Shown piece by piece: positions 1-64,000 of a stretch of 64,000 nt of DNA. The notes beneath the pieces were generated by a model, which was not told the origin of the DNA, did no database searches, and saw only the letters and a list, made by a program, of their open reading frames with translations. The stretch spans positions 1,426,001-1,490,000 of the forward strand of contig NW_026570227.1 of assembly GCF_019649055.1 (NCBI RefSeq), read 5' to 3'. The stretch comes from Paramacrobiotus metropolitanus (lineage: Eukaryota; Tardigrada; Eutardigrada; Parachela; Macrobiotidae). The position numbers and the translations under genes were made by a program. Within the stretch, counting starts at the first letter, position 1. Each line of letters starts with the position of its first letter.

Positions 1-72
1 GTTTAAATTCCCAGGCTAGATCTCGATCCTAGCCTTTTAATGGGTTACCTGCCTGCCGTACAATAAACAATG
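1..72 (+). mobile_element. 3' tail of a LINE (solo fragment)
   Basis: These bases nearly duplicate the end of the LINE at the right side of the window (63,396-63,470). Both share the small hairpin GGCTAGATCTCGATCCTAGCC (shorter in the other copy), the stretch ATGGGTTACCTGCCTGCCG and an ACAATAAACAAT tail. This is what a severely 5'-truncated insertion looks like. The element body may instead lie left of the window edge. Confidence 0.8.
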
Positions 73-640
73 ATTCGGCGTACGAATAATACGATCTTAA
101 TATCTACGGAGTACGTGCGTTTTCGTGCAGAATTTGATGATCGGTATTAAACTGATAATACCGCACCGGGACGTATGTACGTGTATTTAAGCCTCAATCT
201 GCCAAAATTTAATATAAATATATCGGCAGATTGAAGCGGCAGCGCTGTTATTACAGTAGCATGACAATTGCCGGTGCAAGTGAAATCCATAACCGTGCCC
301 TCGAAAGCGGCGGAAATTAATTACTGCCAAGCAAGTTGTAGGTTGAGTTTCCTGAAATACTAAAACAATGTAAACATCTGTTCAGTGTCTAAGCCGAGAA
401 TGATTAACAACCGCGTAATTGCTCACCACCGCGGGCTGTTTATGTATCACTTCTTTAACGACTTTGTGCAATGAAACGTTAAATATTCGTTTTATTGGCG
501 TGATGTTGACTTTGATCATAAATGCGTAAATCGTCATTCTGCATTAGTTTTTTGCAGACGAAGCTGAGCAGACGCATTCCCATTCAACTGACCGTCGTGT
601 AGCATCAGTATTTCTTAATTAATTCTAATTTCTGGTGAAG
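73..640. other. Gene-free 5' flank of the first ODC-like copy
   Basis: No open reading frame or repeat that I can support. It presumably holds the promoter of the ODC-like copy that starts at 641, but no TATA box or initiator stands out. Confidence 0.4.
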
Positions 641-2385
641 ATGGCTATTTGCACGCGGTATACGCATTGCCCCGGATCCACCATGGATCTCTTCGTTAAG
701 GACGAGAAACTGACGCGTGACACGTTGATTCAGACGGCCATCGCCCACAAGTACGACCAGTACTGCGATGCGTCCTTTTTCTTCTTCGACGTCGACCGGA
801 TGATCGAGAATGTCTTGCTGTGGAAGCGCCATCTGCCGCGTGTGGCACTGTACTACGGTCAGCCGGCAATTTGTACATGTTTTTATTTATCGATAAATTT
901 ATTAAAATTCTGATTAAAAGCAACCTCAAGATTATACTAAAATATTAAATGAATAATATTAATACAAATTTATATACTGCGTATGTGTGTAATAACATTA
1001 TTCTCTTAAGTAAAATATTTATTAATTAAATGGCTTTTAACTGGGTTATACAGATTTACATTGATTAGACGCTAAATCACGGAGTACATTATTTCAGCAC
1101 AGAATACGTTTTATCCAGCCTTTACCGATACAGAACGTTTGATAAATATTTTATGAATAAAAAAATTGTATATATATATAAATTTATTTTAAAAGATATT
1201 TTTAACCCTTTTTTGTACATATCAATATATATAAAAAAATTGTATATATATAAATTTATTTTAAAAGATATTTTTAACCCTTTTTTGTACATATCAATAT
1301 ATGTACAAAAAAAGGGTTAAAAAATATCTTTTACTGTAGCTGTCAAATGCGATCCCGACCCGCTAATCCTCCGCATCCTAACCGCCCTGGGCTGCGGCTT
1401 CGAAGTGGCCACCCGCTACGAGATCGAGCAGACGGCCCTGCACGGCGTCGCCCCCGAGCGGGTGGTCTATTCCAACACCTGCAAGGCCCCCTCCAACATC
1501 ATCGCCGCCGCCCACCACAACGTCCGCCTGACCGTGTTCGACAGCCACGACGAGCTGGTCAAGCTCCAGGAGTACCAGCCCAACGCCCAGCTGATGGTGC
1601 GCCTGCGCTAAGACAACCCGCACGCCAAGATCCAGATGCACGGCCGCTTCGGCGTGTACGAAGCCACCGCCCGCACGCTGATCCAGAGCGCCTGGGACCG
1701 CGGGCTGGACGTCATGGGCGTGGCCTTCCACGTCGGGGTGGGCGTCAGCGGAACGGCCGACGCCCACGTCGGCGCCGTGGAGGTCGCCAAGCGGCTCTTC
1801 GACTTCGCCGCCGCCCACGGGCGGCCCTTCTCCGTCCTGGACGTCGGCGGCGGCTTCCGCGGCGACTGGAGCGACGCGCCTGTGACCTTTCCCCACTTCT
1901 GCCACGCCCTCAACGCCGGCCTGGACCGGCACTTCCCGCCCGCCTCCGGGGTGCGGATCATCGCCGAGCCGGGGCAGTTCGTGGTGACCACGACACAGTC
2001 GTTGTTCGTCTACGTCATCGGCATTAAAACCGTGGAGGAGGAGCAGCGCCAGCCGGGCTATGTCCTGTCGGACGGGCTGTACGGTGCGTGCCGGAACATC
2101 GAGATCTTCAAGCCGAAACTGAAGATCCGGGTGCACCCGTTGAACGCGCCGTCGTTCGATTCGGCCGACCGCCCCGGGACGCCGTCGACGCTGTTCGGAC
2201 CGACGTGCAGTCCGCTGGACATCATCGCCGAGGACTTCTCGTTGCCGGCGCTGGAGAAGAACACGTGGCTGGAGATCCAGAATATGGGGAATTACGCCAA
2301 GGAATTGTCCTCCAATTTCAACGGTGTCCCCACCGCCGGGACGGTCGCCTGCATCTCACCGGAGCATCTGCATTTGTTAAAATAA
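641..2385 (+). pseudogene. Ornithine decarboxylase-like gene, copy 1, with in-frame stop
   Basis: Family: PLP fold-III ODC/antizyme-inhibitor group (ornithine to putrescine). Exon 1 is 641-857 and exon 2 is 1340-2385; the junction rebuilds the PLP-lysine motif AVKC. Exon 2 then shows GVAFHVG (His197 region), DVGGGF (PLP phosphate loop), AEPGQF, SDGLYG (Asp332) and FGPTC (Cys360). Without the stop the product would be 420 aa, close to animal ODC minus the C-terminal degron. Codon 163 is TAA (1609-1611) where the paralog has Tyr (RLRYGDP). The usual EPGR arginine is Gln, and the Asp after the catalytic Cys is Ser (TCSPLD). Exon 2 is uninterrupted where copy 2 has two introns. An AATAAA overlaps the stop region near 2380. 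Likely a pseudogene or inactive homolog, unless the TAA is a sequence error. Confidence 0.85.
1160..1332. repeat. Tandem 70-bp duplication with an inverted partial copy at the splice acceptor
   Basis: Two near-identical AT-rich units (about 1160-1230 and 1232-1301) each end in AACCCTTTTTTGTACATATC. They are followed at 1303-1332 by the reverse complement of the unit's end (GTACAAAAAAAGGGTTAAAA). All lie in ODC copy 1 intron 1, ending a few bases before the acceptor at 1338-1339. Confidence 0.85.
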
Positions 2386-3985
2386 AATACCGGCGCTGAG
2401 GTGTACAAGAATATTGCCGGTTACCGGTGTGTTTATGCCATCTAACGTAATTAAACCTATCAATAGATTCATATATCCTTACGTCCTTATTTTTTGGAAA
2501 TTATCTTCTAAATCAAGATCGATTTTTTCAGTAAGTTGATAATTTTATAAAACAGAGCATTGCAGAAACGTTCCTACCTTTATCTTCAAAAAAATTTTGA
2601 GTTTTGGAGAAGGTCTAAAAAAATTTTTAGAGGTTGTAGTACTTAACGATAGTTAGTACTTAAAGGTTGTTACTTTTGGAAATCATCTCCTAAATCAACT
2701 TTGATTTTTCCATTAAGTTGTTAATTTTATAAAATAGAGCACCATTCAAAGCTTCCTACCTGCAGCTTGGAAAAAAATTTTGGTTTCCGAAACGTTTTCA
2801 AAAACCCTTTCAAACTTCCTGTACTTAGCGTTTCGGGTTCATAGAAATTTGGCAGTAAATTCTGGAAACGTATCGAATAAGGAAAAACAAGTTTCGCAGC
2901 TTAGCAACCTAAACTACAGACTGTATAGTTATTTAAACTGTCAATTCCATCAAAATTCTAATTTTTTTAAATTCTTGAAACCTTTAAGGTGCTTTTAAAA
3001 CACGTTCGGATACCGCAAAATACTTAACTATAAATTTTTCCATCAAAGTCGCATCCAAAGCTTTTACATTTCAAGAATTTCTAAACATTTCTAAATATTT
3101 CGACTCGGCCCCGCGCAGCGGGGCCGTTACCTCTAATTTTTTGAGCCTCCAGAGTTTCAACATTTTAAAAATGTCTAGGAATGTCTGAGTACCTCAATAT
3201 CTCACGGTCTTAATTGTCTAATTTATATGTAATTTCTAAATATCTAAATGCCGGTTCGCGGTCTGTTTTTGTATTCACTCTCGTACGGCTCTGTGATACT
3301 GGTGACAGCTTGGGCATACACTAACCTCGAAATCTGCTAAATATGTATTTATTTTATTTTGATAAATACTGAAGAGCTTGACTGATGGCTGAAAAATCTT
3401 ACAATTACAGTAGTAGCAAATGAGGTCACCTTGGGTGTGATGTGAGGTCACCTTGGGCGACCGTTAACTGTTCCCCACAAGTTTCCATTAATTCTGCGCT
3501 GAAAAATGGTTTTTTATGGGCATCGTTTAAATGATCCCACTCTACCATTTTATCGCTGTTTAAATATTATCTGTCGTACCAAAAATTCAAGTTTTCAGTA
3601 CTTTAGATCGGCAGTATAAAGTTACATTAAAAACGTTAAAAAGAACCATGAAAAAAAGAATTACGGAGGCTTTCACAGTTTCATAAAACTGGTCGAATTT
3701 AACCGGACAGCTTGAAAACCAATAAACTTCCCACATTTCTACATGTTTAAAATATTTTCGTAGCTGGCCTCGCAGAGGTTTTATATTTGAAATATTTCTC
3801 AAAATTTTTTTTACTGCTGTTACGAAGTACGAGTATATTTTGTATTTTTTTCATTCTTCCACACCTCAAACACAGCTGGTCGCGCGCTAGCGCGACCGAC
3901 ACTTGTATATCTGTACGAGTACGTAATCAAGCTTATTAAGGTAATTAAACTTATTAACAGTTTGTCTACCGAGCCTGCTTTCGGT
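2386..3985. repeat. Intergenic region with degenerate ~190-bp tandem repeats
   Basis: No gene seen. Two diverged tandem units (about 2485-2620 and 2675-2795) share the order GGAAAT-ATC-TC-TAAATCAA, TTTTTC-TTAAGTTG, ATAAAA-AGAGCA and TTCCTACCT. A third partial trace is near 3035. A short hairpin (GGCCCCGCGCAGCGGGGCC) is at 3106-3124, and two direct GAGGTCACCTTGGG copies lie near 3422-3468. Confidence 0.55.
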
Positions 3986-4310
3986 TTTTTTATATACAGT
4001 ACAGTACAGTACAGTATATCTGTATGTACTTGGTCGTTTTTCGCATTTCGGACATTTTCACAATATGGATTCGCGTAGCGGACGCAAGAGGCAAGGTATT
4101 CTCCGCGGTGTTGCACATTAGAAATCTGATAATTTTTCATTAATCTCGTGTGCAAGCTTGTATAAAAACATTAATTATCGCGTAAACAATTTTTGAACAG
4201 TTTTTGTCATGTGGAACAACATAGGGAATACCGTGTCTCTGGTGCGCGGTGCGTGGATCTATATTGTGAAAATGTCCGGAAGGCGAGAAACGTGGAAGTA
4301 TTCAAGTATA
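3985..4310. repeat. Foldback element FB2, copy A (inverted arms)
   Basis: Two arms face each other. The right arm (about 4200-4295, +) reads GTCATGTGGAACAAC, then GGGAATACCGTGTCTCTGG, then ATATTGTGAAAATGTCCGGA. The left arm (about 4035-4130) carries the same order on the minus strand. Related arms occur at 27,735-28,010, 33,680-33,780 and weakly at 42,010-42,070. This looks like a non-autonomous foldback repeat; element ends were not resolved. Confidence 0.6.
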
Positions 4311-5035
4311 CGAGGATGGTCAGATTCCCTTTACAGTCGCAAAGAGACAGAATAAAAACACTTCGAATTTTATTTTCCGCATTTATTCCTCGAAAGTGCT
4401 GTGCGCCAGGAAAATTCCTGGCGCACAGTCAGTTTGCTATGTATAGCCTATAGCCTGTAGGCTATGTATGAAGCCATACCCCTTTATCCTTATTTTCTCC
4501 TCCGAAACAAAAATTAGGAAATGGACGGTATAATTTCCGGTTGGTGTACTTGCTTGAGTATACACAACAGCTAAAAATGCGCGATGTACAAAAATGCTAT
4601 GGCTAAGCAATCCCGCGGGTAATCAATCAAATGCAGGTAACGGCCGGAACCTGGACGATCTCAGAAACATGCGAGATACCCGAACCAACAACCGTATGAA
4701 CAATTAAAGAGGTTAATTACGATATTACTGCCAAGACCGGAAAGTAACGGGCGGACGGCAGGTGATACGCTGTATCATGATCATCCCCGCGGCCCCGCCC
4801 ATATGCTGCCGGGAAGCTGCTGCTGCCACAATACACACATGAAATAATCAACCGGATTAATCAAATCAGAAATCTGATGCTCGCCCGGGATACCTGTCCC
4901 GAATAGAATTATCATTTCCTTTTCCATCCAGAATCTGCAATGTTGTCAGGCAAAGATCATAACACTGCAAATTTCTTGCATTTTCAGTTTTGCAGTGTTC
5001 GACTGTAGCAAGTGGACATATTAGGCATATAAGCA
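4311..5035. other. Gene-free stretch upstream of the GPCR 1 repeats
   Basis: Nothing coding is supported. A short palindrome CAGGAAAATTCCTG lies near 4408, and a second small duplication (TATGTATAGCCTATAGCCTG) near 4438-4470. Confidence 0.4.
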
Positions 5036-5560
5036 CTGCACTGTGCGAACCCGATGCCGGCGAACTGCGCGCAGCTGTCTTCGTGTTTCTGTTGCACACT
5101 GTTTGTTGATTTTATTATTCTTTTTTAAACCGCGGACCGATCAGCTATTATCTTAGTTTTTAGTGCTACCTCGTAGTCTGGTTAATTTCCGATACCGGAC
5201 GAAACTCTAGCCTGCCAAACAGCCAACTGATTTACAAAAAAAAGCAATAATAAGTCCCGGCGATTTTGTTCTTGTTGCAAACTGTGAATTTTATTATTCA
5301 ATTTTTCAACCGCGAACCGGCTGACCGATTCCAGTTTTTTAGTTCAGCACTGTTGGATTGAAAAAGTCGATGCGTCGTTTTAACGCATACTGCGCAAACC
5401 GGCGCTTCACTGTTCGAACGCAGTGCCGGCGATTTATGCGCATTGAATGTGTTCCTGCTGCACACTGTTTGTTAACTTTATCCTTCAGTTTCTGAACCGC
5501 GAAACGGCTGACCGATTTCCAGTGTTTTACTCCCCTGTGCTGACCTTTCTGAAGGCCTTA
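5036..5560 (+). repeat. Three tandem diverged copies of a ~180-bp upstream block
   Basis: The order 'TGCCGGCGA, TTGC-CACTGTTTGTTGA, TTTTATTATTC, AACCGCG-ACCG' recurs three times, starting near 5036, 5255 and 5405, immediately 5' of the GPCR 1 start codon. The same block occurs upstream of GPCR 2 (22,185-22,430), including TAGTCTGGTTAATT and AAACTCTAGCCTGC. It is probably a shared 5' UTR or promoter block that has been tandemly amplified here. Confidence 0.75.
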
Positions 5561-5630
5561 GTAATTCCAGTTTATCGAGCCTTTCGGAAGATACTTGCGG
5601 ATCCCGTTGGGTTCCTTATCAGTACAAAGA

Positions 5631-7940
5631 ATGACCTTTAACCGCACCAATATCACCATCAGCCCGGGCATGCTGATTTTCCTCCAGTACCGCACCGAGC
5701 AGCTGATCTGGTACGGCGTAATGGCCACCAGCTGCATCGTCGGCACCACGGGCAGCATCTTCCTCACCGGCGCCATCCTCTCCACCCGCCACTCCCGCCG
5801 TGGCATCGGCATCCTCATGGTCAACCTCCTAATCATGGTGACCCTCCAGTGCGGCGTGGCCTTCCCCTTCCTCATCCAGTCCTACCCCGGTGTGCCGCTC
5901 TCCATCGCCGACGACCCCAATTTCTGCCGGCGCGCCCACTTTTTATACAACGCATTACTCCCGTCCATCGACTACGCCGACCTGATGATCGGGATCAACC
6001 GCTGCGTGGCCGTCTGCTTCCCGCACCACTACCCGGCCTGGGTGCGCCCCCGCGCCCTCTACGGAATGGTGACCTTTAGCTGGGTGACCTGGCTGTTCTT
6101 CGCCGTCGTGCCGCAGTTGCCGGGCCAGGCGGTGATGCGCAGTCTGGAGCCGTGGTACTCCTGCGGCGTGGTGTACGGGGCCGCGTGGTCGGTGACCTTT
6201 TCCACCGGAGGGATTGCGCTGCCGGTGGCGCTGCTGTTCGCGCTGTACTTGACGGTGTTCCTCGTGGTGCTGATGCGGAAGACGGTGCTGCGGCGGCGGA
6301 TCGCTCCGGCGGAGGATAGCCAGCTGCAGCGGACGATGCAGCGGCGGTTCCGGAGTACGCTGGTGTTCTTCGCCGTGTTCGTCTGCTACGCATGTTGTAT
6401 GACGCCGGCACCACTTGTGGCGCCACTGTTTCCCACGCTGTATTTTCGCTATCCGTTTATGCGGCAGGTGTTGCGCGGGCTGATGACGGTGGGGACGGCC
6501 AGTATTCCGGTAAGGAAATCGCTGCAATTTTAGGCGAATTATCCCAGTAATTTGTCCCGTAGCCTGTCCCGTAATTTCTAACGTAAAGGTACAGATATCA
6601 CGGATTTAGCGGGAAGTTTGCGCTATGAAAGATTACCACTACGCGACGCCCACCGCAATGAAATGTCTATTCCTCTCAAAACTTAAGGTTATCATAAAGA
6701 AGAAAAGTTAACATTTTGCAATTTTAAATTTATAGTTTATTAACTAGATCGATATTTAGCAGTATCGGCCATGCCTAATGCAGGTTAAAGGAAGTGGCGC
6801 TGTACATGGCACCAGATTCGTATACATGCACGAAAACCTTCACTTTTGCGCACTCTCAAACACTTTTTTGCTCTGTTTTAATGACATTCTGTCGCCAGAC
6901 GATTTGTATATACAGATGTGAAAACCGTTTGTGAGCATAACATCTGGTTCGGGAGTTACGGCAGTAAACTAACTTAATAACAGTTAATTTAACTTTTTAA
7001 ATTCCAAATTTAACTTTTAAAATTTTTTTTACCAGTAATTACAGTAATTTAACTTTTTAAATTCCAAAAAGTTTAAATGCATTCAGGTGTACCAAAAGTC
7101 TCACTATCGACCGATTTCTTTTAAGTTTTGAATGCAGACGAACATATCTACAGATATGCGGATTCTTTTTACACCGAATCAGAGTTGCAATATTATTTTC
7201 AAATTTTAAAATGGATTTAAAAAATTTTAATATTCATTTTTAATTTACGGTGGATGGTGCAGCGCAATGTATACAAATCTGGCTACAGAATGTTCCCCAA
7301 AATGACAATACTTTCTGTAGAGATGCGCGAAAGTGCAGATTTTGGTGGATGTGTACAAGCCCGTCCGGGTAATGAGCACGTAAAGGTACAGCTAATGCAT
7401 ATTAAGCGCGATGTTAGCGCTTTGCACGATGGCCACTGCACTACGTTTGCCACAATGCGTGAATGCGCTCCGCAGTTTGATTGTCCCTTACTGCACGCAC
7501 CGACCGTTTTGTGGCCACCTTCCGCCAGGCAACTACGATTATTCCCATTGAAATGCATGGCGTGCACCAGGCCACCAGCCAGCCAAACGCATGTTACGTG
7601 GTTGAACAGTGTGGCGCGGTGTTGCGCAGTATCTTGTTTGGCGTAACCCATGAATTTACATTTTTTGCTGTTCTCTATCGTGCTCATCATCCGGACGGGC
7701 TTGTACATACGAATTAACACTGAGTCTACTCAAAAGTACGTTGTTTAAATGTCCGCACTTCGGCAGGTGTTGTACATGATGCTGAATACACAATACCGTC
7801 GCCAGCTGTTGTGCTGCTGGAAGTGCCGGGAAAAGTCCAGCCCACCGGAAGTGATGTCGACCGTTGGACGCAGCCGCGGATCACGCGGGCGCACCACGTC
7901 CAATGCCGGCGTCATCGGCCAACGGAACGTGTCCGGTTAA
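5631..7940 (+). CDS. Orphan rhodopsin-like GPCR 1 (two exons)
   Basis: Seven-helix membrane protein of about 350 aa. Exon 1 is 5631-6509 (TM1 to TM7 start) and exon 2 is 7767-7940 (rest of TM7, helix 8, tail); both junctions are phase 0 (CCG|GTAAGG, GGCAG|GTG). ATG 5631 opens MTFNRTNIT, with N-glycosylation sites before TM1. The TM3 cysteine (NFCRRAHF) and ECL2 cysteine (WYSCGV) can form the standard disulfide. DRY is replaced by INR (GINRC), and NPxxY by IPVLYMM. The tail LLCCWKC could be palmitoylated. The position of the intron and the HHYPAW motif after TM3 are shared with GPCR 2. The ligand is unknown. The intron (6510-7766) carries nested mobile elements. Confidence 0.85.
6785..7740 (+). 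mobile_element. Foldback element FB1 in the GPCR 1 intron, split by a second element
   Basis: The left arm starts at TTAAAGGAAGTGG (6785), then GTACATGGCACCAGATTCG, TTTTGCGCACTC and TTCAGGTGTACCAAAAGTCT. The right arm (about 7255-7355) is the reverse complement and is interrupted after GATGTGTA. Its outermost part resumes after 7705 as CATACGAATTAAC. The arms match the intact FB1 copy at 18,708-19,413. Confidence 0.75.
7356..7703. mobile_element. TA-flanked MITE 'M2', copy A, nested in FB1
   Basis: A 348-bp element with terminal inverted repeats CAAGCCCGTCCGGGTAATGA and (inverted) CAAGCCCGTCCGGATGATGA, flanked by TA on both sides. That is typical of Tc1/mariner-type non-autonomous elements. 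A second copy lies at 31,929-32,270. It has no coding capacity of its own. Confidence 0.8.
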
Positions 7941-8104
7941 GCCAAGCGGAAGTGTCATGGTAAACCGCACATGCTCTGTCAGACACCGGCAACAGTTAGC
8001 TGAATGCTCCTCTAATCTGGCTAAAATATTCTGATCTTCACCAATCAAGTACGGAATGCAAAAATTATATTCTACAGGATCAAGAAAGCACGTGCGTATG
8101 CAGG

Positions 8105-8366
8105 CACAGTGTGAAGAAGATCGGTTCATACTGAGACTTTTGGTACACCTGAATGCATTTAGACTTTTTGGATTTGTGATTTACCCATAACTTTCCATCC
8201 GGATGTTCTGCGCGATGTAAATGGAATTCACGCCTTGGAATGCAAATCCACTGGCTACAATATATTAAAAACCAATTCACAAAATTGTTTGGGAGTGCGC
8301 GGCAGCGAAAATTCCCGTGGATATACATGCATTTTATCCTATGTACCGGGCCAAATCCTTTAAGAA
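8105..8366 (-). mobile_element. FB1 solo arm
   Basis: On the minus strand this reads from the FB1 end (TTAAAGGATTTGGCCCGGTA) inward through the gcgcac and GGTGTACCAAAAGTCTCAGT blocks. Only one arm is present, so it is a half element or a decayed copy. It lies between GPCR 1 and CRS copy 1. Confidence 0.65.
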
Positions 8367-8923
8367 GACACAGATATTTCTTCACAGAACCACAACCAAA
8401 AAATTCGGTGCCATTACTTTTTCCACCACCAGTTATTTTATCAAACAAAGCCTTCAGCCCCATCGCTAGGGTAGTCTTTTTAATGCGTGACATTGATTTG
8501 TAGGACAAAAAAAATACGCTCAAAATTCCACATAATCCGATCTGCACAAATGAAAAAACATTCGACGAGTACAATTAATTTTATATTTATTTATACATAA
8601 TATGTGCCGGTCGTGCCGATAACAGCAGGATGATCTCGTTGAAAAGCTAAAAAAATTCTTTTGGAATTCGTTGCTGGGTATTAATTATAATATGCCTGCA
8701 GCTGTACCTTAACGCCACAGCAAACCATCTTTTGACCATATTTCTCGTAACAGTGTTTACATTCTTACAATTCATCAAAAACACGATGAGCACATCTGAT
8801 ATACTGGGACGTTACGGCAAGGATCTGTATCATCCTCTGAGTAAATTAAATACAACACCGGCTAATTTGCCAGGCTGTTCGAGCGTCTTTAATTTGTTTC
8901 ACCGGTGAAATTATTAAGCAAAA

Positions 8924-10791
8924 TGTCTGCCCGCAAAAATTATTATGCCGTGGAGAAAATCAGCATGTGCAATTTTTAAAATTCCGCGAACAGCGCAGGT
9001 ATGCGGCCCGTGTGTAACCCTTCTCTGCGCCAGACACGACCAATTTATTGACTTTAGTATGTACGGAAGTACGTGGCGCTTTTAACTGTCCGGATGCATT
9101 ATTACGACACATTATTACGAAACATCTGATTAGGCGATCCTCCTTTTTGGCATATCCAGCCTTGTTAGTAACCACATCGTCGGCGCTGCAGCTGCCCGAG
9201 GCGATTCCCTTGGCGCCGGTTACGGTAATTATTCGCCGACAAAAAACACCGGCTGTCCGACATGCGCTACCTGTGCGCCGCCCTGTGCGGCCACCACACC
9301 GACACCGGCCACGCCCACCTGCAGCGACAATCCTGCTACTTTCCCTCACTGCCCTGTGCCTGCTCCCCTAGCAGTGCGCCGATTTTATTAGCAAATCCGG
9401 CGGTAAGTGGTGTCCCGGTGTCCACTACAACCGCCTAAGGCGGCGGCCGGATACTGAAATGCCCCCGTTCATGGTTTTTGCGCTGGAATATTGGTGTTTC
9501 TGATCTTCATTAATCCAGTTTTATATATTTTCTTCCATTTATCCCTTTTTATGAATAAGTGCTATTATTTAGGGACTCCACATGTTTCCCGTATTTGCAG
9601 ATTTATAGGTACAGGTAGCACTACCTATGCCATCTGCAACGTAGCCAGCTGGCTCATTTATAGCACAACGGGGCTTTTATCCCTAGTTTAATTTTGAAGC
9701 AGTAGTGTCTGGTTAATGCCATGTTATGTACGAATTGAAATAAAAAGAGTCTATAATTTCTCTTACTAATACAACGCACTGTGCAAAAAGTCCAAAAACA
9801 TATCTGAAATACGAATTTTCTCGTGCCTGCTAATTTATATTAACGAACTTTTGAACTGGCGTCAGAAAACGGCAAGGCGCAGATCGTCAACCTGCCGGCG
9901 GAGCTGTGCGTGACCACCTGCCAGCTGGAGACGTGGAGTGCCGAGGGTGGCTTCCTGCTGTATCGCTTCGGTGTAAGCCCACACCGGTTCATATAGGTTT
10001 CTGATTCTGGTGCAAGCCTGTTATCATTCGGTAGCCACTAATGACGTTGTTTGTGCAGGCCTGCGCGCGCTACAACGACCAGGCAGTTCAGATCCGCGAC
10101 ACGATCGGCGCCGGTGTGGAGGACGACGCCGTCTACCCGACGTTGACCTGCGGGAACGACCCCTGCTTCGTGGCCTATGTCGACAACATCCTGTATACAG
10201 GTACAGTTATTGGCCAGCAGATTGAGTACACCCAGGACACCGTGCTGCAGTGCACGCTGACCCTCAAGAACAAACAACGCAACGATGAGCTGCTGGCCAC
10301 AACGCAGTTTCGGGTAAGTGACCGCGACATCGGCCGTCCCAAATGTCCGCTACAAGTTCCCGGAACCGCCGAAACATCCGCCTTAATTTTTGCTCACCCA
10401 GTTTTCTTGGCGTTTCGGAACAATCATCAAAGACATTAGTGAAAAAATAGTAATCCTGGGCCTTATGGCCTGAGCATGTAAATAATTTAAATTCATATCG
10501 GACGTTTAGAAACTATTGTAATTTACCACCTATGCCAACACGTCCGGAAAGGTTTTTCCGCTCTGGCTGTTTCTGTTCGCATAGGTACTGAGTGAGCAAA
10601 ATTCACGGCGTCGCTTTGCCTGCGCTTATAGTGTACAGAACTGTATAGTGTTGGCTAAGCCGGTATGCATTCGCCATGCATGTAACGGTCCGCGGAACTG
10701 TTTATCGGCTATTGTTATTTAGGTGAAAATCACGTACGTAGATCCTGCTGAATGTGGCTATATCGAAGAGGTTGGAAATACAACCGCATGA
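8924..10791 (+). pseudogene. Cysteine-rich secreted protein CRS, copy 1 (decayed 5' exon)
   Basis: Paralog of CRS copy 2. Recognisable exons are 9134-9402, 9866-9972, 10,059-10,313 and 10,723-10,791 (stop TGA), with consensus splice sites in the same positions and phases as copy 2. Shared motifs are CATCAPPCAA, VNLPAELCVTTCQLE, AVYPTLTC, NDPCFVAYVD, TVLQCTLTLK and YVDPA-CGY. Exon 9134-9402 has lost one base near 9331 and another near 9366, and has TAG at 9369-9371 where copy 2 has Glu. The short first exon (ATG near 8924 by homology) has no clear donor. The three downstream exons stay open, so decay is recent or the breaks are sequence errors. No known family recognised. Confidence 0.7.
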
Positions 10792-13130
10792 AACTAACAA
10801 TCCGAAGATTTTCATCAACATTATCAACATGCAGCGCTGAGTCTAATAATGCCTGCAATTCTGAGCCGTGCTGTATCTTGATTATGCCTTCTGTAGCGGA
10901 GTTTGATAATGAGTGTGTGTTGTGTTCCGGTGGGATGAAATTCCCATGCTATATATGTGCAACACAGCAGGTTTATGGGTTACCTGCTACCTTCAGTAAT
11001 GTGATGAAAACTCTCAAACCATGTTCGTGGACGCGTAGGTACGTGCATTTGTATATACCTAAGTTCCACCAACTCCGTTATAATGTTGCTGGTGTAAATC
11101 CGAAAGAGTTTCGAGTTGTTTTGTATTATTCTCGAATATTCTCGTTTCCTCACAGTAAAGAACTACTTATTGTCCACTAGAAGGCAGGTGAACATAAAAC
11201 ACCACAATTCAATACACCCACTCCCTTACAAACATATTTGTTGGCCAGATCTCAGGTTCCAGATTATTTTTCCGATTTCTTCCCTGACAGTGCAAACCAC
11301 ACCAGCGATAGGCTTCGTTACAGAAAACAGGTGGAAACTACCCCGAAACGCAACGCCGGCTGGCTGGCTTAAGCACGAAACTGCACGGGCATTAGGGGTG
11401 ACCTTTGAACAATACCTGTCTAATATGGACGCTTTTTCGTGTTACACAAGTTATGCTGATTATATAATAAAACAAGAGTCATCTTCGGCTTCGCCTCAGA
11501 TGCTCTTGTGGTCTATAATCAATTCCTTGAAAAATAATTCTTGTTCATTTATTTTTGAAGCCTGGTTTGTGTGTATGTTTTTACATTTTATGATTAGGCG
11601 CTGTTCGTTGCTTCAGTTAGCTTGATCTAATCAGGAAACATCATTATATAGCTGATCGGTTCATTTTATGTGAAGCAAAATAGTTAGTAGCACGACTAAT
11701 AATCGGAGAGCGGTCAGCGGTGCTAAGTTTCTAATAATTCTGCTTCACTACTTCTTAATAACTGGTATGTGGAAACATCGAGGACAATAATATCCTTTGT
11801 TCAGTAATCAGATTATCAGCAGGCTTGATCGGTAGATACAGTAGTGTGAATTTTTGGATAATTCGATTCATTCAGTCAGCAGCAGGAGTGTGCAGTGATA
11901 ACGAGCAACAGAGATCACGTTGTCCTAATCACCGAACATTAATAACAGCAATGGCGGGTCCTGTAATTTCCGTTTACGCAGCAGCCCTGATTAGTGTTCC
12001 CTAAACACTGGTATGACCTGTGGGTTAGCTCTTTCTGAATTTGATTGTTTCCGGATAACTGTTTTCAAAAAAGGTTTTGACAGAGATTTTAAGCATCTAA
12101 TGCCGTTTGCATTTACACGGGATGTCGTTCTACCCGGTACTAGGTAGTTAAAATTTCTTGTTTATTGGCAATAGTCACCAACAAAACAAAAACTAGCCCT
12201 CGCGGTCACTCTGTTTGTGGTAAGGGGTGGTACGGCCGGTGGTAAATTGAGGATATCGGACCATGGCGACCGTTCCTTTTATTTAGTAGGATTGGTCGGT
12301 GGATAGACATGCCAGCTTTTGGACAGTTCTGTTCGTTTGACAGCTGGAGCATTAGCGTTCTGCTGGACAATGATAACGGTTCTGCTCTTATCTGGTCTAA
12401 GCCAGTAACGCTAAGATGAATTCATAATTCATTTCGTTTAAGTACAAACTAAGTACCAGAAAACATAAGTTTGATGATGCATACGAGACAGCGGCAACTA
12501 CTGCTCCTTAGGGGTGAACTGCCATTCACGCACCCCAATGTTAGGGGCCAGTTGTCTGCCGTGAACATTTTTTCAGACTCACTGGCGTAAGAACCAACAC
12601 GTGCGAACAAACTATTCTTACGACCCTTTTTAGCAGAATAAATGGAGACAAATCTAACAGAGATCCCAATGGATTCGATTGTTGCCTTCAGATCCTTGCT
12701 GTAGTCATCAGGGGTCTGGTGCTCTGTCTGCTCCAGCGGGGGGATGCCGTGTAGACAGAAGTCCCTTTTCTCTCTTTCCTTGTAACGCTAAGATAATATC
12801 CCTTCCCTGAAACTTGAGCTTCCGTTCACTCTACAGGCCTGATCGACGGTCAGTATGTTTCCTGTAACTCAGTAGGTCTGGTTAGTGGATAGTGTAACCT
12901 TTGTGCGGTTCTGTTCATTCGACAGCTCAAGAACTTTATTAACATCGAACAGTGGGTACTGGGCAAGGGTTCCGTTGGGTTCCGTTCTCATATGCCGGTC
13001 TGGTCCGTGAGTTTTTCATTGTATATGAAAACTCACGGTCAGTAAACTTTCGCTTGCAAACTATGGTTAGGTAAATAGGAATAATCCCCAATATCCTAAA
13101 TTTGCATGTACACGCGTGAGTATATATAGT
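10792..13130. repeat. Intergenic region with a duplicated 3' block (11,289-11,480)
   Basis: The block 11,289-11,480 matches 21,566-21,758 downstream of CRS copy 2: GTGCAAAC, GGCTT-CTTACAGAAAACAG, GGTGACCTTTG-ACAATACC, then TATATAATAAAA. Reading frames are not conserved between them, so this is a co-duplicated 3' flank rather than an exon. I see no gene or repeat in 11,640-13,130. Confidence 0.65.
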
Positions 13131-13134
13131 ATGA

Positions 13135-13995
13135 GTACTAAGATCGTTTTACACCGAACCAAACAACTTTTTTGGTACTAAAGTTAATTTTAAATTTTAT
13201 GGTTATTGGTTTGTAGATCTAAGTGTTTTGTAATGCACAGAGAACAATGTATGCGTATGCGGAAAAGCTAAAAAGATCCAGTGCAAAAGCGTTTTCCGGT
13301 TCCGAAAACCAAAAGAAAATTTCTTCGCTTTAGAGCATTTTGTTGAAAAGTGACAAAGTTGAAACATTTTTCGAAGTTTAATTGAAAGTACGGTTACACA
13401 AAGTACAGTTTCGAAGTTTATTACACTAAATATTCTGCATTCGAATATTAGCTGCTCCACGCAACAGTGTTTTTTTTTATGTAAAAGGTCTTTCAAGGTC
13501 ACCTGAACTGATGCCTGTACCGGTACCGGCATCCGAGCGATGGTCCATGGCAGATATTTTTGAAAACAAAATGCATGTGGGGCCCTTTTGGGACATGCTG
13601 AGTTTAATGGTGAAATCGGTTTTTTAATTTGCTTAGCGGTTTTTTCAAGCCAAGTTCCACGGGGCGGCCGATCATAATAGAGATCTATTTCCTTGATAAT
13701 CACAGCTGAATTCTCAGCGAATTGTTTAGCGTCAGTTCCAGTAAGAAACGGTATCTTGTTAAGGAAAATGACCCGGTACATGGTGTCCAAATGGGATACA
13801 TACATTAAAACTTTCACTTTGGCGCACTCCGAATCAATTTTTTTGTAATTCATTATTCATTCTAGAGCTAAATGATTTGTACACATTGTTCCGTCTGAAA
13901 ACCGTTTGCGCGCCCAACATCCGGTTGCCGAACTAATGCGTACTAAAATGAGGGAAAAGCTTGAATGCATTGTTGTGTACCAAAAGTCCTCGCGC
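13135..13995 (+). mobile_element. Degraded FB1 copy
   Basis: A clear arm at about 13,765-13,995 contains GACCCGGTACATGG, CACTTTGGCGCACTCC, AAAACCGTTTGCGCGCCCAA, CATCCGGTTGCCG and GTGTACCAAAAGTC. The inner motif AGATCGTTTTACACCGAACC is displaced to about 13,142. The open frame on the minus strand here (13,203-13,853) is covered by this repeat and is not taken as a gene. Confidence 0.55.
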
Positions 13996-14203
13996 ATCCG
14001 CGCTCGGCACTTAAATACTGGAAATTATGAATATTTTTAAAGGATACATAAGCATGCGGGAAATGATAAAACTTATTGAAAATTAGGAAAGTATGGAAAA
14101 TGTGATTTGTTTTAGATTAAGACTGAAATCGCATCTACGCTTTCGCAGTCGGGTTCTATAAGGAGTATTACCGTTCCAAGGTTTTAATTTTTTACATTCT
14201 GAC

Positions 14204-14690
14204 GTTCTGATGTTACACGTTTTGATTTTCTGATGTTCTGATCTTCAGGCGGTTTTAACTTCTGACGTTCTTACGTTCTGATGTTTTCTTATTTTTCACA
14301 TTCCGACATCCTGATGTTCTGACGTTCTAACTTTCTGATATTCTGACATTCTGACGTTTTGATGTTTTTAATTTTTCACGTTCTGACGTTCTGATCTTTT
14401 GACGTTCTAACGTTCTGATATTCTGGCGTTCTAATGTTCGGACTTTTTCTTATTTTTTACATTCTGACATTCTGATGTTCTGACGTTCTAACGTTCTAAC
14501 GTACGTTCTGATATACGTTTTTAATTCACCTTCTGACATTCTGATGTTCTAACATTCTTACGTTCTGATATTCAGACGTTCTGAATTTCTGACGTTTTTG
14601 ATTTTTCACGTTCGGATTACCTGACGTTCTGCCTTTTGACGTCCTAACTTCTGATGTTTTTACGTTCCGACGTATAGATACTGTACAGGC
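14204..14690. repeat. Octamer minisatellite (GACGTTCT), degenerate block
   Basis: Repeats of the 8-bp unit GACGTTCT with variants AACGTTCT, GATGTTCT and GATATTCT, broken by TTTTTAATTTTTCAC spacers. The 8-bp period is not a multiple of three and stops abound in all frames, so it is non-coding. Confidence 0.9.
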
Positions 14691-14769
14691 GACATACTGG
14701 GCGATGTACTTTACCTTTTATGGACGTTTACGTAATTTGCTGCTCACATAATAATTTTTCATCTACAGT

Positions 14770-15095
14770 GCATTAAAAAAGAAGTATTTATGTATCCGCT
14801 ATAGTCTCCGTGGTTACAGTCATTGTGTTAAGGACTTTTTATAACTGTGCTGTGAATACAGTACTTACTTCTTCGAGTGCTCTTTACGTTTCCTATACTT
14901 AAGACCTGGTGAAACCATCTTCTGACCACTGGTTAATAAAAACAAACAAAAATCTGTTGGCACACCTATGGAAAATATGGAATTTTTTAACCTCAAGCTG
15001 GACTTAAACTGACCACGCGTTGACGAGCTTATTGAAACGGCGCAAAAATACGCTTTGGTCGGTAAGCTTGTATGAATACAAGGTAGCCTCGCGCA
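14770..15095. repeat. Direct repeat DR1, copy A, with an ODC-exon-like relic
   Basis: About 300 bp nearly identical to 16,098-16,400 (for example CCGCTATAGTCTCCGTGGTT and CTTCTTCGAGTGCTCTTTAC). Near 15,010-15,062 it encodes MEFF..KL..RVDELIETAQKYA before a GGTAAGC donor, resembling exon 1 of ODC copy 1 (MDLF..EKLTRDTLIQTAIAHKYD). A TGA interrupts the frame. The minisatellite follows each copy's left side, so the whole unit is about 1.3 kb. Confidence 0.7.
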
Positions 15096-15171
15096 TCCGC
15101 GCTCGGCACTTAAGTACTGGACAGTATTGGCATTGTTTTGGAAAGGTCATTAAAAATATATGAAGGCTGAC

Positions 15172-16060
15172 GTTCGGAATTTCTGACGTTCTGACAATTT
15201 TAATTTTTCACGTTCTGAAGTTCTGATGCTCTGACGTTCTAACGTTTGACGGTCTTACGTTCTAACGTTCTTACTTTATGACGTTTTGCCCTTCTGACGT
15301 TATGACGTTCTGACGTTCTGACGTTCTAACGTTCTAACGTTCTGACGTTCTAACGTTCTGACGTTCTAACGTTATAACGTTCTGATTTTATGACGTTCGG
15401 ACGTTCTAACGTCTAACGTTCTCATGTTGTTACTTTATGACGTTCTGACGTTCTGGCTTTCTGACGTTCTAACGTTCTGACGTTCTAACGTTATAACGTT
15501 CTGATTTTATGACGTTCTGACGTTCTAACGTTCTGACGTTCTGGCGTTCTGACGTTCTGGCTTTCTGACGTTCTAACGTTCTAACGTTATAACGTTCTGA
15601 TTTTATGACGTTCTAACGTTCTGACGTTCTAACGTTATGACGTTCTGACGTTCTGGCGTTCTAACTTTCTGACGTTCTAACGTCATAACGTTCTGATTTT
15701 ATGACGTTCTAACGTTCTGACGTTCTAACGTTATAACGTTCTGATTTTATGACGTTCTGACGTTCTGGCTTTCCGACGTTCTAACGTTCTGACGTTCTAA
15801 TATTATAACGTTCTGATTTTATGACGTTCTGACGTTTTAACGTTATAACGTTCTGATTTTATGACGTTCTAACGTTCTGACGTTCTAACGTTATGACGTT
15901 CTGGCTTTCTGACGTTCTAACGTTCTGACGTTCTAACGTTATAACGTTAGAACGTCTAACGTTCCGATGTTTTTACTGTATGACGTTCTGACGGTGTTAC
16001 ATTCTGACGTTCATACGTATTGAATTTCTGACGTTTTGACGCTCTGAAATACGTATGGAC
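15172..16060. repeat. Octamer minisatellite (GACGTTCT/AACGTTCT), regular block
   Basis: About 0.9 kb of near-perfect 8-bp units alternating GACGTTCT and AACGTTCT. There is a higher-order pattern in which GTTATAACGTTCTGATTTTA recurs every 60-130 bp. The alternation creates many AACGTT palindromes. Confidence 0.92.
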
Positions 16061-16097
16061 TTTGCATGACGTAATAATATATAATTCTACCTAAAGA

Positions 16098-16400
16098 GCA
16101 AGTATTTATGCATCCGCTATAGTCTCCGTGGTTACAGTACATTATTGTGTTATTGGCTTTTCATAACTGTGCAGTGAATACAGTACTTACTTCTTCGAGT
16201 GCTCTTTACGTTTCCTATACTTAAGACCTGGTGAAACCATCTTCTGACCACTGGTTAATAAAAACAAACAAAAATCTGTTGGCACACCTATGGAAAATAT
16301 GGAATTTTTTAAGACCAAGCTGGACTTAAACTGACCACGCGTTGACGAGCCTATTAAAACGGCGCATAAATACGATTTGGTCGGTAAGCTTGTATGAATA
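16098..16400. repeat. Direct repeat DR1, copy B, with an ODC-exon-like relic
   Basis: Second copy of 14,770-15,095. The relic (about 16,290-16,385) reads MENMEFFKTKLDLN, a stop, then PRVDEPIKTAHKYDLV up to a GGTAAGC donor. TAHKYD matches the AHKYD of ODC copy 1 exon 1. Confidence 0.7.
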
Positions 16401-16537
16401 TAAAGAAAAGATATAAAGATAAAGACCTGATCTTCTTCCTTTGCTATAAAAGGCACATAGCCACTGCACAACGGTGCAAAGTGTTGACTATCTTTGAGTG
16501 ACTTGTCGCTGTACGTGAGCTCCGCATCAGGTCTTAC

Positions 16538-16656
16538 AGTAGTAATGCGGACGAAGCCGCTGTTTAATCTGCTGTAATCCCTGGTGGTGAAAAAAACCAT
16601 GGCACTGAAATTATGGGTTACTAACGTGACGTTTCGATGGAAGTCAGCCATCATAT
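16538..16656 (-). other. Candidate orphan exon, CUB-domain-like end
   Basis: Minus-strand segment between an acceptor (CAACACAG|AT) and a donor (ACTACT|GTAAGA). The peptide includes NVTLVTHNFSAMVFFTT and then SRLNSGFVRITT. The 'hydrophobic strand, F-T-S/T, ..GF.I' pattern resembles the last strands of a CUB domain. No partner exons found. It may be a fragment of a dead gene. Confidence 0.3.
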
Positions 16657-16659
16657 CTG

Positions 16660-17579
16660 TGTTGGTTTCTCAGAGATCCCTAAACTCGAGTTCTTTATCT
16701 GAGGGTGTTCTGACTTTCGAAGAAAATAGCTGAATTTCTAAGGATTCCAGTGTTACCAAGTGTATGCTGATCCGAAGCGGACGTGTTCGGGTATCTCCCT
16801 CGTAAATAAATCCGATCAGTTACTGGCTAATTAAGGAACATCTGTTTTAATTTTAACCCACCAATCTCTTGTAATGTTCTTTGTTCTTGACACTTGCACG
16901 TTATACCGACCAGACGTGTAAGGTTTGTCTACTCAAATGAACAACCTAAAATAAACACGTGCTCTGCGAAATGATCGGGGAAAAACGCAAAGATGTTCTG
17001 TATTACAGCCTTTTAATATTACACAAATCTGTCTAATTATGCCGGTCAAATGTTAAAAAAAGAGTTATGAATAAATCAAATCACTACTGTCGTCGTTATA
17101 AATTCGCAACCCTGCTACCTCAAATCTTTATCATCTTTTTCATTAAAATAATATCCACACCACAACGTGCCCGCAAGAAGGGCTGATTGTCGACAAAATG
17201 GGGTTGATATGGAAATCAATATAACTTACAAAGCGTATACTGCAGGATTACTCAACCGCGATGGGTGATAAGGGACTGGGTGGGCAGCTGCTGCAAATAT
17301 TGGTTGTTCTATCCTGTACATTAGTGTTACCATAATTCATCGGCTTTTTCGTGTTTCGTAACAGTAGTGTTGAATGCCGAAATATCAGCTAGAAAAAACG
17401 ATGCGCGCGCATCTGATACTAGGTTAGTGTACTCTGTAATAGTGTTACAGACTTACAGCGTTACATGATGAATGATTTCATCATTTCTGAGCTTAATCCA
17501 GTACATGCTAATTGTCCAGCAGGCGGCAGCTAATGTTTGTTATCTACCGCTTAAAATGTTTTCCTTGTCTGCGAGCAAA
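16660..17579. other. Gene-free 5' flank of CRS copy 2
   Basis: No coding sequence supported. A block near 17,335-17,425 (TTTCGTAACAGT...CATCTGATACT) matches 8745-8806 upstream of CRS copy 1, so the upstream flank was duplicated with the gene. Confidence 0.5.
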
Positions 17580-20335
17580 ATGTTTACCCGCGAGAAAAGA
17601 ATTCTGCAGAACATAAAGGTACACGTTTAGTTCTTTTTCTGACTGTGCTGCTTTAGTTGTCGAGAACTGTAATATCAATTTTGATTAGGTGGTCCATTTG
17701 ATATGTCTGTTCAGCCTGGTTACCCACACTTGCCACTCCTCGGCCGCGTCAAGCAGTTCCCTGTACGGCTACGGTAACTACACACAGGCACGCGCTGGAG
17801 GAAACTGTCTGGCATGCGCCACCTGTGCGCCGCCCTGTGCGGCTGCCACACCAGCGGCGGCCACGCCCACCTGCAGCAACAATCCCTGTTACTTCCGCTC
17901 CCTGCCCTTTGCCTGCTCCGCGGAGCAGTGCGCCGATTATGTCAGCCAATCGGGCGGTGAGTGGCAACGAGGTTTAAAGGTTTGTAGGTGTACCTCAACT
18001 TCCCCATGGGAATTTTCCATAGGGAATTTTTTCTCTTATCAAATTACGCCTTGTCTCCGTAATTAAGTCCCCCATAATACAACCATCTTTACACGGATTC
18101 CCCCCTTTTCATATAAATTCCCTTCCTGATGGTCTTGTGAACGTGGCAACCTGGTTATACGCTAATGGGTAAAAGCAGGTTCTCCGAAAAACAGAGGCTG
18201 GCAATCTTTACGAAACATGACTAAACCAGATGGGATGAAAATTCATACGGCATTTCCCTGTTTTGTCAGAGAACGGGAAGGCGCTGATTGTCAACCTGCC
18301 TGCGGAGTTGTGCGTGACCACGTGCCAGTTGGAGGCGTGGAGTAGCGAGGGGACACCGTTGTACCGTTTCGGTGTAAGGCGTTTGCGTCTTGTGTAATAA
18401 CAAAATATTTCCCTGACAGTTTTCGCAAGAATATTCTGTATAGGCCTGCTCGCGCTACGACGATCTGGCGGTGCAGATCCGCGACTCGATCAGCGCCGGT
18501 GTGGAGGACGCCGTCTACCCGACGCTAACCTGCGCGAACGACCCGTGTTTCGTGGCCTACGTCGACACCATCCTGTATACCGCTGCAGCTATGGTCCCGC
18601 CGATTGAGTACAACCAGGACACCGTGCTGCAGTGTACGTTGACCCTCAAGGACAAACAGCGCAACGACGTGCTGCTGGCCACGACGCAGTTTCGGGTGAG
18701 TGACCTTCATCGGCTGGTGCTTAAGGGAAGTGGGCCGGTACGTGGTACCAAATTCGTGTACATGCACGAAAACGTTAACTTTTGCGCACTCCCAAATACA
18801 TTTTTGTTTCGGTTTATGACATTCTGCAGCCAGAAGGTTTGTATACACTAGCGGGAAAACCGTTTGTGCGCGCAACATCCGGTTCGGAAATTATGGCAGT
18901 TAGAAAATTCCAAAAAGTTTAAATGCATTCAGGTGTACCAAAAGTCTCATTATGGACCGATCTCTCTCAAATTTTGCATGGAAATGCACATAGCCACGAA
19001 GAACGTTTTACACCGATTTAATGTTCTAGCATGTTTTCCAAGTTTTAAAATGAATTTCAAAACTTAAAAAATTATTTTTTAAATTTGAAAAAAATCGTGG
19101 ATGTCTGGATCGGTGTAAAAACGATCTTCATGGCCATCTGCATTTACGTGCAAAATTTGAGGGAGATCGGTCCATCAGGCTTTTGGTATACTTGAATGCG
19201 TTTAAATTTTTGGAATTTTCTGACAGCCATAACTCTCGAAATGGATGTTGCGCGCACAAACGGTTTTCAGACCAGTGTGTACAAGTCGTCTGGCTACAGA
19301 ATGTCATAAACCGAAACAAAAATGTATTTAGAAGTGCGCAAAAGGTAAAGTTTTCGTGCATGTACACGAATTTGGTACCATGCGCCGGCCCACTTCTCTT
19401 AAAGCGAAGTGGCCCGGTGCATGCCCACTATCCCCATCATGTACAAGCACGGAAGCTTTCGCTTCCGTGCCTTCTTTAACAACCTTCTGTAGCTAAATAA
19501 TTTGGATACCTAAAGAAAAATATATCTGAGAACATTTTTTGTACTTTTGCCATCTCGCTTTGGGGATGTGCCAAGATGTGCCAGTATGTTACTATGTAAG
19601 CCTTCTCTAAAGTTTGCACGAAAACACATATACGTACCTGAGTATGAAGATCGTTCTTCCAGTGAACCATGGAGTTAGAAGTTCTTCAAATTCTAAAATA
19701 AATTTCGAAAAGTTTACGTTTATATTCTTTACAAAATGAAAAAAGTTGGGTCCCTGCTCCAGAACTGTATGCGGTTTTTGAAGACAGCTGGTTTAAATTG
19801 AAATTCTTTGGCCCAGCGGACTGCGTTTAAGCTTTTCGGAATCTTTTTTGTCGATATAACTCTTCAACAGAATGTTGCGCGCACAGATTAACGCCAATGG
19901 ACACTAATCATTGATTCATTGGTTGCAGAAAGGCATAAGACAATACAGAATAAGTGTTTGGGAGTGCTCAAAAGAGAGATCTCGCATGTACACGAATTTA
20001 CAATTACAGTAACAAAGTGACGTACCGGATAACTTCCCTTACGCTTGTTGCTAGTCCTGTCTCCCGAAATAACGAAGAACCATTGTGGCGTGCTGCCGTA
20101 GATTCTTGTTCGGGACGATATTGGGAATGCTGTTAGTTCCTTTATAGACGATACTGCGGTTCTGTGGTGCCTCACTGTCGTGCAGCACCCGGCTGCTGAT
20201 TTGGTGCCACTGCCGTCACGCTTCTTGCGGTCATCAATAATCCAGTACAAACCGTTGTCGTTGTTGCAGATGAACATCCAGTATGTTGATCCTGCCGATT
20301 GTGGTTATTACGAAGAAGAAGGCACATGGAAGTAA
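17580..20335 (+). CDS. Cysteine-rich secreted protein CRS, copy 2 (five exons, intact)
   Basis: Predicted 242-aa protein of unknown function. Exons: 17,580-17,618, 17,689-17,956, 18,270-18,373, 18,444-18,695 and 20,270-20,335 (stop TAA); phases agree at every junction. It starts MFTREKRILQNIK, followed by a hydrophobic segment VVHLICLFSLVTH that could act as a signal or signal anchor, then a Ser/Ala-rich stretch and a Cys/Pro/Ala-rich part (CATCAPPCAA). The rest has evenly spaced cysteines: LPAELCVTTCQ, PTLTCANDPCFVAY, VLQCTLTL and DPADCGYY. I recognise no domain; the cysteine pattern and leader suggest an extracellular disulfide-bonded protein. Intron 4 carries FB1. Copy 1 at 8.9-10.8 kb is broken; this copy is the functional one if either is. 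Confidence 0.75.
18708..19413. mobile_element. FB1 foldback element, most complete copy, in CRS copy 2 intron 4
   Basis: A roughly 700-bp near-palindrome. The left arm starts TTAAGGGAAGTGGGCCGGTA, followed by GTGGTACCAAATTCG. The right arm ends GGCCCACTTCTCTTAA in inverse complement. Inner motifs include TTTTGCGCACTC, CCGTTTGTGCGCGCAACATC, TTCAGGTGTACCAAAAGTCT and GTTTTACACCGA. It has no coding capacity. It is the reference copy for recognising the others. Confidence 0.9.
19590..20020. mobile_element. Degraded FB1-related copy
   Basis: Traces of FB1 order: GTATGAAGATCGTTCTTCCA (inner motif), AATGTTGCGCGCACAGATTA, GTGTTTGGGAGTGCTC and CATGTACACGAATTTACAAT. It lies just after the complete copy, within the same CRS copy 2 intron. 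Confidence 0.5.
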
Positions 20336-20980
20336 TCCGGAGAAAACGGCGGGATGTTCTCTAGTGACCGTATAATTTTTCTAGTTTATTTATCTGACGT
20401 AGAAGTTGATCAAGGCATTGGGTTTGTCTGCGACATGGCATGAACGATGCCCGTTCTGTACCGGCTACTCAAGTTAACTCAACTATGCTGCTCTGTCTGA
20501 CGTCTCCGGTCATTAATTATACCGGTAATCAACATTGAACGGCTATAATGGTCTTAATAGTTATAATGCACAACGAGGCCTTATGGTGCATAATCTTCAG
20601 ATCTTTTTGTATTGCGCCTGTAATTAATGTTAGTACTTGCATATGATTGGTATGCTCAATGGATAAACTGAACCCGAACATATGTTCAGCCAAATCAGGA
20701 AAAACGCAAAGATGTCCTGCACTGCTATCGCACAACGAAATCCTTTAAGTCCAATTAAATATCGTATTAAAGGGTTATGAGAAAAGGCAGTGCCGAATAT
20801 GTAGGTAGGTAAAAACGAGAAATAGCGTCTGATACAGCGTCTGTTCCTGTATGAACCGTTATCCCGGTTTGGCTGTCCTAACCTGTGTCACTGTATTTGC
20901 TTAATTAACCTTACCGTCTGACTTTTTCCAGTCTGGATACGGTATAAAGATACTGAGTGAGTTCTTGCCGTTTCACTGAA
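20336..20980. other. Gene-free 3' flank of CRS copy 2
   Basis: No gene supported. It contains a short dispersed repeat (GCGTCTGTTCCTGTA, about 20,836), repeated near 21,779. Confidence 0.4.
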
Positions 20981-20981
20981 C

Positions 20982-20982
<1 letters not shown>

Positions 20983-21058
<76 letters not shown>
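20983..21058. repeat. (AT)n microsatellite
   Basis: About 75 bp of uninterrupted AT dinucleotides. Confidence 0.98.
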
Positions 21059-21059
<1 letters not shown>

Positions 21060-21139
21060 TTGTCGTTTCTGCTCCTTGCATTCTTGCTTGCAGTGTATAA
21101 TGAAAATAAAATACCGTTAGTACACATCCTACTGAGTAT

Positions 21140-21242
21140 ATTAGGACAAATGTTGTCTGCACCGTTGTCTGCATGTTGTCTGCATGTTGTTGGACAAATG
21201 TTATATTAGGACAAATGTTGTCTGCATGTTGTCTGCACCGGG
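21140..21242. repeat. TGTTGTCTGCA minisatellite
   Basis: Direct repeats of the 11-bp unit TGTTGTCTGCA inside a duplicated longer unit beginning ATATTAGGACAAATG (near 21,138 and 21,203). Confidence 0.85.
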
Positions 21243-21565
21243 TCGTTATCAGTTGGCCTTTCCCTTTTCCCAAGCACTCCGCCGACATCAATCCGCCATT
21301 CGTGAAATTGCACGTGTGCCAACTGGATTCCGCTTGTAACGCTTTTAGCACTTTCATTATATATATTTACATTACCCAGTAATTTATTGTCTGCTGCCAG
21401 CAAACTACCCAGCAGACAAAGAATCTCGCGTTTCATTCGGCGTCTGCGTACGGCAGACGCACAGAGAAACAGCCATTCTCTGTTGCCCCTTGCCCGTAAG
21501 ACGCAGCACAAGAACGTTCAAGTCATCTTGTGCGTTGTATCATTCCCAAATTCGCCGGCGGTTTA

Positions 21566-21758
21566 TTCCGTGCAAACGCCACCCACACCGGCCAAAGGCT
21601 TCCTTACAGAAAACAGACGGAAACTTCACGGAAACGACGGCTGGCTCGCCTATCCACAAAACTACAAGGATATCAGCGGTGACCTTTGGACAATACCTGC
21701 TTAAGATAGGCGCTTTTTCGTGTAACACATATTATGATTATTATATAATAAAATAAGC
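21566..21758 (+). repeat. Duplicated 3' block (partner of 11,289-11,480)
   Basis: Matches the block downstream of CRS copy 1. Here it stays open for about 46 codons (FLTENRRKLHG, DGWLAYPQNYKDISGDLW) to a TAA at 21,702, which could mark a terminal exon. The partner copy does not keep the frame, so I do not call a gene. Confidence 0.6.
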
Positions 21759-22184
21759 ATTGTCAGCGATTGCTGTAGCGTCTGTTCCTGTAAGAAACGT
21801 TATCCGGATGGCAAGAAGAATAAGAGCAGTATCAAAGGGATTTGGTAATGCAAGCAGCGAGCACGCGGGCTGCTTCCCCAGGCGTGAAGCGTCGCATCCA
21901 AGGCTCCGATTTGCCGGCACACCAATGTACGCAGCCATCACGCTACGGCCGCCCACGCCGTGCCGGTAATAACAGGCGGAAACAGGAGCATAAGGTACAT
22001 CTGTGTATTGTCTAGGGAGGAATTATCCGCCGCCAGGCGATTATAATGACATTCCTTATAAAGATCGCAAATGTCATACGATCGTAGCACAACCGGCAGT
22101 TGCATTTTCTTAAAGATGCACTGCCGTTTCCAGCAAACAAAGAGACCTTCGTTTTACCATATACTGTGCGTAACAAACATTTCC

Positions 22185-22430
22185 CTCTTCGAACCCAGTG
22201 CCGGTGATTTATGCTAATTGGATGAGCCCATGTTGCACGCGGTTTGTTGATTTTATTATTCAATTTTCGAACCGCGGACCGACTGGCCGATTTCCGCTTT
22301 TTTTATTCCGAAATTGTAGTCTGGTTAATTCCGATAACGGACAAAACTCTAGCCTGCTAAACAGCCAGCTGATTTACAGCGTAAAAAAGTGCCGGCAATT
22401 TCCGTTTTGTTAATTATATAGACAGTGTAA
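22185..22430 (+). repeat. Upstream block shared with GPCR 1
   Basis: One copy of the block that is present three times at 5036-5560. It ends about 10 bp before the GPCR 2 start codon, the same position relative to the gene. Probably 5' UTR/promoter. Confidence 0.75.
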
Positions 22431-22440
22431 TTGTCAAGCG

Positions 22441-24637
22441 ATGGACAACAGTAGTATAAATCGCACTGCACCTGTGCCGGTGTGGATTACCTACGAGAAG
22501 ACGATGCTAGCATGGACGGTGGTGATGGTAATGTTGGGCATCGTCAGCGCCCTGTTAAGCATCTCCCTAATCCTCTCCATCCTCCTGCGCCGCCACGTCC
22601 TGGCCGGCTCCCAGTGCCTCGTGGTCCACCTCCTCTTCATCGAGCTCCTAGTCGGCGGGGGCGTGGTCCCGGCCCTGGCCCTCTCCACCGCCGTCCCCAG
22701 CCTCCGTCCCTCCTCCGCCTCCTGCGCGCTCTTCTACCTGGCCGTCTCCTGGATCGTCCAGGCCGAGCACTGGTCGGCGCTCTGCCTCTCCATCAACCGC
22801 CTGACCGCCATTCTCCTCCCGCACCACTACCCGGCCTGGACCTCCCGCCCGGCCATCTTCATCATGACCACCTTGAGCTGGCTGATCCCCCTGACCACCA
22901 CCCTCCCGCAGATGCTGGGCGTGGTCGGCCGCTTCGACGCCCTGCCGCCCTGGCAGTCGTGCGGGGTGGTGATGGCCGTGGGGCCGCAGCGACCCACGCA
23001 GGTGTTCCTGTTGGCGCTGGGGTCGTACTTCCCGATGGCTGGGACTTTCGCCAACTACCTGGTCATCTTTCTCACCCTGCAGATGTGGCGGGTGCGCCGT
23101 CAGACCGATGGAAAGGAGGGAGGGAGAAGCGCACGGGTGCTGGAGAAGAGCCGGAAGCGGCTAAGGATGGCCAAGATGCTCTTCGCCTCGTCGCTGTGGT
23201 TCATGATCTGCTATTTGCCGTTTACCATTACGCTGGTGTACTTCAGCCGGCTGTACGTGGCTATGCCGGCCATGCATCTGTGGATGCGGATGCTCTACTA
23301 CGCCGGATTAACCGGCAGTCCGGTAAGACTTATTATAAAGGTCACCACGTCCCTGATAGCGCGCGTATAGGGTTCCTTCAAGGAATATAGCGCCTAAGGC
23401 ATATAAGTAATTTCCTTCAGGTAACTTATTTTCCTGTGAAAATCACTTTCCTAAAGACACCCTCAGCGACCATGTGCTGGTTCTTTTAAAGCCAAGTCTG
23501 ACCACGTATTAATAATCAGCGAATTTTTCTGATCTAGAAACCATTTTTTACAGATTTTGTATGTTCCCGTTTGGCATAATTTATGTTTCGCGAAAACCTT
23601 GTAAGCTGCAAATTTCCAATATTTTTAATGAAGGAAATTTTGCAGCTTTCGGCGCTCGAATCAGCTGCAACCGCTCGGTGTGGCAGCATAATGCGAATTT
23701 TATTTTCGGAATTCCCGTCTTTTTTCCCTTTGATTTGAGACGCAAATTATTTTGTCGCACATTCCGTAAAACCAAAGAATAAAATTAACCACAAGAAAGC
23801 ATTAAGTTGTAAATGCGTCGTTTGCAACCATTATCAATGCAAAACCTGCGGTATTAAATGGCAGCGAATTAACCGACGACACGGCTCAGCCGCGGCTTCT
23901 TCTAAAGGTCACTAGTCATTAGCGTATCTTTAAGTACGGTATTTTCGTGGAGATGATTGGTCACGCGCCAGTGTGATTACCGATCAGGCAGCACAACAAG
24001 GAACGGGCTTAGGCATTCGCGTGTGTAGCGTACCAGATGATACGTTAAGTCGACGCATATACGCATCGCTACACCTCATTTTGTTTAAGCACCCATTATT
24101 GAGGAATGTTATACAGTCTGCGCAGTGATGCGACAGAATTTACTGTTCAATTAATCATTCAGTGCTAAAACGAGCGCTTCTTTGTAAAGGTAATTCGGTT
24201 CCGGGAAATTTCAGTATGCCCTTGTATTTCGATCATGTGTTCGCATTGAAAACGCTTCCGCTCTAGGATTCTGCTTAAGAAACATCTAACAGATGTCGGC
24301 GCTTTTTCCGTATTCTAAATTTAATTTCTTTTTATTTTATGCTAACTCAGTAATACTTTCCAGTGTTATGTTAACGCTCGTGTGGTGTTGACAGGTGATT
24401 TTTCTGCTACTGTCGCGCGACTACCGCCTGCGGGTGCGGCTCCTCATGGTGCAGCTGCTGCGGATGTGGCAGCTGAAGCGGCTCTTCAAATCGGACATTG
24501 TCCCGCTGAGCAATCTCAGCAGCGGCAACGGCACGACGCGGCCGGCGCCCGGGGGCGGCAGTCTGCGCCCGGCTGAGGACGCCTCCTCCCATCCGTATCC
24601 CGTGCCGCGCATCTGTATTTCTCATCCAGTAATCTAG
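22441..24637 (+). CDS. Orphan rhodopsin-like GPCR 2 (two exons)
   Basis: About 374 aa, paralog of GPCR 1. Exon 1 is 22,441-23,322 (N-terminus with NSS and NRT glycosylation sites, TM1 to early TM7); exon 2 is 24,395-24,637 (TM7 end, helix 8, tail). Junctions are CCG|GTAAGA and ACAG|GTG, phase 0. TM3 Cys is in SASCALF and ECL2 Cys in WQSCGVV. The DRY position reads INR (LSINRLTA), followed by LLPHHYPAW as in GPCR 1. NPxxY is replaced by SPVIFLL. ICL3 is basic (RKRLRMAKM). Stopping at 23,370 by reading through the donor would delete helix 8, so the spliced form is preferred. Unknown ligand. Confidence 0.87.
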
Positions 24638-25916
24638 ATTATACGCTTTTTGTAATCACGCTACTGTGTAATATTCACAACAGTGCCGGTGCTAGAATGT
24701 TGTTGTACATGATAATTAACGGAATTTCGTTAAGGCTTACGCGATTATTATACAGTAGCAATTGTACATAATTGTACATACGGCAAAAGGTAATTATAAA
24801 AACCGGGATTGGCTGATTTTGTTAATAAGCTGTGGAAGTGATTTGCGCGCTTTTTCTTCGTCCTACATTGTTTGCTGATGATGTTAGACTGTTCGCGTTA
24901 CAGTACAGAATAAAATGACACTGTTCAACGGGAAACAAGAAAACCAGGCAAAAACGTTAATCCGTAAGCGCAGTAGTAATCCAGCTCAGCGGCTGGCCTG
25001 TCGATAGCTTCCGGTGCACGATGCTCTCCAAAAATCTTTCTGCCCGATCACGCGACGCTTTATGGAGCTGTAAGGTTCCTCCGTCACGATCACGTTAATC
25101 TCGTACACAGCCAAAGAAAGCCCGCTGCTAACGGGATCATCCGCCACCATACGGCGACATGTCGGAGCGATGCGTGGACGGGTCGGGAATCCTTCGGCAC
25201 GTGCACGTAAGCGTAGATTGTCGTTGTATTGAGGTATTAACCGGTCAAGCTGGATTCGGCCAGCCTCATTAATTCACAGATTTGAATCGTTTTAATTAGC
25301 GTCCATTAGCGGAGGCATATACTGTATATATATCGGTATTGGCTGTTGTTTAATAAAAATTTATCTCCCGATTGCCGTAATCCACACAGAAACTTGTTAA
25401 CTACCCATTTCAGGCAGAACTTCATGTAGCCAAATGCAGCCAAATACAGAGTATATGGGATTGAAATTATGCAATAAGCTCGGCATGATTTGTATACATG
25501 GGCGTGAAAACCGTGTGGGCGCGCAATATTCAGATGCCAGAGAAGTGGCGAATTTAACGGGACAAACCGTGCTTTTAAAATGGACAAAACACGGTCGTTT
25601 TAACAAGCGTAGCACGGAACTTTCACGAAGGATCGGCGGGCTCAACAGCGAATGTTTTTGCGGATGTACATGAACTGTTGCCATTTATGAAGCCATTTTC
25701 TTTACTAGTAGGCGGAACAACGCCCAATTAAACGCCCACATGCGCTACTACCCACAACAGTTTATCTGACAATCTGTAGGCGTGTATTCTCCGCCCTTGG
25801 AGCGCGGCGTACATTGCGTGGCAACATTAATGTTCTGCAGTAATTCAACACACAGCTACATTTGGCAGCAGAATAACATAGATAACAATAAATTCTAAAA
25901 AAGCTGAACTAGGCAT
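24638..25916. other. Intergenic region between GPCR 2 and ODC copy 2
   Basis: No gene supported. A fragment near 25,485-25,550 (GTATACATGGGCGTGAAAAC, GGGCGCGCAATATTCAGATG) is an eroded FB1 arm. The two genes are convergent, so this holds both 3' ends. Confidence 0.45.
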
Positions 25917-27734
25917 TTAAGTGGGTATTAATGACAAGTGACCTTTGGACACGAGGACGACGGTCTTGGGCTGGGGGAAGCCGTTGAAGCCGCTGGCCAG
26001 CTCGTTGGTGTAGGCGCCCATATTGCGCAACTCCAGCCAGTCACCGGTGTGCGCTTCCGGCATGGAGAAGTCGCTGACCAGCTTGTCCAGACTGTCGCAC
26101 GTCGGTCCGCACAACGTGACCTTGACCTTTTTCGGCTCGCTGGCGGGTGGGTGTGCCGGATGCACGCGGATGGTCGGCTGCAGGTGGAAGGTGGCGATGT
26201 CGCGGCAGGCGCCGTACAGGCCGTCGCTGAGGATGTACGTGTCTTGTTCTTGACCGTCGGCTTCCTATAATAAACATTTTTTATCTTTTTCTATAAATTA
26301 CTTTTTTTTTAATTTTTGGAGTTCACTTATTTTTGATCATACATAGTTGTTTAGCTTTTCTTTAGATTTTTATTTTTATGGTATTTAAATTTCCAGTTTC
26401 TGTAGAGCTTTTCATTCATATATTTTTTTTCTTTACATATTTTTTATTTACTTACTTTTAAACGTTTTCGGTATGATTAATTCATCTTCTACACGAAATA
26501 ACGTTATTAACGTACGGATTTGACTCCGATGACTGAAGTGAATAAGGACTGGGCGGTGGTCACCAAGTACTGTCCCGGTTCCGCCATAATTTCCACTCCG
26601 CTTTCCGGTGGGAAATGCTCGTCCAACGCTTTATTAATGGGCGCACAAAACTGGGAAAAATAAAGCTGAATATACATACGAGTAGAAGTACTGTCATTAA
26701 CTTGTTATGTCTTGAATCAAAATATGAACCTTTAATTATTATCAATTCTGAAGTAGGTATAAACGCGTTCAATAAAATAAAAAATAACAACATACACGTA
26801 TAAATAAACTGAAAGAAGTACTGTAAATAAACGTATTTTATAAAAAAAATATTAATCCTAAATTTTATAGAAACATTTTACGGAACTTTTTGTTCGTTTA
26901 AATAATAAAAAACAATTTAAAATACGATGAACATTGAACATACTTTAATTTAACAATGATATACTTTATGTAACGAATATCTTTTCCAGCATAAGAGCAT
27001 GGTCTTACTTCGGGGAACGACATGGCCACCTTGCTAAGGACCCCCGGGAACCCTCCGCCAATATCCAGCACCCGCATCGGCTTCCCGACCTCTCCGCGCA
27101 TAATCAAACACCTTCCGGCTCTCGGCGACGGCCTGGACGTAGGCGGCGGGATCACTGCTGCCACACCCCACATGGAACGCCACGCCCACCACCTCCAGGC
27201 CCAGCTGCCATGCGACACCGAGTAGCCGGCGCGCCGTGGCGGTGTCCACGCCGAAGCGGCCGCTCATGGGGATGGCGGCCGCCGGGTCACCGTAGCGCAG
27301 GCGCACCATCACCTGGGCGCCGGGGAAGAGGCGGTGCAGTTTGCGCAGCTCGTCCTCGCTGTCGAAGACGGTCAGGCGGAGGGCGTGGCGGCGGGCGTGG
27401 ACGAGGTGGGAGGCGGCTTTGCAGGTGTTGGAGTAGACCAGGCGGGAGGATGGGACGCCGGTGGATAAGGCTTTCTGCATCTCGGATTTGCTGGCCACGT
27501 CGAAGCCGCAGCCGGCGGCGGCGACGACGCGCAGGATCGCCGCGCTGGAGTTGCATTTTACCGCTGTAGGAAAAAGATATATGGCTATCCTGTGGAGTTT
27601 ATTAATCTTTATTTATCAATGTTTAAATTTCAATAACTGTACACCTGCGCAAGCATATATGTCTGTCAGTCTGTGTATTGCCTTTAGCTGGATAAAAATC
27701 CTTATTAAGTTTGATTTGTATTACTGTATACAGA

Positions 27735-28010
27735 GTACATAGACGTTTTCGCATTCCGGACGCTTTCACAATATTTGATTCGCGTACCGGGCAGCAGCGA
27801 CACGTTCACCTCTGCGTCGTTCCACATAACAAATAAAAAAATTGATTACATGATAATTAGTGTTTTTAACTTTTTTTTCAAGCTTGTGAACGAGATTAAT
27901 AAAAAATTTGGAAGATTTCTAACTATGTCGAACAGCGCAGAGAATACCGAGTGTCTGGTGCCTAGCACGCGAATCCATATTAATGTAAAAGTGCCCGGAA
28001 TGTGAGTAAT
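27735..28010. repeat. FB2 foldback copy B, in ODC copy 2 intron 1
   Basis: Inverted arms: the left carries CGCATTCCGGACGCTTTCAC, the right GAGAATACCGAGTGTCTGG and ACGCGAATCCATATTAATGT. Homologous to 3985-4310. Confidence 0.6.
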
Positions 28011-28683
28011 GTCCAAATATTAAATTAAATAAATTAACCAAGAAAAACGTTGTGCATACGACTACGTATGCACAAAATACGACACAATTTATTCAGTAAA
28101 TTTGGTTATAATAATATACAAAGATAAACTATACAGAAACGTCAGGAAACAATGTCTGCAATATGCGCTGCAATAAGTAGAACTAGTCCGCCCATAATTA
28201 ACTTAAGCAATTACGTAACGTAAATTAACGTAAAAAGTATTAATTTGTTAATTATAAAAAAATTATAACGTAAATTCTGGCAGCCGTTTTGCTGCTTGTA
28301 CGATGAATCAGAAAACATGTTTCATAAGTCAGAAAGAGCCTCGTTCAGTTTTGAAAACATCAGATGCAGTATGCAAGTGACCTGCTGAAAGGTCACCGCA
28401 GCAAAACGTGCGGAATAATAATATTATTCGTTTGTTAACCGATTTGTATTTACAGCAGTGCCGTAATATACGGTATTGTACACATAATGATCGCTTAAAA
28501 TACGTAATCTTCAAATTACTTTTAACAATGAAAAGCAGAAACATAATTACCAGCGTTACGTAATTGATAGTCTGCATTTAGAGGTGGTGAAAAAATCGCT
28601 GCGTTCTCTTTAACAATTATTAAATATTGCCTGGATTTTATCGCTCCTTTAAAAAATTTCAAAACCTTAATGTTAAAGTTGTT

Positions 28684-28735
28684 TATTATTATTTATTGTT
28701 TATTGTACGGCAGGCAGGTAACCCATTAAAGTGTA
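28684..28735 (-). mobile_element. LINE 3' tail in ODC copy 2 intron 1
   Basis: On the minus strand it reads TTAATGGGTTACCTGCCTGC, then CGTACAATAAACAATAAA. This is the same terminus as at 1-72 and 63,420-63,475. Same orientation as the ODC copy it sits in. Confidence 0.8.
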
Positions 28736-29011
28736 GAATGTTTTATAAAAATACTCTCTAAAAATAAATAATCTTATGTCAGTAGCATATACGTATATAG
28801 CATTTTTTCTACTGTATGAGTGATGCGGTCAACTACCGTAAAATAGTCCGACACGCGGCATACAGCGCTTCCACTGGTTGATCTTCTCCAGCACATCATC
28901 CAGATCCAGCACGTAGAACGACTCATCCAGCCGGCGCCGAATGCGCTCGTTGAGAATATCCGCGACAATATCCTGCTTCTTCACGCCTTCCTCCACCACG
29001 ACCACCTCCAT

Positions 29012-30085
29012 ACTATACACACAAAGGTCACGCGTTATTTCTCAGCGACAGCCGTTCTCTTAACTAGGCGAGTATGCTGCATTAATATTCTTATGTACGT
29101 AACCGCCGCTATATATGCCACAGTGAATGTTAAGCTGAATAACCGTAACGATGATAATTCGTTTTTTCTTAATTATTTTTTGTAGTGGAGACGCCGGAGG
29201 CGACGCGCGCCACTTGACACACGGCCATTGTCGACACTGTCCATCAGTATTGTCAGCGATAAAGCGATGCTGACAGGAGCCCCGTGTAATTACCGGGCGC
29301 AGTTGTTTGTCCATTTAAGCGGCTGTTGTTTATAAAAAATTAATTATGTTTCCATGTCTTCATTGATCAACAACTCACGTGCGATAATTAAGCGGCCGCA
29401 GCTGGTCACTCTGCCGTTTTCGGGGACGCAGCATGACTGGCACGTATGAGTTAGGGATTAGCCGATACTTCCGGTTACAGGGGAGTTTATTCTCCATTGA
29501 ACAATCGTTTAGATACGCAACAGGCGGCGAACTGCAGGGTGCCGGGCTAATTAACCGTGTCACTCAATCCGAACGATATCGCTGCTTCACGCTGAAGTGC
29601 ACTTCATACTAATAAACATGTCAACCGTCAAGAATATTATTTGGCAATAATTACAATAAGAAACCTAAGAAGTCTAAGAAAACTTCACGCTCGATTTTCT
29701 GGCTGTATATACGTATTATACTCATATTACTGCACTGGCATCTTGAGCATTTATACGAATTTCAGTCCGGCTGGTATCGTTAATATTGCCCTGCCGGCAC
29801 TGACAGTCTGTTAAGTAGCCGGACAAGAATTAACACCGGGTCGGTAATTAATGGTTTCTAATGGGTATGGTGATTTTCCCAATGAGCTAATCATAAACAG
29901 TAATTTGTTATTTGTTTTCTCCCGACACCATGTCTCTCATCACTGTAACGAACGATTAACGAGCGTGTCTACGGTCGGATCCTACTAGGCTGTTACTATA
30001 GTCATATTAATTTGTTATCTTGCCCATGGGAAGCAAATTAACGGGAAGTCCAATAAGTGTTTACTATTTTTCAGAAAACAAATTG
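29012..30085. other. Gene-free 5' flank of ODC copy 2
   Basis: No gene or clear repeat. A 9-mer AAAGGTCAC lies at about 29,024, 13 bp upstream of the ODC copy 2 start codon. Confidence 0.4.
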
Positions 30086-30089
30086 CATT

Positions 30090-30540
30090 ATGGGCCGATC
30101 TTCTTCAAATTATTTTGCATGTAAACGCAAATATGCAACACCAAGACTTTCGGTACGAGATATGCAACACCAAGACTCGTACACCGAATTGCGTTTAAAC
30201 TTTTAGAGTTTCCTTAACAGCCAAGATTGGCCCAAGCAGGTTTTTGAGTTACGGTTGTAAGAAAATTCCAAAAAATTTAAATGCATTCAGGTGTACCAAA
30301 CGTCTCAATATGGACCGATCTCATATAAATTTTGCATGTAGTCGCACATGTCCATGAAGATCGTTTTTACGCCGAACCAGAGTTGCACCTTGTTTTCTGA
30401 AATTTTAAAATGATTCCAACAAATGTTAATGTTCATCCTAATATTAGAAAGAATTTGTAGAACTAAAGTGGTAGAATGGTAAAGTGGTAGAATGGGAATT
30501 TGGTACCATGTACCGGGCCACTTCCTTTCAAAGTAAAAGG
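30090..30540. mobile_element. FB1 copy with rearranged arms
   Basis: FB1 inner motifs (GGGCCGATCTTCTTCAAATT, GCATTCAGGTGTACCAAACG, GATCGTTTTTACGCCGAACC) end with the FB1 terminus GGTACCATGTACCGGGCCAC at about 30,502. The left terminus is not seen. Confidence 0.6.
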
Positions 30541-30949
30541 ACAAGCTACGGTTGTTGTGAGCTCCGTACCTTTTCAACCGAAAACATTGCGGCTGTTTTT
30601 CTATGTATAATTTGTAATTATATAAAGGTCACCCCGGCGCATCAGCGCACACTGCCCGCAAATGCTGGATATACTGGTGTGTTCGTTCACCAGCAAGGGA
30701 ATTAATCACTTACACCTACCGATGTAGATTCTGTGTAAAGTGTACATACGAGTACGCAGTGAACCGATACCGTTTCTTTCTTTGGTACCGCATTCAGATG
30801 CGCACTGCGATGGTGCGGTGACGTATATACAAGCGTAACTTCAACGCAGCACAAAGTGATTACTGATCACGCTGTTTAATTAGGCCACACTGAACAGCTG
30901 AACTGCTGTAGAGAGTAATTAAACCGTTTTAATCGTCAGCGGATGATAC

Positions 30950-31160
30950 GCTGCATGAACACACCCCGGCTGCCGTGTGCGTGCACAAAGAAACACGAGA
31001 AAGGTTTCGTTGGCAGTTAACAGTACGTCTGACGTAGAACGCCCAGTTTCTGCTAAAATTTCCACTGGTAACCGGCTAGCGCTGCGCGTAACGCCCGGTT
31101 GGCCAGTGCGATTAACTGTTGCCGAAGCGGTTTTTCCTGCTGGCGTCGTTAATTATTCGC
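30950..31160 (+). repeat. Upstream block shared by the two sulfotransferase copies
   Basis: Motifs in the same order as 39,278-39,500: CGCTGCATG-ACACACCCC, CACAAAGAAA / CACAGAAAG, GGTTTCGT / GATTTCGT, and AGTTTCTGC. Both blocks precede a sulfotransferase exon 1 by about 0.4 kb, so the duplication included upstream DNA. Confidence 0.5.
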
Positions 31161-31354
31161 GGTATACGTAGATGAACACTAGCGCGGCTACACGTGCACC
31201 ATATAAGAATTGCGTCACTGTTCATGCGTTTGATTGGCAAGAATTAGGACGCTTATTTATTCACCTAAATTATTATACAAAACAGTACTGTGAGGAGATA
31301 AGCGGCTCATGTACAGATACAGCGACTAAGTCTTTCAAAGGATTTCAACGTATC

Positions 31355-31425
31355 GCGCCGTGGTGCAGTGGTACTGCCTACGCGGATCTAACGACGTAGC
31401 CGGGCTTCGATTCCCCATCGGTGCA
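31355..31425 (+). tRNA. tRNA-like sequence (tRNA pseudogene or SINE head)
   Basis: A 71-nt stretch with an A-box-like TGGTGCAGTGGTA and a B-box-like GCTTCGATTCC. Six of seven acceptor pairs form (GCGCCGT with TCGGTGC). The D stem has three pairs, but the anticodon stem (CTACG/CGTAG) closes a 12-nt loop and the T stem is short, so a functional tRNA is unlikely. It lies 186 bp upstream of sulfotransferase copy 1. Confidence 0.4.
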
Positions 31426-31928
31426 TTTTTCAGCCGTTTCTCGGTTTCCAGTGGATGGCGCCCTGCTTAGAGTACCACACAACTACCTAAGCCACTAACG
31501 TACATCTGATCTACCTAAGCCACTGTTCGACCTTGGGGTTGCCTGCTTTTCTCCTGTAATAATAACAACAAAATGGTAAATACAGCCGGAATTCAGAGTC
31601 CCGGTCGGATATGAGTATCGTGCGCCGCTGGATCCTCACACTGACCACGGTCTTTCACCTAACGGCCCTGTCCGTGCTCCTCACCCATCACCACCCGTCA
31701 GCGGAGACGTCGCCCTCGTCAACCGCCGTCCACCACTGCACGCCCCGCCGCAACATGGTTCCTCCTGAAGACGCACAAATGCGCCAGCAGCGCTGTGCAG
31801 AATATCTTCCTTCGCTACGGCCACACCCACAACCTGACCTTTGCCCTACCCTACCGGTATGTTTCTACTACGTATTTACAACTTTGTCCAGTAATATCCA
31901 TCGTAAAGGTACAGATAGCATGTATTTA

Positions 31929-32270
31929 CAAGCTGGTCCGGAGATAGAGCACGATAGAGAACAGCGAACAATGTAAATTCATGGGTTACGCCAAACAACA
32001 TACTACGCCACGACAAGCCACACTCTTTAAACACGTAACATGCTTTTGGCTGGCTGGTGGCTTGGTACATGCCATATATTTTAATGAGTATAATCGTAAT
32101 TGCCTGTGACCAGAAAACAGTCGATGCAGTAAGGGACAATCTAACTGCGGAGCGCATTTACGCATTGTGGTAGACGTAGTGTAGTGGCGTTAACAGGCGT
32201 GCTAGGCGTTAACATCGCGCTTATTATGCGCTAGCTGTTCTGTATCGTGCTCTAACTCCGGACCGGCTTG
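31929..32270. mobile_element. MITE M2, copy B
   Basis: 342 bp, flanked by TA. Terminal inverted repeats CAAGCTGGTCCGGAGATAGA and CAAGCCGGTCCGGAGTTAGA. Internally it aligns with copy A (7356-7703) in inverse orientation, including the GCTGGCTGGTGG and TAAGGGACAATC stretches. In intron 1 of the sulfotransferase copy 1. Confidence 0.8.
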
Positions 32271-33311
32271 TAGCGCGCAAGTTGCGTTATGAACGATTGT
32301 CATTACACTACGTCTGCCAGAAAGACACAGTGTTATTCTAATATCGCATAGGTAATTATCGCATTACAGTAGCCAGCTTTTAATGGAAGATATCTCACCA
32401 GTCTACCGGAAATGTTTTGGTTAATTCAGAAAATTTTTTATTTTTTTGTTTGATTTTATGAGATAAACCTTGCCACACCTAGACTACAAATCTCCTTAAT
32501 AATCTTCTTAATAATGTCATTCTCCTTAATAATTATTTTTTATTGTCCTCTTACCGTCTTTGCGCCGGTCGCCTCCGGGTATGGCGATTACGGAGAATCA
32601 GTTATCAACCAAAAAAATTTTCCAATAGCCTGGTAAGATATTTCCGTTGATAAAGTCTGGCTACTGTAGAGTGATAATGATAATAATAACAATGAATCTC
32701 ACACGGAACTCTCTAACTGAAGTTTAATCCGAATAACACCCGGCACAAAGATGCTGCCGGCCGCGCCGATGACCTTTTATAAAACTCCCTTATATATAAT
32801 AATTATTGGCTGATCCGCATAGGAAACGTACAGTATTTTAGCATGGATGAGAGCAGAATCGGGTCGATCTAATTTCCATATAATCATTTTCCGTGGATTT
32901 TACGTAGAATTTGTAATTGTAACAATACCGCTACACACGAAGGAGAAACGGTATGCCACGAGAAATTATAATGCAATCAGCTATCAATGATACATGTTGC
33001 TCATCCATTATCTATTACAAGCACGTACCGGTATATCCCAGCGTGCGCCTGTTTTGTTTCCAGTCCGCGGTTCTTCTCTTATGCCGCAACAATCAGCAAC
33101 CATAACGGTTGAGATCAATGGAGAATTGCGTGCATGTTTCGACTGCCAATTAATCTGGAAGCGCAATTTCCTGCGAATAGTAATTAACATTATCGAAAAT
33201 ATTATTAATATTTTTATTAAATTATTAATAATACATATAATTTAATAAATATTATATATATTTCTGTTAATTTTATTCATAAATGCATGCAGTGTATATG
33301 GTATAAATGAG

Positions 33312-33571
33312 TACCGTAATTATCGAATCTGAAGCCCCCCCCGTAATTCGAGCCCACCTAAGGTCGTTTGAAAGTTATAAGCCCCCCCCCCCCGAAATAG
33401 AGGCCCATGGGCTTAATTAAATACCGTAAAGCCCATGTTAAGAAATGCCAAAAAGCTGGTTTGAAAAATTGAAGCCCCGCCCCCTCAAATACAAGCCCAT
33501 GCCCGTAATTGGAGCCCATGGGTCGTCTGAAATATTTGTAACCCTGGGCTTCTAATTCGATAATTACGGTA
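33312..33571. mobile_element. 260-bp inverted-repeat element rich in GCCCC
   Basis: Ends TACCGTAATTATCGAATCTG and (inverted) TACCGTAATTATCGAATTAG. The inside carries repeats of the type GAAGCCCC and GAGCCCATGGG on both strands with C runs of 8-13. It looks like a short non-autonomous DNA transposon. Confidence 0.75.
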
Positions 33572-33679
33572 TGTCACCAGCACGTACCACGTACCGTCAA
33601 AATTATCAGTTTTTTAGTGCAATAAACCCTGATAATATGCAAGCTTCTATGAAAACACTAATTATCACGAAATCAATTG

Positions 33680-33780
33680 TATGAAAAGTTTTTGCCATGT
33701 GGACCAACAGAACAACAAAAGGATAGCGTGTTTCTGGTGTCCGGTACGCCAATTTCTATTGTGAAAATGTCCAGGCACAG
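33680..33780 (+). repeat. FB2 arm, copy C
   Basis: Reads TTTGCCATGTGGACCAACAG, GTGTTTCTGGTG and TATTGTGAAAATGTCCAGGC; homologous to the right arm at 4200-4295. It lies about 90 bp before exon 2 of sulfotransferase copy 1. Confidence 0.55.
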
Positions 33781-34688
33781 AGGTCGAAGTATTAATATGT
33801 TAGAACCGTTAACTGTCAGTGTTTTACTGCTGGCTGGAAATGATGCGCATGTCGAATACCGTTTACAGGCGGCAGATAAACTATTTCCACCCGCTGGAGG
33901 CCTTCCATCCTGCCATGGCACTACCACTGGAAGCACCCTCCTCTTCCTACAATATCCTGTGCCATCACACCCGCTACTCCCCGGCCCTCGCCGCCTTCAT
34001 GCCGCCGGACACCGTCTACATCACCATCCTCCGAAAACCAGCCGCCTTGTTCGAGTCCGCCTACAGCTTCTTCAACCTGGCCAAACGCTTCGGCGCCAAT
34101 CTCACCACCTTCCTCCAGCACCCCCGAAAATACTACACCTTCCGCACGAACACCATCTGGAGCCGGTTCGGCCGCAATCCCGCCATGTACGACGCCGGGT
34201 TGGAGGTCCGCCACTTCGACAACGACACGGCCATTGCAGCGAAGATCCGGGAAATGGACGAGCGGTTCGACCTGGTAATGCTGGCGGAGGAGATGGAGGC
34301 GTCGCTGGTGCTGCTGCGGGAGCTCCTCTGCTGGGAGTGGCAGGACGTTGCGACCTTTCGGGTCAACGCCCGTCCACCGGCCATGCTCACCGCACTGACC
34401 GAAACGGAGGTGGAGAAGATTAACGAGTGGAACCACGCCGATACGTTGCTGTATGAGCACTTCCGCCGGAAGTTCCAGGAGCGGAAGGTGCGGTTTGGGG
34501 CGGAGCGGTTGGCCGCGGAAGTGAAGATCTTGAAAAGCGTCACCGATTACTGGCGGAGTGAATGTCGGGGAGCATTGGTCAGTAGGGATGAGAAGGCCGT
34601 GACCACGTGCCTGAACCTCCAGCGACACGAAATAATCTACACGGATCTGTTGCGCGCTCGGCAGCATCCACTCCGACATCGCCATTAA

Positions 34689-35647
34689 CATACGCTGCCG
34701 GTAGCGCGTTTTTCTGCGGAAGCCGTCACAAGTCGTCACTGCATGCAGCAATCAGATCGTATCATACCGAAGCGGCCACCACTGACACCATTGCGGCTGC
34801 ATTTAAAAATGGGATAATCAGAGAAATGTACGAGTATAAATGTATTTGTGATGTTTTGGGTGCTAGTATTAACCATGACTGTGCTAGTATTAATTACCAG
34901 TGATGTTTATGTGATGTTTTGTTCGTGTTTGGTTTTTAAAATAATGTTAAGTAGTGTTCCGCGAATACACCCTACTCTCCCCAGTATTGTTTTTACTAAT
35001 ACGGCCAAATAAATGGCAGTATAAGAGCTGTTTAACGCATTCGATCACTATGTAATTACATTAACAATCCTGGTTGCTGGTTGCATACATTAATCTACTG
35101 AGTCTCGCTTTGGGAGATGAAGTTAGAGATACAGTTTATATCTATATCTGTGCAAGAGATTGGGTGTGACTAGCTTTAAGCTAAGAGAAAGTTCGTTCTG
35201 TTTTGTTGATTAAACATTTGGGAATTTCCTGAGTGCGTCTAGGTTGCGGTAAATTTCGTTAGGGTACAGACCGTGTAGTATACGTTTGCGCCTATCGGAA
35301 ACAGGAGTTTGTGTATTGTCGTGATGTGTGTGTATGATGATTCATACACAGCGCTTTTCATACTTATCCTTAACACGCTACTAAGTATTGTACTAACATC
35401 TGTTGAATAGTACAGGTAGTTTGTACATGTGTCCGTGTTGTATGTAATACACAGATACGTATCCGGAATATCACTATAACCGCTCGGCGCTCATGGACTC
35501 CAGAGCGTTTCCCACTCCCGCAACTGCGGACCGGTTGGTCATCCGGTGTGTTGTCGCGACAGCGATTCCCGCATAGTATATCAGTACACGGCGTTTTTTC
35601 ACCCCTAAACTGTATAAAACGAAGACCCATGCAAACATATTAACACA
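34689..35647. other. Intergenic between convergent genes
   Basis: No gene or repeat supported. Holds the 3' ends of sulfotransferase copy 1 (+) and the galactosyltransferase (-). Confidence 0.4.
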
Positions 35648-37354
35648 TCAGTTGCAGGTACTGCGGGAACCTGAACACTCCGCGTTCCATAGAACGTACA
35701 GATCCTTCTGTCCCATTTTGTGTATGGCTGTATACTTGTCCTTTAAGCACGACTGTGCTACCGCCATCGTTTTCGTCTTCTGCGTTATCCCGGTGATATG
35801 CCGCAACGGAATCCCACTGGAGTTCGCCACTAATCCGGTGACGTAGACATCGTCAAGAAAACTATAAGGAATAACTAGGCTGGCGTATAAGACCTTCCCC
35901 AATAACCGTGTCGGCGCGATTATCAAGAATCCCCAAATGTACACGGGATACCGGTCCTGGCGGTACTCTTCCCGCGGCGAATAGTACTTCCCATTGGGGT
36001 TCCGCTGCGGGAACCACGCATCGTTGAGGATCTCCTGCGCGTACACATGTCCGTAGAACGCATCAGGCGATTGGTTCTTCAGGGTGTCGTACAGTTTGGG
36101 AATGTTGAGATACGCATCGTCATCCACCCGGGCCACGAACGTGGAGGACGGGCAGTAGGCCGCGCACCACTGGTACATGTGCAGCGTCTGAAGTGTTACA
36201 TGGTACCAAGTTCGGGTACATCCACGAAACCTTTCGCTTTCTGTAAGGTCTTTAATACCACTTCTTGCTAGCGCACTTTGGCGCACTCCTCAGCACTTTT
36301 TGCATTGTATTATGACATTCTGTAGCCAAATGATATGTATACACCAGCGTAAAAACCGTTTGTGCGCGCAACATTCGGGTTAGAAAGTTTCGGCTAAACA
36401 CCTACAGGGGTTTCAGGAGCCTCATTATGGACCGATCTTCTTTCGAACTTTGCAAATAAACGCATATTACGATGTAAGGTCATCCTTACCCCGAACCCTG
36501 GTTACACTACCTTTCAAATTTTAAAAGGACTTCCACAATATTTCCTCAATTTTTGGAATTCATTTTGAAACTTGTACACAGTTACAGAACCCTGGTTCGT
36601 GAGCAAGACCGATCTGCATACGCATGCGCATTTTCATGCAGAATTGGAAAAAGACCGGCTCACAGAGAGACTTTTGGTACACCTGATTGCATTTAAACTT
36701 TTTAGAATTAATGCAGCCATAATTCCCGAACTGTTTTCTAGCCAATATACTGTAAACAAACATTTGGCTACGAATTGTCACAAAAACATGCAAAAAAGTG
36801 TTTGAGAGTGCGGAAAAGCGAAATTTCCCGAGCATGCACAAGAATTTGGTACCATGTACCGAGTCACTTGCCTTGATTGTCGAACTGCGGAAGGTATCAT
36901 CGAACTGGTTGGATTGCAAAAGGTCACCATGCTCCCGGGCTTCTTCGTCCAGATGCTGTTGCGTGCTGTGGGAATGCACCCGTCCCAGCATGAACAACAG
37001 ACGGGTGCGGCACGCCGCTCCGGCCAGGGACCCCCAGGTGCGCCGGATCATGGCCCGGACGCCGGCGTTCCGCGGCGCCGTGATCACCGCGACCACGAGG
37101 AACGTGTCCGGCGCACAGGGTTGCGGAGAACTCTTATACTGCTGCTGCACAGATCCGGGGTCCACAGCGAATATTCCGGGATCGGCAAGAGCCGGGTTCT
37201 GGGTTCTCCGGTTTTCAACGAGAACCACATAGTGTCTCTGCGAATCCAGCAATAGCATACAGGATACGAGGAACGCGAGCAACAGTGTAATGCATAAGGA
37301 CCACTTGGAATTCTTTCGGGTACTCCACACTGTGGGTCGCCGCACACGCCACAT
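35648..37354 (-). CDS. Beta-1,3-galactosyltransferase-like (GT31), two exons
   Basis: A 340-aa type II Golgi glycosyltransferase; the family transfers Gal or GlcNAc from UDP-sugar in beta-1,3 linkage. Exon 1 is 37,354-36,872: basic cytoplasmic tail, TM anchor (SLCITLLLAFLVSCMLLL), stem, then FLVVAVITAPRNAGVRAMIR with RRTWGS, LLFMLGR and HGDLLQ. Exon 2 is 36,187-35,648: TLHMYQWCAAYC, the metal-binding RVDDDAY, PVYIWGFLIIAPT and the DDVYVTG motif (usual EDVYVG). The reading frame is intact and the junction joins TIK to TLHMYQW. The intron uses a GC donor (AAG|GCAAGT) with a normal CAG acceptor, and it is almost exactly one FB1 element. The exact acceptor sugar cannot be told from sequence. Confidence 0.9.
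36188..36871. mobile_element. FB1 copy forming the galactosyltransferase intron
   Basis: Terminal arms face inward from both splice sites. The donor side reads GCAAGTGACTCGGTACATGG, against GGAAGTGGGCCGGTACGTGG in the intact FB1. The acceptor side ends CATGTAACACTTCAG, against the FB1 end CCATGCGCCGGCCCACTTC. Inner motifs (ACCGTTTGTGCGCGCAACAT, GACTTTTGGTACACCTGA) are present. Confidence 0.85.
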
Positions 37355-38236
37355 GACGTTCTCATGATGAAGAAAAGCTAGCGCTCTTTGAGCGCAAGAA
37401 CTATTTAAACAGTTGGATTACATGGAAAACGTTTCTTCGTGCCCTCAAACAGGTTATGGTTACCGCCTTGCGTTGATACCTTGATACGCCTTCGTTGTCT
37501 GAACGGTGCCAATGTTGTCGGTGGTCGGTTACGCCTACTGATTATACGAGTGTAGGAGCACAGAAAACAGCAGCCTAAACTCGCGTGACGGGTGTAGCGG
37601 CCACACATTTGTGACATCACTAGCATGACCCGTTGACACGAAAAACAAAGGGTAATTGGCTATGTGCGTAATGTGCCTTGTCGGATCTGTAATTAGTCAT
37701 GGGTGAGTAATCATACGAGCAAACTGCGTCTCTTGATGACGTTGAAACAATACTAACTACCTACAAATCAGGATACAGTGCTTAGCTAACGTAATTATCG
37801 ATATGAAATCCCGGGATCATAGATATGTGAAATGTCTCTCTGGAGACGGGGCTGCTGTTCTTCGAAATGATTTTATTGGCATGGACTACTGAATTTTGCA
37901 TAATGAGGAATGCATCTGTTAAGTAGTTGCGTGTTTTACACAATTCTCATATCTGGACTCCATGGTTGTAGACGTTTTGGAGAAGGTTTCAGTCAGATTG
38001 GTGAGGACGAAAGTACTGCGCGGGATGGTGATTTTACGATTAATCCGTTACCTTTCCAAAAGTCTAAAACTGTGTTACCGCACTAACGTAATCAAGGCAA
38101 AAAACACGAATCATTACTCCTGGTTAACCGTGAATACTCTGTAATGAGACACCACGAGGACGTTGTTGTAGCCTCTGGATTGGCCGGGAATGATCAGTGT
38201 CCGATGTTGTTTTTCTTGGCAGTTGGCAATGTTACT
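37355..38236. other. Gene-free 5' flank of the galactosyltransferase
   Basis: No gene or repeat that I can support. Confidence 0.4.
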
Positions 38237-38238
38237 CT

Positions 38239-38835
38239 AACCAGGCTAGCGTCACAGGCCCCTCTCTCAGAAAAACTTCATTTTTTGCAGGATTGCAGAG
38301 TAACACTAGGGTATGCTTAAAAAAACAATTTCATCTGCCATGGTCAGCAGGGCGTACAAACAGAATTTAGAAGTTACAAACTTGTTATGTTATAGCCTAT
38401 GGCCAATGCATTGCTTCGTACTTTAAGCACATTTACGAATTAATACGAACCACTTGAATGCGCTATCGTACGAGGCCTATGTGTGTCCAATATTCCCCGT
38501 TAACCGTTTTTGTTTCTGAAGCGGCCTGTACGTGGTACTTAACAATATTTTGTAATTTTATAAGTACCACGTACAGGCCGCTTCAGTTATTTTGTAATAA
38601 TTTAGTAATAATTTATTTGTGGTTTGTATTAAATCGTAAATGTGCTTAAAGTACGAAGCAATGCATTGGCCATAGGCTATAACATAGCAAATTTTAAACT
38701 TCTAAATTCTGTTTGGCCACGCCCTACTGACCATGGCAGATGAAACTATTTTTTTAAGCATACCCTAGTGTTACTCTGCAACCCTGCAAAAAATGAAATT
38801 TTTCTGAGAGGGGGGCCGGTGACGCTGCCCTGGTA
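38239..38835. mobile_element. ~600-bp foldback element with nested palindrome
   Basis: Outer arms of about 200 bp start AACCAGGCTAGCGTCAC on the left and TACCAGGGCAGCGTCAC on the inverted right, and share CTCAGAAAAA-TTCATTTTTTGCAGG. At the centre a second perfect palindrome (38,517-38,586) joins TGAAGCGGCCTGTACGTGG to its complement. No coding capacity. Confidence 0.9.
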
Positions 38836-39286
38836 AGCTGTTCTTGTATGACTTACCAGTGAGAATACTCGTACTGTTTTTAGCAGAGAATGATTTGGTA
38901 ATTAAATTCCGAATAATACGCTTTAATGGCAAAGAGCGCCATTAGGAAAATGTCACCACTGATGTTCGGCGTATGACACACCGCTGCCGGATCCGGCATG
39001 CGTGACATTTTGGGCCAGGCTCAGTACAGACGTGTCCGGTGTGGGGACAAGATCATCCGCGGCTGTAGATTCCCTGCTTTAACAGCATCCGCGGCTTCTC
39101 TCGTGGTATGCTCTGGCGACTGCTTGAACTGAGTGCAACTGTGACGTATTAACAAGCGTAATCCACACACACAGAACGTGGTATAGAACGCGGGCTAAGT
39201 AGACCACATCAACGCATGAGCAGTGTAGTGAGCAACTGCGTTGTTTAAGCGTCAACCGGTGTTGTTACGCAACTTACGCTGCATGG

Positions 39287-39308
39287 ACACACACACACAC
39301 ACACACAC
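39287..39308. repeat. (AC)n microsatellite
   Basis: Eleven AC dinucleotides, inside the upstream block shared with sulfotransferase copy 1. Confidence 0.95.
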
Positions 39309-39736
39309 CCCGGCTCTGACGCAGCTGCAAGTGTACGTGCGTAGCTCCGAGATGCATCGGTACACCCGTACACAGAAAGATTTCGTGAGCACCCATTCAG
39401 CATACACGTAGTATACAGTTTCTGCCCAGGGTGTTATTGACACAGAGCGTGACACACCTGACTAATCAGTGAGATTAACGACCACCCGAGCGGTTTCTCC
39501 GGTTCGCGGTCTTAATTACACGTTAATCAGTATAAGACATTGAAAGGCTAACCGAGTATGCGCATCAGCCGACATGCAACTGCGTCACACTTTTATACGT
39601 TCTAATGCAGTGGATTTAATCGGTTGGAAGGTTTTAATTAAGCTCTTATATTTTTTTTACATCTAAATGTCTTACCCGGCCGGCCGCACGGTAAGCACAG
39701 CTGGAAGCGCGTGTTCCAGAGCGCGGTTTGGTGATA

Positions 39737-40882
39737 ATGCGCCGTTATGCCTTCTCGCTGACCACGGTCTTTTACCTAACGGCGCTGTCCCTCCTCTTCG
39801 TCTACCATCAGCACCACCCTTCAACGGTTGCACCGACCGCCCACCACTGCACGCCCCGGCGCAACATCGTCCTCCTGAAGACGCACAAATGCGCCAGCAG
39901 CGCTGTGCAGAATATCTTCCTCCGCTACGGACACACCCACAACTTGACCTTTGCCCTACCCTACCGGATACCGGTATGTAATATATACATACTACACTAA
40001 AAGCAAATGTACGGCGGACGCATTTTTGCACCGGCGGACAGTTTGTCCGGCTTAACGACAAAAGCGTTGGGAGGACGGTTTTGCCGGTAACGCGTGTGCT
40101 TGTAACGGTTAATGCCTTGACGACCCCATAAAGCATGCATTTACACGTTTGTACGCTACAGGCAGCGCGTCAACTATTTCCACCCACTGGAAGCCTTCCA
40201 TCCCTCCATGGCACTACCACTGGACGCCCCCTCCTCGGCCTACAACATCCTGTGCCACCACACCCGCTTCTCCCCGGCCCTTGCCGCCCTCATGCCGCCG
40301 GACACCGTCTTCGTCACCATCCTCCGCCAACCGTCCGCCCTCTTCGAATCCGCCTTCAGCTTCTTCAACCTGCCTAAGCGCTTCGGCGCCAACCTCACCA
40401 CCTTCCTCCAGGATCCTGAGCGCTACTTCACCTTCCGCCCCACCATCGTCTGGAGCCGGTTCGGCCGTAACCCCGCCATGTATGATGCCGGGTTGGAGGT
40501 CACCGACTACGACAACGACACGGCCATCGCAGCGAAGATCCGGGAACTGGACGCGCGGTTCGATCTGGTGATGCTGGCGGAGGAGATGGAGGCGTCGCTG
40601 GTGCTGCTGCGGGAGCTCCTGTGCTGGGAGTGGCAGGACGTCGTGACCTTTCGGGTCAACGCCCGTCCGCCCGCCATGGTCACCGCCTTGACGGAAACGG
40701 AGGTGGAGAAGATTAACGAGTGGAATCACGCCGATACGTTGCTGTATGAGCACTTCCGCCGGAAGTTCCAGGAGCGGAAGGCACGGTTTGGAGCTGAACG
40801 GTTAGACGCGGAAGTGAAGACGTTAAAAGGTCACCGAACATTGGCGGAAAATGTGTCGGGGACCATTGGGCAACTTGGATGA
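39737..40882 (+). CDS. Galactose-3-O-sulfotransferase-like, copy 2, C-terminally truncated
   Basis: Exon 1 is 39,737-39,973: TM anchor around LTTVFYLTALSLLFVY, then the intact PAPS loop IVLLKTHKCASSAVQN. Exon 2 is 40,166-40,882: YNILCHHTRFSP, TVFVTILRQPSALFESAF and CWEWQDVVTFRVNARPP. The predicted protein is 317 aa. Relative to copy 1, exon 1 has a 7-bp insertion (ATACCGG, 39,967-39,973) at the donor. The frame is kept only if the acceptor moves 4 nt to GGCAG|CGC. One base is missing near 40,827-40,832, so the last about 63 codons (to 41,021) fall out of frame and the ORF stops at 40,882. The catalytic regions are present; whether the truncated enzyme works is unknown. Poly(A)-like AATAAA at about 41,097 and 41,194. 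Confidence 0.75.
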
Positions 40883-42639
40883 GGAGACTGTAACAACGTG
40901 CCTGAATCTGCAGCGAAACGAACTCATCTACACGGATTTGTTGCGTGGCCGGCAACATCCTGACAAACATCCCTATTTTGCGAGGCAGTTGCCGGGTGCC
41001 GTCAAAAATATTGTGTTATAGTTTTTGACATTAGAAACACAATTTAAAAGGTTGTGGTGTGTGGAGTTAGGAAAGTTGCGTGATTTGGGCAAAGCGGAAT
41101 AAAATAAAAGGTCACAATGTGGCCAAATCTGAAGCTCGAGTATGCCAGTGTACCTGTATCGGGACGCCAGAAACAAGAGGTTATGAAGATCGAATAAAGA
41201 TATTTTTATTACATTTAAGCATATAGTGTCCCCTTAGTTTCTAAAAGGAAACACAAACTGGTCATTTTTTCCCCGGCGGTATCGTTACTTTACTCAGTAC
41301 ACAAAAAGAGAGTGATCAATGAATTGCAGCTGAAATTATTATTTTCAGTTCTCTTCGCTTAATCATCTTTCGTTTGTTCTCGATAAGATCCGCCCTACAA
41401 CGATTACGCAAAGTCGTTATAGCATTACGATTCAGGATCGCTATATGGCTGGATCCCTGTACGCCACGACCCCAATCCAACCGTATCGGCCACAGAACTA
41501 CCGCTTTCTTAAAACAGCGCATGCATTAGTCTTGCGATAATGAAGGGAAACGCTGCCGCAGTTTTAGGCACTTTGCCGGGCAGAAGTAAAATTGCGGAAG
41601 GGAGTGATTTTGGTTGTTTTTGGAACTTGTAACCGTAGTATGTAATCATTGTTGTTAAACACGAAGGAGACCAATTAAACATTACACGTGTGACGTATCG
41701 GCCACTGTTATCGCGGATCGAGGTCTCCGCTCGCCCCGCTCATTCGCCGCAGCGGAAGTTATGCAAGGGTGCCTCGACGTTCAACTCAGAGACCGTCCTT
41801 AATAACTTCCGCTGTGGCTCGAACCCCTGATCGATTCTCAAGGTATCGCGCGCATACCGGCTGTCGATAACACATCCCACGATCGACACCGCTTCGCCGA
41901 CAATCCCAACCCAGATACAACACACATGGGTGGGTGCTGATTGCGGTTACAACTGAAAGCGCTGGTGTTCGACTTAATCCAGCAGGATAACGGCAAAAGT
42001 TTCAATGCAGAGGCCGAACTTTCAATATCGATTATTGTGGCGAACGTTTAATTGTGAAAATGACCGGACAACTGCTAAATGAACTCAAGACCTGAAGGCT
42101 ACAGCCGCCAGCTCTGTCAAGCAAAGTGCAAACTGAACAATCATCGGAGCAGACAATTATGTATACGATAAGAATTATTATTAGGAATGGAATCAGAGTG
42201 AGCGATCGAATCGGTGTTGCAAAGCAGCGGTATATACGAGGCAACAACAACAACAACTCGTATAAGCAGCAAGTGACGAGCCAGACAAGGCATATCAGAT
42301 GGAATGAGCGGGCATATATCGCCCTTATCACTCAGTAGCGAGCGAGGATATCGCATGCACATCAGAGCAACCGTGGCTACCGGGGGTATCGGGGCAAAAA
42401 TCTTCTATGAGAGGAACCATAATTTGTGCTACTATATTACAAGTCGCATCCGGACAACTGGGTTTGCTGCACTGAAATTTGACATGCGACATTCCGCCGC
42501 GAAGACACCACGCTGCAGAAAATAGTGGCACCTCCGTCTGGGACATATGGCTTGAGACATTTGACCTTTGCCACACTTCGCCGCAAAACGAACACCACGC
42601 TCTTCGCTTTCACAGTTTTTTGTTTCTTTTTTTTCAAAC
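40883..42639. other. Intergenic region; former C-terminus of the sulfotransferase, then no gene
   Basis: Bases 40,830-41,021 still encode the old C-terminus in another frame (TVTTCLNLQRNELIYTDLL). Beyond that I see no gene. A weak FB2 trace (ATTGTGAAAATGACCGGACA) lies near 42,050. Confidence 0.5.
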
Positions 42640-42718
42640 GCTTCTTAGGTTTTCTTAGGTTTCTTACAATTTTCTTAGGTTTCTTAGGTTTCTTAGGTTT
42701 CTTAGGTTTCCAGAGTTT
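42640..42718. repeat. TTTCTTAGG microsatellite
   Basis: About seven units of the 9-mer TTTCTTAGG with variants. The complementary array (CCTAAGAAA) occurs in SARS1 intron 6 at 55,685-55,765. Confidence 0.85.
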
Positions 42719-42814
42719 CAGTTTCTCCGAGGCTTTTTACTATTTCAAGACGCCTATCACGCTAATGACGCTATGCGTCAGATAGACGAAATACATAAAT
42801 CAACAATAATATTC

Positions 42815-42905
42815 TCTGCACTGTTTTTATGACATCCTGTAGCCAGATGATTAGTATATATTGGCGAGAAAACGCTTCGCGCGTGCAACATCCGGTCGCT
42901 CAAAT
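42815..42905 (+). mobile_element. FB1 fragment
   Basis: Contains TTTTTATGACATCCTGTAGC, AGATGATTAGTATATATTGG and GCGCGTGCAACATCCGGTCG, matching the mid-arm of FB1. Confidence 0.6.
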
Positions 42906-43044
42906 AAGCCAAAGAAATATCGGTCCTGTACAAAATCATCAGCAACATAACACGACGCCCATCAACGGCTACAACTCAATTCTCTGCACAAAATACCACA
43001 AAAAACCCCGAAAAAACTTCTACACAGTAGACCACCCCGCCCCC

Positions 43045-46000
43045 TCAACTGCGGAGGGGCGGCACCCCCCTTGCACACTTCAACGCCGCCTTCACCCCGT
43101 TGCCCTTCTCCGACCGCCCCGCCCCGCCCCCAACCAATCTCCTGGCCGCCCCCCGCCACGCACCCCCCGCGGTCTCCGCCGCCCGCTCCGCCTCGCCCAT
43201 CTGCTCCAGCAGCCCCACGCACGCCTCCCGCAGGGGCGGGAAGATGTTCCCCAGACGCGCCAACACCCGCGCCCCCGTCCGGACCACCTCGCGGCGCACC
43301 TCGCGGGGATAGGCGGTCAGGAGGGTGGCCAGGACGTCCACGGCGAGACGCGCCACCGCCACGCTGCGGGCGATACGGAATTTGACGCACAGACAGCTGG
43401 TTAGCTCCAGGATGAAGAGCTTCTTGGTGACGGACGGGAGGGCCATGGCCTCGTGCAGGTAGTCCAGGCAGATGTGCAGGGATTCCACGCCGCGGACGAC
43501 TAGCGGGATACGCGCCGGCGGGAAGGTCTGCAAAAATTTATTCCATTTTTATTGAACTTTAATTTTTATTGCTATTTTCTTATCATTTTTCTTATTTGAA
43601 TTACTTCTTATTATTTTTCTTAGGTTTTTAAATATGATTTTTAGTACATTTTCTATATATTATTATAAATTTTTATTTATCTGTTTATTTTAAGCCATTT
43701 TTACGTTGGAATTTATTTTAATTTCTACTATTTCGTAATTTATTCTGCGAGGGCTAATAACACAAAATTTTAAGATTTTAATTGGCAAAGTAAAAACCAT
43801 CTGAAAATTAAAACCGCGTCGCGTGTTTGAAATGAATTAAAAATGAGCAATTAATTTTTTAATTACTAAAAAAAAATTTGGTTAAAATCATTCCCAGTGG
43901 ATTTTTGACAGAGTTTTAAAATTAAAAGAAAATTCTCTTGATTTTCAACCACTGTAGCGGATTACACCGAAAATCTTTCCAACAAAATTACAAAATATTT
44001 AATTTTTCAAATCTCGATTCTATTGAAACCGAAATTTCTCATCTGATAATTTCACAGCAAAAAAAGGTTGAAAAGTGTTTAAAAAATCCCAGTCTGACCT
44101 GGAAGACGACCAGCTTGGCCAGGGTGGGATTGCTGATGATCAGCTGGTGGATGAAGATGCAGACGGCGTTCTGCGGGGCCGTCAGGCGTTCCGGCAGGTC
44201 CAGATCGTCGGACACCTCCTGATGGCCGGCGTCCAGCTGCTCAATCAAGATCTGCACGGCGGCGCTCTCCTGCAGCATGAACATGCAGCGCTTCCGCTCC
44301 TCCCGCAGCGGATCCACGGCGCCCTCGGTCACCAGCATCTGCTGCTGGTCGATCACGTCCAGCTGCTGGTTCAGGTAGCTCCGCGACAGCGTCAGGAACG
44401 AGGAGAACGTCCGCAATAAAATCCGCGTTAAGAAGACTTTTCTGCAAGACAATTTCCGTCGCGTCAATTTTATTTATTTTATTCACATTATTTTCTATTT
44501 GCGTCAAGTTTATTCTTTCCCATACGTTACACGTATCAATTCTTCCACTTCATCAATTTATTTATAATGTATTTATTTCAGCATGATAATTTTTATATAA
44601 TTTTTTATTTTTTTTTTTTTTCGACGTTTATGGTCACCACGGACTGTCATGCTCCTTCTCTGCAGGTAGACACGCTCGCCATGGCGGGCTAAACAGTATT
44701 GTCTGCCGATCATTAGTTTCGGCGGGCATCCCAGCGAAGCTCGAGCCCCGCGGCACATCCCACACGTCCGATCGTCGCCCGGACGGGTGCACGACGTTCG
44801 CCTGGAAACGTGGCATGTGTTTAGCCTGGGACGTCACTTGCGTCGACACTGTTGCCCCATCGCATATCAAGTCCACTTCGGCATCCGCGGGATCCGCCGC
44901 CTGGCCGAAGACAGGAAGACCAGTCTGTACGCGTACCTCGATGGTAGATACATTTTCGCGCCGTTAGCCTTCGAAACACTCGGACCATGGGGCAAGTCGG
45001 CATCCGCTCTAGTGAAGGAAATCGGCAAGCGACTGCAGCAGCACACTGGTGAACCTCGATCACATGAATTTCTACGCCAGCGTCTGTCTATCGAAATTCA
45101 ACGGGGAAATGCGGTGTCCGTTTTTGGAACTATGGATGTAACGGACAACTTAAGAGAAATTTTTCTGTTATAATTATTCTTGGTTTATTAACAAAATTTG
45201 CAGTGTGACTGGCTTGTGCTAATAAAGACACATTTTTTATTGCGTCAATTTTATTTATTTTTGATTTCTGAATTATGTTTTTGAATTTTTGAATTATTAT
45301 TTTTATTTAACTTTCCATTGCGCTAATTTTATGTGCTTATAATGTATGTATTTTTCGAATATTATCTTGGTTTATTCTTCCAACGCGTCAATTGTATTTA
45401 ATTTCAATTTTTTCTTTTTCAATACTTCTACTGCTTAAGATATTTTTGCATTGCGTGAAATTATAAACGAATAACAACGAACCGGAAGACGATGGGATCA
45501 CAGCGCAGGATATGCAACGGCTCCAGGCAGAGCTCCTCGAATGTAATCGACGAGATGGATTTGTCTTTGTGCTGCAGCAAGGCCAGCGTGGTCGCCAACA
45601 AAACCCTAAGAAATTTAACGAATTTATTTAATTAAAAATTAAGTAAATTTTTTCTGGGCATCTTTAACGAAAATTCGGGACGCTGCGACTGACGTGTTGG
45701 TGTCAACGTCCATCAGCTGCTCCCAGACGCGCTCGAAGGCATCCTGCGCCGACTCGGGCAGCTCCTCGGTCAGGACGCGCGGCAGCAGGCGCAGAAAGCT
45801 GTCCAGACACGCGCCGATCCGCTCCGGAGGACAGCGCGTCAGGACGTCCAGAAAACGCGTCAGATCATCTCCGTCCGCCGCTGTACAACGTCGGCATGGT
45901 TTCTTAATGCAATTAATTTATTGAATCTTTCTATTTAATGCCTTATCTGCTATTCACAATTCAAATACTTACTGATAATAATTCTTATACGTCAATTACG

Positions 46001-49000
46001 ATACCAAATTTTAGCGCAAATGTACGAGTATTTTGAATTTATTCACAGATTTACTGAAATCATTATCCCATCATCTAAGGCAGTTTTTACACTGGATTAA
46101 TTTTTAACACCAGTTCCTTCTTTGTTAAATTATTTAATAAAACCGACTTAATATTTTTTTACTAGATTTCGATTTATTATAAGGCAGTTTTTACCTGGAA
46201 ACATCCAACTTCTTAATTTTTAACAAAAATTTCTTCTTTATGTAATGAAATAGAATTTATTTCTCCTCAGGATTTTTCGGTTTATTATAACTTTATAAGG
46301 CAATTTTTACACTGGCTTAATTTCAAAATAGAAATTCCTTCTTTATTTATTCATTAAATAAAACTGATGGAATATAGTTTTTCCTGGATTTTTCGGTTTA
46401 ATTCATTGGTGAGTACTGACGCGGTCGGGGCAGGGCCAGCGCCAAATGCCGGTCGCCATGACTGGCTTCGGCCTTGATTTCATCGTAGACGGTGCGCATA
46501 TGCGGCAGATGCTGCAGCATCAGCCGGCCCAGCGCGTCGCCCAAGGGATCGAACAGATCCTGGAACTGGTACGTCAGCGTCAGGTAGTGCTTGAAGGGGA
46601 TCCGCTCCAGCACCTCCGTGCCGTACATCCGGCAATCCAACACCTTCGCCGTCACTGCAAAACACCCGCCGAATCCTCCGTCAAATCCGCAAAAAAATCA
46701 CATCATCGCGCTATTTTCAAAACTATGTTTAGTCTAATTAATTTCAAGTCCGCTTTACCTTTTCACTTTAATTTCATTTTAATTTCTGTTCTATTTAATC
46801 AATACTAACTTTCAATTTTTCATTCACGGGGAATAAAAAATCACATTTATTGTTAATAATTTTGAAATAATTACTGTTATAATTGTTAAATTTTCAGTTA
46901 ATTTTCTTTTTCATTGGAATAATATTATAAATTTGTTTATTTTTCGGTATGGAAACAAAGCAGGATAAATTGCTGATATTATTTTTATCAATTTTACTTG
47001 TACGTTTACTGTAAATAGTTTTAAATAATTAATTGTACTTAATTAATACTTAATTAAATAATTAATTGTGTAAATAATTTTTTTTCTAATTTTTTAATCT
47101 CGATTGATTTTATAGTCGTTTTCATTTCAGTAATGCTAAGTTTTTTTTTATTTTTCTGGTATGGAAATAAAATCGGATAAATTGCTATTATTATTTTTTT
47201 AAATTACTAAATTAATATGGTCGTCTTACTGAAGGTCTTGAGGTTGTTCATATAAAAATCATTGAACAGCAACACATAGAACGCCATGAGGACCTTCCCG
47301 ACGTTCCTGTAGGGATCGCTGACATCCTGGCGTTGAAACAAGTCCACGGTGCGCAGCTTCTTCATGTCCAGCGCGCTGAGCGCCGCCGGCGGCCGGTCGT
47401 AGATGAGCCCCAGGACGTCGGCGGGCGTGAAGGGCTTCTGCAGGGCGGTGTAGTCGTCCGGGCCGTCGGAGATGCGGCGCAGCACCGGCAGCGTGGTCTG
47501 CACGAACACCGTCAGCAGGTGCACCATCATCGGGTGCACCGGCAGCCAGCATTTGCTCATCTGATGGGCGATCCATTCCTGGCCAAATTCAAACCGTTTT
47601 TAAAATTATTTCCAAAAAAATTACATTAAATTTTGAAAATTCTTTTTCCGAGTGTTTTTCCTGTTATACATAAACAAAAAAACTAATGAAATATTAACCG
47701 GCATTTATTAATATTATTTTCATATTTAATTTAATATTTAATACTACATCGCAGTTAACTTAATATTTTCACCAGTTATCCAAATTCTATTTTATTAAAC
47801 CGGCATTTAATTTGATCAATTTCTGCATTTTCATCTGTCTCAATTATACTTTTGTAAAAAAAAACTTTGTTCAAACCAGCTCGAATTCTCGGCGGTGGGT
47901 TTGATTTGGAACCGATCTGATTTGAAATCTGAACTGCGAAACGTTTGCCGTTGTGATTTTTTCAACGGTCGTAAAAAAAGCCACCGCAAAAAACCGTTTA
48001 ACTTGTGTATGAAATATTGTAGTGGAGTGGCAAAACTTCCACCACGCAGTGGGTCGTTAAGGCTGAACGATAAGCGACGGTGTCAATTTACTCGTAGATT
48101 AGAAATTCTTTTTCCGTCTCCTACGGCAATTATTGTTCAGTTTTTCAGTAGGGAAAAATACCGAGAAAATTTTCAAGAAAATTCCGGTATCATGCTCACC
48201 TTGACGGAGATGTTGTAGACGGCGTAGGACTTGTTGTGGAGGATATTGTAGATGCAGTGCACCGGCAGGGCGTGGGTTAGGGCGGCGTTGAGCTTCTCCG
48301 TCGGCGGGATGCGCAGGGAATACCGCCACAACGCCTACGACAAGCAGCATCCCGTACATGGCGTATTTTTATTATTTAGGATTTCTTCGTGCAGCAGGCA
48401 GCCCATTTCCGGATTTTTTATTACTTATTTATTAGCTTATTTAGTAGCTTTATTTCATAATTTATTATATAGGATTCTCATGGCTAAAACCAACAAACTA
48501 CTGTTTAAGGGAAATAAATTAAGGAATAACACCAAAGCAGCCCGTGAATCGCACTAAGAGACTGGTGGAATTTCGTAGTGAAGTGACTGTTCAGATAGAT
48601 GGCCAATCGATTTGAAATTAAACTAAAGCAGTCACAACTTAATCCGGTCCGTTTTTTTCAATTTTCAGACAATTTTTCCCACCATAAAGATCATTTTTAT
48701 TATTTTTTGATGGGTAAATTATTGAATGTTATTGAATAAATAATATAACCGATTCCGAATAAATAACGGAACAAATTCAGGAATCAAATTCAACCAAAAT
48801 AACAGATTAAAAATCAAACTCTATCACAAATAAACCTTACCTAAATTGATGAAAGTTTAGGTAAGTTGCAGTGAATTTTTTACCACTAATGGCTAAAGTA
48901 GCTGTTCTTTATGATCCCAACAGGAAAAATAAATAGTCTACTTGTCCGCACGCTTGGCGAGAAATTGTCATTACAGATACTAAATCAAGCAGTTGTTGAA

Positions 49001-52000
49001 GCAGTTTTGGCGACTCTGTCTCATCCACTGCACTACGACCACCGACACTTACTTCGTCGCGAAAGACTTCAGCGTTAATGAGCAGTTTCAAACGCACCAC
49101 CATCTGCGGCTTGATATTGACCTGCAACACCATCCCGTCCGATCAGAAAAGACAACGTGATTATAAATCCAGCAAAAACATCCGTAATTTTGTGCAAAAT
49201 ATGTTGATTACAATTTAACAAAAAAAACCCATTCAATTTTAAAGAGCAAAATAAATTTTATTAAAATTATTGCAATCAAATTTCATTAAATTGCTAGAGC
49301 TAATTTATTTTAAAATCAACTGTAAAAAACAACTCAATAAATCAATCAAAAATTAAATGTCTTAAATTACGAAGGACAGTTGAAGTACCGTGCTCGTACT
49401 AAATTTGAATAACTACAATATGAATAAAAACATTTATAACAGTTAGAAATAAAATGCACCACTTCATTTAATAGCATAATATTATTTAAAATAAAACGTA
49501 TTGAAATAAAACAAACGTACCTTGGTGAGGAGATATCCGCTGATGACGGCCGACACCTCCTTCCACTCATTGGCCCGCAGATGCGCCACAATGAGCAGCA
49601 GCGCCTCCAGACACGTCCCACCACCCGTCAGCCCGCTGAAGTCCAGCTCCAGGATCCACTTCATCCAGGCGACAATCTCCTGCTCCACGGTGCGCTCGCT
49701 GAGGAGTTCCGGGAAGGACACCAGACAGCACACGCCCAGGATGATGAAGGCGTTGCCGCTGCCCGTCAGCTTGACGCGGCTGGTCACCAGTTTGGATAAG
49801 ATGCGGTACTCGTCGTTGGTCAGCGTCAGGTTGGCCGCTTCCTTCAGTGTCGCGTAGAGGTAGATCAGACGCGAGGCGGACTGGAGGGAGGCGTCGGGGA
49901 GGAAGAGGCCGGGTTTCTCCGGGAGGAGTTTGTGGGCGTGGGTCAGTAACTGCAGTCGGCATTCCACGAAATGCGCATTCTGCCGCTGCAATTTATTATT
50001 ACAAAATTATACTTAGCGGATAAAAAAATCCGAAAAAATCGAAACATCTATAAAAGGAGTGAAAAATAACAAATGTTCATAAAAAAATTCCACAAATTAT
50101 TTTAAAATAAGTTAAAAACTCTGAAAAATCAAACCACAACAGTAGATAAAGAAAATGGCGGACAAATAAACAAAACCATAAATTAAATTAATTGCATTGT
50201 AAATGGCACGCATGGGCAGCAATAAATCGAACAAAAACGAAGAATTTAATATTTATTTTTATTTATTTAAGAGTTTGAGGGCGTGGATCCGCAGTTGCAG
50301 CCGGCATTCCACGAAATGCGCATTCTGTCTCTGTAATTTATTATTACCAACATATATGAAATAGGATAAGAAACAGAAAAAATTTAAACAGCTTTTAAAG
50401 ATATAAAAAATGGCAAATATTCGAATAACAATTACACAAACTAGTTTCAACATAAATCAGAATGTCTGAAAAATTAAATAACAAAAATAGGTAAAGAAAA
50501 TTAAATAAAAACCACTCAAAGTAAATTAGTAAATGTATATGGCAGTATGAAATCAAACAAAATTGTAAAAATTTTATTAACACGAATTGATGAAAAAACC
50601 TTGAAACACTGTAAAAATAGATCATAAAGAAATTAAATGAAAACAACGCAAAATAAATTAATTAATTAAATGGCAGTATTAAATCAAACAATAATTAAAA
50701 AAGTTTATTATCACGAATTGACGAAAACATCTTGAAAAATTGTAGAAACAGATACTGAAGGTATGAAATTTAGGAATTAGAATCTTGTGAGATTTCGTAG
50801 TGCAGTGACAATGATCCCAGGCTTCCAGCTACGGGCCAGTGTTAAACAAGGGAAAAATATACAGATAAAGTACGATACACGACCCCGTAAATTTTGCGAT
50901 AAATCTTTTTTCAGTTGTAAGAAACTGATTACGAATGGATAAAGCAATTCGACAAAATCTAAACGGTAAAAAAAACACACACAAAATACGTACTCGTACG
51001 CAAACTGAATGATCAATTATCTAAAATGAAAATTAAACCCAGAAGATCATAAAAATTACAAGAAAAATAGAAATACAAAACGGAAATGCCACTTACCGCT
51101 CCGGCGAGGCCGACACACTTGACGGCCCACTGGCGCGTCTCGCCGCGCGGCGCCACCAGCAGCTGGTAGAAGAGGAGGGCCACGGCGTCGGCCAGGATGA
51201 ACTTGGGGGCCAGCGCGTAGTCCGTGTGCTGGATGACGCCGGTGCGCGGCGGCGGACGCGCCTGCCGGCCCTTCTCCAGCACCAACGACAGAATCAGCAC
51301 GAAGAAACGCTGCTGTCCCACCTACACACATTTATCACAATTAATTCAGCCAGCGCTGAATTTTTTGAATTTTATTTCTATTTTTATTTATTTTTTTTGA
51401 ATTTTTGATTGTGAAGAAATGCACGTACGGCCATGTAGTGGAGATGGCTGGCGGTTTTGGGGAACTGGCGAGTGAGGTGCAGGAGGATTTCCCCGTAGAA
51501 TCCGCTGGCCGGATCGTCCAGATCCTCGCCATTGCACTGCGCCATCAAATGCTCGTACACTGCATAAAATATGATAAAAATTAGGAAAAATTTCTCACGT
51601 CAAAGTAAATCGTGATCTCTTAATTATTACACCTTTAAAAACACGTGGTTTACACAATTAGTATTTTAAAAAAATTTTGGTACCCAAAATTGTAAAACAA
51701 TTTATAATTTATCAAGAAAATTATAGTATTAAAAGCACTAATTATTTAAAACTTACATTGAGTCTGATTGAAAATTACTAAAAAGATAAATTATTTTCAA
51801 GAATTGTCAGAAAATCTACATTATCAAATACTAATACTAACAAAAATGTTTTGATTTGTTGCTGGTGTTTTTATGACGCTGTCCACTACACCCACGGTTC
51901 ATAAACCAACAAAATTTGAAATTTAAAAAACAAATGGTAGAAAAAAATTTAACTGCTGAAATTCAAAACAGAGAATAGCTATTTAACTAGCTATTAATAT

Positions 52001-53663
52001 TTTCTATTAATAGCTTTTAACATTTTCGAGAATAGCTGTAAATATTTCAAGAATTACTGAAACACATGCGTATTTTCTAATATTTCTAATACAAAAATTA
52101 AGATTACAAAAAATGAAAAAAATGAGTATTAAAAATTTAACAACATTAAAAAAATCAGTAATTTAAAAAAGTGTCCAGCTAATTAAAGCACGAGTAACAT
52201 GGACTCTAACCGGTGAGAATTCGCTTGGGATTATGCAGTAGAATCCGATCGAGGATCCACAGTCCGTGCGGGAGATGCAGGACGGTGTGGCAGAGCTCCA
52301 CGAAGGGAATGACATTCTCCAAACCTAGACAAATGTCCTGTGTGATCGACGGCAGCAAAAAAACAGCAGCCAGAATCAGGGAATACGCGTACCGGTGGCC
52401 AGGATCGCCAGGATGCGGGCGACGGGCTCCAGGCAGGAGGAGGCCGAGAAGATCTCCGAGGGGAAGACGGTCAGCTGCCACTTGGACGGGCGCTGCGCCG
52501 GGGCCACCTACCCACACAAATCCCCATCAGTAATTCGTCTTCCTTCGATTTTAAATTTAATTCAGAAAAATAGATCTTTAAATTTCTTTGTGAAAATGAT
52601 ATTTTATTGTGGAAATTCCACACCCAACCAGCGCAAATGAAGTAATCTTTCCAGAAATCGTGGTAAAAAATACGAAAAATAAGCCAAGGGTTTTTTATAC
52701 AAATTTCCGAAAATTTTAAACTGAAAAGCAAAAAACCGAAAATTAAAATAATTCAACGAACAAAAAATTAATATAAAGTAAAGAGCATAATTAATTTATT
52801 AAAACACAGAGCAAAACAACTTGGCGAAAATACGAAAAACAGCCAAAATACGTATTTAAAAACCATCAAACTGAAACAGAAAAGTGGAAAAACATAACTA
52901 AATAAAAAAAATTTATCAAAATAAAGGAACAAATTGCGTGGTACGAAAAATCACGAAAAACTTTAAAACAGGCAGCAGTAATTTTTAACAAAACAAATGA
53001 GAAAATTAAATAAAAAAATGCGAAAAATAATTACAATTAAAGGAAGAAAATAAGAAGAAATATACAGGAAATTTAATAAAAAGAAGGCCAACGAAAGCAA
53101 CGGAATTACGTACCGCTAACAGATGCTGGCAGCGCAGGACCTCGTTGAGCAACATCCGCAGCTTATCACTCAGCTCCACCTGCGTGAAGACCGCGGCCAC
53201 CTTCTCCTTCACCTCCAGGACGCCGCGCACCAGCGCCCCCACCTCCCACTGCTCCATGGGCAGCGCCTCCGTGCCCAGCTTCTTCCTGCACCCCACACCA
53301 CCGTTAAACTATCACTTTCGAGATAAACTAACGCCAAAGCAGCAAGACAACCTAGGTTGTTGCCTCTGCCTCACCGCATGTTGATGTCGGTCTGCGCGTC
53401 CCGCTTGATGGGTCCCAGGTCCACCTCCAGGAGTTTCTTGTAGCCCAGGGTCTCGTCCGTGTCGCGCCCCGTGGAACGGCTGCGGGCGTGCGCGGGACGG
53501 ACGGGGGAGCGCCGTGAACGTCCGTCGCGAAGACCTGCAGGAACAGAGAGTGCGTCAATCGAGACTCGCTGTTTTGCTGCGATCTGCTCGAGCCCACATG
53601 CAAAGTACCGGGAAAGAGCGGTTTTTCCATCAGCAAACGGTCCAGTAAAATTTCGCGCGCCAT
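43045..53663 (-). CDS. INTS2: Integrator complex subunit 2 (16 exons)
   Basis: Subunit of the nuclear Integrator complex, which binds Pol II and cleaves snRNA and promoter-proximal transcripts. Exons (minus): 53,663-53,609; 53,534-53,375; 53,285-53,114; 52,507-52,393; 52,324-52,211; 51,559-51,429; 51,321-51,097; 49,985-49,521; 49,121-49,053; 48,334-48,200; 47,578-47,230; 46,654-46,421; 45,880-45,694; 45,605-45,483; 44,441-44,099; 43,527-43,045. All 15 junctions agree in phase, giving 1119 aa against about 1200 in vertebrates. Family-like stretches: VIPFVELCHTVLHL, IVAWMKWILEL, VNIKPQMVVRLK, LPVHCIYNIL, LEPLHILRCDP, ESAAVQILIEQL, LAKLVVFQ, ESLHICLDYL and SVAVARLAVDVLATLLT. The first about 90 residues do not look like the vertebrate N-terminus, so a further upstream exon is possible. 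Alpha-helical repeat protein, no catalytic site. Confidence 0.93.
44690..45173 (+). mobile_element. C-terminal relic of a reverse-transcriptase-type element in INTS2 intron 14
   Basis: Two overlapping frames on the plus strand. The first gives AGIPAKLEPRG, DRRPDGCTTFAWKRG and CLAWDVTCVDTVAPSHI. The second continues with FAPLAFETLGPWG, GEPRSHEFLRQR and SIEIQRGNAVSVFGT to a stop at 45,173. This tail is known to me from the ends of retroelement-like ORFs in invertebrate genomes. One frameshift (about 44,900) and no 5' part: dead. Confidence 0.7.
50270..50350 (-). repeat. Partial duplicate of INTS2 exon 8, inside intron 7
   Basis: Minus strand: an intact acceptor (TTACAG|AGA) followed by RQNAHFVECRLQL, identical to the start of exon 8 (49,985 downward), then RIHALKLLNK and a stop at about 50,273. 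AATAAA motifs follow directly. It could act as an alternative terminal exon. Confidence 0.75.
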
Positions 53664-54428
53664 GACTGAAATGAGTCCTTGCAGAATCTGGCAAACGGTA
53701 GATTAACAGGAAGGCTTTGCAACGGTATTTTCCAAATTACTCGTAAATTATTCAGCTCGCATATTTTGTCATGAAAAAGCCAAGATCGAAAACATCACAG
53801 CGTTATTCGGATTTGTCTTCCACATTTTTATTGTCACGATCTTCAATCTTCAAAAATTCACTGGCAAAAAATGAATCTGAAACCCTGGAAAATGAGGGAA
53901 ACTTCGAAAATGAAAAACTGGAAACAGTGGAAACTCGGAAAAATTCACGTTCAGACGTGAAATGTGTCGAAGAAAATCCCATGCTGCACACTGCGCAGCC
54001 GCCTACGGGCGGTCAACCGCTATGTCGAGCGACCGCCTGTGGGCGGTGGCAACAGGCTCAGCGCGTTGACTCAGCGTTGACTAAACAGCGGCGTCTGTGG
54101 ATGATGCAAGAATGCATGCAGATTGTGGCGGAAATTTATGATTAATTTCGGTCATGCTATTGATAACGGCCGTCGTTTGTGCTCGATAATCGTTTGTTTT
54201 CTTTCATCAGCCAAGTGTCGAGGAAAGACACTTGATAAAATTACCAGTACACGTGCCGTTTTTCCCTCGCTAGAATTAGCATCTGTACCAGTACCGTCTT
54301 CGATCGATGCTGGACAAATTCATACAGCGAGCGCAAATTTACCCATTTTTTACCTTTTACATCCTTTCCATTCTGATTTTGTTCTGTGGATTGGTTGGTG
54401 TATCGTGCGATCGCGGCAGTGCGGGAAA
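53664..54428. promoter_or_regulatory. Shared 765-bp region between divergent INTS2 and SARS1
   Basis: The two start codons (53,663 on minus, 54,429 on plus) face away from each other, so this stretch must hold both promoters. A local palindrome-like repeat (GCCTACGGGCGGTCAACCGC / CCGCCTGTGGGCGG) lies at 54,000-54,045. No TATA box is evident. The 124-codon ORF here is not conserved-looking and is not called. Confidence 0.6.
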
Positions 54429-57133
54429 ATGGTGCTGGACGTGAATCTGTTCCGTGAGGAGAAAGACGGGAAGGTGCAGGCTATCCGCGCCAGTGAAGGG
54501 AAACGTTTCCGTGATGGAGCGCTGGTCGATCAGGTCATCCATAGCGATGTTGAGTGGCGTAAAGCCAGGTACGTAGTTTCTTGATAGCTTTGCAGTCTGA
54601 CGCAACAATACCAGGTTTTCTCAAATTTTTATTAGATTTTGTGTGGACGAGTGGAACAAGTGGAAACGATGTGTCAGCAAAGAAATCGGTCAGCACAAGA
54701 AGGTATCTCTGTCAATGTACAACCAATATCTGTAATTTGATAGCTACTAGATTAGTAATTCAGTATTAATTCGAAATTACGAGTTTTGGATTTATAAAAC
54801 TTGCAGTTTCAGGCCGGCTCCAGTGCGGATTTTCAGGGCGAGAAAACCGCCGTTTTGTTAGACGGAGATGTAACTATTGCGCCAGCACAACTCCCGCCTC
54901 TGGAGTCCATGTCCGCCGATATTCTAAAGGTCACTTTTGTTTTAGGCTTTCTGTTTTATTTGCAGACTTATGAAGTAATCAGTTTTTGGCTATCCATACG
55001 AAATTCTTCTCTTGTACAGGGTCTGCAAATGGCTCAATTAAAGCAGTTAGCCGGCTTGATGGACCAGGAGATAAATCGGTACACTGATCTGATGACAACG
55101 CTGGAAGAACAACGGGATAAGGCGCTCAGAGAAATCGGCAACTTGGTGCACGACACCTGCATCGTCAGCAACGACGAGGTAGCGTTTGCTTTCCGTGAAA
55201 AACGTTGACTTAGTTAATTAGTTATGTAATCTTTGTTGCAAACAGGAAGAGAACGGCGTGGAGAGGGTCTTCGGGGACGTAGCATCCCGGAAAAAATGGT
55301 CGCATATTGATCTCATCGCCATGATCGGCGGTTGTGATACCCGTCGGGGGGCGGCTGTCGCCGGTGGGCGGGGCTATTATTTGCTAGTACGAAAACCACT
55401 CCCATGTTTTATTCTGATTAATTTCTTCTTATTTATTCGAATCTATTGAAAACATTTTATTTTGAAATTTCGTATTTTGACAATAATTATTTATTTTTAC
55501 GTACAGGGTCCCGTTGTGTATCTGGAACAAGCGCTCATCCAGCTATCCCTGCAGATTCTGGAAGACAAAGGCTTCACGCCCATGTACACGCCCTTCTTCA
55601 TGCGCAAGGACGTTATGAAGGAAGTTGCGCAACTGTCGCAGTTCGACGAGGAACTGTACAAAGTACGCTGCATAAGAAATCTTCAGAAAACATAAGACAG
55701 CCTAAGAAAACCTAAGAAACCCAGAGAAAGCCTGAGAAAACCTAAGAAAACATAGGAAATCATTCCTTTCGAATGGTCAAGGTCAGCGCTGATATCTAGG
55801 TGATCGGACGCGGCAGCGAGGACGCGGCGGACATTAGCACCGACGAGAAGTACCTGATCGCCACCTCCGAGCAGCCCATCGCCGCCTTCCACCGCGGGGA
55901 GTGGCTGCCGGCGGAGCAGCTGCCGTTGCGCTACGCCGGCGTGTCCACCTGCTTCCGCCAGGAGGTCGGCTCCAACGGTCGCGACACCACCGGCATCTTC
56001 CGCGTGCACCAGTTCGAGAAGGTGGAGCAGTTCTGTATTACCTCGCCGCATGATGATGAATCATGGCGCATGATGGAGGAGATGATCGGCAATGCGGAGT
56101 TGTTCTGCCGGACGCTGGGCATTCCCTATCGCGTTGTCAATATCGTTTCCGGTAGGTACTTGCGTACCCTTAATATGGTAATTTATCTTGCGCGCCGCTT
56201 TTTCCATATCAGAATCGCAAATAATCAGAACTATTAGCAATTTACAAGCAAAAATAATTGTAAGCGTTGAAAAAAAAGATATTTTGAAGCTACAACAGTT
56301 TCTCTATGTATTTTAACAACAGATAATAGACAAGCTTACCTGAGAAAAGCAGCAAACACGCTTCTCCAGTTCAACCCCGAAGTTTACTACGTAATCACTT
56401 CTTATTACTTTACTCAGTACTTCTACAAACGTCTGCATCTGCCCAGATAATAAGCAGATATAAAAAAGTTTCTGAATTATTTAAAATCAGTACTCGTGGG
56501 TACTGACTGCACTGAGCCTTGGCTATGATTTTGAGTAACACTAATCAAGTTTTGATATTTTAATTTTTTAGCAATATTTTTTTCAGTTCTTCGCGTAATT
56601 AATATCGCGGTTTTTCCATCCAGGAGCGCTGAATAATGCCGCCTCGAAAAAGTACGATTTGGAAGCCTGGTTCCCCGGAAGCGGTGCCTTCCGGGAGCTA
56701 GTGTCCTGCTCCAACTGCACCGACTACCAGTCGCGCCGGTTAGGCATCCGTTACGGACAGACCAAGAAACAACGCGATAAGGTCAGTATTTACGGCCAAT
56801 CTTTGCACGGTCGTTACATTTTACCGTTAAAACAAATGTTGTCGCTTTGGCGCGTCGTAGGTGGAGTTCGTGCACATGCTGAACGCGACCATGTGCGCGA
56901 CGACCCGCGTGATCTGTGCACTGCTAGAGAACGGGCAAACGGCGACCGGCATCACGGTACCGGAAGCGCTGCGCCCGTTCATGCCGACAAGTGAGGACGT
57001 GTTAAATTCACACTAGCTGCTATGTTGGCACTGTCATATTTTGTCTTCCTTTCCAGAGTACAAAGAGCAGATTCCGTTTGTTAAGAACGCCATTCTTGCG
57101 ATGGATAATGCCGTTAAAGGTCACAAGCAATAA
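54429..57133 (+). CDS. SARS1: Cytosolic seryl-tRNA synthetase (10 exons)
   Basis: Class II aminoacyl-tRNA synthetase; charges tRNA-Ser (and tRNA-Sec) with serine using ATP. Exons: 54,429-54,568; 54,636-54,702; 54,807-54,929; 55,020-55,178; 55,246-55,386; 55,507-55,662; 55,800-56,151; 56,624-56,781; 56,861-56,990; 57,057-57,133. Phases all match, giving 500 aa (human about 514). N-terminal tRNA-binding coiled coil begins [12 protein letters not shown]. Motif 1 region: [15 protein letters not shown]. Motif 2: [20 protein letters not shown]. Also [22 protein letters not shown] and [15 protein letters not shown]. Motif 3 region: [14 protein letters not shown]. The C-terminal basic tail typical of vertebrates is shortened to AVKGHKQ. 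Intron 3 is only 90 bp and starts with GTCACT. Confidence 0.96.
55685..55765. repeat. CCTAAGAAA microsatellite in SARS1 intron 6
   Basis: Six to seven degenerate CCTAAGAAA/CCTGAGAAA units; reverse complement of the array at 42,640-42,718. Confidence 0.8.
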
Positions 57134-57600
57134 TTCGATAAGTAACCAGAAGAGGGCGCTGGCTGCACTGTTTCTCCCGAGCTGCGCTGAAGTTGGGTTG
57201 TTGACAGCGAAATACAACTGCTGACTGCTGAGTACTCTGTTTTTTCCAATACAAAGATGATTAAACTGTAAAGACTTGAAAAGAACGAAGCCTTCAAGTG
57301 TTGTGTATACATGTGGCTGTAACTTTCCGGGATGGTAGCAACAGAGGAAGACTGCACTAACCAACTTCTCGTACCAAAACAGTACTTAATTTAGTGGCCA
57401 CTTTTTTTCCGAAAAAAAGTTTTCCGGGTAGCGCCGCGCAATGAACTACGAGTATTTTACTGCAGTGCTATACTTAAATACTGAATATGTAACTGGCGCG
57501 TCGGATTAACGCGGATAGAAAAGAAGCACCGAGTTAAAGGCAACTACTCGTACAATCAATTTGGGCGTCGTTATTATCAATCAACACACTGTACTTTAGC
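57134..57600. other. 3' flank of SARS1
   Basis: No gene supported. Confidence 0.4.
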
Positions 57601-57609
57601 GAAAGGAAG

Positions 57610-58137
57610 AAACGGAGTCCACGCTGTCTTAAACGAAGCAACCAAGCGGGCGCTGAGTTCGGCAAAAGTGCCATCGTCCTAGAGCCGGCGGGCTTAGATA
57701 GAGGCGATGGGAAGCGGCCGGATGGCGTGACAGCTTTCCCTTGGAAAAACGGAAAGCCGCTGGTATGGGATGTAACCGTGGCGGACACATTTGCTCAAAC
57801 ATACATCGCCCGTACGTCCAGGGTGCCGGGAAGTGCAGCAGAAATGCGGGAAAACCGGAAGTTAGGAAAATATAGCGGGTTGGCATCCCGTTACATAGTC
57901 CAGCCGTTGGCGTTTGAAACCACTGGAACATCCGGACCGCTGACGCAGAAATTATTTAAAGAGCTGGTGAGAAAGATTGTTGACAGTACAGCCAACCCTC
58001 GTTCCGGGGAGTTTTTGCGCCAAAGAATTGGGATCGAGATTCAACGAGGAAATGCAGTTTCTGTACTCGGTACATTTAGCGACAAGATAGAGAAAGAAGA
58101 TGTGTACTTTGCCTTTCACCTAGCTGAACGGAGATGA
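57610..58137 (+). mobile_element. C-terminal relic of a reverse-transcriptase-type element
   Basis: Frames carry NEATKRALSSAKVPS, then after a frame change IVLEPAGLDRGDGKRPDG and an open stretch to 58,137: AFPWKNGKPLVWDVTVADTF, PLAFETTGTSGP, GEFLRQRIGIEIQRGNAV and SVLGT. Same family as 44,690-45,173 but a diverged copy. AATAAA at 58,199. The polymerase domain is missing. Confidence 0.7.
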
Positions 58138-58496
58138 TGTTATGGATAGTTGTTATTGTTAACCCACTTTTGTACCGCATTTTTCGCTACGTACTGATCA
58201 ATAAAAAGCATACATTCCCTGTATTTTATTGGGTTATTCAAATCAACTTTGGTCACGTATTATATACAGTTTTATATACATCATATTAATGCCAGCACAT
58301 AATACACTTCATCCAGTCCCGTACCGAGACAGAACGTTTCCTCAACAAGCAGCATTACCCCGCATTAAAGCAACACTAATTCCTTGCATCAGGAATCGAA
58401 GGGTCCGCTTCTTCTACGAACGAACTCAAAACAGGGAACTACCCCAATGTTTGGGAAATTCTTTTTCGTGTGTGCGCCAGCTAACATGCCTCGCAG

Positions 58497-59609
58497 TCAT
58501 TGTCCGTGTAATGCGTTTGGGCCACCCGCGGGGGACGGAGCGCTAATGGGCTGGGCGGCCGGTGGGAAGATGTCGCGCTTGGTACGGCCGCGTTTACACT
58601 TGACGGGCGCGGGCATAGCGACGCTGGGTGCCGTTATAGGAGGTGTGGCGGGTGCCGGCGGTGTTGGCTCGATAGTCTTGGTGGACGTGGCCTTGTCGTT
58701 GGACAAATTTTTTGGTCGATTCCATAAAAACGAGCAGAATCGATAGCGTCCTGTAGAGGTCTGCACGATTTTGCCGTGAACCGTCAGATAAGCCAGGGCC
58801 TGGTCTATCAGCTCTCGCAGAGTCGGAATACCCACGCTACGAAGAAATCCAAGCTAATTCCGTACTATGGAGCGGCGTGAAGCTGATCTGCTCATATATT
58901 GTTACTTTCTTTTGAAGTACGTTTGTACGCTGTGGGGTGCGGTACTGCATAGCCGACATTAAAATGTTCAGCCGATTCGCTGTGTACCCGCTTCAATCGT
59001 GAATGCGCTCGTACAAGTGAGCGTGGCAGCACTGTTCAAATTTTGTTCAGGTGCAGGGCTAGAGTTTAGTGCTCAGGTTTGTGTCATGTTTTCGAAGCGA
59101 TTCTAGTTACGATACAGCAGCGCCCGTTCTACTTACGTAAAGGACAAGCGGATACACTGCTCAATCTCCTCCTGCGACGATCCCTGCGGATTGCCCATCT
59201 CCCGCACGGCGGCCTTCACCGCCTGCTGCACACGGCCCCAAACGGAGTGCGTTGATCCCTTAATGCCGTGGATGCCGTTGGTGTCGATGCTGTACCGGCG
59301 CATATCCCGCAGACTGTCGGGGTCCTTGTAGCTCTGGAGTCCCTTGGTGTAGACGATGAGCAAGCGGCCGCTGCTGACGGCCAGATCCAACTGCCGGCGC
59401 ACCTCCATGGCGTCGTGCACCTCGTGGTGTGTTCTTAGTGACTTCAGAATGCGGTGGATATCCGGCCGCTGCCTAATCTTTTTAATGCGCCGGATGGCCT
59501 CCTTGAACAGCGGCAGCAGCGAACAGTCCGCGGGTTGCGGGGACCCCGTGGAGGCCCAGCGACTGCCGGCCGGAGAATGTGCTACGGAGTGGGTTGTACT
59601 GCCGTCCAT
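58497..59609 (-). CDS. KAT6-like double winged-helix protein without acetyltransferase domain
   Basis: A 270-aa protein in two exons: 59,609-59,137 and 58,836-58,497 (donor TTTAC|GTAAGT, acceptor TTCGTAG|CG, phase 2). The first half (about residues 35-100) matches the SAMD1-type winged helix at the start of KAT6A/B and fly Enok: EAIRRIKKIRQRPDIHRI, RRQLDLAVSSGRLL and KGLQSYKDPDS. That domain binds unmethylated CpG DNA. Next comes a second, H15-like winged helix across the exon junction: VWGRVQQAVKAAVREM, GIPTLRELIDQALAYL and GRYRF. The C-terminal third is Pro/Ala-rich with a basic patch (KCKRGRTKRD). PHD and MYST domains are absent and the stop is clean. Start ATG 59,609 is chosen as the first in-frame Met. 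Confidence 0.75.
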
Positions 59610-59757
59610 CGCGCGCGCGGAAAAACCGAACCAGCAAACTTCCAATTTTATGACCTTATGGAACCCTGACTGAAAATTAATAGAGCTATCTGTACTACGA
59701 TATCGTCCGCAAGCTCGTCAAGTTTACTGTTTATTGTACTGGTCAGCAGTGTGATCA

Positions 59758-59900
59758 CCATGGATTGCAAAATTGACTGAACAAAGACCAATATAGCCGC
59801 TAAAGCCGTTTGCGCAACTTTAACACTGGACCGACCTGGCGGATAAGTTGCGCAAGCGGCTTTAGCGACTGTTTTGTACTACTTTCACAGTCCATTGTAG
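59758..59900. repeat. Small hairpin element
   Basis: Arms at 59,794-59,820 (AGCCGCTAAAGCCGTTTGCG) and 59,845-59,870 (its near-complement), with weaker pairing outward. Followed by a tandem duplication GGCACAGCGACCATTAAATT at 59,946 and 59,976. Confidence 0.75.
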
Positions 59901-60004
59901 GTATGCAACGCGCCGCATGAGGCGCTGGTGATCAAAGGGCTGACCGGCACAGCGACCATTAAATTAATGGTAACGGGCACAGCGACCATTAAATTAATGG
60001 TCAC

Positions 60005-60741
60005 TAGTACTACTCGAAACGCACTTTAAATTCGTTCTGTAAGATACAGAGCCGGAAGTTCTGTAATTTTTCGATCACACCCCCCTACCTCTGATTGGAC
60101 GACCGAGTTAAAGTGTTCTGTATCTAAAAGGAACTCTCCTGCTCCGTTACGATACAGAACTCGCATTTTTCACCACAAGTGCAGGTCGATCTCACCAAGT
60201 GTATGCAATAACAAAATATTTTCCCTTGCTAGTTGCTACTTGCTACCCTTGAACCCGAACATCTTTTTAGTGCTTTTCTGGTTTTTACCTAGTTTCTAAT
60301 TGCCTTTGTCTAACTTTCTTTAAATCACTACGAGTAACGCCTGGCCCAACGCGTTCCGCGCTCTAGGCAACCACAGTCTTCGGATGATACAAGTCCGGCC
60401 TTTAAACATACAAGTCTATCAGTCTATGAGTGATACTTCTAGCGCTGATTGTTCCAGTTTTGAAATCACTGATCCGCAATAAAACGTTACACTAGCTAAA
60501 ATTAAAATAAACAACGCCTATATCGACCATCTATTTGTGAATAATCATTCTGTGATGTGAGTGTGAAACTCGCTGTACGCTGAAAGTTTCGACCACATAA
60601 CTGGAAAATTTTGAGTTGTGGTCTCGTTGCTCTGTAACGCTTTGTAAGATTAAGCGCTGTGCCATCAGTAGATTCACTTTTACAGAACTCCCGGCTCTGT
60701 ATCTTACAGAACGCATTTAAAGTGCGTTTCGAGTAGTACTA
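60005..60741. mobile_element. 737-bp TA-flanked element with ~58-bp terminal inverted repeats
   Basis: Left end TAGTACTACTCGAAACGCAC, continuing into TTCTGTAAGATACAGAGCCG. The right end is the inverse complement, almost base for base. The ends begin with TA, as in Tc1/mariner-type insertions. No transposase ORF, so non-autonomous. Confidence 0.85.
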
Positions 60742-61070
60742 CTTTCGCTGGTTGCGGATGATATCGTAGTATGGCTTAAAAACTGTTCCTATTACTGTAC
60801 AATATCTTTCAGTTAAATACTGCCAATTTCATTGCGCCGAGTAAATTCCATTATTATCATCACACCAAGTGCGTCAACATAAACACTCGGTAAGATGCTT
60901 TTTGAGAGGACACAGGAGAAACGGTCCACTCAGTTTCTGAAGCAGAGAATCAGTGTTGCTTTAATGCGAGGTAACGCTGCGTGTGTTCAGGAAACGTTTT
61001 GTACTGGCAGAAACGTTTTGTACTTGAAGAAAATATCCTGAAAGTGAAAGTATCCCAGTCGAAGATATCC
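60742..61070. other. Short gene-free stretch with local tandem repeats
   Basis: Tandem repeats GAAACGTTTTGTACT (two copies) and TATCCTGAAAGTATCCCAGT (imperfect pair) near 60,985-61,092, at the 5' edge of the LINE. Confidence 0.6.
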
Positions 61071-61074
61071 TGAA

Positions 61075-63475
61075 AGTATCCCAGTCGAAGATTGACTATA
61101 TGTTATGCCGACTAGCTAGTGCATACTTGCCGTGTCTTCCAACAGACATCGATATCTCTGATCACAGAATATGTAAAACGGTCGCAGCTTTTCCTGTAAA
61201 GAAGCCGCAACACCACTCGGTAACTTTTCGAGACTGGAAGAATACGAGCATGGACGATTTTAAAAGCAAAGTTTCTGAGCTTACTCGACGTTATGTTAAC
61301 TATGTCAATTACAACGACTTTGATGCTGAAGTCACGAATTTTGTTTGCTCTTTGTTCAAAATTGTTGATGAATGTTTTCCTATGCGTTCTAAGCGGGTTT
61401 CCCAAAAAAGTGCTCCTTGGATGAACGAAAAAATTAAAAAGCTTCTTAAAGAAAAAGATCTCGCATACAAACGTAAAAAGTTGTCGAAAAATACCCTCGA
61501 CTACGAGGGTAATAATCGTCAATTTAAACGTTTGAAACGTGATGTAATTCTTAACATTAAAGAAGCTAAAAGACAGTATTTCGATCGGAATGCCAAAAAT
61601 GGTGCGGTTATTTGGCGGGAAATGAACCGAATGTTGAACCGAAACAAACCGAACGTTGTACCGAATATTGATCCCAATGATTTGAACCGCGAGTTTGCTA
61701 AAATGGGCGAACATGGCAGTCGGCACCCGCCGGCGGTTATTCCTGTTCCTACAGAACCTACGTCACCGGTGTTTGAATTCGAGCAAGTAACTGCTGTTAC
61801 CGTAGCGGAAGCTTTTTCCAGCATACTGAGCAAGAGAAAATGCGCAGGGCCTAACGGCATCCTACATAAACTCTTGCACGAAATATTTCCTTTATTGATC
61901 GAACCCATGACGCACTTGATTAATCAGTGCTTTAAGAAAAATATCTTTCCAGATATTTTCAAAAAGGCGGATGTGATAGCTCTGCCCAAGTGCGCTCAAC
62001 CAAAATCGGCAGATCAACTGCGGCCGATATCATTGTTATGTAATTTGTCGAAAGTATTTGAAAAAGTTGCTCAGTTACAAATCGCCAAATTCTTGAAACG
62101 TTTTGACATTTTGTCCCAAAATCAGTCTGGTTTTCGTAACGGTCATTCGTGGAAACGTTGCTTTTAAAAGTAACGGAAACATGGAAGAAGGCTGTGGACT
62201 CCAGAAAAGCTGTTGCTTGTGTCTTTCTCGATTTAAAAAGTGCTTTTCCTTCGGTGTGTCATGAATTATTGCTAACGAAGCTGCGTGAGTTGGGGTTTAG
62301 CAAAGACGCGCTTACATGGATGCACTCATAACTTACTGGCAGAATGCAGCGTGTACGTATCGGAGAACGGTGGTCAGAATGGGAACGCGTTTTCACAGGT
62401 GTACCACAGGGTTCGATTCTTGGTCCTTTACTTTTCATAATTTATTTAAACGAGCTGCTGAAAATCGAATTTCATTGCCCAGATGTGCAATTAGAAAGTT
62501 TTGCTGATGATACGATCTGCTACGCGATAGCAGACACGAAGTCGGAAGCAGCAGACAAAATAACTGCAGTACTCCCAATAATATGCGAGTGGCTTCATTT
62601 GAACCGTTTGTTTGTCAACGAAAAAAAGTCGAAACTGCTAATGGTCACTTCTGCGTACAGTCGTGATAAGAGTATCGTGTCGGTTGATTTGAACGGGCAT
62701 AAGCTTGAACCGGAAAAGTCAGTCAAACACTTGGGAGTGATAATTTGAAATGGACTGACCAAATTAAAAAGGTCCAAAAAAGTGCTTACCATGGAATCGC
62801 TCTCATAAACAGTGTTAAGAGCGGACTGCCGCTGCCCCAACGCGTTGGACTTTATCACGCATTTGTCCAGTCTCACCTGGACCGTTGCTTCACTGTGTGG
62901 AGCGGTGCGCCTGCGTCCATGCTAGTGCCGCTGGCTGTTGCGCAAAGTAAAGCTATTCGAGCTATCGCTAACTATGCCGAAGTATCTGCCACCAGCCTGA
63001 TGAAACAATACGGGATTACGCCACTGTCTGAACGATGGAAACACCAGGAAGCAACATGGCTTTACAAAATTCTGCACCCGGAGAAGTTCCAAGTGCCCCG
63101 TTACCTCACCGAAATGATCGTCATAAAGCAACAATCGAAACCGTACAGTCTTCGAAGCGGAAACAGGACCTTCATCGAAGCGGACGCGGCCACAAGGACG
63201 GGGAAGTCTACGTTGGCGTGGAGACTGAACAACATCAGAAACCGACTAACCGAAGCCGGAAACGACATTCTTTGTAGCAGTTCGCTTGCTGTTTTTCGTA
63301 ATGCACTGAAGCATGTTACCATTGCCTGACTGCCTTCCTTTCTTAGTAATTCTCTTGTATTAATGGCTTTCATACTGTTGTCTGTCATTTAGCTAGGTTT
63401 AAATTCCCACGCTAGATTCGATCCTAGCTTTCAATGGGTTACCTGCCTGCCGTACAATAAACAATAAACGAACAA
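61075..63475 (+). mobile_element. 5'-truncated, inactive non-LTR retrotransposon (jockey/CR1-like LINE)
   Basis: The ORF2 remnant begins in the end of the endonuclease domain (DIDISDHRIC), followed by a linker and reverse transcriptase: PISLLCNLSKVFEKV, LSQNQSGFRNGHS, FLDLKSAFPSV (motif A), GVPQGSILGPLLFIIYLNEL (motif B) and FADDTICYA (motif C, FADD instead of YADD). The C-terminal part ends at 63,329. Lesions: a one-base loss near 62,150, TAA at 62,329-62,331 and a frameshift near 62,745. The 3' UTR ends with a CTAG-stem hairpin and an ACAATAAACAATAAAC tail. No apparent RNase H domain. Confidence 0.92.
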
Positions 63476-64000
63476 TAGACTGGATGAAGTGTACTATGTG
63501 TTGAAATGATGATTACTGCGTGATTTTGAGTTTAACCACTGTCAATGTGATTTTGAAGTGATTTTCATTTTAACTATAAAGCAGTTTGCCCGCGCTTGCA
63601 CTTTTTGTTGTTTTGGCGGCTATTGGCCAGTAAACAGTAAGATAAATAAGTAAATAGAAAATAAATAAATTAAAAAATAAAAAAGGATACGGCAGTTAAC
63701 TCAACTCGCGATAGTTAACTCGGATTCAGTTGTCAAGAGGCAAAAAACACAAGGTCAATGTCATCAGTAATATAAGGCAAAACCCAAGAACCAACAACCA
63801 AACTGCGAAGTTCCTAACAATATCGCTATTCAGCCACCAGATGGTCAAATGCCCTGCGGGGCAGCAAGCAGGAGGAAACTGATTTGCGCTCATGGCAGCT
63901 GTGCCGCTGCAGATGCTGCGTCATCTTCCCCACGTCCTTGGTGAGGAAGCGGCTCGTGTTTCACCATCGTGCTGGTGACCTTTTCGCGGTGCTCCTGACT
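63476..64000. other. Right edge: gene-free DNA, then a GC-rich possible exon
   Basis: 63,476-63,830 shows nothing. From about 63,835 to the window edge the base composition turns GC-rich, as in exons here. On the minus strand one frame reads RFLTKDVGKMTQHLQRHS, but a TGA lies just upstream in the same frame. Too short to assign. Confidence 0.25.

Follow-up and report, generated by a model that had tools for sequence, protein, structure and literature searches.

A predicted GC-AG intron in a tardigrade galactosyltransferase gene corresponds to one copy of a TTAA-flanked foldback element

The galactosyltransferase gene and its interruption

The window analyzed here, a stretch of 64,000 nucleotides from Paramacrobiotus metropolitanus with a GC content of 44.3%, carries a GT31 galactosyltransferase gene on its minus strand (35648-37354; Pfam Galactosyl_T). 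One 684-bp stretch (36188-36871) interrupts the coding region of this gene and separates coding exon 1 (36872-37354, taken from the first methionine of the open frame as the putative start) from coding exon 2 (35648-36187, through the stop codon). On the gene strand, the stretch starts with GCAAGT and ends with CAG, and we predicted it to be a GC-AG intron; it is called a single intron here with respect to the two coding exons. GC donors get spliced in animals. These coordinates, the GC donor and the CAG acceptor had already been given in a preliminary description of this DNA, and they can be read directly from the sequence. The same description held that splicing would restore the GT31 frame. 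In agreement with this, the predicted spliced protein matched Galactosyl_T with 109 bits (profile positions 3-193), compared with 63.6 bits for exon 2 by itself, and the predicted junction returned the sequence of a sister gene that is described below. The best solved relative was B3GALT5. If left unspliced, the frame would meet its first stop 103 codons into the intron, which contains eight in-frame stops.

The gene is flanked by a duplicated stretch (33864-34669 and 40157-40960; 86% identical DNA), the first copy of which has an open frame that we take to be a sulfotransferase from its appearance. The window also contains a degenerate tandem repeat array (14172-16403), in which matches between stretches are approximately 68-80%.

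Identity of the intron and the element family

A genome search with the 684-bp intron gave at least 100 matches among those listed, the intron itself included (scoring covered 40 of 1,242 first-look candidates, and each palindromic copy counts as two matches). The long matches showed 66-70% identity and ran from query positions 87-110 to 631-682 of 684, and the outer pieces of the intron (query 10-54) were 84-92% identical to element copies. In gene orientation, the outer parts of the 5' and 3' arms of the element lie at 36815-36858 and 36197-36240, respectively, and are 77% complementary. At neither end does the intron have a base outside the element plus its target-site duplication (TSD). 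In other words, the intron consists of one element copy, the ends of which lie at the predicted splice sites.

A complete reference copy, with both flanking TTAA inside its coordinates, is found in the same window at 18721-19402; it is palindromic, with an 82.7% self-match in inverse orientation. The ends of the element read GGGAAGTGG[G/C]CC or GGGATTTGGCCC. In genome-wide searches of 533 contigs (169,799,020 bases), this end pattern was found 1,043 times (536 + 507) with up to three mismatches, and the reversed-pattern control 0 + 1 times. A first sample, from which the window intron, the 59th row, was excluded, had TTAA at both flanks in 47 of its 58 rows, and a second sample had it in 10 of 20 two-ended copies. 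The first sample kept at least six rows without a second end (L025, L046, L052, L058, L059 and L060); the second comprised 55 regions from the first 100 of 456 listed ends, of which 35 were dropped because a second end could not be recognised. Given that the first copies were the best-scoring or the nearest to the pattern, young copies are over-represented.

Two element consensus sequences of 679 bases were built from 45 rows (35 + 10), and the median difference of the rows from their own consensus was 7.1% and 6.2%, respectively. The intron showed a divergence of 22.6% from the first (35-row) consensus, in an alignment with 108 gap columns, and the difference between its arms is 37%, compared with a median of 9.8% in the family. 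These values indicate that the window copy is old, or a member of an old subfamily.

Some copies showed particular arrangements. At L062 (C9:1879012-1881060), a tandem pair of copies has one TTAA in common, and at L083 (C153:177300-181300) a piggyBac element abuts the end of a half copy. The element and its near flanks are alike at L009 (C2:923588-924934) and L015 (C13:51135-52482), on two contigs and in opposite orientation, which may reflect a duplication, a larger repeat or an uncollapsed haplotype.

Splice boundaries and target-site duplication

The preliminary description placed the donor one base from the element sequence and considered the intron to be bounded by the inverted ends. The first point agrees with our comparison. 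The family end reads TTAA|GGGAAGTGG and the gene strand of the window TCAA|GGCAAGTGA, and the donor AAG|GCAAGT (36866-36874, minus strand) begins at element base 2, the last exon G being element base 1. Element base 3 is C in the window and G in the family, which places the donor one G>C change from the family sequence AAG|GGAAGT. The second point holds in that the element runs from edge to edge, but the acceptor AG would not come from the element. The element's own 3' end (...CCACTTCCC) has no AG, and the intact element sits between TTAA duplications. A family copy in a TTAAG target would give ...CTTCCCTTAAG|ACG, and the window has ...CACTTCAG|ACG; the alignment places TTAAG opposite TTCAG after a 10-bp deletion, for which another reading is two deletions of 5 bp. 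Both readings make the final A of the duplicated TTAA, together with the G of the target, the most likely source of the acceptor AG.

Neither TSD copy at the window intron is now an intact TTAA. We took the exonic copy, TCAA (36873-36876, minus strand), as TTAA altered by the synonymous change ATT>ATC, and the intronic copy, TTCA (36189-36192, minus strand), as TTAA with one change, the last A of which would be the acceptor A. Removal of the predicted intron would join ...ACAATCAAG to ACGCTGCAC and give back (A)TTAAG ACG, which encodes Ile-Lys-Thr, with ATT>ATC presumably a later change. Among the 20 in-frame GT/GC-AG pairs in the scanned ranges, only the predicted pair yields the sequence of the sister gene. 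The canonical GT alternatives include TCG|GTACAT with the unchanged acceptor, which would add four residues, and the pairing of CAA|GTGACT with an acceptor further inside, CTTACAG|, which would add 19.

Uninterrupted paralogs and selection on the exons

The sister gene (L069, contig C77), which is 74% identical to the window gene over 344 aligned codons, is uninterrupted at the site and reads TCC ACG ATA AAA|ACG CTG (STIK|TLH). We fetched 18 paralog loci from 44 Galactosyl_T matches and found that 15 of them, the sister and 14 others, are open across the site; two of these 15 (L067 and L074) have TTAA there in the same register. Neither L077 nor L080 aligned at the cut-off, and the frames of both read through the corresponding stretch. 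In a tree of 17 rows, the window gene grouped with the sister (99/97) and next with L072 (97/95), which is also uninterrupted and sits on a long branch marked as unsure by the tree program. The genes closest to the window gene, as represented by the paralogs of one genome, therefore have no intron at this site. Because we found no synteny between the window and the sister locus beyond the gene itself in the 16 kb compared, the sister gene could itself be a retrocopy.

A distant paralog, L076 (contig C3; 34% identical), has an inferred 613-bp intron, AAAG|GTAAAT...GATAG|GT, which is shifted by one nucleotide in the downstream direction relative to the window site and is in phase 1, compared with phase 0 in the window gene. 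The similarity of this intron to the element was not beyond chance. The preliminary description had regarded an unrelated intron at the same position in relatives as evidence against an origin from the element. An intron of this kind does occur in this genome, one nucleotide away in a distant paralog, and counts in part against that origin. In view of the uninterrupted genes closest to the window gene, and of a window intron that has no base beyond the element, we read it as an independent intron.

Comparison of the window gene with its sister gave a dN of 0.150 and a dS of 1.09. The respective values were 0.209 and 1.00 for exon 1 and 0.101 and 1.20 for exon 2 (dN/dS approximately 0.08), indicating that both exons are under purifying selection. 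In the tree, the branch lengths were 0.089 for the window gene and 0.26 for the sister. In a neutral simulation with 2,000 runs at each K, exon 2 remained without a stop in 10%, 4.6%, 1.8% and 0.75% of the runs at K of 0.10, 0.15, 0.20 and 0.27, respectively, the low-K end being weak evidence alone. Given that the exons are open and selected and that the unspliced frame contains stops, the GT31 gene has very probably been in continued use since the insertion, which would require splicing.

Search for further element-derived introns

We also searched for the strict end pattern with different bases at the donor position, and found 456 ends with G or A (229 + 227; control 0) and five with C or T (control 1). 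A gapped end pattern matched three times: at the window end, at an additional element end and at a site that is apparently unrelated. The open frame directly upstream of the six donor-bearing ends was 182 codons at the window intron and at most 43 codons at the others. On this basis, L004, L005, L006 and L146 were rejected as introns, as was the end at C1:3722169, which has a perfect CAG|GTAAGT donor and an upstream frame open for only 28 codons. L005 adjoins a likely exon on the opposite strand.

When the flanks of the 58 other rows of the first sample were joined at the empty site, one frame of at least 150 codons was obtained, at L012 (179 codons); shuffled flanks reached this length in 0.6% of cases, so that approximately 0.3 would be expected among 58 rows. 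The 20 further two-ended copies from the 55 regions gave no such frame, the longest being 121 codons. The open-frame screen thus yielded no exact intron from the other sampled copies, which are a partial sample favouring young copies, and the count stands at one element-built intron, on the basis of strict donor patterns searched genome-wide and a flank screen of the sample. The term 'introner-like' in the preliminary description, if taken to mean an intron family, found no support in this sample, which is not a whole-genome count.

At L012 (contig C8), the element interrupts a member of a gene family that is receptor-like in our reading (35 matches, its own two pieces included). The element has GG at the donor place, neither GT nor GC, and the gene has an in-frame stop where a paralog has Trp. 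The sole other exonic insertion in the sample thus has no donor and appears to sit in a broken gene. Pfam analysis of eight frames (six across element sites and two flanking exons) gave one sub-threshold match, and none for L012. An 89% DNA-identical paralog of L012, L081 (C132:48600-49500), has a 1-bp frameshift at the insertion site of L012, which might be an excision footprint or chance.

Proposed origin of the intron

We propose that the intron was very likely born when a TTAA-targeting foldback transposon landed in an exon of the GT31 gene, and that it is removed by splicing as predicted. The birth of a single intron from a foldback element, as put forward in the preliminary description, is well supported by the edge-to-edge identity with the element, by the TTAA model, which gives the sister sequence, and by the selection on both exons. 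The transposon, a Kolobok-like DNA element that is non-autonomous and close to palindromic, with a TTAA target and inverted repeats ending in GG, would have inserted at TTAAG in the conserved Ile-Lys-Thr codons of an intron-free GT31 gene, after the window gene had split from the C77 sister. The product would have been TTAAG|GGAAGT...CACTTCCCTTAAG|ACG, in which excision between the bars leaves the exact target. A G>C change at element position 3 would then have produced the donor AAG|GCAAGT, and the duplicated TTAA with the target G would have supplied the acceptor; the element copy would have aged while both exons were under selection. Since most element ends have no GT/GC donor, the donor probably arose through a later mutation.

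We also considered the possibility that an older intron was already present and took up the element, after which deletions removed what was left of the old intron sequence up to both splice sites. The 34%-identical paralog L076, with its unrelated intron one nucleotide away, would be in line with such a history. However, the window intron has no base other than the element and TSD at either end, and with the sister and the next branch uninterrupted this explanation needs the intron to have been lost several times, to have slid by one nucleotide and to have undergone two deletions that were both exact; therefore, we consider it improbable. It seems even less probable that the element represents an introner family and is the source of many introns here. 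Although its copy number is high and its ends are one substitution short of a consensus donor, a long open frame lies behind only one of the six donor-bearing ends found, and the open-frame screen of a partial, young-biased sample revealed no second exact intron. Least probable of all is that the insertion turned the GT31 gene into a pseudogene without any splicing. Exon 2 is open throughout with its dN/dS of approximately 0.08, the window branch is shorter than that of its sister, and a neutral exon 2 would be stop-free in only 10% to 0.75% of runs, a result that is weak alone at low K, although the exonic copy at L012 does lie in a gene with an in-frame stop.

It is possible, but on the whole unlikely, that elements with a TTAA target and GG ends are pre-adapted as introns, and that the window intron is one survivor of a process repeated here and in other hosts. 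If this speculation is true, each insertion at TTAAG would give AAG|GGAAGT...CTTCCCTTAAG|, a sequence that is a single change, G>T or G>C, away from a consensus intron, and intron removal would restore the frame exactly in both orientations, because the element is palindromic.

Comparison with known systems

In the DNA-transposon introners described by Gozashti et al. (2022; PMC9860276), a non-autonomous element becomes a whole intron, as we propose for the window. Some of these families have terminal inverted repeats (TIRs) and 4-bp TSDs like the present element, GC donors occur as in the window intron, and mRNA length is unchanged in most families, as predicted here. However, introner families were retained there only with at least four introns, whereas we found one, and most ends of the present element have no GT/GC donor (456 versus 5). 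Among animals and land plants, the same authors report having found introners in two groups only, both of them animals. Single intron gains by transposon insertion, of which 35 events in Oryza, Drosophila, Oikopleura and Zea are tabulated in a review (PMC3443670), likewise involve an exonic element removed by splicing, as predicted here. In the main model of that review, an AGGT target supplies both splice sites, whereas here the TTAAG target would supply the acceptor.

Our literature search found no report of introners in tardigrades or of MITE-derived new introns with a TTAA target. The proposed event is of a known kind, with a variant in the target site. To our knowledge, there are few animal introns for which the source element, the target site and the empty sister sequence are all readable. 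If RNA confirms the splicing, the locus would represent a tardigrade intron gain that has been traced, and would provide a testable rule for the way in which TTAA-targeting elements can become introns one mutation after insertion.

Affiliation of the element

Judged from its TTAA target and termini, the element resembles Kolobok-type MITEs. Kolobok elements are characterized by a TTAA target and RR ends (PMC6004289); the present element has TTAA duplications (47/58 and 10/20) and RR terminal bases, its ends being GGGAAGTGG or GGGATTTGG. According to the same source, the TIRs of one frog subfamily (A2) begin with AGGAGAAGG and AGGAAATGG, which are close to the GGGAAGTGG of our element. In contrast, the T2-MITE motif is AGGRR, compared with GGGAA or GGGAT here, and the remaining frog TIRs in the table of that source are unlike those of the element. 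We linked no transposase to the element.

We also read six piggyBac transposase loci, out of a larger set of piggyBac matches, and rejected piggyBac as the source of the element ends at these loci. The TIR pairs proposed at three of the six (CACTCGC, CCCTATAG and CYCTTAATGG) are unlike the element ends, and the best ungapped match of the 21-base element end had at least eight mismatches at all six. THAP domains gave 150 matches scored genome-wide, none of which was linked to element ends. A dense run of THAP domains was observed on contig C17 at approximately 1.20-1.41 Mb, in long open frames of up to 1,310 aa with several domains apiece.
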